Source of the DNA: Mesonia aquimarina
GTDB lineage: Bacteria > Bacteroidota > Bacteroidia > Flavobacteriales > Flavobacteriaceae
Direction: 5' to 3'
Assembly (NCBI RefSeq): GCF_003667275.1
Contig: NZ_RCNV01000006.1
Location: 62,001 to 126,000, forward strand
DNA: 64,000 nt
Part shown: piece by piece, positions 1-64,000 of the stretch
Numbering within the stretch: position 1 is the stretch's first letter
Layout of the letters: each line of letters begins with the position of its first letter
Program-made: the position numbers and the translations under genes
Notes under the pieces: generated by a model
The model's input: only the letters and a program-made list of their open reading frames with translations
Database searches by the model: none
Told to the model about the DNA's origin: nothing

Positions 1-420
1 AATGGACGCGATAGTATTTACTCAAGAAGCTGGAATAATCTAGCTTTGGAGTATGCAACATTTTTAGGACAAAAAACTTTATTGAAAGTAGAAGCTTGGG
101 TTCCGTTTCGATATCAAGAAGATAATCCGGATTTGCTGGAATATATAGGTTTGGGAAAAATAGATCTTTCGCACGAGTTTATTGAAAATCGATTAATTGC
201 TGAAATTATGTTGCAGAAAGGAATTACTTGGGAGTGGAAAGGAAAAATAAGAAGTCGTATTTATTACAGTCCGTTTAAAACCTTAAATCAGTATTTTATG
301 TTGGAGTGGTTTGTAGGTTATGCAGAAAGTTTAATAAATTATACAGAATTTAAAAGTATGATCAGGCTAGGATATGTTATTAGGACAAATGAGTTAGACT
401 TTTTAAAGAGCAAAAACTAA
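1..420 (+). CDS. pldA: Outer-membrane phospholipase A1 (PldA-like), 5'-truncated by window edge
   Basis: The reading frame is open from base 1, so only the C-terminal 139 residues are present. OmpPLA hydrolyses phospholipids in the outer membrane. The first codons give NGRDSIYSRSWNN, which matches the E. coli OmpPLA stretch after its His142/Ser144 pair. The Asn in SRSWN corresponds to catalytic Asn156, and the Arg and first Ser of SRSW fit calcium ligands Arg147 and Ser152. The catalytic His and Ser should lie just upstream of the window. The rest (EAWVPFRYQEDNPDLLEYIG and WFVGYAESLINY) fits the later barrel strands. It converges with the GHMP kinase gene, overlapping it by 4 bases. Family assignment is strong; activity cannot be judged from a fragment. 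Confidence 0.85.
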   Translation, partial: NGRDSIYSRSWNNLALEYATFLGQKTLLKVEAWVPFRYQEDNPDLLEYIGLGKIDLSHEFIENRLIAEIMLQKGITWEWKGKIRSRIYYSPFKTLNQYFMLEWFVGYAESLINYTEFKSMIRLGYVIRTNELDFLKSKN

Positions 421-1340
421 CTTTTTATCATTTCTTCCCAAGATAAAATAGTTGAAAAGCCCTTTTCTTGAAAATAAGTTTTTTCTTTTTCTCTTCCTGT
501 TGCTAGAATAAAATCACCACCCCAACCTCCAAGGCTTTTTATTTGTCTGGAATAGTCTGAGAATAATTCTTCCTGAATTGTGCGCGTATTTAAAATTTCA
601 GAAAGCTTTTCTTCGTGATTTCTTAAAAGCTTTTCACAAGCTTTAATCGTTTTGCAGTGCAAAATCTCTTCGGTTAATCCCGAAATTTCTTGACAATTTT
701 TATCTTTTTCAGCAAGGTTCTGGTTTTTGTAATGTTGAATTGAGTCACGACTATTCTGTTTTCTATTTAGATGTACAAAAAACAATTCGGAAGAAAAATC
801 AGGCTTAAAATTAATTTCTTTTACAATCGGATTTTTATCGATTAATTGATAAAACAAAGGCGTTTTATGTTTAGCGCAAGCAATGTCGTAGCCGCTACCG
901 CCAAATGTGTTTTGGAGTAAAATGTACGGGTTTATTTCTGCCCATTCAGCTAAATTGTTTATCAAGGTTGAGGAAGAGCCTAAACCCCAATTTTGAGGAA
1001 ACCCTAGACTGCTCTCAAATTCTAAGCCGTTTTGTAAAAAATTTGGTCGGATTTTTTCAATCTCTTCAAAAATCTGAAGTAGACGTTGGCTAACAGCTTT
1101 ATCTTTTTGCTCTGTCTTACGTAACTGAATTTTTCCGGCTTTAATTTTAAACTGTGTTTTAAACCAAAGATTTCCATTGTGTAAATTACTTTTCCAAGTA
1201 ATGTAAGGAGAGTCAGTTTTTTCTACTCTTAATTCTTGTCCAAATTTTGTGGGAACTGCTAAGGCTTTTGCGCCATCAAGCACCAAGTATTCACCACTGA
1301 TAAGAAGTTTTCCAGGACTGTAAAAAACTTGTTTATCCAT
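417..1340 (-). CDS. GYDIA-family GHMP kinase (mevalonate-pathway-linked)
   Basis: This 307-residue small-molecule kinase belongs to the galactokinase/homoserine/mevalonate/phosphomevalonate superfamily. The N-terminus (FYSPGKLLISGEYLVLDGA) is the substrate-binding strand. GLGSSST at residues 119-125 is the ATP-binding loop, and GSGYDIACA at 148-156 gives the GYDIA name. It lies directly downstream of HMG-CoA reductase with an 8-base overlap, so the two are probably translationally coupled. That context suggests a mevalonate or phosphomevalonate kinase step, but the exact substrate cannot be read from sequence. Confidence 0.88.
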   Translation of the reverse strand: MDKQVFYSPGKLLISGEYLVLDGAKALAVPTKFGQELRVEKTDSPYITWKSNLHNGNLWFKTQFKIKAGKIQLRKTEQKDKAVSQRLLQIFEEIEKIRPNFLQNGLEFESSLGFPQNWGLGSSSTLINNLAEWAEINPYILLQNTFGGSGYDIACAKHKTPLFYQLIDKNPIVKEINFKPDFSSELFFVHLNRKQNSRDSIQHYKNQNLAEKDKNCQEISGLTEEILHCKTIKACEKLLRNHEEKLSEILNTRTIQEELFSDYSRQIKSLGGWGGDFILATGREKEKTYFQEKGFSTILSWEEMIKS

Positions 1341-2637
1341 TTCTGAGCTGTTCTAAAATATCTACCACAGCGCTATGAGAAACGGTGTTAGCTTTAAAAT
1401 GTTCAATTACTTTACTGCGTTCTGTGTTGGTGGCTTCAAATTGATTTAAAATATTCATTAAATGCATTTTCATATGTCCTTCTTGAATTCCTGTAGTAAC
1501 CAATGATTTTACGGCAGCAAAATTTTGTGCTAACCCGGCAACAGCTACAATTTGCATTAATTCTTTAGCTGAGGGTTTTCTAAGCATTTCTAGCGCAAGT
1601 TTCACTAAAGGATGTAAACTGGTTAAGCCGCCTACGGTTCCTAAAGCTAGCGGTATTTCTATCCAAAACTTAAAGACTCCATTATCAATTTTGGCTTGCG
1701 TCAAACTTTGATATTGTCCGTTTCTTGCGGCATAGGCATGAACGCCGGCTTCTACTGCTCTAAAATCGTTTCCTGTGGCAAGCACGACCGAATCAATTCC
1801 GTTCATAATTCCTTTGTTATGCGTTACGGCTCGATAAGGTTCTATCGTTGCAATTTTTATCGCTTCAACAAATTTTTCGGCAAATTTTTCGGCTTCATTT
1901 TTATCATCAGCTAAATCTTCAATAGGGCAAGAAACTTCAGCTTTTACTAAACAGTCAGGCACATAATTAGAGAGAATGCTCATAATGATTTCTGGCATTT
2001 CATCAGCCGTAAAAAAATTAGCCGCCAAATTTATAAAGCTTTCTGCTATTTGTTCTAAGCAAGAATTTATAAAGTTAGCACCCATTGCATCGAGGGTTTC
2101 AAATTGACAGTGCAATTGAAAATAATTGGCTAAGGCGTCGGTTTTATCAACTAAATCAATACTGAGAATTCCACCACCTCGTTTCTCCATATTTTTGGTG
2201 ATGGGTTTGGTGGCTTCAAAAAGTTTAGCTTGAATTTCTTCAAAAAAATCGGTTAATTTTTTTGGGTCTCCACTATAATTAAAATGAACTTGGCCAACTT
2301 TATTAGTGTTAAGTACTTCGGCTTTAAAACCTCCTCTTTTTTGCCAAAATTTTGCAGCATTACTGGCAGCAGCAATTACCGAACTTTCTTCTATTGCCAT
2401 TGGGATGGCATAGATTTTATTATTTATGTTAAAGTTAGGCGCTACACCAAAAGGCAAGTAGTAATTAGAAAGTGTGTTTTCTGTAAACTCATCGTGTAAA
2501 CGTTGTAACTTTTTATCTTTATTCCAATAAAGTTGAAGTGTTTCTGAAGCTTTCTGCGGATTACTGAAATAGTTTTTTGCTAACCAATTTATTTTTTCTT
2601 CTTTGCTAAGTTTAGAGAAACCAGAGATTTGCGCCAT
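1333..2637 (-). CDS. Hydroxymethylglutaryl-CoA reductase, class II (degradative-type)
   Basis: Interconverts HMG-CoA and mevalonate. In Flavobacteria this class feeds the mevalonate route to isoprenoids. The protein has the class II layout: a short N-terminus (ISGFSKLSKEEKINWLA), a substrate region with AIPMAIEESSV, THNKGIMNGIDSV in the middle, and GTVGGLTSLHP near the C-terminus. The frame is open 13 codons further upstream, but I chose the ATG at 2637 because MAQISGF matches family N-termini and a good -7 element lies at 2666-2673, which would overlap the longer start. The gene leads the operon and overlaps the GHMP kinase start by 8 bases. Confidence 0.93.
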   Translation of the reverse strand: MAQISGFSKLSKEEKINWLAKNYFSNPQKASETLQLYWNKDKKLQRLHDEFTENTLSNYYLPFGVAPNFNINNKIYAIPMAIEESSVIAAASNAAKFWQKRGGFKAEVLNTNKVGQVHFNYSGDPKKLTDFFEEIQAKLFEATKPITKNMEKRGGGILSIDLVDKTDALANYFQLHCQFETLDAMGANFINSCLEQIAESFINLAANFFTADEMPEIIMSILSNYVPDCLVKAEVSCPIEDLADDKNEAEKFAEKFVEAIKIATIEPYRAVTHNKGIMNGIDSVVLATGNDFRAVEAGVHAYAARNGQYQSLTQAKIDNGVFKFWIEIPLALGTVGGLTSLHPLVKLALEMLRKPSAKELMQIVAVAGLAQNFAAVKSLVTTGIQEGHMKMHLMNILNQFEATNTERSKVIEHFKANTVSHSAVVDILEQLRNG

Positions 2638-2665
2638 AAGTTGAATACAATCTTTTATAAAACGG

Positions 2666-2673
2666 CAAAGATA
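2666..2673 (-). promoter_or_regulatory. Bacteroidota -7 element upstream of HMG-CoA reductase
   Basis: On the minus strand this reads TATCTTTG, an exact match to the TAnnTTTG -7 box of Bacteroidota sigma factors. It lies about 30 bases before the chosen ATG. No clear TTG -33 box is visible. Confidence 0.5.
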
Positions 2674-2833
2674 CAATTCCTAATAATGAATAACTATTTA
2701 TTTTGAAAAGAGAAGAAAGGTCGATTGTAAGTTCAGTTATCTTAACAAAATCTTAGTATTTAACACCTTAATTACTCATTATTTGCTGATTTTTTAGTAA
2801 ACTTGACATCCAAAATTTTATTTTCTAGAATTT

Positions 2834-5011
2834 ATGAAATTTAAAATACTTGCCTTAGCTGTATTTCTATCGGCTACTAGCCTTTTAACGGCTCAAAAAA
2901 AAGAAATTACTTTAGAAGAAATCTGGAACGGTACTTTTCGTCAAGAACGTTTGCAATCCTTACAATCTTTAGATAATGGCACGGAATATATTGTGCAAAA
3001 TTTTGATCGTTCGGCTAGAGCGATGAAAGTTGATGTGTACAATTATGAATCTGGTGAGAAAGTACGTACGTTAATTAATTCTGCAGATATTTCCGGACTG
3101 CCTTATTTTCAATCTTATTCTTTGAGCGAAGATGAAAATAAAGCATTACTTTCTACCGATATTGAGCCAATTTATCGTAGATCTAATCGTGGAATTTATT
3201 ATGTATACAATTTAGAAAGTGGAAAACTAGATCAAGTTGCCGATCAGAAAATACAAGAACCAACATTTTCTCCGGATGCCTCGAAAGTAGCCTATGTTTA
3301 CGAGAACAATATTTATGTGAAAAATTTAGCTTCCGGAAACATAAATCAGATTACAAAAGACGGTGAGATCAATACAATTATTAACGGAATAACCGATTGG
3401 GTCTACGAAGAAGAGTTTGCTTTTGTACAAGCCTATCAATGGAATAAAACAGGCGATAAAATAGCCTATTTGCGTTTTGATGAAACGGAGGTCCCCGAGT
3501 TTTCTATGGATATGTACGGGACTTACGGTCAGCAATTATACCCCTCTCAAGAAGTATTTAAATATCCTAAAGCAGGAGAAGAAAATTCTAAAGTAAGTCT
3601 GCATATTTACGATTTAGCTGCAGAAAAACATAGCAAAGTTGATCTTGAAAAAGCTTATGAATATTTACCGAGAATCAAGTGGACTAATGATGAGAATGTA
3701 TTAAGCGTCCAAGCTCTAAATCGTCATCAAAATAATTTAGACTTAATTTTTGTTGATGCTGAAAAAAATAGTGCTCAAGTAGTTTTAAATGAAACGGATA
3801 AAGCGTATATCGATATTACTGATAACCTTACATTTTTAAACGATAATAGTTTTATTTGGACAAGCGAAAAAGACGGTTGGAATCATATTTATCATTATAA
3901 CAAAAAAGGAAAGCTTTTAAATCAAGTAACCGAAGGGCAGTGGGAAGTAACCGATTATTATGGGTTTGATCCGAATACAGGAAGAATTTACTACCAAAGT
4001 ACAGAAAACGGAAGCATTAATCGCGATGTTTTTTCTATTCGTGCTAACGGAAAAAATAAAGCACAGTTAACGCAAAAACGCGGAACAAATAGTGCTGATT
4101 TTAGTGCTGATTTTACGTATTTCATCAATTCATATACGAGTGCAAAAACACCGTATGAGTTTAGTCTGCACAAATCCAGTAATGGAAAGTTAGTCCGAAA
4201 AATAAAAGATAATCAAGAATTAAAAAATCAACTAGCCGACTATAAAATTTCAGATAAAGAATTTTCTACGATCGATATCAACGGAAATGAACTGAATATG
4301 TGGATGATTAAACCGGTAGATTTTGACCCAAATAAAAAGTATCCTTTATTACTCTATCAATATTCAGGACCAGGTTCTCAACAAGTCTCCAATACCTTTT
4401 TTGGAACAAATGATTACTGGTATCAGCACTTAGCACAACAAGGCTATATCGTAGCTTGTGTAGATGGTCGAGGTACCGGATTTAAAGGAGCTGATTTTAA
4501 AAAAGTAACACAAAAAGAATTAGGTAAATTTGAATTGAAAGATCAAATAGATGCCGCTAAAGAATTAGGAAATCGTAATTATATAGATGCAGAAAGAATT
4601 GGAATTTGGGGATGGAGTTTTGGAGGCTTTATGGCTTCTAATGCTATTTTTCAAGCCAACGATACATTTAGCATGGCTATTGCCGTAGCACCGGTAACTA
4701 GCTGGCGTTTTTATGATACAATTTATACGGAACGCTATATGACCACCCCACAAGAAAACGCAAGGGGTTATGATGAAAATTCACCCATCACACACGTTGA
4801 TGGATTAAAAGGAGAGTTTTTATTAATTCACGGAGGTGGAGATGATAATGTTCACGTACAAAATACCATGCAGATGGTTGAAGCTTTAATTCAAGCGAAC
4901 AAACAATTTGACTGGGCAATTTACCCTGACAAAAACCATGGCATCTACGGAGGGAATACAAGACTTCATCTATACACGAAAATGACCAACTTTATTAAAG
5001 AAAACTTATAA
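2834..5011 (+). CDS. Dipeptidyl peptidase IV family serine protease (S9B)
   Basis: Secreted 725-residue enzyme that removes N-terminal dipeptides, typically after proline. It has a Sec signal peptide (about 1-20, ending SLLTAQ), a beta-propeller region including DWVYEEE at 188-194 (the Glu pair that holds the substrate amino terminus), and an alpha/beta-hydrolase domain. The catalytic triad fits Ser595 in GWSFGGF, Asp670 in GGGDDNVH and His702 in KNHGIYGG. Two POT-family peptide transporters follow 10 bases downstream in the same direction. This suggests a unit that cleaves proline-containing peptides outside the cytoplasm and imports the di/tripeptides. Confidence 0.95.
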   Translation: MKFKILALAVFLSATSLLTAQKKEITLEEIWNGTFRQERLQSLQSLDNGTEYIVQNFDRSARAMKVDVYNYESGEKVRTLINSADISGLPYFQSYSLSEDENKALLSTDIEPIYRRSNRGIYYVYNLESGKLDQVADQKIQEPTFSPDASKVAYVYENNIYVKNLASGNINQITKDGEINTIINGITDWVYEEEFAFVQAYQWNKTGDKIAYLRFDETEVPEFSMDMYGTYGQQLYPSQEVFKYPKAGEENSKVSLHIYDLAAEKHSKVDLEKAYEYLPRIKWTNDENVLSVQALNRHQNNLDLIFVDAEKNSAQVVLNETDKAYIDITDNLTFLNDNSFIWTSEKDGWNHIYHYNKKGKLLNQVTEGQWEVTDYYGFDPNTGRIYYQSTENGSINRDVFSIRANGKNKAQLTQKRGTNSADFSADFTYFINSYTSAKTPYEFSLHKSSNGKLVRKIKDNQELKNQLADYKISDKEFSTIDINGNELNMWMIKPVDFDPNKKYPLLLYQYSGPGSQQVSNTFFGTNDYWYQHLAQQGYIVACVDGRGTGFKGADFKKVTQKELGKFELKDQIDAAKELGNRNYIDAERIGIWGWSFGGFMASNAIFQANDTFSMAIAVAPVTSWRFYDTIYTERYMTTPQENARGYDENSPITHVDGLKGEFLLIHGGGDDNVHVQNTMQMVEALIQANKQFDWAIYPDKNHGIYGGNTRLHLYTKMTNFIKENL

Positions 5012-5021
5012 TAGTAAATAT

Positions 5022-6848
5022 ATGTCAACAATAGCTCAAACTAATAGAAAAGAACTTTTTGGTCATCCAGTAGGTCTATTTATTTTGTTTTTTACGGAAA
5101 TGTGGGAGCGTTTCTCTTATTATGGAATGAGAGGGATACTCACTTTGTACATAGCAGCTTCGGCTACGGCTATAGATCCAGGTCTTGGGTGGACTAACAA
5201 AGATGCGATTTGGCTTTATGGTTGGTACACGATGTTAGTTTACGTTGCATCTATACCTGGAGGTTGGATTGCGGATAAGTTTTTAGGACAAAAGAAAACA
5301 GTATTAATTGGAGGTATTTTACTTTGTTTAGGACATGGGGTATTGGCTATTCCACAAGACTGGGCCTTTTTTACAGGACTTATTTTAATCATTCTGGGAG
5401 TTGGAGGATTAAAGCCAAACATTTCTACGATGGTTGGAGGTCTCTATAAAGAAGGAGATATAAGAAGAGATAGTGGTTTCACTATTTTTTATATTGGAAT
5501 AAATGTAGGTGCCTTTTTAGCAAGTATTTCTGTCGGATTAGTAGCCTATTACTATGGTTGGCATTATGGTTTCGGACTTGCCGGAATAGGAATGCTACTG
5601 GGGCAAATTGTCTTTATGTGGGGACAAAAATTTTTAAAAGGTGTTGGTGAGTTTACTGGTGGAGAAAATGTTACCGAAGCAGAAAAGGCAGCTGCCAAAC
5701 GACCATTAAATAAAATAGAAAAAGACAGAGTTATTGTATTATTAATTTCTTTTCTGATTGTGGTTGTGTTCTGGGGTGCTTTTGAGCAAGCAGGTGGATT
5801 GATGAACCTTTATACAGATGCTAAAGTAGACAGGACCATTGGTTTAAGCTGGTTGCAGGAAATTCCGGCTGCAGTTTTTCAATCATTAAATGCTGGTTAT
5901 ATTATCATTTTCGGAACCTTGGTGGGAGGCTTCTGGATTACAGTGAAGAAAAAGGGAAAAGAAGCATCTTCTTTGTTCAAGATGGCCGTGGGAACTATTA
6001 TTATGGGACTTGGTTATGTGTTTATGATGTTCGCATCTCAAGAAGCAAGTGCAGAGGTGTTTGGGAAAGCAGCAATGATCTGGATTTTCCTGGCTTATCT
6101 TTTTCATACTATTGGAGAGCTATGTACTTCACCTGTGGCACTTTCTTTTATCACCAAATTGGCTCCACTTAAATACGCATCAATAATGATGGGTGTATAT
6201 TTTGCCGCAACAGGCTTCGGTAATAAACTAGCCGGAAATATTGGAGAATCGGCACAATTAGAACCTTTTGAAGGGACAATGATTGTTGAAAAACAAGAAG
6301 TGATTCCGTTTATGTCTAAAGATACAATTGAAGTTAAAAATAATAAGAACAAAGTAGTCAAGGTTTATGATTATCCTATTAACCTTGATAAAAACTTCAG
6401 CATTAAAAGTAATGTGTATTTACAAGATGGCAATTTGGTTTTTAATCAATTTGAATCTAATAAAGACTTAAATAAACTTTTTAAACTTTCAACAGGTGAA
6501 GAAAGCAATACTTCAGAATTGAAAGAAACTCTTAAAGAGAATAAAGCTACTGCTGAAAACCCATATCATGCTAATCTTATTTTTGAAAAAGACCCAGATG
6601 CAGCAAAGCAGATAGAAAATGTTGGAGATGGTAAAAATTATGGTGTTTCATTTGTATTAGAAGAAGAGCAAAGTGAACAGGAATATAGAACCTTTATGTA
6701 TTTGACGATTTTTACAGTGGCATTTGGGTTATTAGTGATTTTGTTTTTGAAGAAATTAAAGAAACTTACTCACGGAGCTGAAGATAATGAACGTAAATTA
6801 AAAGACGTTCAGGACAACGAACCATACGAATTAGAAGAAAACGTTTAA
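5022..6848 (+). CDS. POT/PTR-family proton-coupled oligopeptide transporter with large extra-membrane insert
   Basis: Inner-membrane major facilitator of the peptide transporter family, 608 residues. The FTEMWERFSYYGMRG motif near residues 23-37 is the ExxERFxYY proton-coupling signature on TM1. FYIGINVGAF and the FHTIGELCTSPV region are also typical. About 145 residues (about 405-550) between the last two membrane segments are polar and Lys/Asp/Glu-rich, much longer than a normal loop and probably periplasmic. It follows the DPP-IV gene by 10 bases and precedes a paralogue by 17 bases, so these three genes look like an operon. Confidence 0.93.
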   Translation: MSTIAQTNRKELFGHPVGLFILFFTEMWERFSYYGMRGILTLYIAASATAIDPGLGWTNKDAIWLYGWYTMLVYVASIPGGWIADKFLGQKKTVLIGGILLCLGHGVLAIPQDWAFFTGLILIILGVGGLKPNISTMVGGLYKEGDIRRDSGFTIFYIGINVGAFLASISVGLVAYYYGWHYGFGLAGIGMLLGQIVFMWGQKFLKGVGEFTGGENVTEAEKAAAKRPLNKIEKDRVIVLLISFLIVVVFWGAFEQAGGLMNLYTDAKVDRTIGLSWLQEIPAAVFQSLNAGYIIIFGTLVGGFWITVKKKGKEASSLFKMAVGTIIMGLGYVFMMFASQEASAEVFGKAAMIWIFLAYLFHTIGELCTSPVALSFITKLAPLKYASIMMGVYFAATGFGNKLAGNIGESAQLEPFEGTMIVEKQEVIPFMSKDTIEVKNNKNKVVKVYDYPINLDKNFSIKSNVYLQDGNLVFNQFESNKDLNKLFKLSTGEESNTSELKETLKENKATAENPYHANLIFEKDPDAAKQIENVGDGKNYGVSFVLEEEQSEQEYRTFMYLTIFTVAFGLLVILFLKKLKKLTHGAEDNERKLKDVQDNEPYELEENV

Positions 6849-6865
6849 ATTTTTATAAAAAGAAA

Positions 6866-8641
6866 ATGGCATCAATAACATCTACTGAGCACGATAACTT
6901 ATTTAAAAGTAAAGTTTTAGGTCACCCGGCAGGGCTGTTTGTATTATTTTTCACTGAAATGTGGGAGCGTTTTTCCTTCTATGGAATGCGTGTTTTGTTA
7001 GTTAATTTTTTAACTATGGCCATTGTTGGTGTAGATTTTCCGGGTTGGGGATGGTCAACTGAAAATGCCGGTGCACTTTACGGTACCTACGCCGGAATGC
7101 TTTATTTAACACCAATTCTTGGAGGAATTATTGCTGATAGACTTATTGGTTACCGTTGGGCAGTTGTAGTAGGGGCGGTTTTAATGACCATTGGTCATGC
7201 GGCTATGGCAGTAGAAACTGAAGTTATGCTATATGTTGGTTTAGGTTTTCTGATTTTAGGAACAGGATTTTTTAAACCTAATATTACTTCTATCATTTCT
7301 GAAATGTATAAATACTTGCCAGAAAAGAAAGATGGTGCTTATACTATTTTCTATATGGGCGTAAATGCCGGAGCATTTTTCGGGATGATGCTTTGTGGTT
7401 ACTTAGCTGAAAAATTAGGTTGGAGCTGGGGCTTCGGACTTGCCGGAATTTTTATGCTGTTAGGAACGCTTCAATTTTGGTTAGCAAAACCACTTTTTGG
7501 AAAAATTGGGGGTGTACCCGAAAAAGGAAGAGAAGTAGAGATTTCTGATGAAGAAAAGAAAGATTATAAACCGAATCCTTTCTCCTTATTCGATAAAATA
7601 TTAATTATTGTAAGTTCTGTAATCGGATTTTTATATTTAATAAACGATCCTACTTCAAAGATTGGGGACATAAATTTACTACCCGAAAAAATGCCTTTTG
7701 AAATAGGAACAGATGCTGTTACCGGACCTGTAGGAATTGCTTTAGTAGGTTTGGCTTTATTTTTAATTCTAATTGTTTCTAGAATTTCAAGGTATACAAA
7801 AGTTGTTCGAGACCGAATGATCGCTGTGGTAATTTTCGCATTCTTTACCGTCGTTTTCTTTTTGTGTTTTGAGCAAGCTGCATCTTCATTAGTATTATTT
7901 GCAAGAGATTATGTAGATAGAACTTTAGAAGGAAATGCGGCCTTAACCTATAATATTATCAATTCACTTTTAACCATTATTCCATTAGGGATTATTACCT
8001 GGGTTCTGATCTTATTATGGAAACAAACTCACAAAAAAGTTTTAGGTTCTAATATTGTTCTTATTGTTTGTTTTTTAGGAGTTTGGGCACTTGTACTTTG
8101 GATGCTCGGGCGTGAGTTTTCTTCAGACTCAATTGAGATTACCGTTTCTTGGTTCAGTATTTTAAACTCATTTTTTATTATCACTTTTGCATCCATGTTT
8201 TCTAAATGGTGGGAAAGTAAATACAATCCATCTGCAGCTTTAAAATATGGTATTGGTTTAGTATTGGTCGGTATTGGTTTTGCATTTTTGGCGTATGGTT
8301 CTGATGGAATTAACCCCGGTGTAAAAGTGAGTATGATTTGGTTAATTCTTGCCTATTTATTTCACACTTTAGGAGAACTTTGTTTATCGCCTGTAGGACT
8401 CTCTTATGTTAGTAAATTAGTGCCTGCAAGAATGATTGCTTTAATGTTTGGAATGTGGTATTTAGCAATTGCAATTGGTAATAAATTAGCCGGATCCTTA
8501 GGGGGAATGGTAGATACCATTAAGGAAGAATATAATTTATCAACGTTCTTTTTAATTTTTACAATTATACCGGTTGCTGCGGGAATTTTAGTTGCTGTTT
8601 TAAATCCGTTATTGAAAAAATTAATGCATGGCGTAAGGTAA
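6866..8641 (+). CDS. POT/PTR-family proton-coupled oligopeptide transporter (second copy)
   Basis: A 591-residue paralogue of the preceding transporter. It carries the same TM1 signature (FTEMWERFSFYGMR), the FYMGVNAGAFFG motif, and FHTLGELCLSPVGLSYV near the C-terminus. It lacks the long insert before the last helix but has a hydrophilic stretch plus two extra helices in the middle (GKIGGVPEKGREVEISDEEK, then ILIIVSSVIGFLYLIN), as in 14-TM bacterial POTs. Tandem copies with DPP-IV suggest that the pair divides substrate range; the substrates are inferred, not visible. Confidence 0.92.
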   Translation: MASITSTEHDNLFKSKVLGHPAGLFVLFFTEMWERFSFYGMRVLLVNFLTMAIVGVDFPGWGWSTENAGALYGTYAGMLYLTPILGGIIADRLIGYRWAVVVGAVLMTIGHAAMAVETEVMLYVGLGFLILGTGFFKPNITSIISEMYKYLPEKKDGAYTIFYMGVNAGAFFGMMLCGYLAEKLGWSWGFGLAGIFMLLGTLQFWLAKPLFGKIGGVPEKGREVEISDEEKKDYKPNPFSLFDKILIIVSSVIGFLYLINDPTSKIGDINLLPEKMPFEIGTDAVTGPVGIALVGLALFLILIVSRISRYTKVVRDRMIAVVIFAFFTVVFFLCFEQAASSLVLFARDYVDRTLEGNAALTYNIINSLLTIIPLGIITWVLILLWKQTHKKVLGSNIVLIVCFLGVWALVLWMLGREFSSDSIEITVSWFSILNSFFIITFASMFSKWWESKYNPSAALKYGIGLVLVGIGFAFLAYGSDGINPGVKVSMIWLILAYLFHTLGELCLSPVGLSYVSKLVPARMIALMFGMWYLAIAIGNKLAGSLGGMVDTIKEEYNLSTFFLIFTIIPVAAGILVAVLNPLLKKLMHGVR

Positions 8642-8706
8642 TATATTGATAGTTAATTCGTTATGAGTTATAATTAAAATGGAATACTTTTTGATTTGAA
8701 TTTGGT

Positions 8707-9246
8707 ATGAAAAAGCAATTTTTATTTATGGTAGCTATTTTAGTTACCGGAGTTTTATCGGCACAGAAGATTAATTGGATGAGTATGAATGAAGCCCTTG
8801 AGGCGCAAAAAGAAAATCCGAAGAAAATTTTTATGGATGTTTATACCGATTGGTGTGGACCTTGTAAAATTTTAGATCGAAAAACTTTTCAAAATGAAGA
8901 TGTCGCTAAATATGTTAACAAACATTATTATGCCGTGAAATTTAATGCCGAGGGAACAGAGAAAATAACCTATCAGGATTTCACCTATACGAATCCCAAT
9001 TATAAAGAAGGGAAAAGAGGTAGAAATAGTCAGCATTTATTTGCAAACGCTTTAAAAGTCAGAGCTTATCCAACCATGGTTTTCTTTGATGAAAAAGGAA
9101 AAAAATTACCGGCAATTACAGGTTATCATACTCCTGAACAGCTAGAAATTTATTTAAAAATGATCGCTAGTGATGATTATAAGGAATTAACCACACAAAA
9201 GGCTTGGAAAGAATATCAAGAAAATTTTGAAGGTACGTTTAATTAA
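8707..9246 (+). CDS. Secreted thioredoxin-fold protein with CGPC active site
   Basis: A 179-residue protein with a cleavable signal peptide (about 1-19, ending GVLSAQ) followed by a thioredoxin fold. The redox motif is Cys50-Gly-Pro-Cys53 in DWCGPCKILDRKTF, the classical thioredoxin dithiol. The conserved cis-Pro is seen in VRAYPTMVFFD. It resembles the DUF255/thioredoxin_7-type periplasmic proteins of Bacteroidota. It follows the transporter genes by 66 bases and could be co-transcribed. Likely role: thiol-disulfide exchange in the periplasm. Confidence 0.88.
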   Translation: MKKQFLFMVAILVTGVLSAQKINWMSMNEALEAQKENPKKIFMDVYTDWCGPCKILDRKTFQNEDVAKYVNKHYYAVKFNAEGTEKITYQDFTYTNPNYKEGKRGRNSQHLFANALKVRAYPTMVFFDEKGKKLPAITGYHTPEQLEIYLKMIASDDYKELTTQKAWKEYQENFEGTFN

Positions 9247-9275
9247 CAATTGATATTGATAATGTGCTAAGATGT

Positions 9276-11309
9276 TCAATAATCAATAGTGAAAGCTCCC
9301 TTTTTACCGGTATAGTGAAAAGGGACTTTTTTTTGCTTACAAGTTTCTCTCCATCGTTTTACATAGTTTTTATAATTACTGCCGTCAACAATAATTTTTT
9401 GGGGAGTTAAACGATTAATAACGCGGTTTAAATTTATTTTAGAAGAATTTGTCAATAACAAAATATCAACTTCAGTATGCTTCGGAAGTTTATAAATGGT
9501 ATTTTCATCAATTACAAAAACCGAGAGATCATCAATTTGATACCAGTTTTTAAACTGATTTTTATACATAATCGTATCGATCGGAAATTCTTCAGCAATC
9601 GGTTTTACCAGTTTATTTGCCTTGCTTTTTCCTAGAGAATCTGTAAAAACAGAATACCTTGTGTTTTCTTGAATTCCGATGATGCTTGCTTTGTATTGAT
9701 GAAAAACTGTAAATGAATGATGATTTTTTTTGTTGTTAAAATTTATGATGTAAAAAACTTGAAAACCAATAATACAACTCAAAAAAAGCATGGTGTTTTT
9801 TTGAGTTCGGTTTGCCAAAAAATTATAAAAAGCAATAATTACAACGTAACTGCAGAAGCAAAACATTACCGGGAAATAGATTTTTTCAATGAGAAAGTTT
9901 TCTTGCATAGCAACCCAATTAATGACTTGCATTAATGTGTCTAATATGAATTGATAGATACTTTTAATGAACGCTGGCAGCTGATTTATTAAGGCTAAAA
10001 AAATGACTAAAACACCTATACTTAAAATGATGCCCAATGCCGGAACAACAATAATATTTGTGAGGAAAAACAAGCCCGGAAATTGATGAAAATAAAAAAT
10101 ACTCAGTGGCAAAACCCCTAATTGCGCTGCAAAAGTCACGCTTATAATGCTACCAAAAAAACGAATTAACTTTGGAGAATTTTTAAAGGGCTTAAAAAAA
10201 GAGGGTTGAAAAGCAATTATGGAAGCTACCGCAGCATAACTTAATTGAAATCCGACTTTAAATAATAAATTAGGATTGACAAGAAGTAAAATTAAGGCCG
10301 AAAGCAATAGCATATTTATAACACTAGATTTTCGATCCATAAAAAGGCCGATGCTCACGCAGGTGAACATAGTAACCGCTCGTAAAACTGAAGGTGTCAA
10401 TCCAACCAAAAATGCATAAATCCAGAGTAGCAAAATGATAGAAATAGAGGCAATTACTTTTCCGAAGAGAATTTTTCTTAACGGATAAAATAGAGCATAT
10501 AAAATCCATAAAATAATCCCGATATGTAAACCCGAAATTGCTAAAATATGAACTACACCGGCTTTAGTGAATTTTTCATAAGTGCCATCTTTTAATTGAT
10601 TTTTTCTACCTAATAAAAGCGCTTCCATCAAAGCAGTTTGCTTTTTAGAAAAAGAATTTTTTGTAATAGCTTGATGTATTTTTTGTTGAGCCTTTTCTGC
10701 GTACGCCTGTAAATTAGTACTTGTATCAATAGAAATAACTTTCTCGAAAGAGGTAGTTAACTGTCGATGAATTCCTCTATTTTTTAGAAACGCCCGATAA
10801 TCAAATTGAAACGGATTTTTAGAAGAAAAAACAGGCGTTATTTTTGAGTTTAAAAAAATGATTTCACCCAATAAAAATTTTCTGCTAAGGGAATCTTTTT
10901 CTACGCTGAATAATATTTTTCCTTCCGTATTTTTTGAACTTACTTTTCTTACTTCAGCTATATAGTTATCATAATATGAATTGCTGGATTTTTGCTCATT
11001 TATTTCTAAAACAAGATGATTAAACTCCTTACTTTTTATATGATTTATATAGTGTTTAGATTGCTGTGGCGCTTGATGAATTTGAAAACAAAAAAATCCT
11101 AAACCAACAAAGCAAACAGTACTAATTGTTGGAAAAAGAGCAGAAGATAATAAAGTAAATTTACTTTTAAAGTAAACGAAAATAAAGCTTAAAAGAATTG
11201 CTGAAAGAGCATAAAAAGTCCACTCTTGAAACGAATAGTTTTTAGCTAAAAAAATGCCGATACCAAAAGAAATACAAAGTAAACTTACAGGATTGCTCCA
11301 TAACTTCAT
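9276..11309 (-). CDS. ComEC/Rec2-family DNA uptake channel
   Basis: A 677-residue polytopic membrane protein. An N-terminal pair of helices precedes a DUF4131-like soluble domain. The ComEC channel core begins near ALLLGRKNQLKDG with the hallmark HILAISGLHIGI, followed by many membrane helices. The C-terminal 150 residues resemble the beta-lactamase-like domain only at the end (DILLLTNSS and PQKIIVDGSN), and no HxHxDH metal motif is visible, so a nuclease function of that domain is doubtful. Expected role: passage of single-stranded DNA across the inner membrane during transformation. The next minus-strand gene upstream is an NlpC/P60 lipoprotein, 31 bases away. Confidence 0.88.
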   Translation of the reverse strand: MKLWSNPVSLLCISFGIGIFLAKNYSFQEWTFYALSAILLSFIFVYFKSKFTLLSSALFPTISTVCFVGLGFFCFQIHQAPQQSKHYINHIKSKEFNHLVLEINEQKSSNSYYDNYIAEVRKVSSKNTEGKILFSVEKDSLSRKFLLGEIIFLNSKITPVFSSKNPFQFDYRAFLKNRGIHRQLTTSFEKVISIDTSTNLQAYAEKAQQKIHQAITKNSFSKKQTALMEALLLGRKNQLKDGTYEKFTKAGVVHILAISGLHIGIILWILYALFYPLRKILFGKVIASISIILLLWIYAFLVGLTPSVLRAVTMFTCVSIGLFMDRKSSVINMLLLSALILLLVNPNLLFKVGFQLSYAAVASIIAFQPSFFKPFKNSPKLIRFFGSIISVTFAAQLGVLPLSIFYFHQFPGLFFLTNIIVVPALGIILSIGVLVIFLALINQLPAFIKSIYQFILDTLMQVINWVAMQENFLIEKIYFPVMFCFCSYVVIIAFYNFLANRTQKNTMLFLSCIIGFQVFYIINFNNKKNHHSFTVFHQYKASIIGIQENTRYSVFTDSLGKSKANKLVKPIAEEFPIDTIMYKNQFKNWYQIDDLSVFVIDENTIYKLPKHTEVDILLLTNSSKINLNRVINRLTPQKIIVDGSNYKNYVKRWRETCKQKKVPFHYTGKKGAFTIDY

Positions 11310-11340
11310 AGTATAAAGTTACAGAAAATAATCTAGAAGT

Positions 11341-11838
11341 TTAGAAAACTCGTCTTGCCATTACAAAAGCTTTATTCCAATAAGGGTTGTTGAGAGAGGA
11401 AACAATAACTCCACTCGAAGTGGTAGAATGTATAAAACTAACTTCTCCGGGGGCTAATTGAACCACCAAACCCACGTGATTAATCACCCTTCGCGTTTTG
11501 TTGGTCTGAAAAAAGAGCAAGTCGCCTACATTTATTTCGTTTACGCGTAGCCTTCTTCCTTCTTTAGACATCGCTCCCGAAGTTCGTGGTAATTGTATGT
11601 TTTCTTTTTGAAACGATACATAAATTAATCCAGAACAATCCATACCTCGTTTTGTAGTACCTCCGTATTTGTATTTTGTTCCTTCAAAACTAAGGGCGTA
11701 ATCTGCAATATTACTTGCCGCCGGAACAGGATCATATCGGTACGAGGAACTTTCTTCAATACCAGAAGTATTATTTTTTGGAGCACCACAAGAAGCAAGG
11801 AAGCCAGTTAAGAGAACAAGTAATAAAAGCTTTTTCAT
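11341..11838 (-). CDS. NlpC/P60 (C40) peptidoglycan endopeptidase lipoprotein
   Basis: A 165-residue lipoprotein. The lipobox is GFLASC with Cys at residue 17. The NlpC/P60 domain has catalytic Cys in RGMDCSGLIY, catalytic His in INHVGLVV, and a polar third residue in the FIHSTTSSGV strand. Such enzymes cleave stem-peptide bonds of peptidoglycan. After the Cys comes GAPKNNTSG rather than an acidic surface-export signal, so it probably faces the periplasm. Confidence 0.93.
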   Translation of the reverse strand: MKKLLLLVLLTGFLASCGAPKNNTSGIEESSSYRYDPVPAASNIADYALSFEGTKYKYGGTTKRGMDCSGLIYVSFQKENIQLPRTSGAMSKEGRRLRVNEINVGDLLFFQTNKTRRVINHVGLVVQLAPGEVSFIHSTTSSGVIVSSLNNPYWNKAFVMARRVF

Positions 11839-11855
11839 AGAAAGAGTTTTTTAAG

Positions 11856-12968
11856 TTAACGGATGTTATCAATTATTAATTGTGCAGTTTTTTTACTGGC
11901 TCCACTTCCGCCAAGTTTTTCTTTCAGTAATTTATAATCTTGTAATAAAACTTTTCGGTGAGATTCGCCTAAAATTTTATGCAATTCTTTTTCAAGATTT
12001 TTAGCATTAAATTCATGCTGAATTAATTCTTTTACCACTTCACGGTTCATAATTAAATTAACCAAGGATATGTAGTTCAGTTTAATAATTCGTTTGGCAA
12101 TTTCGTAAGATACAGTACTTCCTTTGTAGCAAACCACTTCAGGAATGTTAAAAAGTGCGGTTTCCAATGTTGCAGTGCCCGAAGTTACCAAGGCAGCTGA
12201 AGCGACACTCAGCAAATCATAGGTTTTATTAAGAAGTAAAAAAACATTTTTTTGCTGAATAAAAGGCGTGTAAAATTCTCGATCTTGGCTGGGAGCCCCG
12301 GCTATTACAAATTGATAATCAGGAAATTTATCAACCATTTTTAACATGGTTTTTAGCATTTTGCTAATTTCTTGTTTTCGACTTCCCGGGAGTAAAGCAA
12401 TGATAGGTTTTTGACTTAATTTATTCTGAGAAACAAAGGCATCAAAATCTATTTCGTTACGTTGTTCTATTGCATCTAAAAGGGGATGGCCTACAAAATG
12501 AACAGGGAACTGATGTTTTTCTTCATAGAAATCTTTTTCAAACGGAAGTATTACATACATTTTATCGATGTCCCGTTTTATAGCTTTAATTCTGTTTTCT
12601 TTCCACGCCCAAATTTGCGGAGAAATATAATAATGTGTTTTGTAGCCTTCTTCTTTTGCCCATTTGGCTATTCTGAAATTAAAGCCAGGATAATCTATAA
12701 ATAAAATAACATCTGGTTGAAAAGTAGCAATGTCTTTTTTACAAACTGAAATATTTTTAAGAATGGTTTTTAAATTGAAAATGACCTCTACAAAACCCAT
12801 AAAGGCGAGCTCTCTATAATGTTTAACCAAAGTGCCGCCTACATTCTGCATTAAATCGCCGCCCCAAAACCTAAATTCTGCTTCACTGTCTTTTACTTTT
12901 ATGGCTTTCATAAGGTTTGATGCATGCAAATCTCCCGAAGCTTCTCCTGCAATTAAATAATATTTCAT
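11856..12968 (-). CDS. lpxB: Lipid-A-disaccharide synthase
   Basis: GT19-family glycosyltransferase that joins UDP-2,3-diacylglucosamine to lipid X to form the lipid A disaccharide at the inner membrane. The 370-residue length is normal. Clear family motifs are GEASGDLHASNLMKAI at residues 8-23, the PDVILFIDYPGFNFRIAKWA strand, YYISPQIWAWKENR, and LLPGSRKQEI. It sits in a minus-strand run with surE, a small membrane protein and an NlpC lipoprotein, which fits envelope biogenesis. Confidence 0.97.
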   Translation of the reverse strand: MKYYLIAGEASGDLHASNLMKAIKVKDSEAEFRFWGGDLMQNVGGTLVKHYRELAFMGFVEVIFNLKTILKNISVCKKDIATFQPDVILFIDYPGFNFRIAKWAKEEGYKTHYYISPQIWAWKENRIKAIKRDIDKMYVILPFEKDFYEEKHQFPVHFVGHPLLDAIEQRNEIDFDAFVSQNKLSQKPIIALLPGSRKQEISKMLKTMLKMVDKFPDYQFVIAGAPSQDREFYTPFIQQKNVFLLLNKTYDLLSVASAALVTSGTATLETALFNIPEVVCYKGSTVSYEIAKRIIKLNYISLVNLIMNREVVKELIQHEFNAKNLEKELHKILGESHRKVLLQDYKLLKEKLGGSGASKKTAQLIIDNIR

Positions 12969-12982
12969 GCTGCTTTTCTTAG

Positions 12983-13270
12983 TTAAAACGTATCAATTGT
13001 AATAAAAATGATAGCAATAGCAACTAGTAAAGTTGCTATAAGTACACCACGACTTCTGTAAACTTGTTTCTTTTTTAAGAATACAAAAAAGGGCAAGAAA
13101 TTTAAAATTGCTCCTAAAGAAAGTAAATGTCCTAACCGGTCTTCATCTCTTGCAAGCTCTAAGGTTTTTAAAAAGCTATAATCAGATAATGCGGTAACGT
13201 ATAAAAATAATCCGGCACAAGTAGCTAGAATTCCTACTAAAAAGCCAATAAAAATTTCTTTTTTAATCAT
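12983..13270 (-). CDS. Small three-helix membrane protein, conserved hypothetical
   Basis: A 95-residue protein with three hydrophobic segments (about 7-29, 47-64 and 76-92) separated by charged loops (ELARDEDRLGH and KKKQVYRSRG). I recognise no named domain. It overlaps the 3' end of surE by 8 bases and ends 14 bases before lpxB, so it is part of this operon. Length, topology and coupling suggest a genuine envelope protein, but no function can be stated. Confidence 0.75.
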   Translation of the reverse strand: MIKKEIFIGFLVGILATCAGLFLYVTALSDYSFLKTLELARDEDRLGHLLSLGAILNFLPFFVFLKKKQVYRSRGVLIATLLVAIAIIFITIDTF

Positions 13271-14045
13271 GTAAATTCCAAGTGTTTAATTCTTTAATAG
13301 CGTGATGTGCAGTAAGATCAAACTGAACAGGAACCACAGAAATATAACCTTCTTTTAAAGCCCATTCGTCTGTGTCTTCTCCTTGATCTTCGTTTACAAA
13401 CTCTCCGGTTAACCAATAATAATCACGTCCTTGCGGATTAGTGCGTTTATCAAACTTTTCTACCCAATGAGCTTTTGCTTGTCGGCAAACTTTAATTCCT
13501 TTAATTTCCTTCTCAGGAAGTTTAGGAATATTAACATTAAGCACCACACCCGCTGGAAGTCCGTTTTTTAAAACATTTTTAGTAATGGTTTTTACAAATT
13601 TAGATGTTGGTTCAAAATCTGCTGTAAGCGAATAATCTAACAAAGAAAAACCAATTGCCGGAATTCCTTCTGTACCCGCTTCAACAGCGGCGCTCATTGT
13701 TCCCGAGTAAATAACATTGATAGAAGAATTAGATCCGTGGTTAATTCCGCTGACACATAAATCCGGTTTGCGGTGCAAAATTTCTTGTTTAGCAATTTTC
13801 ACACAATCTGCCGGCGTGCCGGAGCAACTGTACTCTTTATGTTTTTCGGTTTTTTTTAAGGTAATAGGGTCGCAATATAAATTATCGTTAATTGTAATTG
13901 CGTGTCCCATTCCGCTTTGTGGACTATCCGGCGCAACCACTATAACATCGCCTAATTCTTTCATTAATTTTATTAAGTGGCGAATTCCGGGAGCGGTAAC
14001 GCCGTCGTCATTAGTTACTAAAATTAGTGGTTTTTTTGTTGCCAT
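13263..14045 (-). CDS. surE: 5'/3'-nucleotidase SurE
   Basis: Survival protein SurE, a metal-dependent nucleoside monophosphate phosphatase. The N-terminal metal motif TNDDG (ILVTNDDGVTAPGIRHL) and SGINHGSN are diagnostic, as is YSGTMSAAVEA. I start at the ATG at 14045 (MATKKPLILVTNDDG) because family members begin just before the first beta strand; another in-frame ATG lies three codons upstream at 14054. First gene of a minus-strand operon, overlapping the small membrane protein by 8 bases. Confidence 0.95.
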   Translation of the reverse strand: MATKKPLILVTNDDGVTAPGIRHLIKLMKELGDVIVVAPDSPQSGMGHAITINDNLYCDPITLKKTEKHKEYSCSGTPADCVKIAKQEILHRKPDLCVSGINHGSNSSINVIYSGTMSAAVEAGTEGIPAIGFSLLDYSLTADFEPTSKFVKTITKNVLKNGLPAGVVLNVNIPKLPEKEIKGIKVCRQAKAHWVEKFDKRTNPQGRDYYWLTGEFVNEDQGEDTDEWALKEGYISVVPVQFDLTAHHAIKELNTWNLHD

Positions 14046-14098
14046 AAACTTCATTTTAATAAGCCACTAAAATACATATTTAAACCGTCAAAACGATG

Positions 14099-14106
14099 CA
14101 AAGCTA
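14099..14106 (-). promoter_or_regulatory. Bacteroidota -7 element upstream of surE
   Basis: Minus-strand TAGCTTTG is an exact TAnnTTTG match, about 50 bases before the surE start. It probably drives the surE/lpxB operon. No convincing -33 TTG was seen. Confidence 0.45.
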
Positions 14107-14270
14107 TTTTTCTTCAACCCAAAAAGAGTATTATATTTATTTTATGAAATAAAAAGTAAAAAAATAGTACTTTTAAGCTTTGCAAAAAGCTTATGAAAGT
14201 AAGATATTGTAAAAAAATTGGCATAATTTTTAATGTATGTAAGTAGATGAACATGAAATTTAACGGGTTT

Positions 14271-16412
14271 ATGAAAAAGAATTTTAAAATATTTTTATTA
14301 GGGCTTTTGTTAGCAGTAGCTTCTTGTAGTTTTACCACTAATAAAATTGAAACGAATACCGATTCTGATAAAGATGAAGTATTAATAGAATTGATCTCTT
14401 TTGTACTCAGCAGAGGACATTATGATCCTAAAGATATAGACGACTCCTTTTCTAAGGCTGTTTATGAAGATTATCTGTTAGGCTTAGATCCTAGAAAGCG
14501 CTATTTTCTAGAAAAAGACATTAAAGAATTTCAAAAATTTGAAGATAAGATTGACGATGAAATTAATAATCATAAAATTTCATTTTTCAATCTAACTCAC
14601 CAGCGCTTGCTTGAAAGAATTGAAGAAACTAAAGGTTTTTACGCAGAAATTTTAGAAAAACCGTTTGATTTTTCTGAAAGTGAAGAAATCAATACCGATT
14701 ATGATAATATTCCTTATGCATCTTCAAAAAAAGAACTTAAAGAACGCTGGAGACAACAATTAAAATTTAGTACGCTTGGTAATTTTTACGACCTAAAAAA
14801 GGAAGAAGAATTAAAAGCAAAAGAAGATGAAAATTACACACAACTTTCTGATGAAGAATTAGAAAAAAAAGCAAGAGAGACCACAAAAAATTCATTAGAT
14901 GAAGCCTTTGATATTTTTGGTGATTTAGAGAAAAAAGATTGGTTTGCTATTTATGTAAATGCAGTTGTAGAAAAATTCGATCCGCATACCGTTTATTTTG
15001 CACCGCGTGACAAAGAGCGTTTTGATATTCAAATGCGTGGAAGCTTAGAAGGCATTGGAGCGCGTCTGCAGAAAAAAATGGATAATATAAAAATTGTTGA
15101 AATTATTTCTGGAGGTCCTGCTTGGCGCGGAGAAGAACTGGAAGTTGGCGATGTAATTAAAAAAGTAAAACAAGAAGACGAAAAAGAAGCGGTTAGTATT
15201 GTAGGTATGCCTATTGATGATGCAGTAGATTTAATTAAAGGGCCAAAAGGAACTAAAGTAACGCTGACGGTTAAAAAAGTAGACGGAACTATAGAAGATA
15301 TCGTTATTGTTCGAGATATTGTAGAAATTGAAGAGACTTACGCAAAAAGCACAATGGTAGAAAAAGATGGTAGAAATTACGGTTTAATTAATCTGCCTAA
15401 ATTCTATTTCGATATGGAAAATGCCAATAGTAGAAATGCAGCTTCAGATATTGAAAAGGAAATAGTTCGTCTCAAGAAAGAACACATGGATGGGCTGGTA
15501 ATTGATTTGAGAAATAATGGCGGAGGTTCATTATCTACCGTAATCGATATTGCCGGAATGTTTATTGAAGAAGGGCCTATTGTACAAGTGCGCTCTGGTG
15601 ATGGCGAAAAAGAAGTGTTAAGTGATAGAGACGACAGTATTTTATGGGATGGTCCGTTAGTAATTTTAGTGAATGAACTTTCTGCATCAGCTTCAGAAAT
15701 CTTAGCTGCTGCAATGCAGGATTACAAACGCGCTATTGTTATTGGAAGCAATCAGACTTACGGAAAAGGAACTGTTCAAAACGTAGTCGATCTAAACCGA
15801 TGGATGCGTAACAGTGATATGGGTAATATGGGTGCGTTAAAATTAACTACCCAAAAATTTTATCGTGTTAATGGAGGTTCTACGCAATTAAAAGGAGTAG
15901 AGAGTGATGTTGTAGTGCCAGACCGTTACAGTTATATAGATATTGGTGAACGCGATATGAAAAATCCATTACCTTGGGATCAAATCGAACCAGCAGATTA
16001 CCAAGAATGGGATGGCTATATAGACTTTGATGAAACTATAAAAAACAGTAAAAAACGAATGGCAAAAAGTGATCAATTAAAATTGATTGATGAAAGTGCT
16101 AAGTGGATTAAAGAGCAGCGTGATGAAAATACTTATTCTTTAAAATATGAAGCATATAAAACAAAAATTGCTGAAGACGAAAAGCAAGCCGAACGTTTTG
16201 ATGCGATACAAGATTATAAAACAGATTTAACTTTTGAATCGTTGCCATACGAAAAAAATCGATTTAAAACCGATACTACATTGGCAGAAAAGCGTGATCG
16301 TTGGCATAAAAGCTTAAGTAAAGATGTTTATGTAGAAGAAGCTATTCATGTGCTTGAAGATTTAAAACTAAATAATATCAGAAAGTCTGAAATGGCAGAC
16401 ATTAAAAATTAA
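14271..16412 (+). CDS. Carboxy-terminal processing protease (Prc/Tsp family, S41), lipoprotein
   Basis: A periplasmic tail-specific serine protease of 713 residues. From the ATG at 14271 the N-terminus is a lipoprotein signal (KKNFKIFLLGLLLAVASC); an in-frame ATG at 14247 would only lengthen the n-region. Then come a helical N-terminal domain, a PDZ domain (roughly 255-345, beginning GSLEGIGARLQ), and the S41 core. The catalytic dyad by alignment to E. coli Tsp is Ser473 in SASASEI and Lys498 in TYGKGTVQ. The C-terminal Lys/Glu-rich helical domain is typical of Prc. The next gene starts 5 bases downstream. Confidence 0.94.
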   Translation: MKKNFKIFLLGLLLAVASCSFTTNKIETNTDSDKDEVLIELISFVLSRGHYDPKDIDDSFSKAVYEDYLLGLDPRKRYFLEKDIKEFQKFEDKIDDEINNHKISFFNLTHQRLLERIEETKGFYAEILEKPFDFSESEEINTDYDNIPYASSKKELKERWRQQLKFSTLGNFYDLKKEEELKAKEDENYTQLSDEELEKKARETTKNSLDEAFDIFGDLEKKDWFAIYVNAVVEKFDPHTVYFAPRDKERFDIQMRGSLEGIGARLQKKMDNIKIVEIISGGPAWRGEELEVGDVIKKVKQEDEKEAVSIVGMPIDDAVDLIKGPKGTKVTLTVKKVDGTIEDIVIVRDIVEIEETYAKSTMVEKDGRNYGLINLPKFYFDMENANSRNAASDIEKEIVRLKKEHMDGLVIDLRNNGGGSLSTVIDIAGMFIEEGPIVQVRSGDGEKEVLSDRDDSILWDGPLVILVNELSASASEILAAAMQDYKRAIVIGSNQTYGKGTVQNVVDLNRWMRNSDMGNMGALKLTTQKFYRVNGGSTQLKGVESDVVVPDRYSYIDIGERDMKNPLPWDQIEPADYQEWDGYIDFDETIKNSKKRMAKSDQLKLIDESAKWIKEQRDENTYSLKYEAYKTKIAEDEKQAERFDAIQDYKTDLTFESLPYEKNRFKTDTTLAEKRDRWHKSLSKDVYVEEAIHVLEDLKLNNIRKSEMADIKN

Positions 16413-16417
16413 CTAGA

Positions 16418-17527
16418 ATGCGTCAACAGACAAATTCTTTAGCTCAATTAGCGCTCCAAAAATTCAAAAAGAATCTTTGGGGCGTTTTGAGTTTTATATT
16501 TATTATCTGTTGTATTTTTTTAGCTGTTTTTGCTTATTTTATTGCACCAGACGATTCTGAAAATGCCAATCAAATGCATTTGTCTATTCATTCAAAAGCA
16601 CCTGGATTTACAGTGCAAATGCTTCAAATTCCGGGTCAAAATCAGTTAGAAGAATCGTGGGTAAAGCAATTGTTTTTTGGTAAGCAAAGTTCAGGAACCG
16701 AGCATCCAATTTCTTCTTATCATTTTTCGGAGAATAAATTAATTGTCATTCCGTATTCCGGAGCAAATGAAAAGGCTTTAGAAAAGGAATATCAATTGTC
16801 AGAAAATTTCCCTTCAGAATTATCAAAATCAGCTATAGAGAGGAATTATATTTATCAGAAAAAGTTTTTATTAGGAACCGATAAATACGGAAGAGATCTA
16901 TTGAGTCGTATACTTATTGGTACAAGAATTTCGCTTTCAATTGGTTTTGTAGCAGTATTTATTTCTTTGTTGATAGGCATTTCATTGGGAGCATTGGCCG
17001 GTTATTTTGGAGGTAAATTAGATGCTGCCATTATGTGGTTAATTAATGTTACCTGGTCTATACCCACCTTACTTTTAGTAATCGCCATAACCTTAGCCTT
17101 AGGAAAAGGTTTTTGGCAGGTCTTTATAGCCGTGGGCTTAACGATGTGGGTCGAGGTTGCACGTGTGGTACGAGGGCAAGTTATTAGCGTAAAGCAAATG
17201 CAATATATCACCGCAGCTAAAGCTTTAGGGTACAATAGCAGACGTATTATTAAAAATCATATTTTACCTAATGTAATGGCGCCGGTAATTGTAATTTCTG
17301 CTGCTAATTTTGCAGCTGCTATTTTAATTGAAAGCGGATTGAGTTTTTTAGGGATTGGCGCTCAGCCTCCAATGCCAAGTTGGGGTTCGATGATTAAAGA
17401 TCACTATAGTTATATCATTCTGGGAAAAGCTTATTTAGCCATAATTCCTGGCTTAGCCATAATGAGTTTAGTGATGGCGTTTATGCTTATTGGGAATGCA
17501 CTTCGTGATGCTTTTGATGTGAAGTAA
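16418..17527 (+). CDS. ABC transporter permease, DppC/OppC type
   Basis: Inner-membrane permease of a peptide/nickel-type ABC importer, 369 residues. An OppC N-terminal helix (about 18-43) is followed by a periplasmic stretch of about 120 residues, longer than usual. Then comes DKYGRDLLSRILIGTRISL and five more helices. The EAA-type coupling loop is AAKALGYNSRRIIKNHILPN. No partner permease, ATPase or binding protein is adjacent, which is common for the Bacteroidota version. The substrate is unknown. Confidence 0.9.
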   Translation: MRQQTNSLAQLALQKFKKNLWGVLSFIFIICCIFLAVFAYFIAPDDSENANQMHLSIHSKAPGFTVQMLQIPGQNQLEESWVKQLFFGKQSSGTEHPISSYHFSENKLIVIPYSGANEKALEKEYQLSENFPSELSKSAIERNYIYQKKFLLGTDKYGRDLLSRILIGTRISLSIGFVAVFISLLIGISLGALAGYFGGKLDAAIMWLINVTWSIPTLLLVIAITLALGKGFWQVFIAVGLTMWVEVARVVRGQVISVKQMQYITAAKALGYNSRRIIKNHILPNVMAPVIVISAANFAAAILIESGLSFLGIGAQPPMPSWGSMIKDHYSYIILGKAYLAIIPGLAIMSLVMAFMLIGNALRDAFDVK

Positions 17528-17602
17528 TAGTTAGAAAAAAGCACTATTTTTTAGAAAAGTGATTTTTTTTGTATCTTAAATTTTTTAAAAAGAAATGGTG
17601 TT

Positions 17603-17992
17603 ATGGCAAGTATATTTACAAAAATAATCAATGGCGAATTACCTGCATATAAAGTAGCAGAAACCGAGCAGTTTTTAGCATTTTTAGATATTAATCCTAA
17701 CGCGAAGGGACACACTTTATGTATTCCAAAAAAGGAAGTTAATAAAATTTTTGATTTAGATAAGGATGCCTATCATGAGCTTTTAGAGTTCTCTCGAAAA
17801 GTGGCTCTAGCATTAGAAAAAGCGGTAGATTGTAAACGTATAGGGATGTCTGTAATTGGATTGGAAGTTCCCCATGTACATATTCATTTAATTCCGCTAC
17901 AAGAAATGCGGGATGCTACATTTCAGCATAAAATAAAATTAAGTGAAGAAGAATTTAAGAAATTGGCAGAAAAAATTCAGGCTAATTTTTAA
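17603..17992 (+). CDS. HIT family (Hint-like) nucleotide hydrolase
   Basis: A 129-residue histidine-triad protein. The active-site motif HVHIHL lies near the C-terminus (EVPHVHIHLIPL), and the N-terminus FTKIINGELPAYKVAE is typical of the Hint branch. These enzymes hydrolyse purine nucleoside phosphoramidates. It converges with the histidine kinase gene, overlapping by 4 bases. Likely monocistronic. Confidence 0.95.
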   Translation: MASIFTKIINGELPAYKVAETEQFLAFLDINPNAKGHTLCIPKKEVNKIFDLDKDAYHELLEFSRKVALALEKAVDCKRIGMSVIGLEVPHVHIHLIPLQEMRDATFQHKIKLSEEEFKKLAEKIQANF

Positions 17993-19134
17993 GCTTTTTT
18001 GAGTTGAATTTCAAAGGTTGTTCCTTGATTGGCTTCACTTTTTAGTACACGAATTTTTCCTTCATGATATTCTTCCATAATCCTTCTAGCTAAAGATAAA
18101 CCTAAACCCCAACCTCTTTTTTTTGTGGTGTAACCAGGTTGAAATACTTTTTTGAAATTGGCTTTTGCAATCCCCTTTCCGGTATCGCTAATATGAACAT
18201 ACGCATATTTGCTGTCTTGGGTAATATCGATGTTAATATCACCTTTTCCGCGAAGCGCATCAATAGCATTTTTCACCAAGTTCTCCACAGTCCAGCTAAA
18301 TAATTGTTCATTTAAATTGACTATGATTTCTTCCTTAGGAAGCTGTAAAGAGAAGTTAATTAATTTTGATGTGCGCGAGGAAAGATAATCATAAGAATGT
18401 TGTGTAGCCTCTACTAAATTTGTTTTTTCTAGGGTTGGTAAGGAACCAATTTTAGAAAAACGTTCGGTAATTACACGTAAGCGTGAGATGTCCTTTTCAA
18501 TTTCTGCAATGTATGACGGGTTTACTTTTTCACTACGTAGAATTTCTGCCCAACCAACTAATGAAGATAATGGTGTGCCAATTTGATGAGCTGTTTCTTT
18601 CGCCATCCCTGCCCAAAGTTTACTTTGTTCATGTTCTTTTGCTGTAGAATAGAAGTAGTAAAGAATAGCTAAAAACAGGAAAACAATCACAAAAATTCCG
18701 ATAGGGAAATATTTTAGATTGTTCAATAAATTAGAATTTCCATAATAAACAACCATTAATAATTCATCACCATCGGTAATAGGGATGGGTTCATATTCAG
18801 ATTCAAACTCTTTAGCGAGTTGTTTAATCTCATCATCGCTGTTAATATCAGAAATATTTCTAGCATCGTAAGCGCCACTTTTTACAGTGTAAAAAATCAT
18901 GGGAGTGGTTGTGTTTCGCTCTAACACTGTAAGAGCAAGCTCACTAAAATCATCATCAATACTTTTGCCTACAATTTCTGAATAAGCGCTTACCCAAATT
19001 TCCATTTTGTTGCGCTCTTCTTGCTTTATCCTATTGAAAAAAATAGCAATATTCCATAAAAATAAAATAATAATACTAAGCGATGAGATGATTATAAACC
19101 ATCTAGTAAATTTTCGCTCTTCATTAAAAATCAT
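17989..19134 (-). CDS. Membrane sensor histidine kinase (orphan)
   Basis: A 381-residue kinase. One TM helix lies near the N-terminus (about 10-32) and a second at about 145-165 (FPIGIFVIVFLFLAILYYFY), enclosing a periplasmic sensor of about 110 residues. The H-box is AKETAHQIGTPLSSL with the phospho-acceptor His. The ATPase domain shows an N-box (VENLVKNAIDAL), DTGKGI and GWGLGLSLARRI. The variant HQIGTP box is common in Bacteroidota. No response regulator is adjacent. I chose the ATG at 19134 over a TTG two codons upstream. Confidence 0.92.
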   Translation of the reverse strand: MIFNEERKFTRWFIIISSLSIIILFLWNIAIFFNRIKQEERNKMEIWVSAYSEIVGKSIDDDFSELALTVLERNTTTPMIFYTVKSGAYDARNISDINSDDEIKQLAKEFESEYEPIPITDGDELLMVVYYGNSNLLNNLKYFPIGIFVIVFLFLAILYYFYSTAKEHEQSKLWAGMAKETAHQIGTPLSSLVGWAEILRSEKVNPSYIAEIEKDISRLRVITERFSKIGSLPTLEKTNLVEATQHSYDYLSSRTSKLINFSLQLPKEEIIVNLNEQLFSWTVENLVKNAIDALRGKGDINIDITQDSKYAYVHISDTGKGIAKANFKKVFQPGYTTKKRGWGLGLSLARRIMEEYHEGKIRVLKSEANQGTTFEIQLKKA

Positions 19135-19225
19135 AGGCAAGTGATGAAATTATTGCGTTTAAAGATAAATATTTTTGAGCTAAAATATTATGGTTTTCTA
19201 ACTTTTCATTCCTTAAAGGAATAGT

Positions 19226-19233
19226 TATCTTTG
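19226..19233 (+). promoter_or_regulatory. Bacteroidota -7 element upstream of flavin reductase gene
   Basis: TATCTTTG matches TAnnTTTG exactly and lies 17 bases before the ATG at 19250, giving a very short 5' leader. Confidence 0.5.
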
Positions 19234-19249
19234 TGAAAATTAAAAATCA

Positions 19250-20122
19250 ATGTATTCAATAGATCCTAAAGAAATTCCTACCCAAAAACTTTACGGGTTA
19301 ATGGTGAGTAGTATTGGGCCAAGGCCTATTGCGTTTGCAAGTACTATAAATAAAAAAGGAGAGCCAAATTTATCGCCTTTTAGTTTTTTTAATATGTTTA
19401 GTGCAAAACCGCCTATTCTTGTATTTTCTCCTGTAAGAAGAATTAGAGATAATTCAGAAAAACATACTTTGCAAAATGTTCAGGCAACAAAAGAAGTGGT
19501 AATCAATATTGTAAATTATGATATTGTTCAGCAAATGTCACTATCAAGTACTGAATATGGTGATGGGGTAAATGAGTTTGATAAAGCTGGTTTAACCATG
19601 GAGAAATCTGAATTAATCGAACCGTTTCGAGTAAAAGAATCTCCAGTACAGTTTGAATGTAAAGTAAATCAAATTGTAGGTTTAGGAGAAGAAGGCGGAG
19701 CAGGAAGCTTGGTAGTTTGTGAAGTTATAAAAATGCACATTAACGAAGCAGTTTTAGATGAAAACCAGAAAATTGATCAAGAGAAATTAGATCAAGTAGC
19801 TCGTATGGGTGGCGGTTGGTATTCTAGAGCCAACATGGGGATGTTTGAAGTACCAAAGCCTATTTCAACAATGGGAATGGGAATAGACAACATTCCTTTA
19901 AATATAAAAGAAAGTACGGTATTAACCGGAAACGATTTAGGAAAATTAGGAAACGTGGAAGAACTGCCACTAACCGAGGAGGTGAAAACATACATTACCA
20001 ATAATAAATTACAAGACTTTATTAAAGAAAGTTCTGCTGATAAAATCCATGCGATAGCACAAGAATACTTAAAGAAAGACGATGTTGATAGCGCTTGGAA
20101 ATTGTTATTGGCAAAAAAATAA
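19250..20122 (+). CDS. Flavin reductase-like FMN-binding split-barrel protein
   Basis: A 290-residue cytoplasmic protein of the flavin reductase-like family. The FMN-binding region is visible in LYGLMVSSIGPRPIAFASTI, SPFSFFNMFSAKPPILVFSP and NIVNYDIVQQM. Members bind FMN and can act as NAD(P)H:flavin reductases or hydroxylase partners. The C-terminal 90 residues extend beyond the core barrel, as in many Bacteroidota homologues. It is followed 21 bases later by the DUF3127 gene in the same orientation. The substrate is unknown. Confidence 0.9.
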   Translation: MYSIDPKEIPTQKLYGLMVSSIGPRPIAFASTINKKGEPNLSPFSFFNMFSAKPPILVFSPVRRIRDNSEKHTLQNVQATKEVVINIVNYDIVQQMSLSSTEYGDGVNEFDKAGLTMEKSELIEPFRVKESPVQFECKVNQIVGLGEEGGAGSLVVCEVIKMHINEAVLDENQKIDQEKLDQVARMGGGWYSRANMGMFEVPKPISTMGMGIDNIPLNIKESTVLTGNDLGKLGNVEELPLTEEVKTYITNNKLQDFIKESSADKIHAIAQEYLKKDDVDSAWKLLLAKK

Positions 20123-20143
20123 AAACGATAAACGAAAAGAATT

Positions 20144-20521
20144 ATGGAGTTACAAGGGAAGATTAAGAAGATAGATGAAACTAAGACTTATGGAAACAAC
20201 GGTTTTCGTAAACGTGAGGTAGTTGTTACAACAGAAGAACAATATCCGCAGCATATTTTAGTTGAATTTATTCAAGATAAATGTGATTTATTGAATAATT
20301 ATCAAGTAGGGCAAAGCGTAAAAATAGGAATTAATTTACGAGGTAGAGAATGGGTAAGTCCTCAAGGAGAAACTAAATATTTTAATTCTATTCAGGGTTG
20401 GCGTATAGAGAATTTACAAGCTGGCGCTCCACAAGGAAGTACGCCACCGCCGCCAGCAGCAGATCAATTTGAACCTGCATCAGATTTTAATGATGAAGAC
20501 CATGATGATTTACCTTTTTAG
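20144..20521 (+). CDS. DUF3127 protein with SSB-like acidic C-terminal tip
   Basis: A 125-residue protein of the Bacteroidota family DUF3127. The N-terminal 85 residues read like an OB-fold barrel (LQGKIKKIDETKTYGNNGF, KREVVVTTEEQYPQHILVEF, GREWVSPQGETKYFNSIQGW). A Gly/Pro-rich linker (about 94-106) leads to the acidic tail DFNDEDHDDLPF. Domain, flexible linker and DDLPF ending reproduce single-stranded DNA-binding protein architecture, in which the DD(I/L)PF tip recruits repair proteins. Family assignment is firm; a DNA role is inference. Confidence 0.88.
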   Translation: MELQGKIKKIDETKTYGNNGFRKREVVVTTEEQYPQHILVEFIQDKCDLLNNYQVGQSVKIGINLRGREWVSPQGETKYFNSIQGWRIENLQAGAPQGSTPPPPAADQFEPASDFNDEDHDDLPF

Positions 20522-20544
20522 AATAGAAAGAAGAGTAAAACAAA

Positions 20545-20574
20545 AAAATCCGACCCATAAAAAGGTCGGATTTT
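20545..20574 (+). terminator. Rho-independent terminator after DUF3127 gene
   Basis: Perfect 11-bp stem AAAATCCGACC/GGTCGGATTTT with an 8-base loop, 24 bases after the stop codon. The stem ends in A/T runs, so it acts as a U-tract terminator. Confidence 0.85.
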
Positions 20575-20732
20575 AGTATTATGCTATTAAGCTAATCCTT
20601 TAACGATATTCTAAAAAAGCAATGATGAACAAAATTTATGTCGATAAAGGAATATCAAATATCATTAAAATTTTCTTAAAATACAATAAAATCAACCATT
20701 GTTTTTATTGTAAATACTTAGCGGTCAGATAA

Positions 20733-21368
20733 ATGTATTTTTTACAACCTAATGATGAGTTTCCAAGTCCTAATCTTGCTGACGTTGACGGCTTGTTAGC
20801 TGTTGGTGGAGATTTGTCTGAGCAGCGGTTAATTACTGCTTATCAATCGGGTATTTTTCCTTGGTATGAAAAAGGGCAACCTATTTTATGGTGGAGTCCA
20901 GATCCTAGAATGGTACTTTTTCCTGAAAATATAAAGATTTCAAAAAGCATGAGAAAACTGTTTAGAAATGAAGCTTTTTCAGTGACTTATAATCAAAATT
21001 TTGAGGAGGTAATAAAGCAGTGTGCACAAATTAAAAGAGAAGGCCAGCAAGGAACTTGGATAACTGAAGAAATGATTAAGGCATACATTGCCTTGCATAA
21101 ATTGGGTGTTGCAACTTCTGTAGAAGTTTGGCAAGAGGAAGTGCTGGTTGGTGGGCTTTACGGAATTTATTTGAGAGAGAAACAAGTATTTTGTGGCGAA
21201 AGTATGTTCGCTAAAATAAGTAATGCTTCAAAGTATGGATTTATCAGTTTAGTACAAAAGCTTAAAAAAGAACATGTAAAATTAATAGACTGCCAAGTTT
21301 ATACGCAACATTTAGAACGGTTAGGTGCACAGGAAGTTTCAAGAGCAGAATTTTTAAGCTATTTATAA
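20733..21368 (+). CDS. aat: Leucyl/phenylalanyl-tRNA--protein transferase
   Basis: Adds Leu or Phe from charged tRNA to proteins with N-terminal Lys or Arg, marking them for ClpS/ClpAP. Length (211) and motifs are typical: FPSPNLADVDGLLAVGGDLS, YQSGIFPWYEKGQPILWWSPDPRMVL, GTWITEEMIKAYIALHKLGV, and GGLYGIYLREKQVFCGESMF. It is monocistronic and its stop overlaps the convergent DUF2490 gene by 6 bases. Confidence 0.97.
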   Translation: MYFLQPNDEFPSPNLADVDGLLAVGGDLSEQRLITAYQSGIFPWYEKGQPILWWSPDPRMVLFPENIKISKSMRKLFRNEAFSVTYNQNFEEVIKQCAQIKREGQQGTWITEEMIKAYIALHKLGVATSVEVWQEEVLVGGLYGIYLREKQVFCGESMFAKISNASKYGFISLVQKLKKEHVKLIDCQVYTQHLERLGAQEVSRAEFLSYL

Positions 21369-22058
21369 AGTGATACTTAATCCACTTAAGAAAAAAAGTT
21401 GGGTGTAAGGAAATCTTCCCGTGTAATTTCGGTAACGATATTCTAGACCAAAATTTACTTTTACCGCTTCAGAAAAATTGTAGTCGAATGCTGTAGTAAA
21501 ACGCTGTCCTAGTGTAGGTCTAAAATTGTTAGCCATTTCCCACACCGTTTCTGTATTGATTTCCATGGATAACTCACGATTATCTGTACGCAAACCGTTA
21601 AGTGGAAATTCTACAGCAACACGATATCGACCTCTATAAACGGTTATGCTTTTAAAACGTTGAGCTAATCTAAAGCGATGTGATATTTTATAAACACCTA
21701 CTTTTTTAGAGTGTGTATATTCTTCTATAAAACGGAGTTCATTGTGAAAACCTTCAGGAAACATTTCAATAAAACGGTACCGAACACCGGCACTAAGTTT
21801 ACCATAAAGACCAACTTCTCGACTGGTAAAATGCGAAAACTCTAAAAACCGAACTGCCGGATCAAACTGATTATTTCTATAAATAACCTCTCTATTTGCA
21901 ACTCCAAATTTATAGGACCAAGGCGTATCGTTTTTCACTTTAATATTAACCGCCGGATTAATCAACATTCTCAAATCTTCTTGGGCAGAAGCTGAAACGC
22001 AAATAAAAGCAATGATAAAAAATAGTACGCTTGTTTTTTTAGTACATAAAGTAATCAT
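21363..22058 (-). CDS. DUF2490 outer-membrane protein
   Basis: A 231-residue protein with a Sec signal (VLFFIIAFICVSASAQ), then alternating strands rich in aromatic and charged residues, including YKISHRFRLAQRFKS and FDYNFSEAVKVNFGLEYRYR. It ends in a hydrophobic strand, consistent with an outer-membrane barrel. This is the common Bacteroidota DUF2490 pattern. Its start overlaps the end of the upstream secreted protein gene by 20 bases, so the two are probably translated together. The role is unknown. Confidence 0.85.
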   Translation of the reverse strand: MITLCTKKTSVLFFIIAFICVSASAQEDLRMLINPAVNIKVKNDTPWSYKFGVANREVIYRNNQFDPAVRFLEFSHFTSREVGLYGKLSAGVRYRFIEMFPEGFHNELRFIEEYTHSKKVGVYKISHRFRLAQRFKSITVYRGRYRVAVEFPLNGLRTDNRELSMEINTETVWEMANNFRPTLGQRFTTAFDYNFSEAVKVNFGLEYRYRNYTGRFPYTQLFFLSGLSITL

Positions 22059-22623
22059 AAGAACTCTCCGCTATTTCTCTTTGTTTTTTGAAATTACCGG
22101 AAGAATCAAACAAAATTTCTAAACGTTTACGTTCTTTTTGAATTTTAACTTTTACAATAAACTCATAATAGTCAGGCTTATTTCGTCTGTGATTGATGGC
22201 GCGATTGTAAGTTTCTTTTTCAGTTTCAGTACGTTGTTTTTTAAATTGCAACTGTACCTTTTCTACATTAAACTTAGCGTAGTTTTCTTTAAAATACGTT
22301 TGGATTGTTTTTTTAGCTAAAGGATTAATACTGTCAAAATCTTTAACAATTTCAATGTCTTGTAAGTTTCCTTTTTCACCAAACTCTACACTATAAAGGA
22401 AAGAAGCTATTTTAAATTTTGCTTCGTAACCTTTTTTTTCGCTGTCAATTTCAAAATAAAACCGATTCTTTTTTGTCTTATTGTTTTCAAAATTTCTTAG
22501 AAACAAAAGTGCTTTTTGAGGCATTTCCTCTTTAGAAATCCGTTCTTCTTTTTCCGATTTTTTTTGCTGTGCAATAGTACTCAAACTAATTAAAAAAAAC
22601 AGTATAAAAATTAACTTTTTCAT
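22039..22623 (-). CDS. Secreted hypothetical protein, PepSY-like
   Basis: A 194-residue protein with a clear signal peptide (KKLIFILFFLISLSTIAQ). The mature part is highly charged. It has features of PepSY-like repeats (YEAKFKIASFLYSVEFGEKG then LQDIEIVKD, and YYEFIVKVKIQKERKRLEIL then FDSSGNFKKQREI), which resemble two copies of a strand-strand-helix unit. This is my reading, not a firm family call. It is coupled to the DUF2490 gene. Confidence 0.72.
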   Translation of the reverse strand: MKKLIFILFFLISLSTIAQQKKSEKEERISKEEMPQKALLFLRNFENNKTKKNRFYFEIDSEKKGYEAKFKIASFLYSVEFGEKGNLQDIEIVKDFDSINPLAKKTIQTYFKENYAKFNVEKVQLQFKKQRTETEKETYNRAINHRRNKPDYYEFIVKVKIQKERKRLEILFDSSGNFKKQREIAESSYDYFMY

Positions 22624-22638
22624 AACTTAAAAATATCT

Positions 22639-23205
22639 TTAACGTAGTTCTTGCTGACGAAAACAACTAACTTCATGATCGTTTACCATACCGGTGGCTT
22701 GCATAAATGCATAAATTACAGTAGAACCCGTAAACTTAAATCCTCTTGTTTTTAATTCTTTACTAATTTTGTCACTTATTGCTGAAGTAGCAGGTGCTTT
22801 TTTATAATCCTTTATAGTATGTTGAATTGGTTTTTCATCTACAAAAGCCCATATAAATTTACTGAAACTTCCAAATTCTTGCTGTATTTCTATAAAAGCT
22901 TTTGCATTGGTGACTGCCGATTTTACTTTTAATTTGTTTCTGATAATTCCTTTATCAGTCAGTAATTTCTGAATTTTTTCTTCAGAATAAACAGCAATTT
23001 TTTCATAATTAAAATCACTAAAAGCCTTTCTGAAATTTTCTCTTTTACGTAGAATGGTAATCCAACTTAAACCGGCTTGAAAAGTTTCGAGCAGTAAAAA
23101 TTCAAACAAGGTTTTATCATCGTAAACAGGAACGCCCCATTCTTGGTCATGATAGCTTTCATAAAGATCGTCTCCTTCACACCAGCCACATCTTTTCTTC
23201 GGCAT
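22639..23205 (-). CDS. tag: DNA-3-methyladenine glycosylase I
   Basis: Base-excision repair enzyme that removes 3-methyladenine. The 188-residue length and motifs match Tag: KRCGWCEGDDLYESYHDQEW with the N-terminal zinc Cys, LLLETFQAGLSWITILRKRE, and the C-terminal YAFMQATGMVNDHEVSCF with the zinc His and Cys. It lies 15 bases upstream of the PepSY-like secreted gene on the same strand, but functional linkage is unlikely. Confidence 0.96.
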   Translation of the reverse strand: MPKKRCGWCEGDDLYESYHDQEWGVPVYDDKTLFEFLLLETFQAGLSWITILRKRENFRKAFSDFNYEKIAVYSEEKIQKLLTDKGIIRNKLKVKSAVTNAKAFIEIQQEFGSFSKFIWAFVDEKPIQHTIKDYKKAPATSAISDKISKELKTRGFKFTGSTVIYAFMQATGMVNDHEVSCFRQQELR

Positions 23206-23278
23206 AATTATCTTATATTTGATGTCTAAAATAGAAAGTTTTTTTTGGCTTTATCGCCCTTTACAGTAAATTAATACT

Positions 23279-23890
23279 ATGGAAACATTGCCTTTAAGTA
23301 AGTTGATTGAAAAGAGTTTAGTTGAAGCATACTCATACCAAGAATATAAAAATTTGGTTTCAGAATTACTTGCTCAAAATGAGTCTACAGCCAAAATACA
23401 AACACCAATTCTAACGGAATATTCTAAACTGAATGAACGTCGAATGAAACGTTGGGATAAAACCTTAAAATTGAGTTCTGATCAAATTAAAAAAATAGAA
23501 AATTATTCAGAAGAGGTTTACTGGCTAGTTATTTCTGAAGGTTGGTGTGGCGATGCGGCGCACGCTTTACCAGTGTTGAATAAATTAGCAGAATTAAATG
23601 ATAACATCGATTTAAAAATTGTACTTCAAGATTCTCACGATGAGCTAATGAATCAGTTTTTGACAAATGGAGGCAAGTCTATTCCTAAACTAATTATATA
23701 TAAACCAGAGACAAAAACGGTAATTGGTAATTGGGGCCCGCGACCTTCAACCGCTACAAAAATGGTAGAGGCATATAAAAAAGAGTACGGCACAATTACA
23801 CCTGAATTTAAGGAAGAGTTACAACGCTGGTATAACAAAGATAAAGGACAAACCATTGTAAAAGATATTATAGCATTATTAGAAAAATAA
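23279..23890 (+). CDS. Thioredoxin family protein with CGDA motif
   Basis: A 203-residue cytoplasmic protein (no signal peptide) of the thioredoxin_9-like type common in Bacteroidota and Firmicutes. The motif position reads SEGWCGDAAHALPVLNKLA, so only one Cys of the CxxC pair is present, and the usual cis-Pro lies in GGKSIPKLIIY. A single-Cys thioredoxin fold implies peroxiredoxin-like, sensor or adaptor chemistry rather than dithiol exchange. The following 150 bases hold a decayed gene fragment. Confidence 0.85.
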   Translation: METLPLSKLIEKSLVEAYSYQEYKNLVSELLAQNESTAKIQTPILTEYSKLNERRMKRWDKTLKLSSDQIKKIENYSEEVYWLVISEGWCGDAAHALPVLNKLAELNDNIDLKIVLQDSHDELMNQFLTNGGKSIPKLIIYKPETKTVIGNWGPRPSTATKMVEAYKKEYGTITPEFKEELQRWYNKDKGQTIVKDIIALLEK

Positions 23891-23899
23891 ATTCACCAG

Positions 23900-24045
23900 T
23901 TTTGGTTTGGGCTTGCAGTAGGTTTTAAACTTTTAGCTAGAAATGGATTTAGCGGTGAAATTTATGCCGGGTAGGTAGACTTTTTAATGATGAAACTATT
24001 GAAGCTTTTCCTCGTTTAGGAATTAGTTTAGGAAAACGTTTTTAA
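23900..24045 (+). pseudogene. Decayed DUF3575-like outer-membrane protein fragment
   Basis: Translation gives FGLAVGFKLLARNGFSGEIY then AG and a stop. If one base is restored at about 23971, the frame continues LGRLFNDETIEAFPRLGISL and GKRF to a proper stop at 24045. Glycine/aromatic strands ending in LGISLGKRF are what the last strands of DUF3575-type barrel proteins look like. No start or N-terminal part is present. It is therefore a C-terminal remnant with at least one frameshift. Confidence 0.6.
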
Positions 24046-24047
24046 AT

Positions 24048-24755
24048 TTAACTTTCTTTCTTAGGTAACATCTCGATAAAGGTTTCTAAATCTAAAGCGT
24101 TTTCTATATGAAAATTGCCACTTTTTGTTCTTCTTAATGCGGATAAATGTGCGCCACTTTCTAGTGCTTTTCCAAAATCGTGTGCCAAACTTCTAATGTA
24201 AGTTCCTTTACTGCAAGTCACTTTAAAGTCAACTTTTGGAAGTTGAATTTGAGTTAACTCGAAAGAAGAAATCGTAACTTTTCGCGGATCAATTTTCACC
24301 TCTTTGCCTTTTCTGGCATATTCATACAAACGTTTACCGTCTTTTTTTAAAGCTGAAAAAACTGGTGGATATTGCTCAATTTCTCCTGTAAATTGTGCGG
24401 TAGCTTTTTTTATTTTTTCTTCGGTTAAATGTTCTGTAGGAAAAGTTTTATCGACTTCGGTCTCTAAATCGTAAGATGGCGTGGTTTCTCCAAAAGTAAA
24501 TGTGCCCGTGTATTCTTTTTCTTGCCCTTGGAGTTCTGGGATTTTTTTAGTGAATTTTCCGGTACAAATCACTAAAATACCGGTTGCTAACGGATCTAAA
24601 GTTCCGGCGTGACCGACTTTTATTTTCTTGATGCCACAGTTTTTTCTAATTAACCAACGCACTTTATTTACCAATTGAAAGGAAGTCCACTCTAAAGGTT
24701 TATCAAATACTAAAATTTGTCCGTTTTTAAAATCTTCTGCGGTAAACTGAGTCAT
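24048..24755 (-). CDS. truB: tRNA pseudouridine(55) synthase
   Basis: Makes pseudouridine 55 in the T-loop of tRNAs. Motifs: LVFDKPLEWTSFQLVNKVRW, then GHAGTLDPLATGIL with the catalytic Asp, ETPSYDLETEVD (a family glycan-like strand), and CSKGTYIRSLAHDFGKAL. The start is the ATG at 24755; a GTG two codons upstream is also in frame. In related Flavobacteriaceae truB usually sits just after uppP, whereas here a PNGase-like gene lies between them. Confidence 0.96.
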   Translation of the reverse strand: MTQFTAEDFKNGQILVFDKPLEWTSFQLVNKVRWLIRKNCGIKKIKVGHAGTLDPLATGILVICTGKFTKKIPELQGQEKEYTGTFTFGETTPSYDLETEVDKTFPTEHLTEEKIKKATAQFTGEIEQYPPVFSALKKDGKRLYEYARKGKEVKIDPRKVTISSFELTQIQLPKVDFKVTCSKGTYIRSLAHDFGKALESGAHLSALRRTKSGNFHIENALDLETFIEMLPKKES

Positions 24756-24847
24756 GAACACTAAATTTTAAGCGAAGGTAATTTTTTAAGTGCTTTTCTT
24801 CAAAACTAATCTTGAAATAATATAATAAAAGGAGACTAATATATTTT

Positions 24848-24878
24848 TTGCCTTCAAGAATACTTTTAGTTAACTTTA
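24848..24878 (+). promoter_or_regulatory. Bacteroidota promoter for the PNGase F-like gene
   Basis: A TTG (24848-24850) is followed after 20 bases by TAACTTTA (24871-24878), close to the TTG-N19/21-TAnnTTTG consensus. It ends 24 bases before the ATG, consistent with the gene having its own promoter. Confidence 0.5.
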
Positions 24879-24902
24879 CCGTTAAATTTTTAACATTTTA
24901 AT

Positions 24903-26267
24903 ATGAAAACAATATACTTACGCAATTTATTAATTGCTTTTTGCTTTACATCGCCTTTTTTAATTTTAAGTTGTAGCGACGATGAAACTTCAGAAGAACC
25001 ACAAACTTCAAATCCGAGTTTAAATGTTGATGGTGAAATCACTGATTTTGGAGAGGTTTCTATAGGTCATTTAGCTGAACAGCAAATCTATATAAAAACT
25101 GCAAGCATAGCGGGAATAACATCTATAAATACATCAGGAAATTATAAAATCTCTATTGATGGAGAAACATTTGATAGTGAGCTAGAGCTAACAGAAGAGA
25201 ATATTGTCGCTGAACAAAATCTGTATATTCAGTTTGCCCCAACAGAAGAAGGAGAGCAAACGGGGAGTTTAGCAATTGCAAATGCTAATATTAATACTAT
25301 CAACATCGATTTAAAAGGAACAGGAGTTAGGACAATAAATACTTATCAAGCTTTTGAAAATGAACATTTAGCTTTTGGGAATGATCATAATCAAGCTTCA
25401 GCGCAATCATTCACTTTGCAAGAAGATGTTTCGCGCACCAAGAATATAATGATGTATATCCGTTTAAATTGTCCTTCAGGAGGTTGTGATGCTTGGGATA
25501 GGTTTGCACACGTTCAAGTTAAAGATCCTTCTTCTGGTTTATGGTATGAAATGGGACGTTATATTACTCCATATGGAGTCGATAATCATCAATTAGAAAG
25601 AGGTTTTCCTGTAGATGTAACTGATTTTAAATCTTTATTAGAGGGAGAGGTTGAGTTAAGAGTTTATGCAGAAACTTGGGTGAATCCAGGTTGGAGCGTT
25701 TCTTTAGAGTTTGACTATACAGAAGGTTACGCTGATTATAAATATTATAACATTGCTCGTGTAATAGAGTATAATAAAAATTCGCTAGAAGGTGTTCCTT
25801 ATGGTGTAAATTATGATGAAAATGAATTTGATTTAACCAAAAATATTAATTTTCCTGATAATACAGAAGCAACACATTTACGTAGTATAATCTCAGGATG
25901 GGGACATGCTACTCCAGCAGATTCAGGAAATAGACGTTGTGCAGAATGGTGTTTTAGAACACATCATATATATGTAAATGGGGTAGAAACATTTACTCAC
26001 GATATGGATGCTATTGGGTGTAGTCAAAATCCTGTAAGTCCACAAGCTGGAAATTGGCAACCAGATCGTGCTGGTTGGTGTCCTGGGATGGAAGTTCCAG
26101 TTCGAATCAATAATTTTGACTCTTCAATGTCGGGTGAAACCATAGAATTTGAATACAAGTTTGAGCCTTGGACTTCTGATGGTACAGGAGACGGTGCTTT
26201 TTATGCGATTTCTACTTTTGTAGTTGTAAAAAGTAATACTGAGATTTCAAAACCTACAGTAAATTAA
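24903..26267 (+). CDS. PNGase F-type peptide-N-glycosidase, surface lipoprotein with N-terminal Ig-like domain
   Basis: PNGase F cleaves the amide between Asn and N-glycans of glycoproteins. This 454-residue protein has a lipoprotein signal (Cys24 in LILSC) followed by SDDET, an acidic stretch typical of surface-exposed Bacteroidota lipoproteins. An ASH/choice-of-anchor-D-like beta domain follows (about 38-142). The two jelly-roll PNGase F domains (about 145-450) closely resemble the Elizabethkingia enzyme. Asp199 (DAWDR), Glu257 (YAETW) and Glu348 (CAEWC) match its catalytic Asp60, Glu118 and Glu206. SGWGHATP and DRAGWCPGMEVP are also shared. It is flanked by its own promoter and terminator. 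Confidence 0.93.
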   Translation: MKTIYLRNLLIAFCFTSPFLILSCSDDETSEEPQTSNPSLNVDGEITDFGEVSIGHLAEQQIYIKTASIAGITSINTSGNYKISIDGETFDSELELTEENIVAEQNLYIQFAPTEEGEQTGSLAIANANINTINIDLKGTGVRTINTYQAFENEHLAFGNDHNQASAQSFTLQEDVSRTKNIMMYIRLNCPSGGCDAWDRFAHVQVKDPSSGLWYEMGRYITPYGVDNHQLERGFPVDVTDFKSLLEGEVELRVYAETWVNPGWSVSLEFDYTEGYADYKYYNIARVIEYNKNSLEGVPYGVNYDENEFDLTKNINFPDNTEATHLRSIISGWGHATPADSGNRRCAEWCFRTHHIYVNGVETFTHDMDAIGCSQNPVSPQAGNWQPDRAGWCPGMEVPVRINNFDSSMSGETIEFEYKFEPWTSDGTGDGAFYAISTFVVVKSNTEISKPTVN

Positions 26268-26289
26268 TTAAAAACTTAGTTCAAATCAT

Positions 26290-26318
26290 AAAACCCGCAA
26301 ATATCTTTTGCGGGTTTT
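26290..26318 (+). terminator. Rho-independent terminator after the PNGase F-like gene
   Basis: Stem AAAACCCGCAA/TTGCGGGTTTT with a 7-base loop and a T-run, 23 bases after the stop. The symmetric A/T flanks could also stop transcription of uppP from the other strand. Confidence 0.85.
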
Positions 26319-26330
26319 TATATGACTATT

Positions 26331-27122
26331 TTAAGAGTAATAACTTACAATAATGGCTATGATACCAACTATTAGACAGTAAATAGCAAAGTATCTTAAT
26401 TTACTTTTCTTGACGAGAGAAATCATCCAGGTACAAGCAAAAAGACCAGAAATAAATGCGGCTACAAAACCAATAGCTAAACTTGTGGTATTGCCGGTAT
26501 GTGTTAATTCCCCGCTTAGTAAATCCTTAGCGATTTTTCCTAAAATAAGCGGAACGACCATTAAAAATGAAAAACGCGCGGCTTTGGTTTTATCGTTGCC
26601 TAGTAAAACAGAGGTTGAAATTGTAGCGCCACTTCTGGAAATTCCCGGAAGCATGGCAATTGCTTGTGAAATCCCGATGACAAAAGCGTTGGAATAACTT
26701 ACTTTTTTTGCTGTGTTTTTTGCTTTATCGGCCAACCACAAAAGTAAGGCAGTAATGATGAGCATAAAACCGACAAGCATGATGCTTCCGCCAAAAAGTT
26801 GCTCTAATTCTTCTTCAAAAAACAAACCAATAAGTGCCGCGGGAATCATAGAAATAATGATTTTCAGCGAAAATTTGGTTTCTTCATTCCATTTAAATTG
26901 AAGCAATCCGCGTAAAATTTCCCAAATATCTTTTCTAAAAATGACAATGGTACTTAATGCGGTGGCAAAATGCAAGACAACAGTAAAAAGGAGTGATTCT
27001 TCTGGAACACTGGTGTCGCCTAAAATGGCTTTTCCTAATTCTAAATGACCGCTGGAAGAAACGGGTAGAAATTCGGTTAACCCTTGAATTATCCCCAATA
27101 ATAGGGCGTCTAAAATCTCCAT
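26331..27122 (-). CDS. uppP: Undecaprenyl-diphosphate phosphatase
   Basis: BacA/UppP recycles the undecaprenyl carrier for cell-wall synthesis. Length 263 with at least seven membrane helices. The two active-site loops are GLTEFLPVSSSGHLELG near the N-terminus and LPGISRSGATISTS in the middle. Its ATG overlaps the DUF3098 stop by one base (TAATG), indicating tight coupling. Confidence 0.97.
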   Translation of the reverse strand: MEILDALLLGIIQGLTEFLPVSSSGHLELGKAILGDTSVPEESLLFTVVLHFATALSTIVIFRKDIWEILRGLLQFKWNEETKFSLKIIISMIPAALIGLFFEEELEQLFGGSIMLVGFMLIITALLLWLADKAKNTAKKVSYSNAFVIGISQAIAMLPGISRSGATISTSVLLGNDKTKAARFSFLMVVPLILGKIAKDLLSGELTHTGNTTSLAIGFVAAFISGLFACTWMISLVKKSKLRYFAIYCLIVGIIAIIVSYYS

Positions 27123-27391
27123 TATTTTTTCTTAGCAGGATTTAAGAGAATAGCGTAAACTTCAATACCAAAACCTAATAATACAAGCATTGGAGCAAGT
27201 CTAATTCTTCGCCAGCTATAAATTTCTGGGTTAAAAACTTCAGGATCATCGCTACCGCCGCCTGCCATTAATATAAAGCCTAATGCAATTACAGCTAAAC
27301 CAATTAGCATGACCTTAAAGTTCTTCTTTTCAAAAATAAAATAAGGTTCGTTTTTTTGCTTAACTTCTTGTTTTCTTTTTTGTTCTCCCAT
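27122..27391 (-). CDS. DUF3098 small membrane protein
   Basis: An 89-residue protein with a basic N-terminus (EQKRKQEVKQKNEPYFIFEK), two TM helices (about 27-44 and 66-84), and a short loop containing SDDPEVFNPEIYSWRRIRLAP. This arrangement is the DUF3098 family of Bacteroidota. It lies between ftsX and uppP, a conserved neighbourhood that implies a role in division or cell-wall growth, though none is established. Confidence 0.88.
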   Translation of the reverse strand: MGEQKRKQEVKQKNEPYFIFEKKNFKVMLIGLAVIALGFILMAGGGSDDPEVFNPEIYSWRRIRLAPMLVLLGFGIEVYAILLNPAKKK

Positions 27392-27400
27392 TTTTAAATT

Positions 27401-27700
27401 CTATTTCAATTCAGTATATAAAATACTATCATTTACAGAAACCTGAGCAATTCTGTTGCCTACTTGATTAAACCACATTTTTGGAAGGTAAATATCTACT
27501 TTTTCTCCTTGATAATTATTCAGAATTTTAATGTCAATATTTTTTTGACCATCTTCAATAGTGTATACTTTTAAATCTTCAGCAAAAATAAGAACATCAT
27601 TATTGTTTTCTGAAGACGTAGTTCCTGCTCCTTTAAGTTTAATCGTTATTTTTTTGGTGTTTTCTAACGTTGGCGAGAAAAAACCACTACAACTCGTCAT
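27401..27700 (-). CDS. Small hypothetical protein, possibly an N-terminally shortened lipoprotein
   Basis: A 99-residue ORF starting MTSCSGFFSPTLENTKKI, then a beta-rich segment (KITIKLKGAG, DVLIFAEDLKVYTIEDGQ, EKVDIYLPKMWFNQVGNRIA). The opening MTSCSG looks like the end of a lipoprotein signal whose hydrophobic part is missing. Only 27 bases separate this ATG from the in-frame ftsX stop, so there is no room for a full signal peptide. It lies within the ftsX/DUF3098/uppP operon. I recognise no family. Confidence 0.6.
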   Translation of the reverse strand: MTSCSGFFSPTLENTKKITIKLKGAGTTSSENNNDVLIFAEDLKVYTIEDGQKNIDIKILNNYQGEKVDIYLPKMWFNQVGNRIAQVSVNDSILYTELK

Positions 27701-27727
27701 TGAAAAATAAGCGCGATTAAAAATATT

Positions 27728-28606
27728 CTAATAATAAAGTTCATCAGTCTTTAAATTTAAAAAACGTTGCGTTGCAAAAAAGGTGCTGAACCAAGAAATA
27801 ATAATTCCCGTTAAAAATACTGCACCAAATAATCCCGCTAATAGCACTTGATTTTTTAAAAGTTCAAGCTCCGGAAAACTTTTATTGATGTAATATAAAA
27901 CACCTGCCATTCCCGCTAAAGCTAAAATTGCACCAATCATTCCTAATTTTATGCTTTTCCAAATAAATGGACGTCTGATAAATCCTTTTGTAGCGCCCAC
28001 CATTTGCATGGTTTTTATGGTAAATCGCTTAGAATAAACTGAAAGCCTAATAGAACTGTTGATCAATAAAACAGCGATAAATGTGAAAATTCCGCTTACC
28101 ACCAGAATCCAAAAACTAATTCGTTTTACGTTATCATTCAACAAAGCAATAAGCGGTTTGTCATAAATGACTTCATCAATAAAATCTTTTTCAGTTAGAT
28201 CGCGCGAAATTTCTGCAATTTGAACTTCAGAAACATAATCGGCATTAAAATAAACATCAATCGAATTTTGTAACGGATTATAGCCTAAAAAGTCCATAAA
28301 ATCTTCGCCAATTTCTTCGCTGTGTGCTTTGGCAGCTTCCTCTTTAGATACAAAATTAGTGCTTTTGGTATATTCGGCTAAAGTTAAACTTTTTTGAAGC
28401 TGATTAATTTCTACTTCTTTCGCGGTATCTTTTAGGTAAATGGTTAAAGCAATTTGCTCCTTAAAATGATCGGCAACTTTTTTGGTATTCAACACCAAAA
28501 GCCCTAGCAATCCTAATAAAAAAAGGACAAGCGAAATACTAATAACAACCGAAAAATAAGACGAAATTAACCGTCTTTTCTGATATCTCTCAAAAGAAGA
28601 ACTCAT
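27728..28606 (-). CDS. ftsX: FtsX-like cell-division ABC permease
   Basis: A 292-residue membrane protein with one N-terminal helix (about 17-37), a periplasmic domain of about 130 residues, and three C-terminal helices, the classic FtsX topology. Motifs include RRLISSYFSVVISISLVLFL, ISRDLTEKDFIDEVIYDKPL, and INSSIRLSVYSKRFTIKTMQ then MVGATKGFIRRPF. FtsX works with the FtsE ATPase to control peptidoglycan hydrolases at the septum. It is divergent from leuS and heads the operon ending in uppP. Confidence 0.94.
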   Translation of the reverse strand: MSSSFERYQKRRLISSYFSVVISISLVLFLLGLLGLLVLNTKKVADHFKEQIALTIYLKDTAKEVEINQLQKSLTLAEYTKSTNFVSKEEAAKAHSEEIGEDFMDFLGYNPLQNSIDVYFNADYVSEVQIAEISRDLTEKDFIDEVIYDKPLIALLNDNVKRISFWILVVSGIFTFIAVLLINSSIRLSVYSKRFTIKTMQMVGATKGFIRRPFIWKSIKLGMIGAILALAGMAGVLYYINKSFPELELLKNQVLLAGLFGAVFLTGIIISWFSTFFATQRFLNLKTDELYY

Positions 28607-28698
28607 AAAAAGCGCGTGTGATTTTTTGTAAAAATAATAAAGTAATCTGAACTCTTTTCTTTAAAACGTCTAAACTTTTCACTTTCGTACATTAATAG

Positions 28699-28706
28699 TA
28701 CTTTTG
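28699..28706 (+). promoter_or_regulatory. Bacteroidota -7 element upstream of leuS
   Basis: TACTTTTG is an exact TAnnTTTG match, 42 bases before the leuS ATG. Confidence 0.5.
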
Positions 28707-28748
28707 CGAATCAAATTTCAGCATTCGTAACTACGAAAAAAACAGAAA

Positions 28749-31700
28749 ATGAGCTACAATTTTAAGCAGATAGAAGCCAAATGGCAACAATATTGGGCAG
28801 AAAACCAAACTTTTAAAGCCTCGAACAAAAGCGACAAAGAGAAATTTTATGTACTCGATATGTTTCCGTATCCATCGGGAGCCGGCTTGCATGTTGGGCA
28901 TCCGCTCGGTTATATCGCCAGCGATATTGTAGCGCGTTACAAAAGACATCAAGGTTTTAATGTATTGCATCCACAAGGTTACGATTCGTTTGGATTGCCC
29001 GCAGAACAATACGCGATACAAACCGGTCAACATCCTGCAATTACCACCAAAACAAATGTGAAACGCTATCGAGAACAACTTGATAAAATAGGATTTTCAT
29101 TTGATTGGAGCCGAGAAGTTCGCACCAGCGATCCTCATTATTACAAATGGACGCAGTGGATTTTTATTCAACTTTTTGAATCGTATTACTGCAACGATTC
29201 ACAACAAGCTCGACCGATTACTGAACTAAAAGATGTTTTTGCTGAAGAAGGAAATACAACAATTAATGCTGCTTGCGATGATGATGTAGCTGAATTTTCT
29301 GCGGAAGCGTGGAACGCATTTTCTGAAAAAGAACAACAAGAAATTTTATTAAAATATCGCTTAACTTATTTAGCTGAAACCGAAGTAAATTGGTGTCCGC
29401 AATTAGGAACTGTTTTAGCGAACGATGAAATTGTAAACGGCGTTTCTGAACGTGGAGGTTATCCTGTAGTTCGAAAAAAAATGAAGCAATGGAGTATGCG
29501 AATTTCTGCCTATGCAGAACGTTTGCTAAATGGTATTGATTATAACTCAGAAGAACTCGATTGGTCAGAATCTTTAAAAGATATTCAAAGAAATTGGATA
29601 GGTAAATCGAAAGGAGCTACGGTCCATTTCAATTTGTACGATGAGACCCTGAAACAAGTTCAGGGTGACACGCGTCATTCCGAACTTGATTCGGAATCCC
29701 ATCCTCGTATTTCCGTATTCACCACCCGCCCCGATACTATTTTTGGTGTTACGTTTATGACCTTGGCGCCGGAACATGAATTGGTGTCGCAACTAACAAC
29801 TCCAGAACAGAAAGAAGCTGTTGAAAATTATATTGAAGCCACTGCAAAACGCAGCGAGCGTGACCGAATGGCCGATGTAAAAAGCATTACCGGCGTTTTT
29901 ACCGGCGCGTATGCTGAGCATCCATTTACCAAAGAACCAGTGCCGATTTGGATTGGCGACTACGTTTTAGCGAGCTACGGAACCGGCGCGGTAATGGCTG
30001 TACCGTGTGGCGATCAGCGTGATTACGATTTTGCGAAACATTTTAATATTCCGATAAAAAACATTTTTAAAGATGTCGATATTTCTGAAGAAGCGCATGC
30101 CGGAAAAGAAGGAACAGTGATCGCAAATTCAGATTTTTTAAATGATCTTCCGTATAAAAAAGCCTTGAAAACGGCAATTTATGAATTAGAAAAAATTGGT
30201 CAGGGAAAAGGAAAAACTAATTATAGATTACGCGACGCCGTTTTTAGTCGCCAGCGTTATTGGGGCGAACCGTTTCCGGTATATTACGTAAACGGAATGC
30301 CAAAAATGATCGACGAAAAATATTTGCCGCTCCAATTACCGGAAGTCGAAAAATATTTACCTACCGAAGAAGGTGAACCGCCATTAGGAAGAGCTGATGT
30401 TTGGGCGTGGGATGCAAAAAATAATAAAGTGGTTTCTAATGCGATGCTGAATCAAGTTCAGCATGACGAAACTGAACGTACTTCCGAACTTGACTCGGAA
30501 TCTCATCCTGAAGTTTATCCGTTAGAATTAAACACGATGCCGGGTTGGGCGGGAAGTTCTTGGTATTTTTTCCGCTATATGGAAGATGAAAAGCGCGATG
30601 AAGTTTTTGCTTCCGCGGAAGCGATGAAGTATTGGGAAAATGTAGATTTATATTTAGGCGGAAGCGAGCACGCAACCGGTCACTTATTATACTCGCGTTT
30701 TTGGACCAAGTTTTTAAAAGACCGCGGATTGGTACCTGTAGAAGAACCCTTTAAAAAGCTGATTAATCAAGGCATGATTTTGGGTGAAAGTGCTTTTGTT
30801 TACAGGATTTCTGGATTATTGTATCCTTTTGATGATTTAGGGCTAAACTTAGATGACGAGTTTGTCAAGAAAACAGAATTACATGATCTGTATAAACAAA
30901 TTTTTAAACAAAGATTCATTTCATACCCTCTTTTAAAAGAAAATGAAAAAGGCGATAACGGATATCTAGTTTCTGACTGCATTAGATTGAATAAAAGTGA
31001 GATAGAAACTATATTGAGATATGGTTTTGATCCAAATAAATTATCATTCTCTGTTTTAAGGATTCACGCCGATGTTTCTTTAGTCAACACCTCTAATGAA
31101 TTAGATATTGAAGGCTTTAAAGAATGGCTTCCTGAGTTTAGAAATTCGGAGTTTATGATCGAAGAAGATGGTGAGTATACTGTTGAGAGAGAAGTTGAAA
31201 AAATGTCGAAATCAAAATACAATGTCGTTAATCCCGATGATATTTGTAATGAATATGGCGCCGATACCTTGCGAATGTATGAAATGTTCCTCGGGCCGAT
31301 AGAACAAGCAAAACCTTGGAATACTGCAGGAATTACGGGTGTTTATAATTTCTTGAAAAAGCTGTGGAAACTTTACCATTCCCCCTCTAACTCCTCCGAA
31401 GGGGAAGAACAGTTTTCGGTAACCGATACTGAGGCAAGCAAAGAATCGTTAAAAACACTACACAAAACCATTAAAAAAGTAACTGAAGATATTGAAGAAT
31501 TCAGTTTTAATACGTCGGTTTCAACCTTTATGATTTGCGTGAACGAATTAGCTGCACAAAAATGTAACAGCCGAGAAATTTTAGAACCCTTAGCTGTTTT
31601 AATTTCGCCTTATGCGCCACACATTGCGGAAGAATTATGGAGCAAATTAGGGCATTCAGAAAGTATTTCCACCGCTGAATTCCCAATAGTTGAAGAAAAA

Positions 31701-31901
31701 CATCTGGTAGAAAGCACGAAAACCTATCCTATTTCCTTCAACGGAAAAATGCGTTTTACGCTTGATTTGTCGTTAGACCTATCAAAAGATGAAATTGAAA
31801 AAATCGTGATGGAAGATGAGCGTACTCAAAAGCAACTCAACGGCCGCGAACCGAAAAAAGTAATCATTGTTCCCGGTAAAATTGTAAATATTGTTGGGTA
31901 G
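28749..31901 (+). CDS. leuS: Leucine--tRNA ligase with in-frame palindromic insertions
   Basis: Charges tRNA-Leu. At 1050 residues it is roughly 100 longer than the usual flavobacterial enzyme. The core is intact: HVGH at 48-51 (HIGH box), the editing-domain motif TTRPDTIFG, the tryptophan-rich [13 protein letters not shown], and KMSKS at 818-822. Three loops hold inserted repeat DNA: 298-319 ([10 protein letters not shown] and SELDSESHP), 566-587 (MLNQVQHDE and SELDSESHP), and 878-888 ([11 protein letters not shown]). A further long non-canonical stretch lies at about 690-765 before the leucine-specific region. All insertions avoid catalytic motifs and keep frame, so the protein is probably functional. 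Confidence 0.95.
29640..29705 (+). repeat. In-frame paired-hairpin palindromic element, copy 1 (in leuS)
   Basis: A 66-base insert built from two inverted hairpins. The first is CCCTGAA-acaag-TTCAGGG followed by TGAC; the second is GTCA followed by TTCCGAA-cttga-TTCGGAA. The ends GATGAG and CCCATC pair loosely. It encodes 22 residues just before the editing-domain TTRPDT motif. Both hairpins share the core GAACTTGATTC or a close variant of its complement. Confidence 0.85.
30443..30508 (+). repeat. In-frame paired-hairpin palindromic element, copy 2 (in leuS)
   Basis: Same architecture as copy 1: ATGCTGAA-tcaag-TTCAGCAT followed by TGAC, a short spacer, then TTCCGAA-cttgac-TCGGAA and TCTCATC. 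It encodes MLNQVQHDE...SELDSESHP, in the same frame as copy 1, and lies in the loop before [13 protein letters not shown]. Confidence 0.85.
31379..31406 (+). repeat. Small in-frame GC-clamped palindrome (third leuS insertion)
   Basis: TTCCCC (31379-31384) pairs with GGGGAA (31401-31406) around a CTCTAACTCCTCCGAA loop. The run of Cs and Gs stands out in this AT-rich gene. It adds about 11 residues ([11 protein letters not shown]) in a loop of the anticodon-binding part and differs in sequence from the other two elements. Confidence 0.6.
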
Positions 31902-31908
31902 ATAAGAA

Positions 31909-32031
31909 GTAGGACCGCTTTGCTGTAAGAGAAAAGATATTCTATTAAGATTATTAAAATATGAGTCAAGAATACTGAAAAATCGTGTCCATTTAATCTA
32001 AATTCTCATATCTAATAGCGTAGCGATCTAC
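31909..32031. repeat. Imperfect long inverted repeat downstream of leuS
   Basis: The left arm GTAGGACCGCTTTGCTGTAA (from 31909) resembles the reverse complement of the right arm ending at 32031 (GTAGATCGCTACGCTATTAG), with several mismatches and one gap. The 70-base interior is AT-rich with no ORF. It looks like another interspersed palindromic repeat type. Confidence 0.5.
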
Positions 32032-32062
32032 ATGCTAACGAATGACAAAATAACCGCTTTAT

Positions 32063-32090
32063 AAAACCTTGCTGAAATGGCGAGGTTTTT
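32063..32090 (+). terminator. Terminator downstream of leuS
   Basis: AAAACCTTGCT pairs with GGCGAGGTTTT (three G-T wobbles) around a 5-base loop and ends in a T-run. Confidence 0.7.
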
Positions 32091-32130
32091 GATTTATACA
32101 ATTCAAGTATACGATTAAAGACGAAAAATT

Positions 32131-32823
32131 ATGATGGGATATTATTTGCTTATTGGACTAATTATGTTGGCAAGTTGGTATGTAAGCCACAAGCTGAAAA
32201 GTAAATTTAAAAAATATTCAGAAGTTCATTTACAAAACGGAATGAGCGGGAAAGAAGTTGCCGAAAAAATGTTGGCAGATCATGGAATTACCGATGTAAA
32301 AGTAATTTCAACACCAGGACAATTAACCGATCATTATCATCCGACTAAAAAAACGATTAATTTAAGTGAATCGGTTTACAATCAACGAAATGCGGCTGCG
32401 GCTGCTGTTGCAGCACATGAGTGTGGTCACGCGGTTCAGCACGCTAAAGCCTACGGTTGGTTAAAAATGAGAAGTACATTGGTTCCTGCCGTGAGTGTTG
32501 CCTCTCGTTTTAGCCATCTTGTCATAATTGGTGGGTTGCTTTTGATGATGATGTCTTTGAGCGGTGTTGGGCAAATGGTTTTATTGGGAGGAATTATTAT
32601 GTTCGGTATGGGAACCTTGTTCAGCTTTATTACGCTTCCTGTAGAATATGATGCGAGTAATCGCGCGCTAGCTTGGCTAAAAACGGAAAATATTGTGACA
32701 TCAGAAGAATATAAACATTCTGAAGATGCATTAAAATGGGCAGCGAGAACCTATGTAGTTGCTGCAATTGGTTCGCTGGCAACGCTACTTTATTTTATCG
32801 GAATATTTTTAGGAAGGGATTAA
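32131..32823 (+). CDS. Zinc metallopeptidase, YugP-type membrane protein
   Basis: A 230-residue membrane protein with an N-terminal helix (YYLLIGLIMLASWYVSHKL), a zinc site HECGH in AAAAVAAHECGHAVQHAKAY, and three further helices (about 125-145, 150-172, 208-226). The PTKKTINLSESVYN segment before the site is characteristic of the YugP/DUF neutral zinc metallopeptidase family. The substrate is unknown. A second ATG one codon in (32134) could be the true start. Confidence 0.9.
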   Translation: MMGYYLLIGLIMLASWYVSHKLKSKFKKYSEVHLQNGMSGKEVAEKMLADHGITDVKVISTPGQLTDHYHPTKKTINLSESVYNQRNAAAAAVAAHECGHAVQHAKAYGWLKMRSTLVPAVSVASRFSHLVIIGGLLLMMMSLSGVGQMVLLGGIIMFGMGTLFSFITLPVEYDASNRALAWLKTENIVTSEEYKHSEDALKWAARTYVVAAIGSLATLLYFIGIFLGRD

Positions 32824-32847
32824 AACAGCTTTTTATTAGCAAAAAAA

Positions 32848-32974
32848 GGCTGTATAAAAAGTCTATTTTTGTCAACCTGAACTTGATTCAGGTTCTCATA
32901 CTGGTTTGTATTTCAGCAAAATGAGATTCTGAAATAAATTCAGAATGACGCTTTTTTCACCTTTTTAAACAGCC
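32848..32974. repeat. Terminator-like inverted repeat carrying a nested palindromic element
   Basis: The outer arms GGCTGTATAAAAAG (32848-32861) and CTTTTTAAACAGCC (32961-32974) pair with one mismatch and are flanked by A and T runs like a bidirectional terminator, but they are separated by about 100 bases. The loop holds the leuS-type element (32871-32950). Confidence 0.7.
32871..32950. repeat. Intergenic copy of the paired-hairpin palindromic element
   Basis: GTCAACCTGAACTTGATTCA then GGTTCTCAT forms hairpin one with the same GAACTTGATTC core as in leuS. ATGAGATTCTGAA-ataaa-TTCAGAATGAC forms hairpin two. The ends GTCA/TGAC and CTCAT/ATGAG pair with each other. The unit is diverged but has the same two-hairpin plan. 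Confidence 0.75.
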
Positions 32975-33001
32975 TCTTTTTTATAATTAATAACTACAAA
33001 A

Positions 33002-34372
33002 CTAGCCTACTACATTATCTATGTTGTAGCCTAAGTATTCACGTTCTTTTTCCTTAAACTCAATACCGTTTTCGGCAAGTTCTTTTAAAATAGGCGTGTA
33101 AACTTCTTTATGAATTGGTCGTAAAACACCGGGTGTAGTAATTTCTTTATTCAATATTTTTATGGTGGCAATTGCTACCGGAAGACCAACAGTTTTTGCC
33201 ATTGCAGTATAGGTTTGATCTTCACCAATATGAACCATTGTGGAATCGATTTGTTTTTTCTCGCCATTTAATTCGTATCCAAATTTGTGATACATCACAA
33301 TCATATCTTTATCATCAGGAGCGAGCGTCCATTTTTCTTCTAAAATTTTCTGAAGCGCTTGCGCTGGCGTTGCATTTTTAAGTCCGATTTTTTTATTTGG
33401 ATTAAAAATATCCAATTCTTCCAGCTTATTCCACATCACGTCATCTTGATCAATTTTTAGACTGTAGCGCATTTTTAATTCTACAGAATCGGTAGGCGAA
33501 TAAGGTAAAAAAGAATTTACAAAATCGCGATAACTCATATTTTCAGAGTCTTGCATACTGTATGTATCATCTGTCATACCGAGTTGTACAAACATATTCC
33601 AAGCTTTGCTGAAACCAACACGACGTAAAGTTCCACGGTATAATGTTTTTACATTTTCTAAACCATAAACACTGCGGTACTTTAAGGAATTTCTATTGGC
33701 TAAACCTTCAAATCTTCCGTAACCTTCAATTTCTAAAAATTCGGTTCTTCTAAATAAGCGGTTATACGGAATGTATTTATATTGTCCTTCTTGAATAAAT
33801 TCCGCAGCACCTCCTTGTCCGGCTACGACTACATTTCTTGGATTCCAGGTGAATTTGTAATTCCATAAATTGGTATCGCTTTCAGGAGCAACCAATCCGC
33901 CGGTAAAAGATTCAAACAAAAGCATTTTTCCGCCTTTTTCACGAATTCTATCGATTACTTGCATGGCACTCATATGGTCAATCCCTGGATCTACACCAAT
34001 TTCATTCATAAAAGTTAAGCCCTTTTCTTTTACTTTTTCATCAAGCGCCTGCATAGCTTCGCTTACGTAAGAAGCGGTGACCATATTTTTATTGAATTGA
34101 ACGCAATCTTTGGCAACTTCAATATGGAAACGCGCCGGAAGCATTGAAATGACAATATCAGCAGATTTTATAGCTTCTTGGCGTTCTTTTTCTTCAAAAA
34201 TATCTAAGCTGATGGCTTTAGTGCGAGGATGATCTCCTGCAAATTTTTCAGCGTTTTCTAATTTTAAATCGCCAATGGTTAATTGCAATTGTTCGGTTTC
34301 ACTTTTTTCTTTTAAATACTTGATTAAAGAAGAGGTTGATTTTCCTGCTCCTATGATTAAAATATTTCGCAT
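33002..34372 (-). CDS. Saccharopine dehydrogenase-like oxidoreductase
   Basis: A 456-residue NAD(P)-binding protein. The N-terminal Rossmann motif is ILIIGAGKSTSSLIKYL, then ADIVISMLPARFHIEVAKDC, and the saccharopine dehydrogenase C-terminal domain with NEIGVDPGIDHMSAMQVIDR and FESFTGGLVAPESDTNLWNY. The family covers saccharopine or lysine 6-dehydrogenases, so lysine metabolism is likely, but the direction and substrate are not readable. Its 3' end faces the repeat-rich spacer. Confidence 0.9.
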   Translation of the reverse strand: MRNILIIGAGKSTSSLIKYLKEKSETEQLQLTIGDLKLENAEKFAGDHPRTKAISLDIFEEKERQEAIKSADIVISMLPARFHIEVAKDCVQFNKNMVTASYVSEAMQALDEKVKEKGLTFMNEIGVDPGIDHMSAMQVIDRIREKGGKMLLFESFTGGLVAPESDTNLWNYKFTWNPRNVVVAGQGGAAEFIQEGQYKYIPYNRLFRRTEFLEIEGYGRFEGLANRNSLKYRSVYGLENVKTLYRGTLRRVGFSKAWNMFVQLGMTDDTYSMQDSENMSYRDFVNSFLPYSPTDSVELKMRYSLKIDQDDVMWNKLEELDIFNPNKKIGLKNATPAQALQKILEEKWTLAPDDKDMIVMYHKFGYELNGEKKQIDSTMVHIGEDQTYTAMAKTVGLPVAIATIKILNKEITTPGVLRPIHKEVYTPILKELAENGIEFKEKEREYLGYNIDNVVG

Positions 34373-34448
34373 CTTAAGTTTAGTTAATTAAATTTGTTGG
34401 GTTACTTTCAAAGTACTTAAATTATTATTGTTTTTAAAAATTTAATTT

Positions 34449-34838
34449 ATGCATCGTAAATTATTGTTGTTAGGAAGTATAGCAGGATTGTTAGCTGTGA
34501 TTTTGGGAGCTTTTGGTGCCCATGGCTTGGAAAAATTAGTCGATGCAGAGGCTTTGCAAACTTTTGAAACCGGTGTGCGTTACCAATTTTATCATGCTTT
34601 TTTAGCGTTATTGATTGGTGGTTTTTCTTTTTTTAGTACAAAAACAAAAACGATACTTTTTTATTTGTTGTTAACAGGAATAATCTTGTTTTCCGGTTCT
34701 ATTTATGGTTTAGCAACAAATAATTTGACAAACTTCGATTTTACAAGTCTAGCTTTGCTTACCCCGTTAGGCGGGACACTCTTAATTATAGCTTGGCTAA
34801 TAGTAGTTATTAACATTTTGAAGATTAAAATGAAATAA
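34449..34838 (+). CDS. DUF423 family membrane protein
   Basis: A 129-residue protein with four TM helices. The N-terminal SIAGLLAVILGAFGAHGLEK and the central YQFYHAFLALLIGG are hallmarks of DUF423 (YwdK-like). TPLGGTLLIIAWL closes the family pattern. Function unknown. It is divergent from the saccharopine dehydrogenase-like gene. Confidence 0.92.
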   Translation: MHRKLLLLGSIAGLLAVILGAFGAHGLEKLVDAEALQTFETGVRYQFYHAFLALLIGGFSFFSTKTKTILFYLLLTGIILFSGSIYGLATNNLTNFDFTSLALLTPLGGTLLIIAWLIVVINILKIKMK

Positions 34839-34876
34839 AAATAGCGCTGAAATCGTTATTTCTTTGGTATTATTTA

Positions 34877-34884
34877 TATTTTTG
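34877..34884 (+). promoter_or_regulatory. Bacteroidota -7 element upstream of pckA
   Basis: TATTTTTG matches TAnnTTTG and lies 29 bases before the pckA ATG. In such an AT-rich spacer a chance match is possible. Confidence 0.4.
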
Positions 34885-34913
34885 CTTTACAAACACAACA
34901 TTAAAAATTTTTC

Positions 34914-36512
34914 ATGGTGGCAAACAATCAAACCACAAATACGTTATCCTTATCAGATTACGGAATAAAGAACGCGACAGTCAACTACCAATTATCACCG
35001 GAAGAACTTCATAATATTACTATTGAAAAAGGACAAGGCGTAGAAGCCAGTTCTGGCGCTTTAGCAATAAAAACCGGAGAATTTACCGGAAGATCGCCAC
35101 AAGATCGTTTTATTGTAAAAGATGAAGTTACCGAAGATGAAATTTGGTGGGGAAATATCAACATTCCTTTTGAAAGTGAAAAGTTTGATAAGCTTTACAA
35201 AAAGGTAACTGATTATCTTTCTGAAAAAGAAGTATTTGTTCGTGATGCTTATGCTTGTGCAGATCCTGCATACCGATTAAACATACGTGTGATTAATGAA
35301 TATCCTTGGAGCAATATGTTTGCTCACAATATGTTTTTAAGACCGACAGAAAAAGAATTAGAGAATTTTGAAGAAGAATGGTTGGTTGTAAATGCGCCAG
35401 GATTTATGGCAGATCCAGAAGTAGACGGAACACGTCAGCATAATTTTGCCATTTTAAACTTCAGTAAAAAAATTGCTTTAATTGGAGGAACCGGATATAC
35501 CGGTGAAATTAAAAAAGGAATTTTTTCTGCCTTAAATTTTATTCTTCCAGTAGATAAAAACACCTTGCCAATGCATTGCTCAGCAAATGTTGGTAAAGAA
35601 GGAGATACAGCAATTTTCTTTGGCCTTTCAGGAACTGGAAAAACAACACTTTCTGCAGATCCTGATAGAAAATTAATCGGTGATGATGAACATGGTTGGA
35701 CAAAAGAAAATAAAGTGTTTAATTTTGAAGGCGGTTGTTATGCTAAAGTAATCAACCTTTCTAAAGAAAATGAGCCCGATATTTATAAAGCAATAAAACC
35801 GGGAGCAATTTTAGAAAATGTTATTTTAAATGATAAAGGGGATGTAGATTTTGATGATGTTTCTATTACTCAAAATACACGGGTGAGTTATCCGATTTAT
35901 CATATCAATAATATTCAACAGCCATCAATTGCTGATAAGCCAAAAAATATTTTCTTTTTAACCGCCGATGCTTTTGGAGTTTTGCCTCCGATAAGTAAAT
36001 TGACTCCAGGTCAAGCAGCTTACCATTTTATTAGCGGGTATACGGCAAAAGTTGCCGGAACCGAAGCAGGAATCGATGAGCCACAACCAAGTTTTTCTGC
36101 TTGTTTTGGAGCGCCATTTATGCCGCTTCACCCAACTCGCTATGCAGAAATGTTGAGTGCAAAAATGAAAGAAAACGGTGTAAATGTGTGGTTGGTAAAT
36201 ACCGGTTGGACTGGAGGACCTTACGGAACTGGTTCGCGAATGAAAATAAAATATACACGCGCTATGATTACTGCGGCATTAGAAGGTAAGTTAGAAAATG
36301 CTTCTTTTGTACAGCATGATATTTTTGGGTTAGAAATGCCGGAAGAATGTCCTAATGTTCCTAAGGAGGTTTTAAACCCTAAGAAAACTTGGAGTGATGG
36401 CGAGGCTTATGATAAAAAAGCAGAAACCTTAGCTTCTTTCTTTAAAGACAACTTTAAGAAGTTTGAAGCCTATGCTAACGAAGAAATTTTAGCTGGAGGA
36501 CCAATAAAATAA
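34914..36512 (+). CDS. pckA: Phosphoenolpyruvate carboxykinase (ATP)
   Basis: Converts oxaloacetate and ATP to phosphoenolpyruvate in gluconeogenesis. At 532 residues it is full length. Motifs: GEFTGRSPQDRFIVKD, MHCSANVG, the P-loop GLSGTGKTTLSADPDR, IGDDEHGW (metal and PEPCK-specific), and SGYTAKVAGTE. Its own promoter and a strong terminator make it monocistronic. Confidence 0.97.
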   Translation: MVANNQTTNTLSLSDYGIKNATVNYQLSPEELHNITIEKGQGVEASSGALAIKTGEFTGRSPQDRFIVKDEVTEDEIWWGNINIPFESEKFDKLYKKVTDYLSEKEVFVRDAYACADPAYRLNIRVINEYPWSNMFAHNMFLRPTEKELENFEEEWLVVNAPGFMADPEVDGTRQHNFAILNFSKKIALIGGTGYTGEIKKGIFSALNFILPVDKNTLPMHCSANVGKEGDTAIFFGLSGTGKTTLSADPDRKLIGDDEHGWTKENKVFNFEGGCYAKVINLSKENEPDIYKAIKPGAILENVILNDKGDVDFDDVSITQNTRVSYPIYHINNIQQPSIADKPKNIFFLTADAFGVLPPISKLTPGQAAYHFISGYTAKVAGTEAGIDEPQPSFSACFGAPFMPLHPTRYAEMLSAKMKENGVNVWLVNTGWTGGPYGTGSRMKIKYTRAMITAALEGKLENASFVQHDIFGLEMPEECPNVPKEVLNPKKTWSDGEAYDKKAETLASFFKDNFKKFEAYANEEILAGGPIK

Positions 36513-36530
36513 GCTTAAATAATTAAGCGT

Positions 36531-36564
36531 AAAAAAACCGGTGATTTTTATTACCGGTTTTTTT
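36531..36564. terminator. Bidirectional terminator between pckA and the hemD-like gene
   Basis: A 12-bp perfect stem AAAAAAACCGGT/ACCGGTTTTTTT with a 10-base loop, placed between convergent genes. A-run and T-run flanks serve both strands. Confidence 0.85.
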
Positions 36565-36584
36565 ATATCAAAATTTTTAGAAAA

Positions 36585-37331
36585 TTATTTTTTGTTATTT
36601 TCTTTTATATATTTTTCTAAGGCCATGGTCATCGATGGTGTTTCTGGCGTAGGAGCTTTTATATTAATGGTGAGTCCATGCTCTTTTGCAGCCTTGATGG
36701 TAGAATTTCCAAAAACAGCTATACGCGTGTTTTTTTGTTCAAAATCCGGGAAGTTTTCAAATAATGAAATAATACCACTCGGACTAAAAAATACTACAAT
36801 ATCATAAAAGACTTCCTTTAAATTAGAAAGGTCGCTAACTACTGTTTTATAAAAAATTCCACGTGTCCAATTAACACCTAGTTTGTCTAGTTGCTTCGGA
36901 ATAGCAGGTTTCAACATGTCTGATGAAGGAAGCAAGAATTTTTCATTCTTGTATTTTTTAAGCATAGGAGCTAAATCAGGAAAAGTTCTTTTTCCCACAT
37001 AAATTTTACGCTTTCTGTAGACTACGTATTTTTGCAAGTAATAGGCGACAGCTTCACTTTGGCAAAAATATTTTAAAGAATCCGGTACTTTAAATCGCAT
37101 TTCTTCTGCAATTCTAAAAAAGTGATCTACAGCGTTTCTACTCGTCAAAATAATAGCGGTGTATTGCGATAAATCAATTTTTTGCTGTCTAACTTCTTTA
37201 GAAGAAACTCCTTCTACATGGATAAACGGAATAAAATCAATTTTAACCTTTTGCTTTTCTTCTAGTTCAAAATAAGGAGAGTTTTCAACCTTAGGCTCTG
37301 GTTGAGAAATTAAAATTGTTTTCACTTTCAT
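36585..37331 (-). CDS. hemD: Uroporphyrinogen-III synthase
   Basis: A 248-residue HemD-family protein that cyclises hydroxymethylbilane in tetrapyrrole synthesis. Sequence identity in this family is low, but TILISQPEPKVENSPYFELE, ILTSRNAVDHFF, YFCQSEAVAYYL, and DIVVFFSPSGIISLFENFPD fit the two-domain fold. It is followed by no other hem gene here; the DUF4271 protein gene lies immediately upstream on the same strand, an arrangement common in Flavobacteria. Confidence 0.85.
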   Translation of the reverse strand: MKVKTILISQPEPKVENSPYFELEEKQKVKIDFIPFIHVEGVSSKEVRQQKIDLSQYTAIILTSRNAVDHFFRIAEEMRFKVPDSLKYFCQSEAVAYYLQKYVVYRKRKIYVGKRTFPDLAPMLKKYKNEKFLLPSSDMLKPAIPKQLDKLGVNWTRGIFYKTVVSDLSNLKEVFYDIVVFFSPSGIISLFENFPDFEQKNTRIAVFGNSTIKAAKEHGLTINIKAPTPETPSMTMALEKYIKENNKK

Positions 37332-37364
37332 ATACAGTCTTTTTAGCTTGAAACCTGATGCTAC

Positions 37365-38021
37365 TTACGTAATTACTTTAAATAAAATGAAATACGGAGC
37401 GATTTCAAGGGTGCAAAGGTACAAAATAAAATAAAACCAATGGGTAAAAACTAGCTTTTGGTTTTTTTGATAATAACTTAATAACATAAGTAGGTTACTT
37501 AGAATCAAAATACTGCCTAAAATAAGTAGTGCCATTTTTGATGCAGAGAAACCATAGACCAATAAAATTAAAACAGGAAAAATACCTAAGCTTAAAAAAT
37601 TCTTGTAAGTAATTTTATAAAAAATGTAATTGTCGATAATTTTTTCAATAGAAAAAATATTGCCGATAATTTTTTCAAAAAAATATTTTACACTAATAAA
37701 TATAGCGTAGGCTACAAAAATTTGAATAAAAAACAAGACGCCTCGTTTGTCTTCAAAATAAACGCCATAGGTTTTAAATACAAGATATAAGCCTAAACTA
37801 ATGAGTAGCGTATGCAATAGAAATAGAGAAAAACTGAAGCGGTTAATTATTTGTAATGATTTTTTATGACTGGTAAAATATTTATTAGAGTAAAGAATGC
37901 GTGAAAAATCATAAAAACGCTCACTGTTAAATATTTTTGCTAAAACCAGTAATAAAAGCATGAGCAGAAACAAAATAGTGTTCCAATCGGTAGATAATAT
38001 ATTTCGTTCAATTGCTTCCAA
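37365..38021 (-). CDS. DUF4271 membrane protein
   Basis: A 218-residue integral membrane protein with about six helices. The start codon is TTG at 38021 (MEAIERNILSTDWNTILFLL); the next ATG would delete most of the first helix. RILYSNKYF after helix one and ENIFSIEKIIDNYIFYK-like text in the middle are DUF4271 features. It lies 33 bases upstream of hemD. Role unknown. Confidence 0.85.
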   Translation of the reverse strand: MEAIERNILSTDWNTILFLLMLLLLVLAKIFNSERFYDFSRILYSNKYFTSHKKSLQIINRFSFSLFLLHTLLISLGLYLVFKTYGVYFEDKRGVLFFIQIFVAYAIFISVKYFFEKIIGNIFSIEKIIDNYIFYKITYKNFLSLGIFPVLILLVYGFSASKMALLILGSILILSNLLMLLSYYQKNQKLVFTHWFYFILYLCTLEIAPYFILFKVIT

Positions 38022-38043
38022 TATAGACTTGCTGGGTTTTTTG

Positions 38044-38051
38044 CAAAGGTA
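38044..38051 (-). promoter_or_regulatory. Bacteroidota -7 element upstream of the DUF4271 gene
   Basis: Minus-strand TACCTTTG matches TAnnTTTG exactly, 23 bases before the TTG start, which supports that start. Confidence 0.5.
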
Positions 38052-38097
38052 AAATTAAATAGCACAAAAACATGGAATAGAAGACCTTAAAAATAGT

Positions 38098-38105
38098 TAC
38101 ATTTG
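38098..38105 (+). promoter_or_regulatory. Bacteroidota -7 element upstream of the GT2 gene
   Basis: TACATTTG matches TAnnTTTG exactly and lies 14 bases before the ATG, implying a very short leader. Confidence 0.5.
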
Positions 38106-38119
38106 CCTAAAAAAGTTGA

Positions 38120-38848
38120 ATGTCTAAGCGGCTTGTTATTATACCTACTTATAACGAGATTGAGAATATAGAGCGAATTATACGTAATGTGTTTTCTCAA
38201 AAGCATCTCTTTCATATTCTAGTAGTCGATGATAATTCGCCAGACGAAACGGCAAAAAAAGTAAACGAATTACAGAAAGAATTTAAAGAAAAATTACACC
38301 TGGAAGTTCGTAAAAATAAATCGGGTTTAGGAACAGCCTATATTCATGGGTTTAAATGGGCGCTTCAACGAGAATATGATTATATATTTGAAATGGATGC
38401 AGATTTTTCGCATAATCCCAATGATTTAATTCGGCTTTATAATGCGTGTGTAAAGCAAAAAGCATCCGTAAGTATTGGCTCGCGTTACATCAAAGGCGTT
38501 AATGTTATAAATTGGCCTATGAATCGTGTATTAATGTCTTGGTTTGCTTCTAAATATGTGCGTGCTATTACACGAATGGATATACAAGATACCACGGCGG
38601 GTTTTGTGTGTTACCATCGTAAAGTTTTAGAAAAAATAAACTTAGATAGCATTCAATTTATAGGTTATGCTTTTCAAATAGAAATGAAATTTAAAGCCTA
38701 TTTGCACAAATTTAAAATTGTAGAAGTACCGGTAATTTTCACTGATCGAACCCGAGGAAAATCAAAACTGAGCAGTAATATAATTTCTGAAGCAGTTTTT
38801 GGAGTCATTAAAATGAAATTAAAAAGCCTGATAGGAAAAGAGGTCTAA
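38120..38848 (+). CDS. Polyprenol monophosphomannose synthase-like GT2 glycosyltransferase
   Basis: A 242-residue GT-A glycosyltransferase. It shows VIIPTYNEIENIERIIRNVF, the DDNSPD donor site, FEMDADFSHNP with the catalytic DxD, and DTTAGFVCYHRKVLEKINLD, all typical of the bacterial dolichol-phosphate mannose synthase (DPM1-like) branch. No C-terminal membrane helices are present. It probably makes a lipid-linked mannose donor. First gene of a three-gene run with dihydroorotase and a DUF4296 lipoprotein. Confidence 0.92.
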   Translation: MSKRLVIIPTYNEIENIERIIRNVFSQKHLFHILVVDDNSPDETAKKVNELQKEFKEKLHLEVRKNKSGLGTAYIHGFKWALQREYDYIFEMDADFSHNPNDLIRLYNACVKQKASVSIGSRYIKGVNVINWPMNRVLMSWFASKYVRAITRMDIQDTTAGFVCYHRKVLEKINLDSIQFIGYAFQIEMKFKAYLHKFKIVEVPVIFTDRTRGKSKLSSNIISEAVFGVIKMKLKSLIGKEV

Positions 38849-38866
38849 AGCATAAAGAAGAAGTAA

Positions 38867-40207
38867 ATGAAGAAGATTTTAATTAAAAACGCAAAAATCG
38901 TTAACGAAGGAAAAGTAGTAGATGGCGATGTTTATATTGAAGACGACATGATTGTTGATGTTGCCGATATGATTAGTGCAAAATCACAAGATGTACAAAT
39001 TATAGACGCAGAGGGGCAACATTTACTTCCGGGGATTATAGATGATCAAGTACATTTTAGAGAGCCGGGCTTAACGCACAAAGAAGATATTGCATCAGGT
39101 TCTAGAGCGGCTGTAGCTGGCGGGATTACCTCGTTTATAGAAATGCCTAATACCAATCCGCAAACCACAACCATAGAAAAACTACAAGAGAAATTTGATT
39201 TAGCAAAGGAAGTTTCTTACGCAAATTATTCTTTTATGTTTGGCGGAACTAACGATAATTTAGAGGAAATTAAAAAAGTAGACCCAAAAACTACTGCAGC
39301 CTTAAAATTATTTTTAGGATCTTCTACCGGAAATATGCTGGTAGATGACGAAAAAGTTTTAGAAGAAATTTTTAAAAATTCGCCTGTAATGGTTGTCGCA
39401 CATTGCGAAGATGAAGAAACTATACAGAAAAATTTAGCTGCCTATAAAGAAGAGTATGGAGATAATATTCCAATTGAATTTCATCCGAAAATAAGAAGTG
39501 AAGAGGCTTGTTATTTATCTTCTTCAAAAGCAGTAGCGCTTGCCAAAAAAACCGGAGCACGTTTGCACGTTTTTCATCTATCTACGGCTAAAGAATTATC
39601 ATTATTCGACAGTAAAAAACCCTTAAAAGATAAAAAGATAACCGCAGAGGTTTGCATTCATCATTTATGGTTTAACGATTCTATGTACAAAGAAAAAGGA
39701 ACATTTATAAAATGGAATCCGGCTGTAAAAACTAAAAAAGATCAAGATGCGTTGTTAAAAGCAGTAATCGATAATAAAATTGATGTAATAGCAACAGATC
39801 ACGCGCCACACACTAAAGAGGAAAAGCAAAACGTTTACACAAAGGCACCAAGTGGCGGGCCTTTAGTGCAACATGCCTTACCGGCGATGCTAGAATTTTA
39901 TCATCGTAATAAAATTACGCTTGAAAAAATTGTAGAAAAAATGTGTCACAATCCGGCTATTTTATTTAATATAGAAAAAAGAGGGTATATTAAAAAAGGC
40001 TTTAAAGCCGATTTAGTTTTGGTAGATTTAAATGCACCGTGGACAGTTCAAAAAGAGAATATATTATACAAATGTGGTTGGTCTCCGTTTGAGAAAACAA
40101 CCTTTAAATCTAGAATTACGCACACGTTTGTAAACGGAAAATTAGTCTATAAAAACTTTAAAGTGTTAAATATTAAAAACGCTCAGCAGCTTCAATTTGA
40201 TCGCTAG
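38867..40207 (+). CDS. Dihydroorotase (amidohydrolase family)
   Basis: A 446-residue amidohydrolase that forms dihydroorotate in pyrimidine synthesis. Motifs: LLPGIIDDQVHFREPGLTHK at 53-72, FIEMPNTNP, VAHCEDEETI, and ATDHAPHTKEEK with the catalytic Asp region. The usual HxH metal pair reads Gln61-Val-His63 here, a substitution I associate with Bacteroidota members of this group. It lies between the GT2 gene (18 bases) and a DUF4296 lipoprotein (5 bases), a conserved trio. Confidence 0.92.
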   Translation: MKKILIKNAKIVNEGKVVDGDVYIEDDMIVDVADMISAKSQDVQIIDAEGQHLLPGIIDDQVHFREPGLTHKEDIASGSRAAVAGGITSFIEMPNTNPQTTTIEKLQEKFDLAKEVSYANYSFMFGGTNDNLEEIKKVDPKTTAALKLFLGSSTGNMLVDDEKVLEEIFKNSPVMVVAHCEDEETIQKNLAAYKEEYGDNIPIEFHPKIRSEEACYLSSSKAVALAKKTGARLHVFHLSTAKELSLFDSKKPLKDKKITAEVCIHHLWFNDSMYKEKGTFIKWNPAVKTKKDQDALLKAVIDNKIDVIATDHAPHTKEEKQNVYTKAPSGGPLVQHALPAMLEFYHRNKITLEKIVEKMCHNPAILFNIEKRGYIKKGFKADLVLVDLNAPWTVQKENILYKCGWSPFEKTTFKSRITHTFVNGKLVYKNFKVLNIKNAQQLQFDR

Positions 40208-40212
40208 TTTTT

Positions 40213-40647
40213 ATGAAAAGTAAATTATCTATACTGTGTTTTTTATTGCTTGTTTTTTCAGCTTGCCAGAAAGTAAAAACTGTAGAAAAGCCCGAAAATT
40301 TTATCGCAAAAGAAAAGATGATTGATATTTTATATGATCTTACTAAACTTGAGGCGAGTAAAAATTATAGTCAACGTGAATTTAATAACAGAGAAGTAGA
40401 GATTAAAAAAATGATCTTTGAAAAATATCAAGTCGATAGCACTCAAATGGCAAATAATATTGCTTTTTATGCAGAAGATTTTAAATTAAATGAAGAAGTT
40501 TTTGATAGCGTAAAAGAACGTTTAGCTAGAGATAAAGAATATATTGATTCTATAGTGAGCATTGAAAATGAAAAGGATTTAACTCAAGCTCAAAGCGATA
40601 GTTTGGTGAAAGAATTAAAGGAAAGCTTAAGAAAAGCACAAGAATAA
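40213..40647 (+). CDS. DUF4296 lipoprotein
   Basis: A 144-residue lipoprotein with signal LSILCFLLLVFSACQ and Cys at residue 18. The mature part is helical and charged: IAKEKMIDILYDLTKLEASK matches the start of DUF4296 and EKYQVDSTQMANNIAFYAED its middle. The C-terminus is Lys/Glu-rich and probably a coiled coil. Function unknown. It follows dihydroorotase by 5 bases. Confidence 0.9.
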   Translation: MKSKLSILCFLLLVFSACQKVKTVEKPENFIAKEKMIDILYDLTKLEASKNYSQREFNNREVEIKKMIFEKYQVDSTQMANNIAFYAEDFKLNEEVFDSVKERLARDKEYIDSIVSIENEKDLTQAQSDSLVKELKESLRKAQE

Positions 40648-40649
40648 TT

Positions 40650-41660
40650 CTAGCGGTTTTCAAGATAATAATTAGCTGTTTTTTTTATAACACTATTTAT
40701 AGATTCAAAAGAATGGTGAAGCTCTTTTTTAACTTTTTTTGATGAATAATACGATTTTGAGAAAACTGCTTTTAAAGAATGCCACGTAATTTCCTGTTTG
40801 GTGTTAAAAAATAAATTTCCGGTAGCTTGAAAGATCCAGCCTAAAAAAATCATCCATTTTTTTAGGCTTTTTTTTGGTCCAGGTTTAGAAATTTTGTTGG
40901 CAATTTCTTTCAGTACTTTTTCAAAAGATAAGTTTTCACTTACCAGAATATAACGTTCATTTACAGCATTACTTTGCATTAACTTGACCATAATTTCCGT
41001 CACATCATTTATTCCAACAAAACCTGTAGTTAATGGGAAATGGTAGTTTAAGCCATTGTCAATTTTTTTAAAAAGTAAGCCGCTACCGCTATCCCAAAAC
41101 CCGTTACCGATAATTACGCCAGGATTTACAATAACCACCGGCAAGCCTTCTTGCGACGCGCGCCAAACTTCCATTTCGGCACCATATTTTGTGATAGAAT
41201 AATTGTCGTGAAAATTTTCATTAATTCGCGGAGAATTTTCAGTAATTTTTTTCTTACCAATTTCATCACCTAAAGCTGCAATAGAACTCACATGGCAGAG
41301 CTTATCAATGTTTTTTGCTAAAGCAATATTCACCACATTAGCGGTGCCTTCTATATTAATTTTTCGCAATTTTTTATAATCGCGTAAATCATAAGAAATC
41401 AAGCCGGCGCAATGGTAAACTTGCGTAATTCCTTCAAAAGCATCATTAAGCTTAGGAATATTAGTAATATCTGCTTGAAACCATTCAATTTTGGAAAAAA
41501 AAGCCTCGGTTTTTTCTTCAAAATAATGTTCAAGAATTTTTTTAGTCTCGCTAATTTTTGACTCAGATCTATATAAAGCCCGAATAGGAGCTTCTTGCTG
41601 AAGTAATTTCGCCAATAAATGCGAACCGACCAATCCTGTAGCTCCGGTAACTAAAATCAT
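40650..41660 (-). CDS. NAD-dependent epimerase/dehydratase (extended SDR)
   Basis: A 336-residue extended short-chain dehydrogenase. It has the NAD-binding loop ILVTGATGLVGSHLLAKLL at residues 2-20, VYHCAGLISYDLRDYKKLRK, SSIAALG, and the catalytic YSITKYGAE (YxxxK). The substrate could be a nucleotide sugar or another hydroxy compound; the sequence is closer to the dihydroflavonol-reductase-like branch. It is convergent with the DUF4296 gene at a 2-base gap. Confidence 0.9.
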   Translation of the reverse strand: MILVTGATGLVGSHLLAKLLQQEAPIRALYRSESKISETKKILEHYFEEKTEAFFSKIEWFQADITNIPKLNDAFEGITQVYHCAGLISYDLRDYKKLRKINIEGTANVVNIALAKNIDKLCHVSSIAALGDEIGKKKITENSPRINENFHDNYSITKYGAEMEVWRASQEGLPVVIVNPGVIIGNGFWDSGSGLLFKKIDNGLNYHFPLTTGFVGINDVTEIMVKLMQSNAVNERYILVSENLSFEKVLKEIANKISKPGPKKSLKKWMIFLGWIFQATGNLFFNTKQEITWHSLKAVFSKSYYSSKKVKKELHHSFESINSVIKKTANYYLENR

Positions 41661-41706
41661 AGCGTAAATATAGGGATTTCTGTATCGAAAAAAATTCAGT
41701 TTCTAC

Positions 41707-41714
41707 TATCTTTG
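41707..41714 (+). promoter_or_regulatory. Bacteroidota -7 element upstream of tyrS
   Basis: TATCTTTG matches TAnnTTTG exactly and lies 28 bases before the tyrS ATG. Confidence 0.5.
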
Positions 41715-41742
41715 TTTTTCGTTTAAAATTAAATTGAAAAAA

Positions 41743-43038
41743 ATGGCCAAAAATTTTGTTGAAGAAATTACGTGGAGAGGAATGTTACACGATGCAATGC
41801 CCGGAACCGAAGAGCATTTGCTAGAAGAAATGACATCTGCCTATGTAGGTATAGATCCTACAGCAGATTCGTTGCATATTGGTCATTTGGTAGGTGTAAT
41901 GATGTTACGTCATTTTCAACTTGCAGGTCATAAACCTTATGCTTTAGTTGGCGGTGCAACAGGAATGATTGGTGATCCTTCAGGAAAATCTAATGAGCGA
42001 AATTTATTAGATGAGGAAACCTTACGCCATAATCAACAAGCGTTAAAGGAGCAACTCTCAAGATTTCTTGATTTTAAAAGTGAGGAAAAAAATGCTGCCG
42101 TATTGGTGAATAATTACGATTGGATGAAAGAATTTTCATTCTTAGAATTTATTCGCGATGTTGGTAAACACATTACCGTAAATTATATGATGGCAAAAGA
42201 TTCGGTAAAAAAGAGACTTTCTTCTGAAGCAAAAGAAGGAATGAGCTTTACTGAATTTACCTACCAATTGGTACAAGGTTATGATTTTTTACATCTTTTT
42301 AAAACACATAATTGCACGTTGCAAATGGGCGGAAGTGACCAATGGGGAAATATTACCACCGGAACCGAAATGATTAGAAGAATCGGAAACGGGAAAGGTT
42401 ATGCGCTCACTTGTCCGTTGATTACTAAAGCCGACGGAAGCAAATTTGGAAAAACCGAAGGCGGAAACGTTTGGTTAGATAAAGAGCGAACTTCACCATA
42501 CAAATTTTACCAATACTGGTTAAATACAAGCGATGAAGATGCCGAAAAGTACATCAAAATTTTTACTTTTTTAGATAAAGAAACCATTGAAGCTTTAGTA
42601 AAAGAACATCAAGAAGCTCCGCATTTACGTTTGTTACAGAAAAAATTAGCAGAAGAAATTACAACAATGGTTCATTCTAAAGAAGATTTAGAAAATGCTA
42701 TTCAAGCCTCAGCAGTTTTATTTGGAAAAAGCACCGCAGATGATTTAAAAAAGTTAGATGAACAAACTTTCTTAGACGTGTTTGAAGGTGTTGCACAGGC
42801 AGAAATTAGTAAAGAAAAATTTGAAGAAGGCGTAGATATGATTGCCGCTTTAGCCGCAGAAACCAATTTTTTAGCAAGCAATGGAGAAGCAAGAAGAGCG
42901 CTAAAGGCAAATTCTGTTTCTGTAAATAAAGAAAAAGTAAAAGAAGGTTATAGGCTTACCAGCGAAGATTTAATAAATGGGAAATATGTTATTCTAAACA
43001 AAGGGAAGAAAAATACCTATATTATTAAGGCAAACTAA
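41743..43038 (+). CDS. tyrS: Tyrosine--tRNA ligase
   Basis: Charges tRNA-Tyr. A 431-residue class I synthetase of the TyrRS-S type. Motifs: [18 protein letters not shown] (HIGH variant), [28 protein letters not shown], and [11 protein letters not shown] (KMSKS variant KFGKT). A C-terminal S4 RNA-binding domain follows ([19 protein letters not shown]). The ATG at 41743 is preferred to a TTG three codons upstream. A strong hairpin follows the gene. Confidence 0.97.
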
Positions 43039-43050
43039 TGCTATAAAAAA

Positions 43051-43082
43051 GGAGAACCCGAGCAAAGCGCTCGGGATTCTCC
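43051..43082 (+). terminator. Strong hairpin after tyrS, terminator-like or the 5' stem of a small RNA
   Basis: GGAGAACCCGAGC pairs with GCTCGGGATTCTCC (one bulged A) around a short loop. It lies 12 bases after the tyrS stop. Instead of a T-run it is followed by CTAACTAACCAATC and a 9-codon ORF, so it may not be an ordinary terminator. Confidence 0.6.
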
Positions 43083-43102
43083 AACTAACTAACCAATCTA
43101 TT

Positions 43103-43132
43103 ATGAAAAAACTTCATCTTAGCATTATATAA
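43103..43132 (+). other. Mini-ORF (MKKLHLSII) after the tyrS hairpin
   Basis: A 9-codon ORF MKKLHLSII preceded by the AACTAACTAACCAATCTATT leader. It is too short to judge by coding signal and may be a leader or RNA feature rather than a gene. The 160-base spacer holds nothing else I can name. Confidence 0.3.
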
Positions 43133-43199
43133 GACGTACAAAAAGCAATTTTATTACAAATTTTTTACATCTTAACATAAGAATAACAAAGTTTATAGT

Positions 43200-44177
43200 T
43201 TACAAAGCCATTAAGTTACAGCCTCTTACATCGCTGTGATCAAATCTACCTAGGATTTCAAAGCGATTTGGGCCAATTTTTTTTCCTAAATCTTGTGTAG
43301 CTATAAAACTACAAGAATTAACATTTGCTAAATCAATTATATTTATTCCTCCATTTTTTTGTTCGCCTAAAAGCGTAAGCGGGTCTTCAGGATCACGAAT
43401 TAAAATTTTCATCTGTGGCGGACAAGAAAAAATACCATTTCCTTTAGAATAAGCTTGCGATAATAATTCGGTCATTCCATATTCACTATGGATTTTTTTA
43501 ACACCAAAACCATTTGCTAAATGTTCGTGTAGCTCTTTTCTAATCATTTCTTTACGCCGACCTTTCATGCCGCCGGTTTCCATTACAATGGTATTTTTTA
43601 AGTGAAATTGATGTTTTTCAATTAAATCTAACAAACCAAAAGAGACGCCAATTAATAAGATTTTTTTTCCTTCAGCATCAAGCCTAATTAATTTCTTTGC
43701 CAATTCATCAAGTTCGTTTAAGTAAAAGCCACTTTCTGGGTGCTTACTACTTTCAATAAAATCTTGTGCCATATAAATAAGTGAAGAACCCGACCGCTCT
43801 AAATACGATGGTAACAATGCTAAGACCACATAATCTTCAATAGCGCCGTAAAAATGATAAAAAGCAGTTCTAAAACTTTTTTCGTAAACAGAAATATCGC
43901 TTACATAATGTTTGCTTGTGACACTTCCTGTTGTCCCGCTACTGGTAAAAATTTGTTCCGTTTTTTTTGCTGAAGAAACAATTTGATGTGTTTTAAAAAA
44001 TTCAATCGGTAAAAAAGGAATTTTTTCCAATCTATCCACTTTTGAAGGATTACATTTTATGAGTTCACAAAATTGATGATAAACCGAATTCTGTTGGTAT
44101 TGAAACTGAAATATTTCCAGGGCTTTTTTTTCGAATGCTTGTGGATTCGAAATCGAAAAAATAGAATCGATTTCCAT
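43200..44177 (-). CDS. LuxE/PaaK-family acyl-activating protein
   Basis: A 325-residue member of the acyl-protein synthetase LuxE-like family (AMP-forming superfamily). FTSSGTTGSVTSKHYVSD is the P-loop-like adenylate motif, GGMKGRRKEMIRKELHEHL is typical of LuxE-like proteins, and HSEYGMTELLSQAYSKG matches the downstream AMP-binding motif. Members in Flavobacteria are usually encoded apart from bioluminescence genes; the acyl substrate is unknown. Confidence 0.9.
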   Translation of the reverse strand: MEIDSIFSISNPQAFEKKALEIFQFQYQQNSVYHQFCELIKCNPSKVDRLEKIPFLPIEFFKTHQIVSSAKKTEQIFTSSGTTGSVTSKHYVSDISVYEKSFRTAFYHFYGAIEDYVVLALLPSYLERSGSSLIYMAQDFIESSKHPESGFYLNELDELAKKLIRLDAEGKKILLIGVSFGLLDLIEKHQFHLKNTIVMETGGMKGRRKEMIRKELHEHLANGFGVKKIHSEYGMTELLSQAYSKGNGIFSCPPQMKILIRDPEDPLTLLGEQKNGGINIIDLANVNSCSFIATQDLGKKIGPNRFEILGRFDHSDVRGCNLMAL

Positions 44178-44211
44178 ATATAGATTTTCTTGGTTACAAA
44201 AATATTAAAAT

Positions 44212-44241
44212 AAAAAAAGCAGCCTTAAGTAGTACTGCTTT
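44212..44241 (-). terminator. Minus-strand terminator downstream of the beta-helix lipoprotein gene
   Basis: On the minus strand AAAGCAG pairs with CTGCTTT around a 12-base loop and is followed by seven Ts. Located between the lipoprotein stop (44304) and the LuxE-like start (44177). Confidence 0.7.
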
Positions 44242-44254
44242 ATTATAATAAAAA

Positions 44255-44279
44255 TAGGCTGCTCATAATGAACAGCCTA
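44255..44279. terminator. Additional hairpin downstream of the beta-helix lipoprotein gene
   Basis: TAGGCTG pairs with CAGCCTA, extended by TCA/TGA after a mismatch, with a 3-base loop. It stands 25 bases after the lipoprotein stop and in front of the T-run terminator, so the two probably work together. Confidence 0.5.
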
Positions 44280-44303
44280 CTAAAATGATTACAAAAACTA
44301 ATT

Positions 44304-46217
44304 TTAGTTTGTTGCCCAGCTAAAATCGTTTACATCTACAGTTGCTTCAACATCATAGTCTAAAGCGGGATCTGCGATGCTACCATTTATCGATATGTTT
44401 GAAAGTGGCCCATTGTCTGCCATATCGATAGTAGTATCATAACCATTTAGAGATAAACCTGTAATAGTTGCTCCAGATTGTGCTTTAAACTGTAAAGCAG
44501 TACCTCCTTCTTGAGAAACCGCAGTAAAGTTTACGATAGTAGGATTGTTGTTTGTTCCATCTGCTTCTAGAGCAGTAGAGAATCCTGTGATAGAGTGCAT
44601 TACATACGTGTTTGTTAATGTGCCACTCCATCCTTCAGTCCAGTCGATAGCATCATCTTGTAAGTTTTCAACATATACATTAGAAGCACTTACAGTCCCT
44701 CCAAAAAACTCGATGCCATCGTCTTTTCCTTCAATTATAGCAACATTGTCTATTGTTGTTCCAGAACCAACCGCATAAAGTGTAAGTCCGTTATACTGAG
44801 AATCCGTATTAATTTGAGCACCAGATTTTCTAAGAATTAAGTATTCAATAGAACCTGAGTTATCTTCATCGTCACTACCACCGTAAATTAATCCTCCAAC
44901 TTCAGCAGTTGCATCTATTCCGGCAGTTGTTGTAGCATTTCCTAGAACTACTAAACCTCCCCAATCATCACCTTCGGTTGGTCCCATCGTTACAGGATTA
45001 GAAGCTTCACCTTCAATGAAGATTTGTCCACCTTTTTGTACAACAATATATACATCTGTTCCAGCTCCTGTTTCAATGTTAGTTCCTGCAGGAATAGTTA
45101 ATGAAGCACCATCTTCAATACTAAGAATACCAGGAAGCTTATACGTAATATTAGCATCTAATTCTACATCACCTGTAATACTTCCGTTTAATACATTGTC
45201 TACGTTAGCATTTGCAATCCAGTCAAAATCAGCAGGATTTACAGTAGAAGGTCCTGTGTAAGTGTTAGCAGGATCTGCAACCTCACCATCAATAGAGATG
45301 TTTGCAAGTGGTCCGTTGTCAGCCATTTCTACAGAAGTATCATAACCATTTAGGGATAAACCTGTAATTGTAGCTCCAGATTCAGCTTTAAATTGTAAAG
45401 CAGTTCCTCCAGTTTCAGAAACCGCAGTAAAGTTTACAATAGAAGGATTGTTGTTTGTTCCATCTGCTTCAATAGCAGTAGAGAATCCTTCAATAGTATG
45501 TAATACATACGTGTTTGTTAATGTACCGTTCCAACCTTCAGTCCAATCGATAGCATCATCTTCTAGGTTTTCAACATATACGTTCGAAGCGCTTACAGTT
45601 CCTCCAAAAAACTCGATACCATCATCTAATCCGTTAAGGATTGCTACGTTTTCTATCGTTGTTTCTGAACCAACTGCATAAAGTGTAAGTCCGTTGTACT
45701 GAGAGTCGGTGTTAATCTGAGCTCCAGATTGCTCAATCACTAAATATCTGATAGAACCTGAGTTGTCAGCATTGTTGCTGCCTCCATAAATTAAGTTGCC
45801 AACTTCTGCAACTGCATCTACACCAGCAGTGGTTTCAGCCTCTCCTAAGATTACTAAACCACCCCAATTTCCTTCTCCTTCTGGAGCCATGTAAACAGGA
45901 GATGAAGATGTACCTTGAATATCAATTTGTGCACCTTGTTGAACTACGATATACACATCTGTTCCTGTTCCAGTCGTTATCTGAGTTCCGGCTGGAATAG
46001 TTAGTTTAGCTCCTTCTTCCACGCTAAAAGTACCAGTTAATTGGTAGTTTGTTCCTGCATCAAGAGTCATGTCTTCTGTAATAGACCCGTTAAGTTCTGA
46101 GTCCATAATTGGATCGTCATCCGAAGATGAATCATCGTCGTCGCTACAGCTAACTGCAAAAACAGCTAGAAGTAAAATCGAAAATAAAACCGATAAGTTT
46201 TTAATTGATTTTTTCAT
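44304..46217 (-). CDS. Surface lipoprotein made of two tandem beta-helix repeats
   Basis: A 637-residue lipoprotein. The signal ends LAVFAVSC with Cys24, followed by SDDDDSSSDDD, the acidic signature that sends Bacteroidota lipoproteins to the cell surface. The mature protein is two copies of a roughly 300-residue domain (42-333 and 343-634) with near-identical blocks such as GAQINTDSQYNGLTLYAVGS, DDGIEFFGGTVSASNVYVEN and GGTALQFKA. Asp/Asn/Gly-rich periodic strands suggest parallel beta-helices. It lies 55 bases downstream of a TonB receptor without SusD, so it is probably the receptor's surface partner. Ligand unknown. Confidence 0.88.
   Translation of the reverse strand: MKKSIKNLSVLFSILLLAVFAVSCSDDDDSSSDDDPIMDSELNGSITEDMTLDAGTNYQLTGTFSVEEGAKLTIPAGTQITTGTGTDVYIVVQQGAQIDIQGTSSSPVYMAPEGEGNWGGLVILGEAETTAGVDAVAEVGNLIYGGSNNADNSGSIRYLVIEQSGAQINTDSQYNGLTLYAVGSETTIENVAILNGLDDGIEFFGGTVSASNVYVENLEDDAIDWTEGWNGTLTNTYVLHTIEGFSTAIEADGTNNNPSIVNFTAVSETGGTALQFKAESGATITGLSLNGYDTSVEMADNGPLANISIDGEVADPANTYTGPSTVNPADFDWIANANVDNVLNGSITGDVELDANITYKLPGILSIEDGASLTIPAGTNIETGAGTDVYIVVQKGGQIFIEGEASNPVTMGPTEGDDWGGLVVLGNATTTAGIDATAEVGGLIYGGSDDEDNSGSIEYLILRKSGAQINTDSQYNGLTLYAVGSGTTIDNVAIIEGKDDGIEFFGGTVSASNVYVENLQDDAIDWTEGWSGTLTNTYVMHSITGFSTALEADGTNNNPTIVNFTAVSQEGGTALQFKAQSGATITGLSLNGYDTTIDMADNGPLSNISINGSIADPALDYDVEATVDVNDFSWATN
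44316..45191 (-). repeat. Second copy of the internal 0.88-kb duplication
   Basis: Encodes residues 343-634 of the lipoprotein and matches the copy at 45219-46094 over long blocks, with substitutions spread along the length. DNA of the EGWNGTLTNTYV and NTDSQYNGLTLYAVGS parts is especially conserved. Confidence 0.85.
45219..46094 (-). repeat. First copy of the internal 0.88-kb duplication
   Basis: Encodes residues 42-333 of the lipoprotein. Its length equals that of the other copy (292 codons each), showing a clean in-frame duplication with a short linker (about 334-342). Confidence 0.85.
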
Positions 46218-46272
46218 TTTTGTTTTGATTTAAATAATTAAAGATTAAAAATTGATTAATAAAGATTTTTGT

Positions 46273-49065
46273 TTATAAATTATAACTTACTCCAAGTGAC
46301 AGTACAGCTCCTCTTGTATAGGATTGTACTGTGTTAGTTTGTACCGTATCACCATCGATAGGTAGTACGTCTTGTTCTCTTTCTATTGTTGGGTTTAGTA
46401 GGTTTTTACCTGTAAATCGTAAGGTCCAATTTTCGTTTAATTCTTGGCTAACTACTAGATTTAAGGTCACAAAACCTTTTTCGATGATCGCATCGTTGTA
46501 ATAAACATCACTTAAAGATAAATCTTGAACGCCACGACCTAGAGCGAAAATTTTATCTGAAGAATAACTCGCTGATACATTAGCTGATAATTCATTCTCC
46601 CAAGCTGTACTAAAATTTAAGGCAGCATTAAAAATCCAATCTGATGCACCTTGTAAACCTTCTTCTGTTTTTCCTGCATAACGGAATGAATTTGCGATTA
46701 TACCACTTTCGTTTACAATTTCTTTTAAGTCTTGATTATGCCACATGCGGGTAACATTAGCGTTTAAGTCTAAGTTGATTCCTGTATTGTCATCCACATT
46801 TTCTTCAATTAAACCTATGTTTGCATCAAATTCTACCCCATATACTTCTGCTTTCTCACCAGAATTGAAGTATGAGAACACTCCTGAAGATCCACGTCGT
46901 TGTACACGGTTGATAGGGTCTTGGATTTGTTTATAAAACCCAGTAATTGATAATAGCTCGCCACTAGAAGGAAAAAACTCCCATTTAGCATCTAAATTGT
47001 AGTTAGTACTTGCCTCAACATCTGGATTACCGGCTACAATTTGTCCGTTAGCAGGTACATATTCAAAAGGTGCAATTTCTTTAAGTTCCGGTAATGTTAT
47101 TGTTTTACTTCCGGCAATTCTAAAGTTGTTTTTTTCGTTTAAAGCATACTTTATACTAAGAGAGGGATAGATGTTATCGTAAGTTTTATTTACCGATCCG
47201 TCGCTAATATTGTTTACATCGTAATTCACATAGATATCATCATTTTGATAACGTGCACCGACATTAAAGTTAAAGTTGTTTACGTTAAAGTTTGCTGATA
47301 AAAAGCCTCCCATAGACTCTAAATAGGCATCGTAAACATCTTGAGGAAGAAAATCTACGAAGTTTAAAGTACCATTGTCGATATTTTCCTGATTTAAAAT
47401 TGGATCAAGATTATCTATGGATGGAGCACTTAAAGTACGTTTGTTAGGCTCTGTTAAACCAAAAGAACGAGCTTTAAAATCACGGTCTTTTCTACGGTAA
47501 TTACCTCCTGCAGTTAGGGTTAGATTCTTATCTTCTTTATTGATAATTTTAAATTCATCGCTAATACGTCCATTATATTCCGTATCATCAATGTATTGAT
47601 AACTTTTATTATTTTGATATCCTCCAATTTCTCCTAAATAAACATCTTCTTGATTTGCAGAAAAGTTCAGTTCATTTCTAATACGGTTAGGTTGATCGGT
47701 ATCTACTATATTATAACCTATAGCCCAATTTAAGGTGTTTTTTTCGCCTAATTCGTGCTCACCTATAAGTTGATTTACCCATAGTCTTGTTTGTAATGTG
47801 TTTTGGTCTCTAATGAATTGTGATAGGTTGTCATCTACCGCTGTTTCTTCAAAGACAAAACCTTCTCCGTTTCTTCCGGATTCATATACGCGGTCAGATA
47901 GCTCATTTATAAGCAAACTCATGGCTCTTAACGAATGCTCGTTGTTAAATTTGTAGTCTAGATTTAATAGAGCTGATGTTGTTACGTTTTTACGGAATTG
48001 TTCTACATCACTAAAATCTTGTACTAATCTATTGTTTTGATACTCTTTAAAAAATCCGTTTCGGTATTCATAATCACCACGATGCGATCCGGTAATGAAG
48101 AATTTAAATTTTTCACCGATTTTTTTTCCACCTCTAAAAGTGTATCTATAATTTACGGGCATGCTAGTGCTTCCGTTATTCCATGTTTGTTCGGTTACTG
48201 CATTCTCGGTAGATCTACTTTTTGAGTAAAAACCTAAAGAGATATCATCGTTATTGGCAGTTTGCTTAAAATTATTTCCGATTCCAGATTGTATTGCATT
48301 GGTGTTAACTCCTATACGTGTGCTGGCGTTAAATTCTTCGGTTCCGGCTAAAGAGCGTGAAGTAATATCGATATGTCCTGATGCTTGATCTGCAGAAGAG
48401 CTTGGAGAATAGGTTTTACTAATGGAAACACTTTCTACTACTCTTGTTGGGAATAAGCCTAGGTCGATATTTTTTCGATTGATATCATTAGAGGGAATAG
48501 GTAAACCATTTAAAGTAGTGTATAGATAACGGTCTCCTAAACCACGTACAAAAACATCTCCTGAAGCTTCACTGCTATTTACTCCAGATATTTTTGTAGT
48601 TGCCGTTGCAGCATCGCTTACACCCATTTTTGTTAATTCTTGCGCTCCGATACTCTCTTTAATTTCAATCGCATCTTTTTGCTTCAGTAGTAAGGCAGAT
48701 TCAGAATCTCTTCTACCTACGGCTTTGATCATTACTGCATCAAGCGCTGCAGCACTACTTCCTAAACTTCCATTTAAGGTTGTTGTTTCTCCGGCTTTAA
48801 TAACTACATCCGGAATCTCTTTAGTTTCATAACCTACAAAGCTAAATACTATAGTGTAGGTTCCTGGTTCAACATTTTTGATTTCGTAAAGTCCATCAAA
48901 ATCTGTAGTGGTACCTTTACTTGTTCCTTTAATAACGACATTAGCAAACGGTAAGGGCTGGTTGTCTGTTTCTTTGTCTGCTAAAGATCCTTTTAAAGCT
49001 CCGGTTTCTTGACTATAAGAAACGCTGGCTAACATACTTAAAAATAATAAAGTTAAAATTCTCAT
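46273..49065 (-). CDS. TonB-dependent outer-membrane receptor with carboxypeptidase-regulatory-like domain
   Basis: A 930-residue receptor. Start ATG at 49065 (MRILTLLFLSMLASVSYSQ signal). A CarboxypepD_reg-like domain follows (about 20-105, PFANVVIKGTSKGTTTDFDG and GYETKEIPDV), then the plug (ESIGAQELTKMGVSDAATAT, DVFVRGLGDRYLYTTLNGLP), then a beta barrel ending in SLGVSYNL. The ligand is unknown. The gene lies immediately upstream of the beta-helix lipoprotein and is divergent from a response regulator/kinase pair, which suggests it is controlled by that system. Confidence 0.92.
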   Translation of the reverse strand: MRILTLLFLSMLASVSYSQETGALKGSLADKETDNQPLPFANVVIKGTSKGTTTDFDGLYEIKNVEPGTYTIVFSFVGYETKEIPDVVIKAGETTTLNGSLGSSAAALDAVMIKAVGRRDSESALLLKQKDAIEIKESIGAQELTKMGVSDAATATTKISGVNSSEASGDVFVRGLGDRYLYTTLNGLPIPSNDINRKNIDLGLFPTRVVESVSISKTYSPSSSADQASGHIDITSRSLAGTEEFNASTRIGVNTNAIQSGIGNNFKQTANNDDISLGFYSKSRSTENAVTEQTWNNGSTSMPVNYRYTFRGGKKIGEKFKFFITGSHRGDYEYRNGFFKEYQNNRLVQDFSDVEQFRKNVTTSALLNLDYKFNNEHSLRAMSLLINELSDRVYESGRNGEGFVFEETAVDDNLSQFIRDQNTLQTRLWVNQLIGEHELGEKNTLNWAIGYNIVDTDQPNRIRNELNFSANQEDVYLGEIGGYQNNKSYQYIDDTEYNGRISDEFKIINKEDKNLTLTAGGNYRRKDRDFKARSFGLTEPNKRTLSAPSIDNLDPILNQENIDNGTLNFVDFLPQDVYDAYLESMGGFLSANFNVNNFNFNVGARYQNDDIYVNYDVNNISDGSVNKTYDNIYPSLSIKYALNEKNNFRIAGSKTITLPELKEIAPFEYVPANGQIVAGNPDVEASTNYNLDAKWEFFPSSGELLSITGFYKQIQDPINRVQRRGSSGVFSYFNSGEKAEVYGVEFDANIGLIEENVDDNTGINLDLNANVTRMWHNQDLKEIVNESGIIANSFRYAGKTEEGLQGASDWIFNAALNFSTAWENELSANVSASYSSDKIFALGRGVQDLSLSDVYYNDAIIEKGFVTLNLVVSQELNENWTLRFTGKNLLNPTIEREQDVLPIDGDTVQTNTVQSYTRGAVLSLGVSYNL

Positions 49066-49069
49066 TTTT

Positions 49070-49091
49070 TGGGTCACTTTTGGGTCACTTT
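49070..49091. repeat. Tandem 11-bp direct repeat just upstream of the TonB receptor start
   Basis: TGGGTCACTTT occurs twice head-to-tail (minus strand AAAGTGACCCA twice), ending 5 bases before the chosen ATG. Two equal half-sites one helical turn apart are what an OmpR/PhoB-type regulator would bind, but the position overlaps the leader and translation start, so an RNA-level role is equally possible. Confidence 0.55.
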
Positions 49092-49201
49092 CTTTTCGAT
49101 GCAAAGGAAGCTAACAACTACATTATAGATGTTACGTGCTTGTTAATTGTAACTAAGCCTATTGTTACGAAAATGTTATCTATGTTATGAGTATTGAAGA
49201 T

Positions 49202-49233
49202 TTGTTAACTTCGGATTTTTAATATTATCTTTA
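49202..49233 (+). promoter_or_regulatory. Bacteroidota promoter upstream of the response regulator
   Basis: TTG (49202-49204) is followed after 21 bases by TATCTTTA (49226-49233), close to TTG-N19/21-TAnnTTTG, and ends 35 bases before the ATG. Confidence 0.5.
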
Positions 49234-49268
49234 CTTTTACCGAGCAAAAAATTAATATCAATAGTATT

Positions 49269-49952
49269 ATGAAAACTAAAGACATTACTATTCTTTTGGT
49301 TGATGACGAGCCGGATATTTTAGAAATTATCGGCTATAATTTAACGGCAGAAGGTTACCAAGTTGTTACTGCAGATAATGGGGCTAAAGCTGTAAAAATG
49401 GCGAAGAAAAAAACACCAGATCTAATTATCTTGGATGTAATGATGCCTGAAATGGACGGCATTGAAGCCTGTGAGCAAATTAGAAAAATACCAAGCCTGG
49501 AAAATACCTTAATTACATTCTTAACAGCTAGAGGAGAAGATTACTCTCAAGTTGCAGGTTTTGATGCCGGGGCCGACGATTATATTACAAAGCCCATAAA
49601 ACCTAAGGTTTTATTAAGTAAGGTAAAAGCACTTTTAAGACGTTTAAAATCTGACGAAGCAGAGGAAAACATCGTAAAAATAGGTGATCTTACTATTAAT
49701 AGGGATGAGTATAAAATTTTAAACGGTAAAAGTGAGATTGTTTTACCAAGAAAGGAATTTGAGTTACTATCTTTATTAGCATCTCAACCCGGTAAAGTTT
49801 TCAAACGTGAAGATATCCTTAATAAAGTTTGGGGAAATGAAGTTGTTGTCGGGGGTAGAACAATAGATGTGCATATTAGAAAATTAAGAGAAAAAATAGG
49901 CGACGATAAATTTAAAACCGTTAAAGGAGTTGGTTATAAGTTTGTATTATAA
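49269..49952 (+). CDS. OmpR/PhoB-family response regulator
   Basis: A 227-residue DNA-binding regulator. The receiver domain (about 5-125) shows the acidic pair in LVDDEPD, the phospho-acceptor Asp in LIILDVMMPEMDG, Thr in FLTARGE, and Lys in DYITKPIKP. The winged-helix domain (about 140-226) ends GRTIDVHIRKLREKIGDDKF, as in PhoB-like regulators. The partner kinase gene starts at the next base (TAA then GTG). It is divergent from the TonB receptor gene; binding to the intergenic region is inference. Confidence 0.95.
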   Translation: MKTKDITILLVDDEPDILEIIGYNLTAEGYQVVTADNGAKAVKMAKKKTPDLIILDVMMPEMDGIEACEQIRKIPSLENTLITFLTARGEDYSQVAGFDAGADDYITKPIKPKVLLSKVKALLRRLKSDEAEENIVKIGDLTINRDEYKILNGKSEIVLPRKEFELLSLLASQPGKVFKREDILNKVWGNEVVVGGRTIDVHIRKLREKIGDDKFKTVKGVGYKFVL

Positions 49953-51014
49953 GTGAAAGAATTTAAACGTTCATATAAGTTTGCTTTTTATACCTCTTTA
50001 TTTATTACGGTATTTGTAAGTCTGATTTTAGGTCTCTATCAATCCTTTTACAGCTATTTAAATTGGAATCACCTTTTTATTTTTTCTATAGTTTGTTATG
50101 TTTTTTCCTTTCTTATTATACAATTGCGTATAGAACACTTTATTTACAAACGTGTAAAAGCTGTTTATGACAAAGTTTCTTTACTCGATTCTTCTTCTTT
50201 ACAGCAAGAACAAATTACCACAGATATGGCAACCTTAACCAAGGAAGTGGAAAAATTTGCCGAAGGAAAAAAACTTGAAATAGAAGCCTTAAAAATTAGA
50301 GAAAATTATCGAAAAGAGTTCATGGGAAATGTTTCTCATGAACTTAAAACACCATTATTTACTGTACAAGGCTATATCTTAACCTTATTAGATGGTGCTA
50401 TTAAAGATAAAAAAGTACGTGATAAATATTTAAATCGTGCCAGTAAAGGAGTAGAGCGATTAATTTATATTGTTCGAGATTTAGATATGATTACTAAATT
50501 AGAGACAGGCGATTTACACTTATATAATGAAAATTTTGACATTGTAGAATTAGTCCAGAGCGTATTTGATTTACTTGAAATGAAAGCGGCTAAAAAAAAT
50601 ATCTCACTCACTTTTGATACTGATTATTTATCTCCAATTTGGGTAGATGCCGATAAGGATAGAATTCAGCAAGTAGTGACCAATTTAGTTGTTAATTCAA
50701 TTAAATACGGAAAACGCGACGGGACAACCGAAGTAAGTGTAGAAGACCTTATCAAAAATAAAGTAATTGTGCGTGTAACTGATAATGGCGAAGGGATTGA
50801 ACAAAAAAATATTTCACGTCTTTTTGAACGTTTTTATCGAGTGGACAAAAGTGGTTCACGTAAAGAAGGTGGCTCTGGTTTAGGCTTGTCTATTGTAAAA
50901 CATATTCTTGAAGCTCATAACGAGAAAATTTATGTTGAAAGTGATTTTGGCGTAGGAAGCGAATTTTCATTCACCATTGAAAAGGCTAAAGAGTCTACTG
51001 AAACCGACAGTTGA
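49953..51014 (+). CDS. Membrane sensor histidine kinase, PhoR-like
   Basis: A 353-residue kinase with a GTG start immediately after the regulator stop. Two TM helices lie near 10-30 and 38-57. The H-box is FMGNVSHELKTPLFTVQGYI with the phospho-acceptor His. The ATPase domain shows NLVVNSIKYGK (N-box), DNGEGIEQKNISRLFERFYR and GGSGLGLSIVKHILEAH. The short or absent periplasmic loop and the PhoB-like partner recall PhoR of Bacteroidota. Its 3' end overlaps the convergent glycosyltransferase by 48 bases. Confidence 0.95.
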   Translation: MKEFKRSYKFAFYTSLFITVFVSLILGLYQSFYSYLNWNHLFIFSIVCYVFSFLIIQLRIEHFIYKRVKAVYDKVSLLDSSSLQQEQITTDMATLTKEVEKFAEGKKLEIEALKIRENYRKEFMGNVSHELKTPLFTVQGYILTLLDGAIKDKKVRDKYLNRASKGVERLIYIVRDLDMITKLETGDLHLYNENFDIVELVQSVFDLLEMKAAKKNISLTFDTDYLSPIWVDADKDRIQQVVTNLVVNSIKYGKRDGTTEVSVEDLIKNKVIVRVTDNGEGIEQKNISRLFERFYRVDKSGSRKEGGSGLGLSIVKHILEAHNEKIYVESDFGVGSEFSFTIEKAKESTETDS

Positions 51015-52028
51015 TTGTATTTCTTGCAAGCCTTTGTAATTATCAATCTCTTCTAAATGTTTTAATGAAAATTCATGTTGTTTACAGGAAGGAGCTATTC
51101 CTAATTTTTTCAATCGCTTGGCTAAATAAACCTGTTCAAACTGTCCGGGCGTTGGAATAAAAAATGCTTTCTTATCTAATTTAGCGCAATCCATTAAAGT
51201 GGTGTAACCCGCTCTGGCTAGTACAATTTTACTTTGGTTAAAAAATTGTTCTAAATTTTTTCCACTAGCATAATTATAGATGGTAATATTATTTTCTTGA
51301 TGTTTAGTTTGTTTTTCTTCAACAATACCTTTTATAAAAATTATTTTTTGAGTAGTATTTTTAAAGATTTTTAAAAGCTTTTTTTCAAGAATACTACGTT
51401 GAGGTTCTGGTCCGGAAAGAATAATAAGCAAATCATAAATAGGTGCTGAAGTCTCTTTTTCAAAACGACTTAAAGGTCCAATGTAGCGTAATTTAAAGCC
51501 TTTAATTTTTTTAAGGTGACCTAATTTTCCGCTAAGATTAGGTGTGCCTTTTACATCAGGTACCCAGCATTCATCAAACTTTTTAATATAATGTTGATGA
51601 ATTTTTGAACTGAAGTAAGTCGTGCTCCCAGAAATAACACGAAGTTGATGAGTGATAAAAATACTCGGTACTTTTTTTGAAAAAACGCCAAGACGATTAT
51701 CAGAAATAATTCCGCTTATTTTTTCTGTCTCAATTAGCTTATCAACAAATTTATGTTCGGCTTTTATTGTCTTTAAAAACCGAAAGGAACTTAGTAATAT
51801 TTTCCATTTAAAGAAAATTCCTTTTTTACTGTATTTAATGTCAACAGCAGGAAGTTGAATACTTTGTAAGTGCGGAAACTCTTTTTTTAAAAGCAAAAGA
51901 GCAGCTCCATCAGAAGCTATTACAGGCGTAAAACCAAGGTGCTCTAGTTTTTTAATGATAGGAATACAACGCGTAGCATGACCCAAACCCCAATACAACG
52001 GAGCTACAAGAATTTTCTTTTTTGCCAT
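50967..52028 (-). CDS. Glycosyltransferase, MurG/UDP-glycosyltransferase-like fold
   Basis: A 353-residue GT-B glycosyltransferase of the type annotated as glycosyltransferase family 28-like. The N-terminus is KILVAPLYWGLGHATRCIPI with the Gly-rich acceptor-side loop. The C-terminal nucleotide-binding half includes LLIILSGPEPQRS and ARAGYTTLMDCAKLDKKAFF then IPTPGQFEQVYLAKRL. The ATG at 52028 is preferred to a TTG two codons upstream. The acceptor is unknown, and its tail overlaps the kinase gene. Confidence 0.87.
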   Translation of the reverse strand: MAKKKILVAPLYWGLGHATRCIPIIKKLEHLGFTPVIASDGAALLLLKKEFPHLQSIQLPAVDIKYSKKGIFFKWKILLSSFRFLKTIKAEHKFVDKLIETEKISGIISDNRLGVFSKKVPSIFITHQLRVISGSTTYFSSKIHQHYIKKFDECWVPDVKGTPNLSGKLGHLKKIKGFKLRYIGPLSRFEKETSAPIYDLLIILSGPEPQRSILEKKLLKIFKNTTQKIIFIKGIVEEKQTKHQENNITIYNYASGKNLEQFFNQSKIVLARAGYTTLMDCAKLDKKAFFIPTPGQFEQVYLAKRLKKLGIAPSCKQHEFSLKHLEEIDNYKGLQEIQSTVGFSRLFSLFNGE

Positions 52029-52097
52029 AAACAAACATAGGTTTATTTTATGGCTATAGTATTTTAATTAATTTTACCAAAATATTAAATATAACCT

Positions 52098-52772
52098 GTG
52101 GGAAGTAAAAATAAGTTAAAGCGATTTAAAGAAAATGAAAGCTTCAGCAATGTAATTCAGCCTAAGCGAAGTGAAATTGTTGAAGGAGAATTTAAGTTGA
52201 AAGGAAAATGGGCTAGCGATTTTTTTAAAAATAACCTGCCTGTTGTTCTAGAATTAGGTTGTGGGAAAGGTGAATATAGTGTTGGGTTAGCCAAAATGTT
52301 TCCTGATAAAAATTTTTTAGGAATCGATATTAAAGGTGCTCGATTTTGGAGAGGAGCAAAAACAGCCCTTGAAGAAAACATGACAAATGTTGGGTTTTTA
52401 AGAACACAAATAGAATTGGTAGATCAGATTTTTGCAGAAAATGAAATAGATGAAATTTGGATTACGTTTCCAGATCCTCAGATAAAATACAAACGTACAA
52501 AGCATAGACTAACGAATACCGAGTTTCTTCAGAAATATAAAAAGATACTAAAACCTGAGGGTGTAGTTAACTTAAAAACCGATAGTGAGTTCATGCACGG
52601 CTATACTTTGGGCTTATTACACGGCGAAGGACACGAGATTTTACATGCTAATCATGACGTTTATAAAAATGAATATTCACCAAAAGAGGTGGTCGGTATT
52701 CAAACTTTCTATGAAAATCAGTATCTTGAACAAAATAAAAAAATAACCTTTATACAATTCAGAATTAAATAA
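52098..52772 (+). CDS. trmB: tRNA (guanosine(46)-N7)-methyltransferase
   Basis: A 224-residue SAM-dependent methyltransferase that modifies G46 in the tRNA variable loop. The SAM-binding motif is VLELGCGKGEYSVGLA, followed by FLGIDIKGARFWRGAKTALE, and the family catalytic motif is ITFPDPQIKYKRTKHRLTN. Translation starts at GTG (52098). First of a plus-strand run with a LysE-type exporter and an alkyltransferase-like gene. Confidence 0.96.
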   Translation: MGSKNKLKRFKENESFSNVIQPKRSEIVEGEFKLKGKWASDFFKNNLPVVLELGCGKGEYSVGLAKMFPDKNFLGIDIKGARFWRGAKTALEENMTNVGFLRTQIELVDQIFAENEIDEIWITFPDPQIKYKRTKHRLTNTEFLQKYKKILKPEGVVNLKTDSEFMHGYTLGLLHGEGHEILHANHDVYKNEYSPKEVVGIQTFYENQYLEQNKKITFIQFRIK

Positions 52773-52782
52773 CCAATTACTT

Positions 52783-53409
52783 TTGGAAGAAGCACAACTC
52801 TTTTTCTTTACTTTTTTTGCAGCTTTACTTGGGGTTTTACCACCAGGTTTAGTAAACATGACCGTAGCCAAAACTTGTGTTCAAAAAGGAAAATCTAATG
52901 GTATTTTAGTAGCGTTAGGAGCTTCCTTAATTGTTTTTTGCCAGGCTTGTATTGCCATTTTAATGGCAAAATATATTTTTAATCATCCATTTGTGCGCAA
53001 TATGTTATTGCGTGCCGGTTTAGTTGTTTTTGTAATTTTAGCCATTTACTTTTTTATAATGGCGAGAAAAAAGAAAGTTAAAAAAACAAAAGTCTCCAAG
53101 CACAATTCAGCTAAAAGTTTCTTTACGGGCATTACCATTGCTTTGCTTAATGTTTTTCCTATTCCTTATTTTGTGGTTATTAGTACTGCTTTTAACGCAA
53201 AAGGAGGCTATAATTATAGTGCATTAAGTGTGGCTGTTTTTGCTTTAGCTGCAGCTTTAGGAACTTTTACAAGTTTATATGTTTATGTGATTTCTTTTTT
53301 GAAAATTGAAAAACATACCGGACATTTTTCGAAATATTCTAATTATTTTATGGCGGTATTAATGTTAATTTTAGTTGTCATAACGTTGATTAGAATTTAT
53401 TGCTATTAA
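52783..53409 (+). CDS. LysE-family exporter
   Basis: A 208-residue membrane protein with six helices. FAALLGVLPPGLVNMTVAKT matches the LysE/RhtB N-terminal motif (PGP-type loop). A basic loop (about 88-108, ARKKKVKKTKVSKHN) separates helices three and four. A TTG start at 52783 gives a full first helix. The substrate is probably an amino acid or small metabolite, but this cannot be read. Confidence 0.85.
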   Translation: MEEAQLFFFTFFAALLGVLPPGLVNMTVAKTCVQKGKSNGILVALGASLIVFCQACIAILMAKYIFNHPFVRNMLLRAGLVVFVILAIYFFIMARKKKVKKTKVSKHNSAKSFFTGITIALLNVFPIPYFVVISTAFNAKGGYNYSALSVAVFALAAALGTFTSLYVYVISFLKIEKHTGHFSKYSNYFMAVLMLILVVITLIRIYCY

Positions 53410-53411
53410 AA

Positions 53412-53741
53412 ATGGCTTCCTCAATTTTTTTTGAAAGAGTTTATGCAGTAGTTAGACAAATTCCTTACGGAAGAGTAACTAGCTACGGAGCAATAGCCAA
53501 ATCTATAGGAGCTGCCAAAAGCGCTAGAATGGTAGGTTATGCTTTGAATAATGCATCTGCTTTAGAAGATGTTCCTGCTCATCGCGTAGTAAATAGAAAA
53601 GGGATGTTAACAGGGAAGCATCATTTTTCCGGAACCAATTTAATGCAACAATTATTAGAAAATGAAGAGATTTCAATAGAAAATAATTGTATTCAAAATT
53701 TTGAAAAACACTTTTGGCAGCCACCTTTATACCAAGACTAA
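53412..53741 (+). CDS. Alkyltransferase-like protein (MGMT family, Cys-less)
   Basis: A 109-residue MGMT-fold protein. FERVYAVVRQIPYGRVTSYG and GAIAKSIGAAKSARMVGYAL form the DNA-binding helix-turn-helix with the Arg finger. The alkyl-accepting PCHRV motif reads PAHRVVNRKG, so the active Cys is Ala and no self-alkylation is possible. Known alkyltransferase-like proteins bind O6-alkylguanine and hand lesions to nucleotide excision repair. The ATG at 53412 is preferred to a TTG at 53400 overlapping the LysE-family gene. Confidence 0.92.
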   Translation: MASSIFFERVYAVVRQIPYGRVTSYGAIAKSIGAAKSARMVGYALNNASALEDVPAHRVVNRKGMLTGKHHFSGTNLMQQLLENEEISIENNCIQNFEKHFWQPPLYQD

Positions 53742-53814
53742 TTTACAATTAGTGAGGCTTTTGCTGCTATCAATAAATTCAATCAATCTCCTTCTTAATT
53801 CCGCGTCTAAGCCT

Positions 53815-53822
53815 TATATTTG
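53815..53822 (+). promoter_or_regulatory. Bacteroidota -7 element upstream of the Mrp-family gene
   Basis: TATATTTG matches TAnnTTTG exactly, 43 bases before the ATG. Confidence 0.5.
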
Positions 53823-53865
53823 CACTTTAGAATAAGTCTAAGTAAGCGAAAATATAAATTTCTAT

Positions 53866-55002
53866 ATGAAATTAGAAAAAAAGGATATCTTAAAAGCACT
53901 TGAAACCATTAGTGTATCTGGCGAAGGACAAAATATGGTAGAAAGTGGGGTAGTAAAAAATATTGTAATTTTTGGAGATGAAGTAGAGGTAGATTTGCAA
54001 TTAGCTACACCGGCGCTTCATATCAAAAAAAGAGCAGAAGTTGATGTTTTAAAAGCTATTCATAAACATGTTTATGAAAAAGCAAAAGTAAAAGTCAATA
54101 TAAAAGTAGATGCTCCTAAAAAAGATAAAGTGCAAGAAATAAAAGGGAAACCAATTCCCGGTATTAAAAATATTATTGCCGTAGCATCAGGAAAAGGAGG
54201 CGTAGGAAAATCTACAGTTACTGCTAATTTAGCGGTAAGTTTGTCAAAAATGGGTTTCAAAGTAGGGTTATTAGATGCCGATATTTACGGACCATCGGCT
54301 ACGATGATGTTCGATGTGGAAAGAGAACGTCCACTTTCTGTAAATGTTAATGGTAAATCCAAGATGAAACCTATCGAAAATTACGGTGTTAAAATTTTAT
54401 CGATCGGTTTTTTTACAAAACCTAGTCAAGCCGTAATTTGGCGAGGACCTATGGCCGCAAAGGCATTAAATCAAATGATTTTTGATGCCGATTGGGGAGA
54501 ATTAGATTTTCTATTGGTAGATCTTCCTCCGGGAACAGGAGACATTCATCTTTCTATTATGCAATCGCTTCCAATAACCGGATCAGTTATTGTTAGTACT
54601 CCGCAAAATGTAGCATTAGCTGATGCAAAAAAAGGAGTTGCTATGTTTAGACAAGAAAGCATTAACGTGCCAATTGTAGGGATTATAGAAAATATGGCTT
54701 ATTTTACACCGGCTGAATTACCGGATAATAAGTATTATATTTTTGGAGAAAAGGGCGCTAAAAATTTAGCCGAAGATTTAGAAATTCCATTTTTGGGTGA
54801 ACTGCCTTTGGTGCAAAGTATAAGAGAATCTGGAGATATTGGTCGTCCGGCAGCATTACAGGAAGATACGCCAATTTCTAATGCTTTAGAAGAAATTACT
54901 AAAAATGTGGTTCAAGAAACCGTAAATAGAAATAAAAACTTGCCACCCACCGAAGCTATAAAAATTACAACAATGGCAGGATGTAGTGCAATTAAAAAAT
55001 AA
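53866..55002 (+). CDS. Mrp/NBP35-family Fe-S cluster carrier ATPase
   Basis: A 378-residue protein with an N-terminal DUF59 domain (about 1-85) and a P-loop ATPase (IIAVASGKGGVGKSTVTANL at about 103-122). The deviant Walker A (GKGGVGKS) and DADIYGPSATMMFD are typical of the Mrp/ApbC scaffold. It ends MAGCSAIKK, retaining one Cys. It probably carries Fe-S clusters to target proteins. It is 5 bases upstream of a NifU-domain gene, which fits an Fe-S assembly unit. Confidence 0.95.
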   Translation: MKLEKKDILKALETISVSGEGQNMVESGVVKNIVIFGDEVEVDLQLATPALHIKKRAEVDVLKAIHKHVYEKAKVKVNIKVDAPKKDKVQEIKGKPIPGIKNIIAVASGKGGVGKSTVTANLAVSLSKMGFKVGLLDADIYGPSATMMFDVERERPLSVNVNGKSKMKPIENYGVKILSIGFFTKPSQAVIWRGPMAAKALNQMIFDADWGELDFLLVDLPPGTGDIHLSIMQSLPITGSVIVSTPQNVALADAKKGVAMFRQESINVPIVGIIENMAYFTPAELPDNKYYIFGEKGAKNLAEDLEIPFLGELPLVQSIRESGDIGRPAALQEDTPISNALEEITKNVVQETVNRNKNLPPTEAIKITTMAGCSAIKK

Positions 55003-55007
55003 AGCTT

Positions 55008-55259
55008 ATGGCAACAATGAGTAAAGAGTTGAGATTAAATGTAGAAAAGGCTCTGGAAGAAATAAGACCTTTTTTACGTGGCGACGGTGGAGATATTTCT
55101 TTAATAGAAATAGATGAAGAACATAACATCGTTAAAGTTCAGTTAGAAGGAGCTTGTGTAGGTTGTAGCGTTAACCAGATGACCTTAAAATCTGGTGTAG
55201 AAATGACTATAAAAAAATATGCGCCACAAATTCAAAAAGTGGTAAATATTGAAAACTAA
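55008..55259 (+). CDS. NifU C-terminal domain Fe-S scaffold protein
   Basis: An 83-residue protein consisting only of the NifU-like domain. The cluster-binding motif is GACVGCSVNQMTLKSGVEMT (CxxC). RPFLRGDGGDISLIEID is the usual N-terminal signature. It follows the Mrp gene and precedes the oxidoreductase gene by 86 bases. Confidence 0.95.
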   Translation: MATMSKELRLNVEKALEEIRPFLRGDGGDISLIEIDEEHNIVKVQLEGACVGCSVNQMTLKSGVEMTIKKYAPQIQKVVNIEN

Positions 55260-55345
55260 GTTTGTCGGCTTTCTGACAAATGTCATTGTTTAGCTACACA
55301 AATTATTTTTATTTCATTGTTGTTTTTCTAGATGAATAATTAGGT

Positions 55346-56407
55346 ATGATTAAAACAGATATATTGATAATCGGAGCAGGTCCAACAGGCTTGTTTACCG
55401 TTTTTGAAGCTGGATTATTAAAATTAAAATGTCACCTTATTGATGCTTTGCCACAACCCGGCGGTCAATGTGCAGAAATTTATCCTAAAAAACCAATTTA
55501 TGATATTCCTGCATTTCCAGAAGTTTTAGCGGGAGATTTGGTAGATAATTTAATGGAACAAATTAAGCCTTTCGAACCTGGTTTTACCTTGGGCGAGAGA
55601 GCAGAAACTATTGAAAAATTAGAAGACGATACTTTTATTGTAACCACCAATAAAGGTACAAAACATCACGCGTCTGTTGTAGCAATAGCCGGGGGATTAG
55701 GAAGTTTTGAGCCTAGAAAACCACCTATTGCTAATATTTCGAATTTTGAAGATCGAGGCGTTTCTTATATGGTTAAAGATCCTGAGGTTTATCGCGATAA
55801 AAAAGTAGTAATTGCAGGTGGTGGCGACTCAGCATTAGATTGGAGTATTTTCTTAGCTGATGTTGCTTCAAATGTAACCTTAGTTCATCGAAGAAATGAA
55901 TTTAGAGGAGCTTTAGATTCTGTTGATAAAGTAAAAGAATTGAAAGATTTAGGTAAAATTAATTTAATTACGCCTGCTGAAATTGATCAACTAAATGGTA
56001 ATGGCCATTTAGAATCTGTTCTTATCAGAAAAAATAACGAAGCTTCAGAAGAAATTAAGCTTGAAGTGGATCATTTTATACCTCTATTTGGACTCTCTCC
56101 AAAGTTAGGTCCAATTGCAGACTGGGGATTAGAGATAGAAAAAAATGCTATAAAAGTTGATAACACCTTAGATTATCAAACCAATATTCCTGGAGTTTAC
56201 GCTATTGGAGATGTAAATACTTATCCTGGTAAATTAAAGTTAATTCTTTGTGGGTTTCATGAAGCAACTTTGATGTGTCAAAGTGCATATAAACGTATTT
56301 TTCCTGATAAAAAATATGTCATGAAATATACAACAGTTGGCGGTGTAACCGGATTTGATGGTACTAAAAAGCAAGCGCCAAAAGCTATTGTAAAAGCAAT
56401 TGACTAG
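55346..56407 (+). CDS. NAD(P)/FAD ferredoxin reductase, thioredoxin-reductase-like
   Basis: A 353-residue flavoprotein of the TrxR-like ferredoxin-NADP reductase type. FAD-binding GAGPTGLFTVFEAGLL is at about 8-23, then QPGGQC, and the NADPH site VVIAGGGDSALDW. VYAIGDVNTYPGKLKLI closes the FAD site. No CxxC redox pair is present, unlike true thioredoxin reductase. The next gene is a 2Fe-2S ferredoxin whose start lies 7 bases after this stop, so the two are probably partners. Confidence 0.93.
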   Translation: MIKTDILIIGAGPTGLFTVFEAGLLKLKCHLIDALPQPGGQCAEIYPKKPIYDIPAFPEVLAGDLVDNLMEQIKPFEPGFTLGERAETIEKLEDDTFIVTTNKGTKHHASVVAIAGGLGSFEPRKPPIANISNFEDRGVSYMVKDPEVYRDKKVVIAGGGDSALDWSIFLADVASNVTLVHRRNEFRGALDSVDKVKELKDLGKINLITPAEIDQLNGNGHLESVLIRKNNEASEEIKLEVDHFIPLFGLSPKLGPIADWGLEIEKNAIKVDNTLDYQTNIPGVYAIGDVNTYPGKLKLILCGFHEATLMCQSAYKRIFPDKKYVMKYTTVGGVTGFDGTKKQAPKAIVKAID

Positions 56408-56414
56408 ATTTTTG

Positions 56415-56747
56415 ATGGAAAACGAAGTAAGCATTACAATAATAGATCGGGAAGGAGTAGAACATAAAGTTGACGCCCCAACAGATATGGCGATGAACCT
56501 AATGGAAATTGTACGTTCTTTTGAGCTTGCTCCTGAAGGTACAATAGGTGTTTGCGGCGGAATGGCGATGTGTGCTTCTTGCCAATGTTATGTTGTCTCT
56601 GGGCACGCTTTGCCTGAAATGGAGATGGATGAAGAGGCGATGTTAGCCGAAGCTTTTTATGTTGAAGATAATAGCCGCTTAGGTTGCCAAATTCCGATTA
56701 CTGAAGAGTTAGAAGGCTTGATAGTCAAATTAGCTCCTGAGTCTTAA
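56415..56747 (+). CDS. 2Fe-2S ferredoxin (adrenodoxin type)
   Basis: A 110-residue plant/vertebrate-type ferredoxin. Cluster ligands are in CGGMAMCASCQCYVVSG (CxxxxxCxxC pattern) and the fourth Cys in SRLGCQIPITEELEG, as in adrenodoxin-like isc ferredoxins. The ATG at 56415 gives a standard N-terminus; an earlier in-frame start overlaps the reductase. It probably receives electrons from the adjacent reductase for Fe-S assembly or P450-like systems. Confidence 0.93.
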   Translation: MENEVSITIIDREGVEHKVDAPTDMAMNLMEIVRSFELAPEGTIGVCGGMAMCASCQCYVVSGHALPEMEMDEEAMLAEAFYVEDNSRLGCQIPITEELEGLIVKLAPES

Positions 56748-56762
56748 AAAAAATTAATCCAT

Positions 56763-56796
56763 AAAAAGCCTCATCAACTTTTGATGAGGCTTTTTT
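56763..56796. terminator. Bidirectional terminator between ferredoxin and outer-membrane protein genes
   Basis: A 15-bp perfect stem AAAAAGCCTCATCAA/TTGATGAGGCTTTTT with a 3-base loop and T-run, lying between convergent genes. Confidence 0.9.
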
Positions 56797-56806
56797 CTGT
56801 TATTTC

Positions 56807-57847
56807 CTAAAAAGAATATTGCGCTCCTAAAGTAAACGTATAGTTATTATGGAGTTGGTATCCGTCTAATTTTTGATAAACAGGTAGAATCAATTCTGTT
56901 GCTAACCTAAGATTTTTAAAAGTTCCTTTTGAAATATAATAATTAGCTCCGGGATTAGCGTAAAAAATGAATCCGCCAGAATTATTTGTATCTGCGGTCG
57001 TAACCATCATGGGCATTAAGTTTTCATTAGCTCCTTTAATTGCGTCGGTATATTCAGCTTTACCTCGTAAAGAAAAACTTAAAGATTCTGTTGTCCTAAT
57101 AGCAACCCAAGAAGTCAACTCATATTTATTTCCTAAGGTGTAGTTATCATCGTTTTCATTTAAACGGATAAGACTTCTTGCTTGTACACCGCCAGAAAGT
57201 AATTCGTTTTGCCATAAGTATGTTAACCCTAATCGCGTACTTACAGAACCGCTACCTATTTGCATAGGGTACGGTAATAAAATTTCTTCTCCGTTAGACA
57301 TTGGTGTTTCATCTTTTTCTTCAATTGAACCAGTTGGTAACACAACACCTAATTCTGCGTGAAGGCTTTTATGATTTTTATTGAAAAACTGATACAATGC
57401 ACTTACTGAAATATCTCCAAATCCACTACTGTTCGTACTGAAGTTAGTATTCATTTGCATCATACGCATTTGAAGATCCATATCGTTACTAATGTAATTT
57501 CCCATCACCATGAACGTGAGTTTGTCTGTTGGAGCATACATCGCTCCCAGCATATGCATTTGCATAGTCATTTCTAGTGGAGCGACCATATATTGATTAA
57601 AAACTTCATCTTTAGAAACATTATCAGAGTCTAGTTTAAGACGTTTCATGCTCATATTCATAAAGCGGTACGAAAACATCCATTCTCCTTGATGGTGCAC
57701 GTGGTCACCCATTACACCAATAGGAGCGTGACCATCTGGTCTATTAGCTGTCCAATCATTTTCTGAATGATTATTAGTTGTTTTATTTTCTTGTGCAAAA
57801 GTTATGAAAGAAAGCATGATTGCACATGCTATTATTATATTTTTCAT
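56807..57847 (-). CDS. His/Met-rich outer-membrane protein, likely metal-related
   Basis: A 346-residue protein with signal KNIIIACAIMLSFITFAQ and alternating strands of a beta-barrel ending TFTLGAQYSF. The mature N-terminus is rich in His and Met (DGHAPIGVMGDHVHHQGEWM, and FMNMSMKRL, then MTMQMHMLGAMYAPTD and MRMMQMNTNFS). Such clusters often bind copper. The general shape resembles the Phenol_MetA_deg/transporter-type family. A Cys-motif protein gene lies 107 bases upstream. Metal handling is inference. Confidence 0.8.
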   Translation of the reverse strand: MKNIIIACAIMLSFITFAQENKTTNNHSENDWTANRPDGHAPIGVMGDHVHHQGEWMFSYRFMNMSMKRLKLDSDNVSKDEVFNQYMVAPLEMTMQMHMLGAMYAPTDKLTFMVMGNYISNDMDLQMRMMQMNTNFSTNSSGFGDISVSALYQFFNKNHKSLHAELGVVLPTGSIEEKDETPMSNGEEILLPYPMQIGSGSVSTRLGLTYLWQNELLSGGVQARSLIRLNENDDNYTLGNKYELTSWVAIRTTESLSFSLRGKAEYTDAIKGANENLMPMMVTTADTNNSGGFIFYANPGANYYISKGTFKNLRLATELILPVYQKLDGYQLHNNYTFTLGAQYSF

Positions 57848-57953
57848 TTAAATTATGTTTGTGTTATACTATTTTTTATCGATTAGAATCGGTATTTTTT
57901 TTCATAGCAATTTTCAATTGTATAAAATTTAATTAAAAAAAGCAGTAAAATAG

Positions 57954-58358
57954 TTAAACACTTGGGGGGTGAAAAAAAGATAAATCCGCTAAGTAATCAT
58001 ATAAATTTTTATACTGATTATTTTTAGATTTTTTGATTATGATTGGTTTTGAAGGATGCGAAAGTTCCAATACTTCGATAAAACCAATAGGATAGTTTTC
58101 TAATTGAATACGACTTGAAGGTGTTTCTGAATCCTGTTGTTTTTTTAGTTGTTGCATTAAATAACACTTTCCGTTACATTTTAAGCACGGTTTGTTTTTA
58201 TTAATACAAAGAACATTAGCTATATAATCGTAATTAATAATATATTCTAAAACAGGTTCTGCAGGCCGAAACATTGCAACCATATGTAAAAAAGTAAATG
58301 CTATTGAAGTGAATTTAGGCAATGTTTTGTTTTTTGTTAATTGCTTCTTCAATGCCAT
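57954..58358 (-). CDS. Small Cys-motif membrane protein (NKPCLKCNGKCYL type)
   Basis: A 134-residue protein with one hydrophobic N-terminal segment (FTSIAFTFLHMVAMF) and the motif LCINKNKPCLKCNGKCYLMQ, three Cys in the CxxCxxxC arrangement preceded by another Cys. I recognise this motif from uncharacterised Bacteroidota proteins near metal or redox genes. The ATG at 58358 overlaps the DUF3050 gene by 44 bases; an alternative TTG at 58322 would overlap its stop by 8. Its neighbour on the same strand is the His/Met-rich outer-membrane protein, suggesting a shared metal role. Confidence 0.7.
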   Translation of the reverse strand: MALKKQLTKNKTLPKFTSIAFTFLHMVAMFRPAEPVLEYIINYDYIANVLCINKNKPCLKCNGKCYLMQQLKKQQDSETPSSRIQLENYPIGFIEVLELSHPSKPIIIKKSKNNQYKNLYDYLADLSFFHPPSV

Positions 58359-59097
58359 TCCATAACATGATTCGCTCGTTTAAAGCTTGCGAAGAAATTT
58401 CTTCGGCTTCTTGCCATTTGTCTTCATCATTTCCACAAAGCTCTTCAACCATTTTTAAAGCCATCGGGCCGTGTTCATCTTCATCTAACTCTATATGACG
58501 ATCAAAATAATATTTGAATAAACTTAAATCTTCTTCCGGAAAATTTTGCTGAACATTTTCTATGATGGAAGAAAACATTTTAGGAATTAAATTTTCTCTT
58601 CCGTAGGTAAACGCTGCTGCAACTTGATGCGGTTTATTGCTATAAACAATATCAAAAGTAAAGCTTAAAAACTTTTTAACGCTTATTGGAAAATCACTTG
58701 AAGCAATCACTAAATAAATGTCGGTACCGTGCTCTATTTGTTGAATAAAATCTTCAATCTGATTTAATTTTGCTCCGCTTTTTTTCATAGCGTCTAAGTA
58801 CATTTCAAAATGACTTTGACGCTTACCAAAATAATTTACATCAGTTTCTTCTGCCAATACAATTTCATTAATTAAGTAACGTACTTCAGGATTGCCGACA
58901 GGATACCAAGGCAATTTTGTGTTGGTTAATGTGATTTGAAGCGCTTTTAACAACGACATAAAATCCCAAACCGCAAAAACGTGATGCTCCATAAAGATTT
59001 GTAAATCTTGTGGCGTTTTTATTTTCTTATATAATGGGTGATTTAAAAGAAGCTTACGTTGTTCTTCAGTAGCTTTTTCTAATGTAGCTAAGCGCAT
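58315..59097 (-). CDS. DUF3050 protein
   Basis: A 260-residue soluble alpha-helical protein of the DUF3050 family (heme oxygenase-like fold). The N-terminal HHVFAVWDFMSLLKALQITL with adjacent His residues and the FDRHIELDEDEHGPMALKMV segment carry conserved His/Glu residues suited to a di-metal site. Function unknown. It is followed on the same strand by the Cys-motif gene, which may be translationally coupled. Confidence 0.88.
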   Translation of the reverse strand: MRLATLEKATEEQRKLLLNHPLYKKIKTPQDLQIFMEHHVFAVWDFMSLLKALQITLTNTKLPWYPVGNPEVRYLINEIVLAEETDVNYFGKRQSHFEMYLDAMKKSGAKLNQIEDFIQQIEHGTDIYLVIASSDFPISVKKFLSFTFDIVYSNKPHQVAAAFTYGRENLIPKMFSSIIENVQQNFPEEDLSLFKYYFDRHIELDEDEHGPMALKMVEELCGNDEDKWQEAEEISSQALNERIMLWNGIEEAINKKQNIA

Positions 59098-59287
59098 TTA
59101 TTTTTTTTTGCAAAAATAGCATCTAAGACTGGTAAACTAAAGTAATATTTAAAATTTAACGCTTTCATAAGTCAAAAAAAACCGGAGATATATAATTCAA
59201 TTCTTAACTTTATATATGCTTTGCAATATACTCATATTTTATTCAAAAAAATCGGTAGATTATTTACGGGTAGAAGGTGTTTTTCCT

Positions 59288-59380
59288 ATGAAAAAAGTGA
59301 AGCTAAAAAAAAGCTGTTGCGAAAAATATAAAAAGGGCAAACGCTGTAAACGCTGCCCTTGCTTTGATCTTGATTTTTAA
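59288..59380 (+). CDS. Micro-ORF encoding a 30-residue Cys-rich basic protein
   Basis: Encodes MKKVKLKKSCCEKYKKGKRC then KRCPCFDLDF. Five Cys in 30 residues (CC, C, CPC) with Lys/Arg-rich spacing could bind zinc or fold as a knot. It resembles tiny Cys-rich proteins I have seen in Flavobacteriaceae. An upstream in-frame ATG at 59216 would make 54 residues, but MLCNILIFYS is less plausible. It is convergent with the acyl-CoA dehydrogenase gene, 1 base away. Confidence 0.55.
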   Translation: MKKVKLKKSCCEKYKKGKRCKRCPCFDLDF

Positions 59381-59381
59381 T

Positions 59382-60560
59382 TTATTTAAACGCAGGGATT
59401 CCCGTAATATCTGCTCCGGTAATCAGTAAATGAATATCGTGCGTTCCCTCGTAAGTAATTACACTTTCTAAATTCATCATATGGCGCATAATACTATATT
59501 CACCAGTAATTCCCATTCCTCCTAAAATTTGTCTTGCTTCACGGGCAATATTTATAGCCATATCAACATTATTTCGTTTTGCCATCGATATTTGAGCGGT
59601 AGTTGCTTTTCCTTCATTTTTTAGTTGACCCAAACGGAAAGCTAGTAATTGGGCTTTGGTAATTTCAGTAATCATTTCAGCTAGTTTTTTTTGCTGAAGT
59701 TGATAGCCTGCAATCGGTTTATCAAACTGAATGCGTTCTTTTGCATAACGTAGCGCTGTATCATAACAATCCATCGCAGCGCCAATTGCACCCCAAGAAA
59801 TACCATAGCGTGCAGAATCTAAACAACCAAGTGGCGCGCCGAGTCCGCTTTTATTAGGTAGTAAATTATCTTTAGGAACTTTTACATCTTGAAAAATTAA
59901 TTCGCCTGTGGCTGATGCTCGTAACGACCATTTATTGTGAGTTTCTGGTGTTGTGAAGCCTTCCATGCCGCGCTCTACTAATAAGCCGTGAATTCTGCCT
60001 TCTTCATTTTTTGCCCAAACTACGGCAACATCACAAAAAGGAGAATTAGAAATCCACATTTTGGCGCCATTCAGTAAATAATGATCGCCTTTATCTTTAA
60101 AATTGGTGGTCATCCCACTTGGATTTGAACCGTGATCAGGTTCAGTTAACCCAAAACTTCCCATCCATTCTCCGGTAGCTAATTTTGGTAAGAATTTTTT
60201 ACGCTGTTCTTCGGTTCCATATTTCCAAATAGGATACATTACCAAAGAAGATTGAACCGAAGCAGTAGAGCGAACTCCGCTATCTCCACGTTCTATTTCT
60301 TGCATAATTAATCCGTAAGAAATTTGATCGAGTCCGGCGCCGCCATATTCTTGTGGAATATAGGGTCCAAAAGCACCAATCTCTGCAAGTCCGCTAATAA
60401 TTGATTTAGGAAACTCTGCCTTTTGTGCAGCTTCTTCAATAATGGGAGAAATTTCACGTTTTACCCAATCGCGAGCTGCATTACGAACCATTTTGTGTTC
60501 GTCTGAAAGTAAATCGTCTATGTTATAATAATCTGGAGCTTGAAATAAGTCGGTTTTCAT
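59382..60560 (-). CDS. Glutaryl-CoA dehydrogenase-like acyl-CoA dehydrogenase
   Basis: A 392-residue FAD enzyme. RSTASVQSSLVMYPIWKYGT and the catalytic Glu in VITYEGTHDIHLLI mark it as the glutaryl-CoA dehydrogenase branch, which forms crotonyl-CoA in lysine and tryptophan breakdown. GAKMWISNSP, MGSFGLTEPDHGSN and RQILGGMGITGEY are usual domain motifs. The ATG at 60560 is preferred to a TTG five codons upstream. A saccharopine-dehydrogenase-like enzyme elsewhere in the window would fit the same lysine pathway. Confidence 0.93.
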   Translation of the reverse strand: MKTDLFQAPDYYNIDDLLSDEHKMVRNAARDWVKREISPIIEEAAQKAEFPKSIISGLAEIGAFGPYIPQEYGGAGLDQISYGLIMQEIERGDSGVRSTASVQSSLVMYPIWKYGTEEQRKKFLPKLATGEWMGSFGLTEPDHGSNPSGMTTNFKDKGDHYLLNGAKMWISNSPFCDVAVVWAKNEEGRIHGLLVERGMEGFTTPETHNKWSLRASATGELIFQDVKVPKDNLLPNKSGLGAPLGCLDSARYGISWGAIGAAMDCYDTALRYAKERIQFDKPIAGYQLQQKKLAEMITEITKAQLLAFRLGQLKNEGKATTAQISMAKRNNVDMAINIAREARQILGGMGITGEYSIMRHMMNLESVITYEGTHDIHLLITGADITGIPAFK

Positions 60561-60757
60561 AAAGTAAGTTTTCAAAAAAATGGTTAAGTAAAGTTAAGGA
60601 AAGGTATTAGAGTTGGCAATTCATTTTGAAAATTTTCAGAAAAACATTTCGTAGATAAAAAAGGACTTTAATCAAATATTTGCGAAATAATTATTATAGT
60701 GGTTTAATATGTGATAATTTAACATTGATTTTGTTTAATTTTTATCAAAATAAAATT

Positions 60758-61162
60758 ATGAAAATGCCCCAAGGAGAAAGAATAACTAATAGAAAATTGA
60801 TGAACAGCTTGCGAAAAACATACATGGAACATCCGGAATATCCCGGTTTTAGTGCCATGATAGATTCGCTATCTTTTTTTGAATTTAAAAATGACATCGA
60901 AAAATTTACAGATCAACAGCTAGAATTTTTTCAAGGTGATTTTATAGCAGACGTGTTGCTAGAAGATGATTACCGATTGGTCTTTGGAATGAAAAAAAAT
61001 CGGGTCATAAAATTTACAACTGCCGAAGGAAAAAAGTATAAGTTACCGCTGCAAGAATTTCAACAAAAATGGAGTGGATTGGTCATAAAATTAAACACCG
61101 TAGAATCTAACAGTTATATTACCCGTATTAAAAATAATTTTTTGCGTTTTTGGGCTATTTAA
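60758..61162 (+). CDS. Degenerate C39-peptidase-like domain protein
   Basis: A 134-residue soluble protein. MEHPEYPGFSAMIDSLSFFE resembles the HPDYPSLLSI-type segment that follows the catalytic Cys in C39 domains, and YKLPLQEFQQKWSGLVIKL resembles their closing strand (eFxxxWtG). The N-terminal catalytic Cys motif is absent and the His position reads DDYRLVF, so it cannot be an active peptidase. It may be a binding-only C39-like domain. A longer TTG start at 60680 lies on a promoter-like AAATATTTG and is rejected. It is convergent with a CPBP protease gene, overlapping by 8 bases. Confidence 0.72.
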   Translation: MKMPQGERITNRKLMNSLRKTYMEHPEYPGFSAMIDSLSFFEFKNDIEKFTDQQLEFFQGDFIADVLLEDDYRLVFGMKKNRVIKFTTAEGKKYKLPLQEFQQKWSGLVIKLNTVESNSYITRIKNNFLRFWAI

Positions 61163-62057
61163 TTCTCTCTAAAACATTAATATCTTTCATAATGGATAAA
61201 TATAGAGAATCTGTAATAACGGTGTCTGAGGTTATTTTTATGTCATATCTTGTATTTTCTTTTACAGGGACGTAATTTTCTAAAGAGTCTTGATTATTTA
61301 TTATATTCATTGTTGTTTTATAGGGGAAAATATTTTTCATTTCGTAACCATTTTCTAAGAACATTAGTGTAGAATCATCATTATTAAAAAAACTTCTTGT
61401 TTTCCAGGACACGTTTACTTTATCTTGAAGATATTTTTTTTGTTGTAGCTGTCCTTCTTTATATGGGAAATCTTGTACTGCTAAAATCACCAGCGCATTA
61501 AAAGCGATATGAAGTAAAATCGCTTTTTTTAATGAATAATTTATTACATACCAACAGAAAAAGAAGCCAAAGCCAAGGTAATAACCAGATGTAATCAAAA
61601 AAGGGAGAATAGCTGTATTAAATGTTGCTGTATGACCAAATGAGAAAACAATACTGCTTATAGAGACTCTAAATAAAAGTGAGTGTTTGGTTTTTAAAAA
61701 CTTATAAGGAACAAAGTAGATAAATATTCCCGTAATAATAAATATAGATTTTAGAATTAAATTGGGTGCTGAAAGCAAAAAAGTTAAGAGGCAAAAAATT
61801 GTAAAGCCTACTATTTTAGTGATTTTATTTTTTGCCAAAAAACCTCTGTTGCCCAACTCTTCAATAATAGGTAAAATTATGATCGGGAATAATAAACCAT
61901 CTATCCACAAACTTAAATCTGAATCTATTATTTGAGAATTATTACGTTGGTTAATATATTCTTCAGAAATATCAGGAAATAATAAATTTAAAATAAAGTA
62001 TTGGCAGATTAAAACTCCTGCTACCAATAGTAAAGAATTATTTTTTTTATGTTTCAT
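61155..62057 (-). CDS. CPBP-family intramembrane glutamic protease
   Basis: A 300-residue membrane protein with about seven helices. The CPBP/Abi motifs are visible: EELGNR (Glu66, Glu67, Arg71), FSFGH (Phe138, His142), and HIAFN (His183, Asn187). These form the active site of CAAX-like or bacteriocin-related membrane proteases. The C-terminal 100 residues are soluble and unusual (KTRSFFNNDDSTLMFLENGY). The substrate is unknown. It is followed on the opposite strand by the C39-like gene. Confidence 0.88.
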   Translation of the reverse strand: MKHKKNNSLLLVAGVLICQYFILNLLFPDISEEYINQRNNSQIIDSDLSLWIDGLLFPIIILPIIEELGNRGFLAKNKITKIVGFTIFCLLTFLLSAPNLILKSIFIITGIFIYFVPYKFLKTKHSLLFRVSISSIVFSFGHTATFNTAILPFLITSGYYLGFGFFFCWYVINYSLKKAILLHIAFNALVILAVQDFPYKEGQLQQKKYLQDKVNVSWKTRSFFNNDDSTLMFLENGYEMKNIFPYKTTMNIINNQDSLENYVPVKENTRYDIKITSDTVITDSLYLSIMKDINVLERIK

Positions 62058-62069
62058 CTTTTATAAGCA

Positions 62070-62783
62070 TTACATCTTTACATAAAAATCTTGAACAAGT
62101 TTTTTATAGTCTTCTGTATAAATGTGACGATCTTTTTCAATAACTAAGTTGGTTTGTTCAAGACTAGATTTTTGTTTGGAGAAAGCTAATAAACTTCTTT
62201 TGACTGGTGCTTTTTTATTGCCTTGAACATGCGTAACTTTATTAAGGTACAAATTTTCTGCAGTGGCAAGTTGACAAAATTCTTCTTCATTTTTATAAGG
62301 AATGATTGCCGAAAAATTTCCTTGAGGTGATAATAATTTGCTGACTGCTTGTAAAAGCTCTTTAAAAGGAAGTGATTCTGTAAAACGAGCGGTATTTCTA
62401 TCTTCTTCGGGCGACGTAAATGTATCTTCATAAAATGGTGGATTGCTAATAATGCAATCGTAGGTGTCGTCTATTTCTTCTGCAAATTCAGCTAAACTTG
62501 CGTGATAGCAAAACAAGCGATCGTTCCACGGACTTTGTTCAAAATTTTCTACGCATTGCTCGTAAGCATTGGGTTCTATCTCTACAGCATCAATAAGCTC
62601 TGCTGAAGAACGTTGGGCTAACATTAAGGCAATAACGCCGGTGCCTGCGCCAATATCTAAAACACTAAATGGATGATGGTTTATAGATGCCCAAGCTCCT
62701 AATAAAACGCCATCAGTACCTATTTTCATCGCACAACGATCTTGCTGAACCGTAAATTCTTTAAATTGAAAAGGTGCTGCCAT
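62070..62783 (-). CDS. tRNA1(Val) (adenine(37)-N6)-methyltransferase
   Basis: A 237-residue SAM-dependent N6-adenine methyltransferase, YfiC/TrmN6-like. MKIGTDGVLLGAWA is characteristic, VLDIGAGTGVIALMLAQRS binds SAM, and IISNPPFYED is the catalytic NPPF motif. The next gene downstream is the CPBP protease, 12 bases away. It follows rimM in this minus-strand direction. Confidence 0.93.
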   Translation of the reverse strand: MAAPFQFKEFTVQQDRCAMKIGTDGVLLGAWASINHHPFSVLDIGAGTGVIALMLAQRSSAELIDAVEIEPNAYEQCVENFEQSPWNDRLFCYHASLAEFAEEIDDTYDCIISNPPFYEDTFTSPEEDRNTARFTESLPFKELLQAVSKLLSPQGNFSAIIPYKNEEEFCQLATAENLYLNKVTHVQGNKKAPVKRSLLAFSKQKSSLEQTNLVIEKDRHIYTEDYKKLVQDFYVKM

Positions 62784-62874
62784 AAAATTATAATAAAAAG
62801 AATTGATGAAATTTTTCCAGTATTTTTTGAAATAAAAGATTTTGATCTATTAGTCAATAAATCTTAGATAATAA

Positions 62875-63399
62875 TTAAAGATACATTTCAATAAGGCCTT
62901 CAGGAACATCAACAAAAAGTTGCTTATTCTTTTTGTCTATAGATTGAATAAAATCATCATTCACCGGAATTAATACTTGTTTTCCTTGATGATCAATTTC
63001 AAATAAGGTCTGTGGAGAAGAATCGTTAACGCCGGTAATTTTACCCACCTTGCCAAAATTTTTATCAATAACCAAAAAGTCAATGATCTCGTGAAAGTAA
63101 AATTGATCATCTCTTAGTGGTGGAAGTTCAGATAACGGCAGATATACCTCACATTTTAAAAGATCGTCGGCATCATCTTCGTTTTCTACATCTTCAAATT
63201 GAACGCGTAATAATTGACTGCGTTGTAGTGAGCTTTTTTCAATAAAAAATGGAATCAAATTTTTGTTATATTCAACAAAAACTGATTCCATTTTTAAATA
63301 ATGTTCAGGATCGTCGGTATCTAATTTGATAAGCAACTCACCTTTAAAGCTAAATTTACTAACGATTTTACCAAGATAGAAACATTCTTCTTTGCGCAT
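62875..63399 (-). CDS. rimM: Ribosome maturation factor RimM
   Basis: A 174-residue protein with an N-terminal RimM domain (LGKIVSKFSFKGELLIKLDT) and a C-terminal PRC-barrel (FYFHEIIDFLVIDKNFGKVG, then QVLIPVNDDFIQSIDKKNKQ). It assists 30S head assembly by acting on S19-binding regions. It lies 14 bases downstream of rpsP, the conserved order. Confidence 0.96.
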   Translation of the reverse strand: MRKEECFYLGKIVSKFSFKGELLIKLDTDDPEHYLKMESVFVEYNKNLIPFFIEKSSLQRSQLLRVQFEDVENEDDADDLLKCEVYLPLSELPPLRDDQFYFHEIIDFLVIDKNFGKVGKITGVNDSSPQTLFEIDHQGKQVLIPVNDDFIQSIDKKNKQLFVDVPEGLIEMYL

Positions 63400-63413
63400 T
63401 CGTTAGTTTTTTT

Positions 63414-63989
63414 TTAGTTAGATTTAGACTCTTTTTCTTCTGCTTTAGCTTCCTCAGCAGTTTCGTTGTCTACTTCTTTTTCAGCATCAGCTTCTGGCTC
63501 ACCTTCTTCGGTTACTGCAGCTGCTTCAGCTTCTTGTTGTGCCGCTTTGTATTCTGCTTCACGTTTTTCGTTCACTTCTTTTTCAGCAGCTAAAGCTTTA
63601 GCTCTCGCTTCTTCTTCAGCTTTGGTAAGGTTTTCACGTTTAGAATCGATAGAAGATTCTTTTTCTTCTAACCAAGCGTTAAATTTCTTTTCAGCTTCCT
63701 CTTCTGTTAACGCTCCTTTACGAACACCTCCAGCCAAGTGATTTTTTAACAAAGCACCTTTGTAAGAAAGAATGTTACGAGCCGTATCTGTTGGCTGCGC
63801 TCCATTTTGTAACCACTTTACAGAACTATCTACATCTAATTGAATAGTTGCAGGATTAGTTGTTGGATTGTAGATTCCTAGTTTTTCTAAGAATTTACCA
63901 TCTCTTTTTGCGCGTGCATCTGCAGCAACAATCCAATAAAAAGGTTTACCTTTCTTTCCGTGTCTTTGTAATCTAATTTTTACAGGCAT
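63414..63989 (-). CDS. rpsP: 30S ribosomal protein S16 with long acidic C-terminal tail
   Basis: A 191-residue protein. The first 80 residues are canonical S16 (KIRLQRHGKKGKPFYWIVAA, then GKFLEKLGIYNP, and WLQNGAQPTDTARNILSYKG). About 100 further residues form a Glu/Ala/Lys-rich, low-complexity coiled-coil-like tail, common in Bacteroidota but absent in most bacteria. It heads the rpsP-rimM-tRNA methyltransferase operon. The promoter lies outside the window. Confidence 0.95.
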   Translation of the reverse strand: MPVKIRLQRHGKKGKPFYWIVAADARAKRDGKFLEKLGIYNPTTNPATIQLDVDSSVKWLQNGAQPTDTARNILSYKGALLKNHLAGGVRKGALTEEEAEKKFNAWLEEKESSIDSKRENLTKAEEEARAKALAAEKEVNEKREAEYKAAQQEAEAAAVTEEGEPEADAEKEVDNETAEEAKAEEKESKSN

Positions 63990-64000
63990 AATGAATTAAA

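Follow-up and report, generated by a model that had tools for sequence, protein, structure and literature searches.

The window analysed here, a stretch of 64,000 nucleotides from the Mesonia aquimarina genome (assembly GCF_003667275.1, contig NZ_RCNV01000006.1, positions 62,001 to 126,000), contains leuS, the gene for leucyl-tRNA synthetase, the reading frame of which is uninterrupted across 1050 residues (28749-31901). Within the gene lie two inverted pairs of one 29-nt hairpin unit, which share orientation and reading frame. In both pairs the units are in the order minus-plus, such that their tags face inward (TT), whereas a third pair, in a spacer, has its tags outward (HH). In window coordinates the features are as follows.

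28749..31901, plus strand: leuS, leucyl-tRNA synthetase, host of both inserts (1050 aa; TIGR00396 leuS_bact match)
29640..29670, minus strand: site 1, first REP unit, tag inward (model match E=1.2e-9)
29673..29703, plus strand: site 1, second REP unit, tag inward (model match E=1.0e-8)
30438..30468, minus strand: site 2, first REP unit, tag inward (model match E=3.7e-9)
30477..30507, plus strand: site 2, second REP unit, degenerate tag, GTAC (weak model match E=0.066)
31380..31408, plus strand: small in-frame leuS insert resembling another palindrome, of the CCCC..GGGG type (encodes 12 residues)
32870..32900, plus strand: spacer HH dimer, left unit, tag outward (model match E=7.2e-10)
32920..32950, minus strand: spacer HH dimer, right unit, tag outward (model match E=1.2e-8)

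The site 1 pair comprises codons 298-319 (22 residues), within the Pfam editing domain match (281-477) and directly before VFTTRPDT, where alignment shows the Thermus thermophilus enzyme (1h3n) to be shorter. The site 2 pair encodes 23 residues and precedes NTMPGW, in a stretch that is not aligned to 1h3n. Both sites are probably exposed surface loops. The original prediction described two in-frame copies in the same orientation, each consisting of hairpins paired tail-to-tail, in an essential tRNA synthetase. All of this stands, but the borders require correction. The site 1 range of 29640-29705 corresponds to codons 298-319, with model matches spanning 29640-29703, while the site 2 insert, placed at 30443 and given 66 bases, begins 4-5 bases earlier and spans about 70 bases. 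Similarly, the proposed addition of 22 residues per copy is too high, as, relative to the commonest loop length, site 1 is longer by 18 residues (32 versus 14) and site 2 by 17 (50 versus 33). The place of the small insert at 31380..31408 is occupied by SPSNSPKGGEQF in genome G014 and by NNEEF in G013, G009 and G011. LeuS residues from about 681 to 819 (window 30790-31205), between MILGxSA and KMSKSK, vary in length and sequence across species of the genus, as if hypervariable.

The hairpin unit reads CGTCA-N-CCTGAA-CTTGA-TTCAGG-N-TCTCAT (tag, stem, loop, stem, tail), with a tag of CGTCA or TGTCA, the tail TCTCAT and a stem that displays compensatory changes. The 29-nt pattern, with up to 3 mismatches, matched the window six times and 100 shuffled sequences not once. 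Covariation of the stem was assessed at 7 pairs in 36 units picked by similarity to the consensus: 97.2% of cells were paired and 37 were double-changed, values that none of 500 shuffles equalled, with weaker signals from the number of pairs showing a double change (reached by 9/500 shuffles) and from further pair types (158/500). A covariance model (E<=0.1; 150 of 2736 candidates scored) located 118 units at 75 places in the M. aquimarina genome, comprising 36 HH dimers, 33 single units, 4 TT dimers, one group of three and one HT arrangement. The spacer dimer at 32870-32950, which had been regarded as a diverged copy of the leuS pairs, is thus of the opposite arrangement and belongs to the commonest dimer type of the genome, many members of which share its 19-nt gap.

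A tabulation of units in genes and spacers had been suggested. At the 74 places with sequence (one of the 75 had no fetched segment), only four lie inside open reading frames (ORFs) of at least 100 aa: leuS contains two, a 226-aa ORF one and a 907-aa ORF another, which is a weak match (E=0.03). Indeed leuS holds two of the four TT dimers, and ORFs of at least 100 aa hold none of the 36 HH dimers (p=0.008, a value that treats as independent two leuS copies that may not be so). The 226-aa ORF, which lacks a Pfam match, contains a single unit (C11:457118; L012 1199-1876). A further TT dimer (C2:65567; L007 1490-1571) overlaps what may be the 5' end of a GSCFA ORF of 336 aa; the Pfam match begins at residue 41 of this ORF, so translation may begin downstream, and the dimer was left out of the in-gene count.

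By structure the leuS unit belongs to the CGTC-tagged REP superfamily, and it is close to certain that the leuS inserts are CGTC REPs. These repeats were defined in PMC3733652, which treats them as equivalent to dRS3 in Neisseria and to RPE-4 and RPE-6, reports some units within genes, tRNA synthetases among them, and states that transposase genes are not associated with them. Consistent with this description, the units studied here carry an unpaired CGTC/TGTC tag at one end (degenerate, GTAC, in the plus unit of site 2), have an 8-bp stem and a 5-nt loop, within the 8-9 bp and 4-5 nt of the superfamily (so measured at the units beside the GIY-YIG gene of the same genome, described below, and at its homologues), occur mainly as HH dimers with TT dimers rare, and coexist with no RAYT transposase (a PF01797 search of the M. 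aquimarina genome gave nothing at E<=0.001). The tail, TCTCAT, differs from the CCA type, which is not excluding since PMC3733652 ascribes the latter to most and not all members. The units depart from the described CGTC REPs also in that the in-gene copies are TT dimers concentrated in leuS, and in the GIY-YIG partner that we propose. The likeness to Rickettsia palindromic elements noted in the original prediction is borne out by in-frame, insertion-type behaviour and by a patchy occurrence in relatives; in-frame insertion of such elements is covered in a review (PMC10969869). The comparison nevertheless undersold the relationship, as R. conorii RPE-4 and RPE-6 are placed in the same CGTC-tagged superfamily by the classification of PMC3733652. 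They differ in residing in Rickettsia, another phylum, and in having many host genes.

Beyond the two copies in the window, TT dimers of other genera lie mostly in leuS, the loops are shared with other palindromes and DUF559 cassettes, and CGTC REPs are linked to a lineage of GIY-YIG nucleases. The leuS loops of relatives were surveyed in 149 genomes, 147 of which gave a match; 90 were read (30 loci and 60 stretches), yielding 89 site 1 and 90 site 2 loops. Reading followed score order with few skipped, and 20 of the genomes were partly chosen for an insert-like match geometry, which biases insert frequencies upward. Even so, the site 1 loop is 14 aa in 48/89 and the site 2 loop 33 aa in 73/90, supporting the view that the DNA is inserted rather than native to LeuS; 41 site 1 loops are at least 16 aa, nine of these being of DUF559 size. 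Insertion-type behaviour is therefore supported, as most relatives read lack the inserts, which are patchy on the LeuS tree (many forks of which are weak), and the ORF is intact. Comparison of the insert borders with relatives revealed no clear target-site duplication and no clean empty site; mobility of the leuS elements is inferred.

A pattern derived from the leuS TT dimers identified seven copies in 199 family genomes, five of them in leuS, although its stem is that of the leuS copies, towards which the search may therefore be biased. These five copies, three of which are new here, are all in frame and in one orientation, at site 1 in G000, G020, G431 and G340 and at site 2 in G407. When G000 and G020, known beforehand, are left out, 3/5 copies remain in leuS (binomial 9e-9, ignoring shared descent). 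With the addition of G013, G002 and G377/L426, a TT dimer is present in leuS of eight genomes, representing six genus codes. The evidence that TT dimers are concentrated in leuS is strong. The case for a special position of the gene is based on the census of the M. aquimarina genome and the TT-pattern search of 199 genomes, leuS being the sole essential gene surveyed in this manner.

The same loops accommodate other DNA. The motif YGTCA/TGACR occurs in 23 of 47 short inserts, compared with 17/122 ordinary loops and 209/1800 random 54-nt leuS windows, a rough contrast as the lengths differ. The short inserts include other GTCA-tagged palindromes, GTCATTGCGAGCGAAGCGAAGCAATC or close variants being present in five genomes (L415, L417, L449, L455 and L490). 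In 5 of 16 genomes of the genus (G014, G002, G005, G010 and G015; L069, L061, L062, L063 and L064) a DUF559 domain lies in frame within site 1, bounded by CCCTTCGGGG-like palindromes and free of stops.

It could be argued that the leuS dimers reflect one old insertion that was inherited, or exchanged within leuS by recombination or site-to-site copying, and lost many times, without repeated insertion. In line with this proposal, across six genus codes leuS carries the same type of dimer, in the same orientation and frame, and some flanks are shared, namely RISVF in G000 and G013, and KNNKVV upstream of site 2 in G000 and G002. The patchy distribution on the LeuS tree, with the caveat of its weak forks, argues against it, and so do the different palindromes and DUF559 cassettes in the same loops, which indicate that entry into these loops happened more than once. 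We regard a single old insertion as unlikely, if still a serious contender.

In the M. aquimarina genome a 92-aa GIY-YIG ORF (PF01541, E=4e-15) is preceded by a REP at a distance of 10 bases and followed by REPs at 11 bases. Around 80 homologues, a set seeded with a REP-flanked protein, CGTC (55) and TGTC (45) were the top two of 256 possible tags among 461 hairpins within about 200 nt of the gene. Beyond 500 nt in the same loci, in four times more sequence, they numbered 17 and 9 of 995, although CGTC ranked second there too. Under a strict criterion (a CGTC/TGTC hairpin within 180 nt of the gene), 49/80 homologue genes carried a tagged hairpin, 21 on both sides, and gene ends possessed one in 70/160 cases compared with 6/103 ends of control ORFs from these 80 loci (at least 90 aa long and more than 200 nt distant). 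In a further count, tags pointed only outward in 35/68, in mixed directions in 27/68 and only inward in 6/68. Strict hairpins were found in Bacteroidota (33/56), in Pseudomonadota (4/6) and, at single loci, in Balneolota, Fibrobacterota and several candidate phyla; no such hairpin was present at the single loci from Latescibacterota, Chloroflexota, Bacillota, Doudnaibacteriota and Planctomycetota.

The association is also evident in a set from the genus that was not seeded by REPs, in which 92 of 107 PF01541 matches were examined (62 small and 30 large ORFs; weak, partial or unfetched matches were dropped). A strict hairpin was present at 10/62 small and 0/30 large ORFs (p=0.027), leaving 52 of the 62 small ORFs without a CGTC/TGTC hairpin within 180 nt. 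The looser arrangement of outward YGTCA on both sides was observed at 23/62 small and 0/30 large ORFs (p=2e-5), and inward YGTCA on both sides at 12/62 and 0/30, respectively. Of 24 small ORFs drawn from a longer list in 15 further genomes, 9 qualified; once 10 repeats of seeded loci are taken out, this becomes 1/14. On a GIY-YIG tree of 156 proteins with repeats removed, the hairpin trait requires 11 changes, compared with a mean of 48.1 and a minimum of 40 in 200 shuffles. Thus, the trait marks one GIY-YIG lineage and not the whole family, as most other small GIY-YIG ORFs lack the hairpin and the tree changes are few. The evidence that CGTC REPs are associated with this lineage is strong.

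Ten loci of named species, chosen from 33 plasmid-collection records with a hit, partly for species named in the CGTC paper, were inspected individually. Eight had CGTC-tagged hairpins at the gene, the stems differing by genus; the Planktothrix and Spirosoma loci fell below the strict criterion. The hairpin at the Neisseria gonorrhoeae locus is ATTCCCGC, which we take to be dRS3-type, an Aeromonas record has the same ATTCCCGC, and the others are GCCCCGTG in Novosphingobium aromaticivorans, ATCCCCGC in Azospirillum lipoferum, ATCCTCGGG in Sinorhizobium meliloti, ACCCCGGG at two Sphingobium loci and ATCCCAGGG in Rhizobium. The basis for the Neisseria assignment is PMC3733652. The term 'GIY' is absent from the main text of that paper and from the available text of PMC10969869, and no link between GIY-YIG proteins and REP, palindromic repeats, dRS3 or Correia elements appeared in titles or abstract starts among the matches listed, in a search outside which most subscription journals fell. 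Other GIY-YIG genes, in Salegentibacter and relatives (L293-L297), have TATCGA/TCGAG palindromes nearby, which suggests that further nuclease lineages may be partnered with different repeats. In G014 (L189 1491-3210) a GIY-YIG domain is in one frame with a protein that by eye resembles a specificity subunit (573 aa), the two being joined by repeat-like PLTERSRS peptides.

A REPtron consists of a RAYT transposase gene flanked by GTAG REPs, which RAYTs are thought to copy by break repair. The arrangement described here is similar in that a nuclease gene lies between inverted copies of a dispersed palindrome, but the nuclease is GIY-YIG instead of a Y1 HUH transposase, the tag is CGTC instead of GTAG and the M. 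aquimarina genome has no PF01797 match. The arrangement is accordingly not a RAYT-type REPtron, the flanked gene being GIY-YIG. We propose, with a probability of roughly 0.55, that the leuS inserts are TT dimers of non-autonomous CGTC REPs, partnered by a GIY-YIG lineage that drives palindrome copying. In this model, TT dimers would have entered two LeuS loops in a stop-free frame and persisted because the loops tolerate them. The partners would be single-domain GIY-YIG nucleases, encoded between palindromes whose tags point more often outward than inward. The nuclease would recognise and cut the tagged hairpin, and cutting would drive copying by break repair, as envisaged for RAYTs and GTAG REPs; HH dimers with the 19-nt gap would represent cassettes that lack the gene. 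It should be emphasized, however, that the leuS dimers are of the TT type and have no outer units, for which the model gives no simple account.

The main rival to the nuclease as mover is the nuclease as guest, whereby a homing-type GIY-YIG enzyme cuts tagged palindromes and inserts its gene there, the REPs spreading by another route. REPs are indeed known as insertion targets of IS elements (PMC3733652), the M. aquimarina genome contains a single strict REP-flanked GIY-YIG gene compared with 118 units, and most small GIY-YIG genes lack hairpins. Flanking on two sides, genus-specific stems and occurrence in several phyla look more like the ends of an element, although a guest could also produce them. 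We consider the guest reading unlikely while giving it real weight, and retain the view that the GIY-YIG nuclease probably moves CGTC REPs. CGTC REPs were reported without transposase association (PMC3733652), and with a concrete nuclease partner their spread becomes open to direct test; if genuine, the partner would add a class of REP-mobilising enzyme. A wider form of the proposal, which falls slightly short of an even bet, is that the single-domain GIY-YIG lineage is the missing mobiliser of CGTC palindromes in several phyla, the dRS3-type and RPE-4/6-type included, and constitutes another kind of REPtron, one with no relation to RAYTs, with leuS loops as preferred in-frame docking sites for several such systems. 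That unrelated palindromes and nuclease cassettes dock in frame in the same LeuS loops amounts to a natural experiment on an essential protein absorbing mobile DNA.

Selection of the inserts for a function in LeuS, as a peptide or an mRNA hairpin, might be invoked to explain their concentration in leuS and the in-frame position of the copies read. This is improbable, however, as most relatives read lack the inserts, in the G013 copy one arm has ceased to match its partner fully although the ORF is still open, and unrelated sequences occupy the same loops.

Finally, the DUF559 (PF04480) cassettes of Bacteroidota resemble the GIY-YIG arrangement, being palindrome-flanked nuclease genes in frame in hosts that include leuS site 1, but belong to another nuclease family and another palindrome family; a DUF559 Vsr-like protein is described in PMC12907096. 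That DUF559 nucleases mobilise CGTC REPs, as their presence in the same leuS loop as the CGTC dimers might imply, is extremely improbable and was rejected on tag statistics (51/55 loci usable, 4 skipped), since the hairpins near these genes are of another kind, mostly CCCTCTCC..GGAGAGGG-like, and the CGTC tag is not enriched (2/424 near versus 3/629 far). In G014, a gene that by eye resembles isoleucyl-tRNA synthetase carries an in-frame DUF559 cassette (L089 1430-1860) and a second, small palindrome insert (L089, about 166-240). DUF559 was also observed inside long Bacteroidota ORFs that, again by eye, resemble restriction-modification, helicase and PurL genes (L160, L162, L165, L167, L172, L177 and L187).
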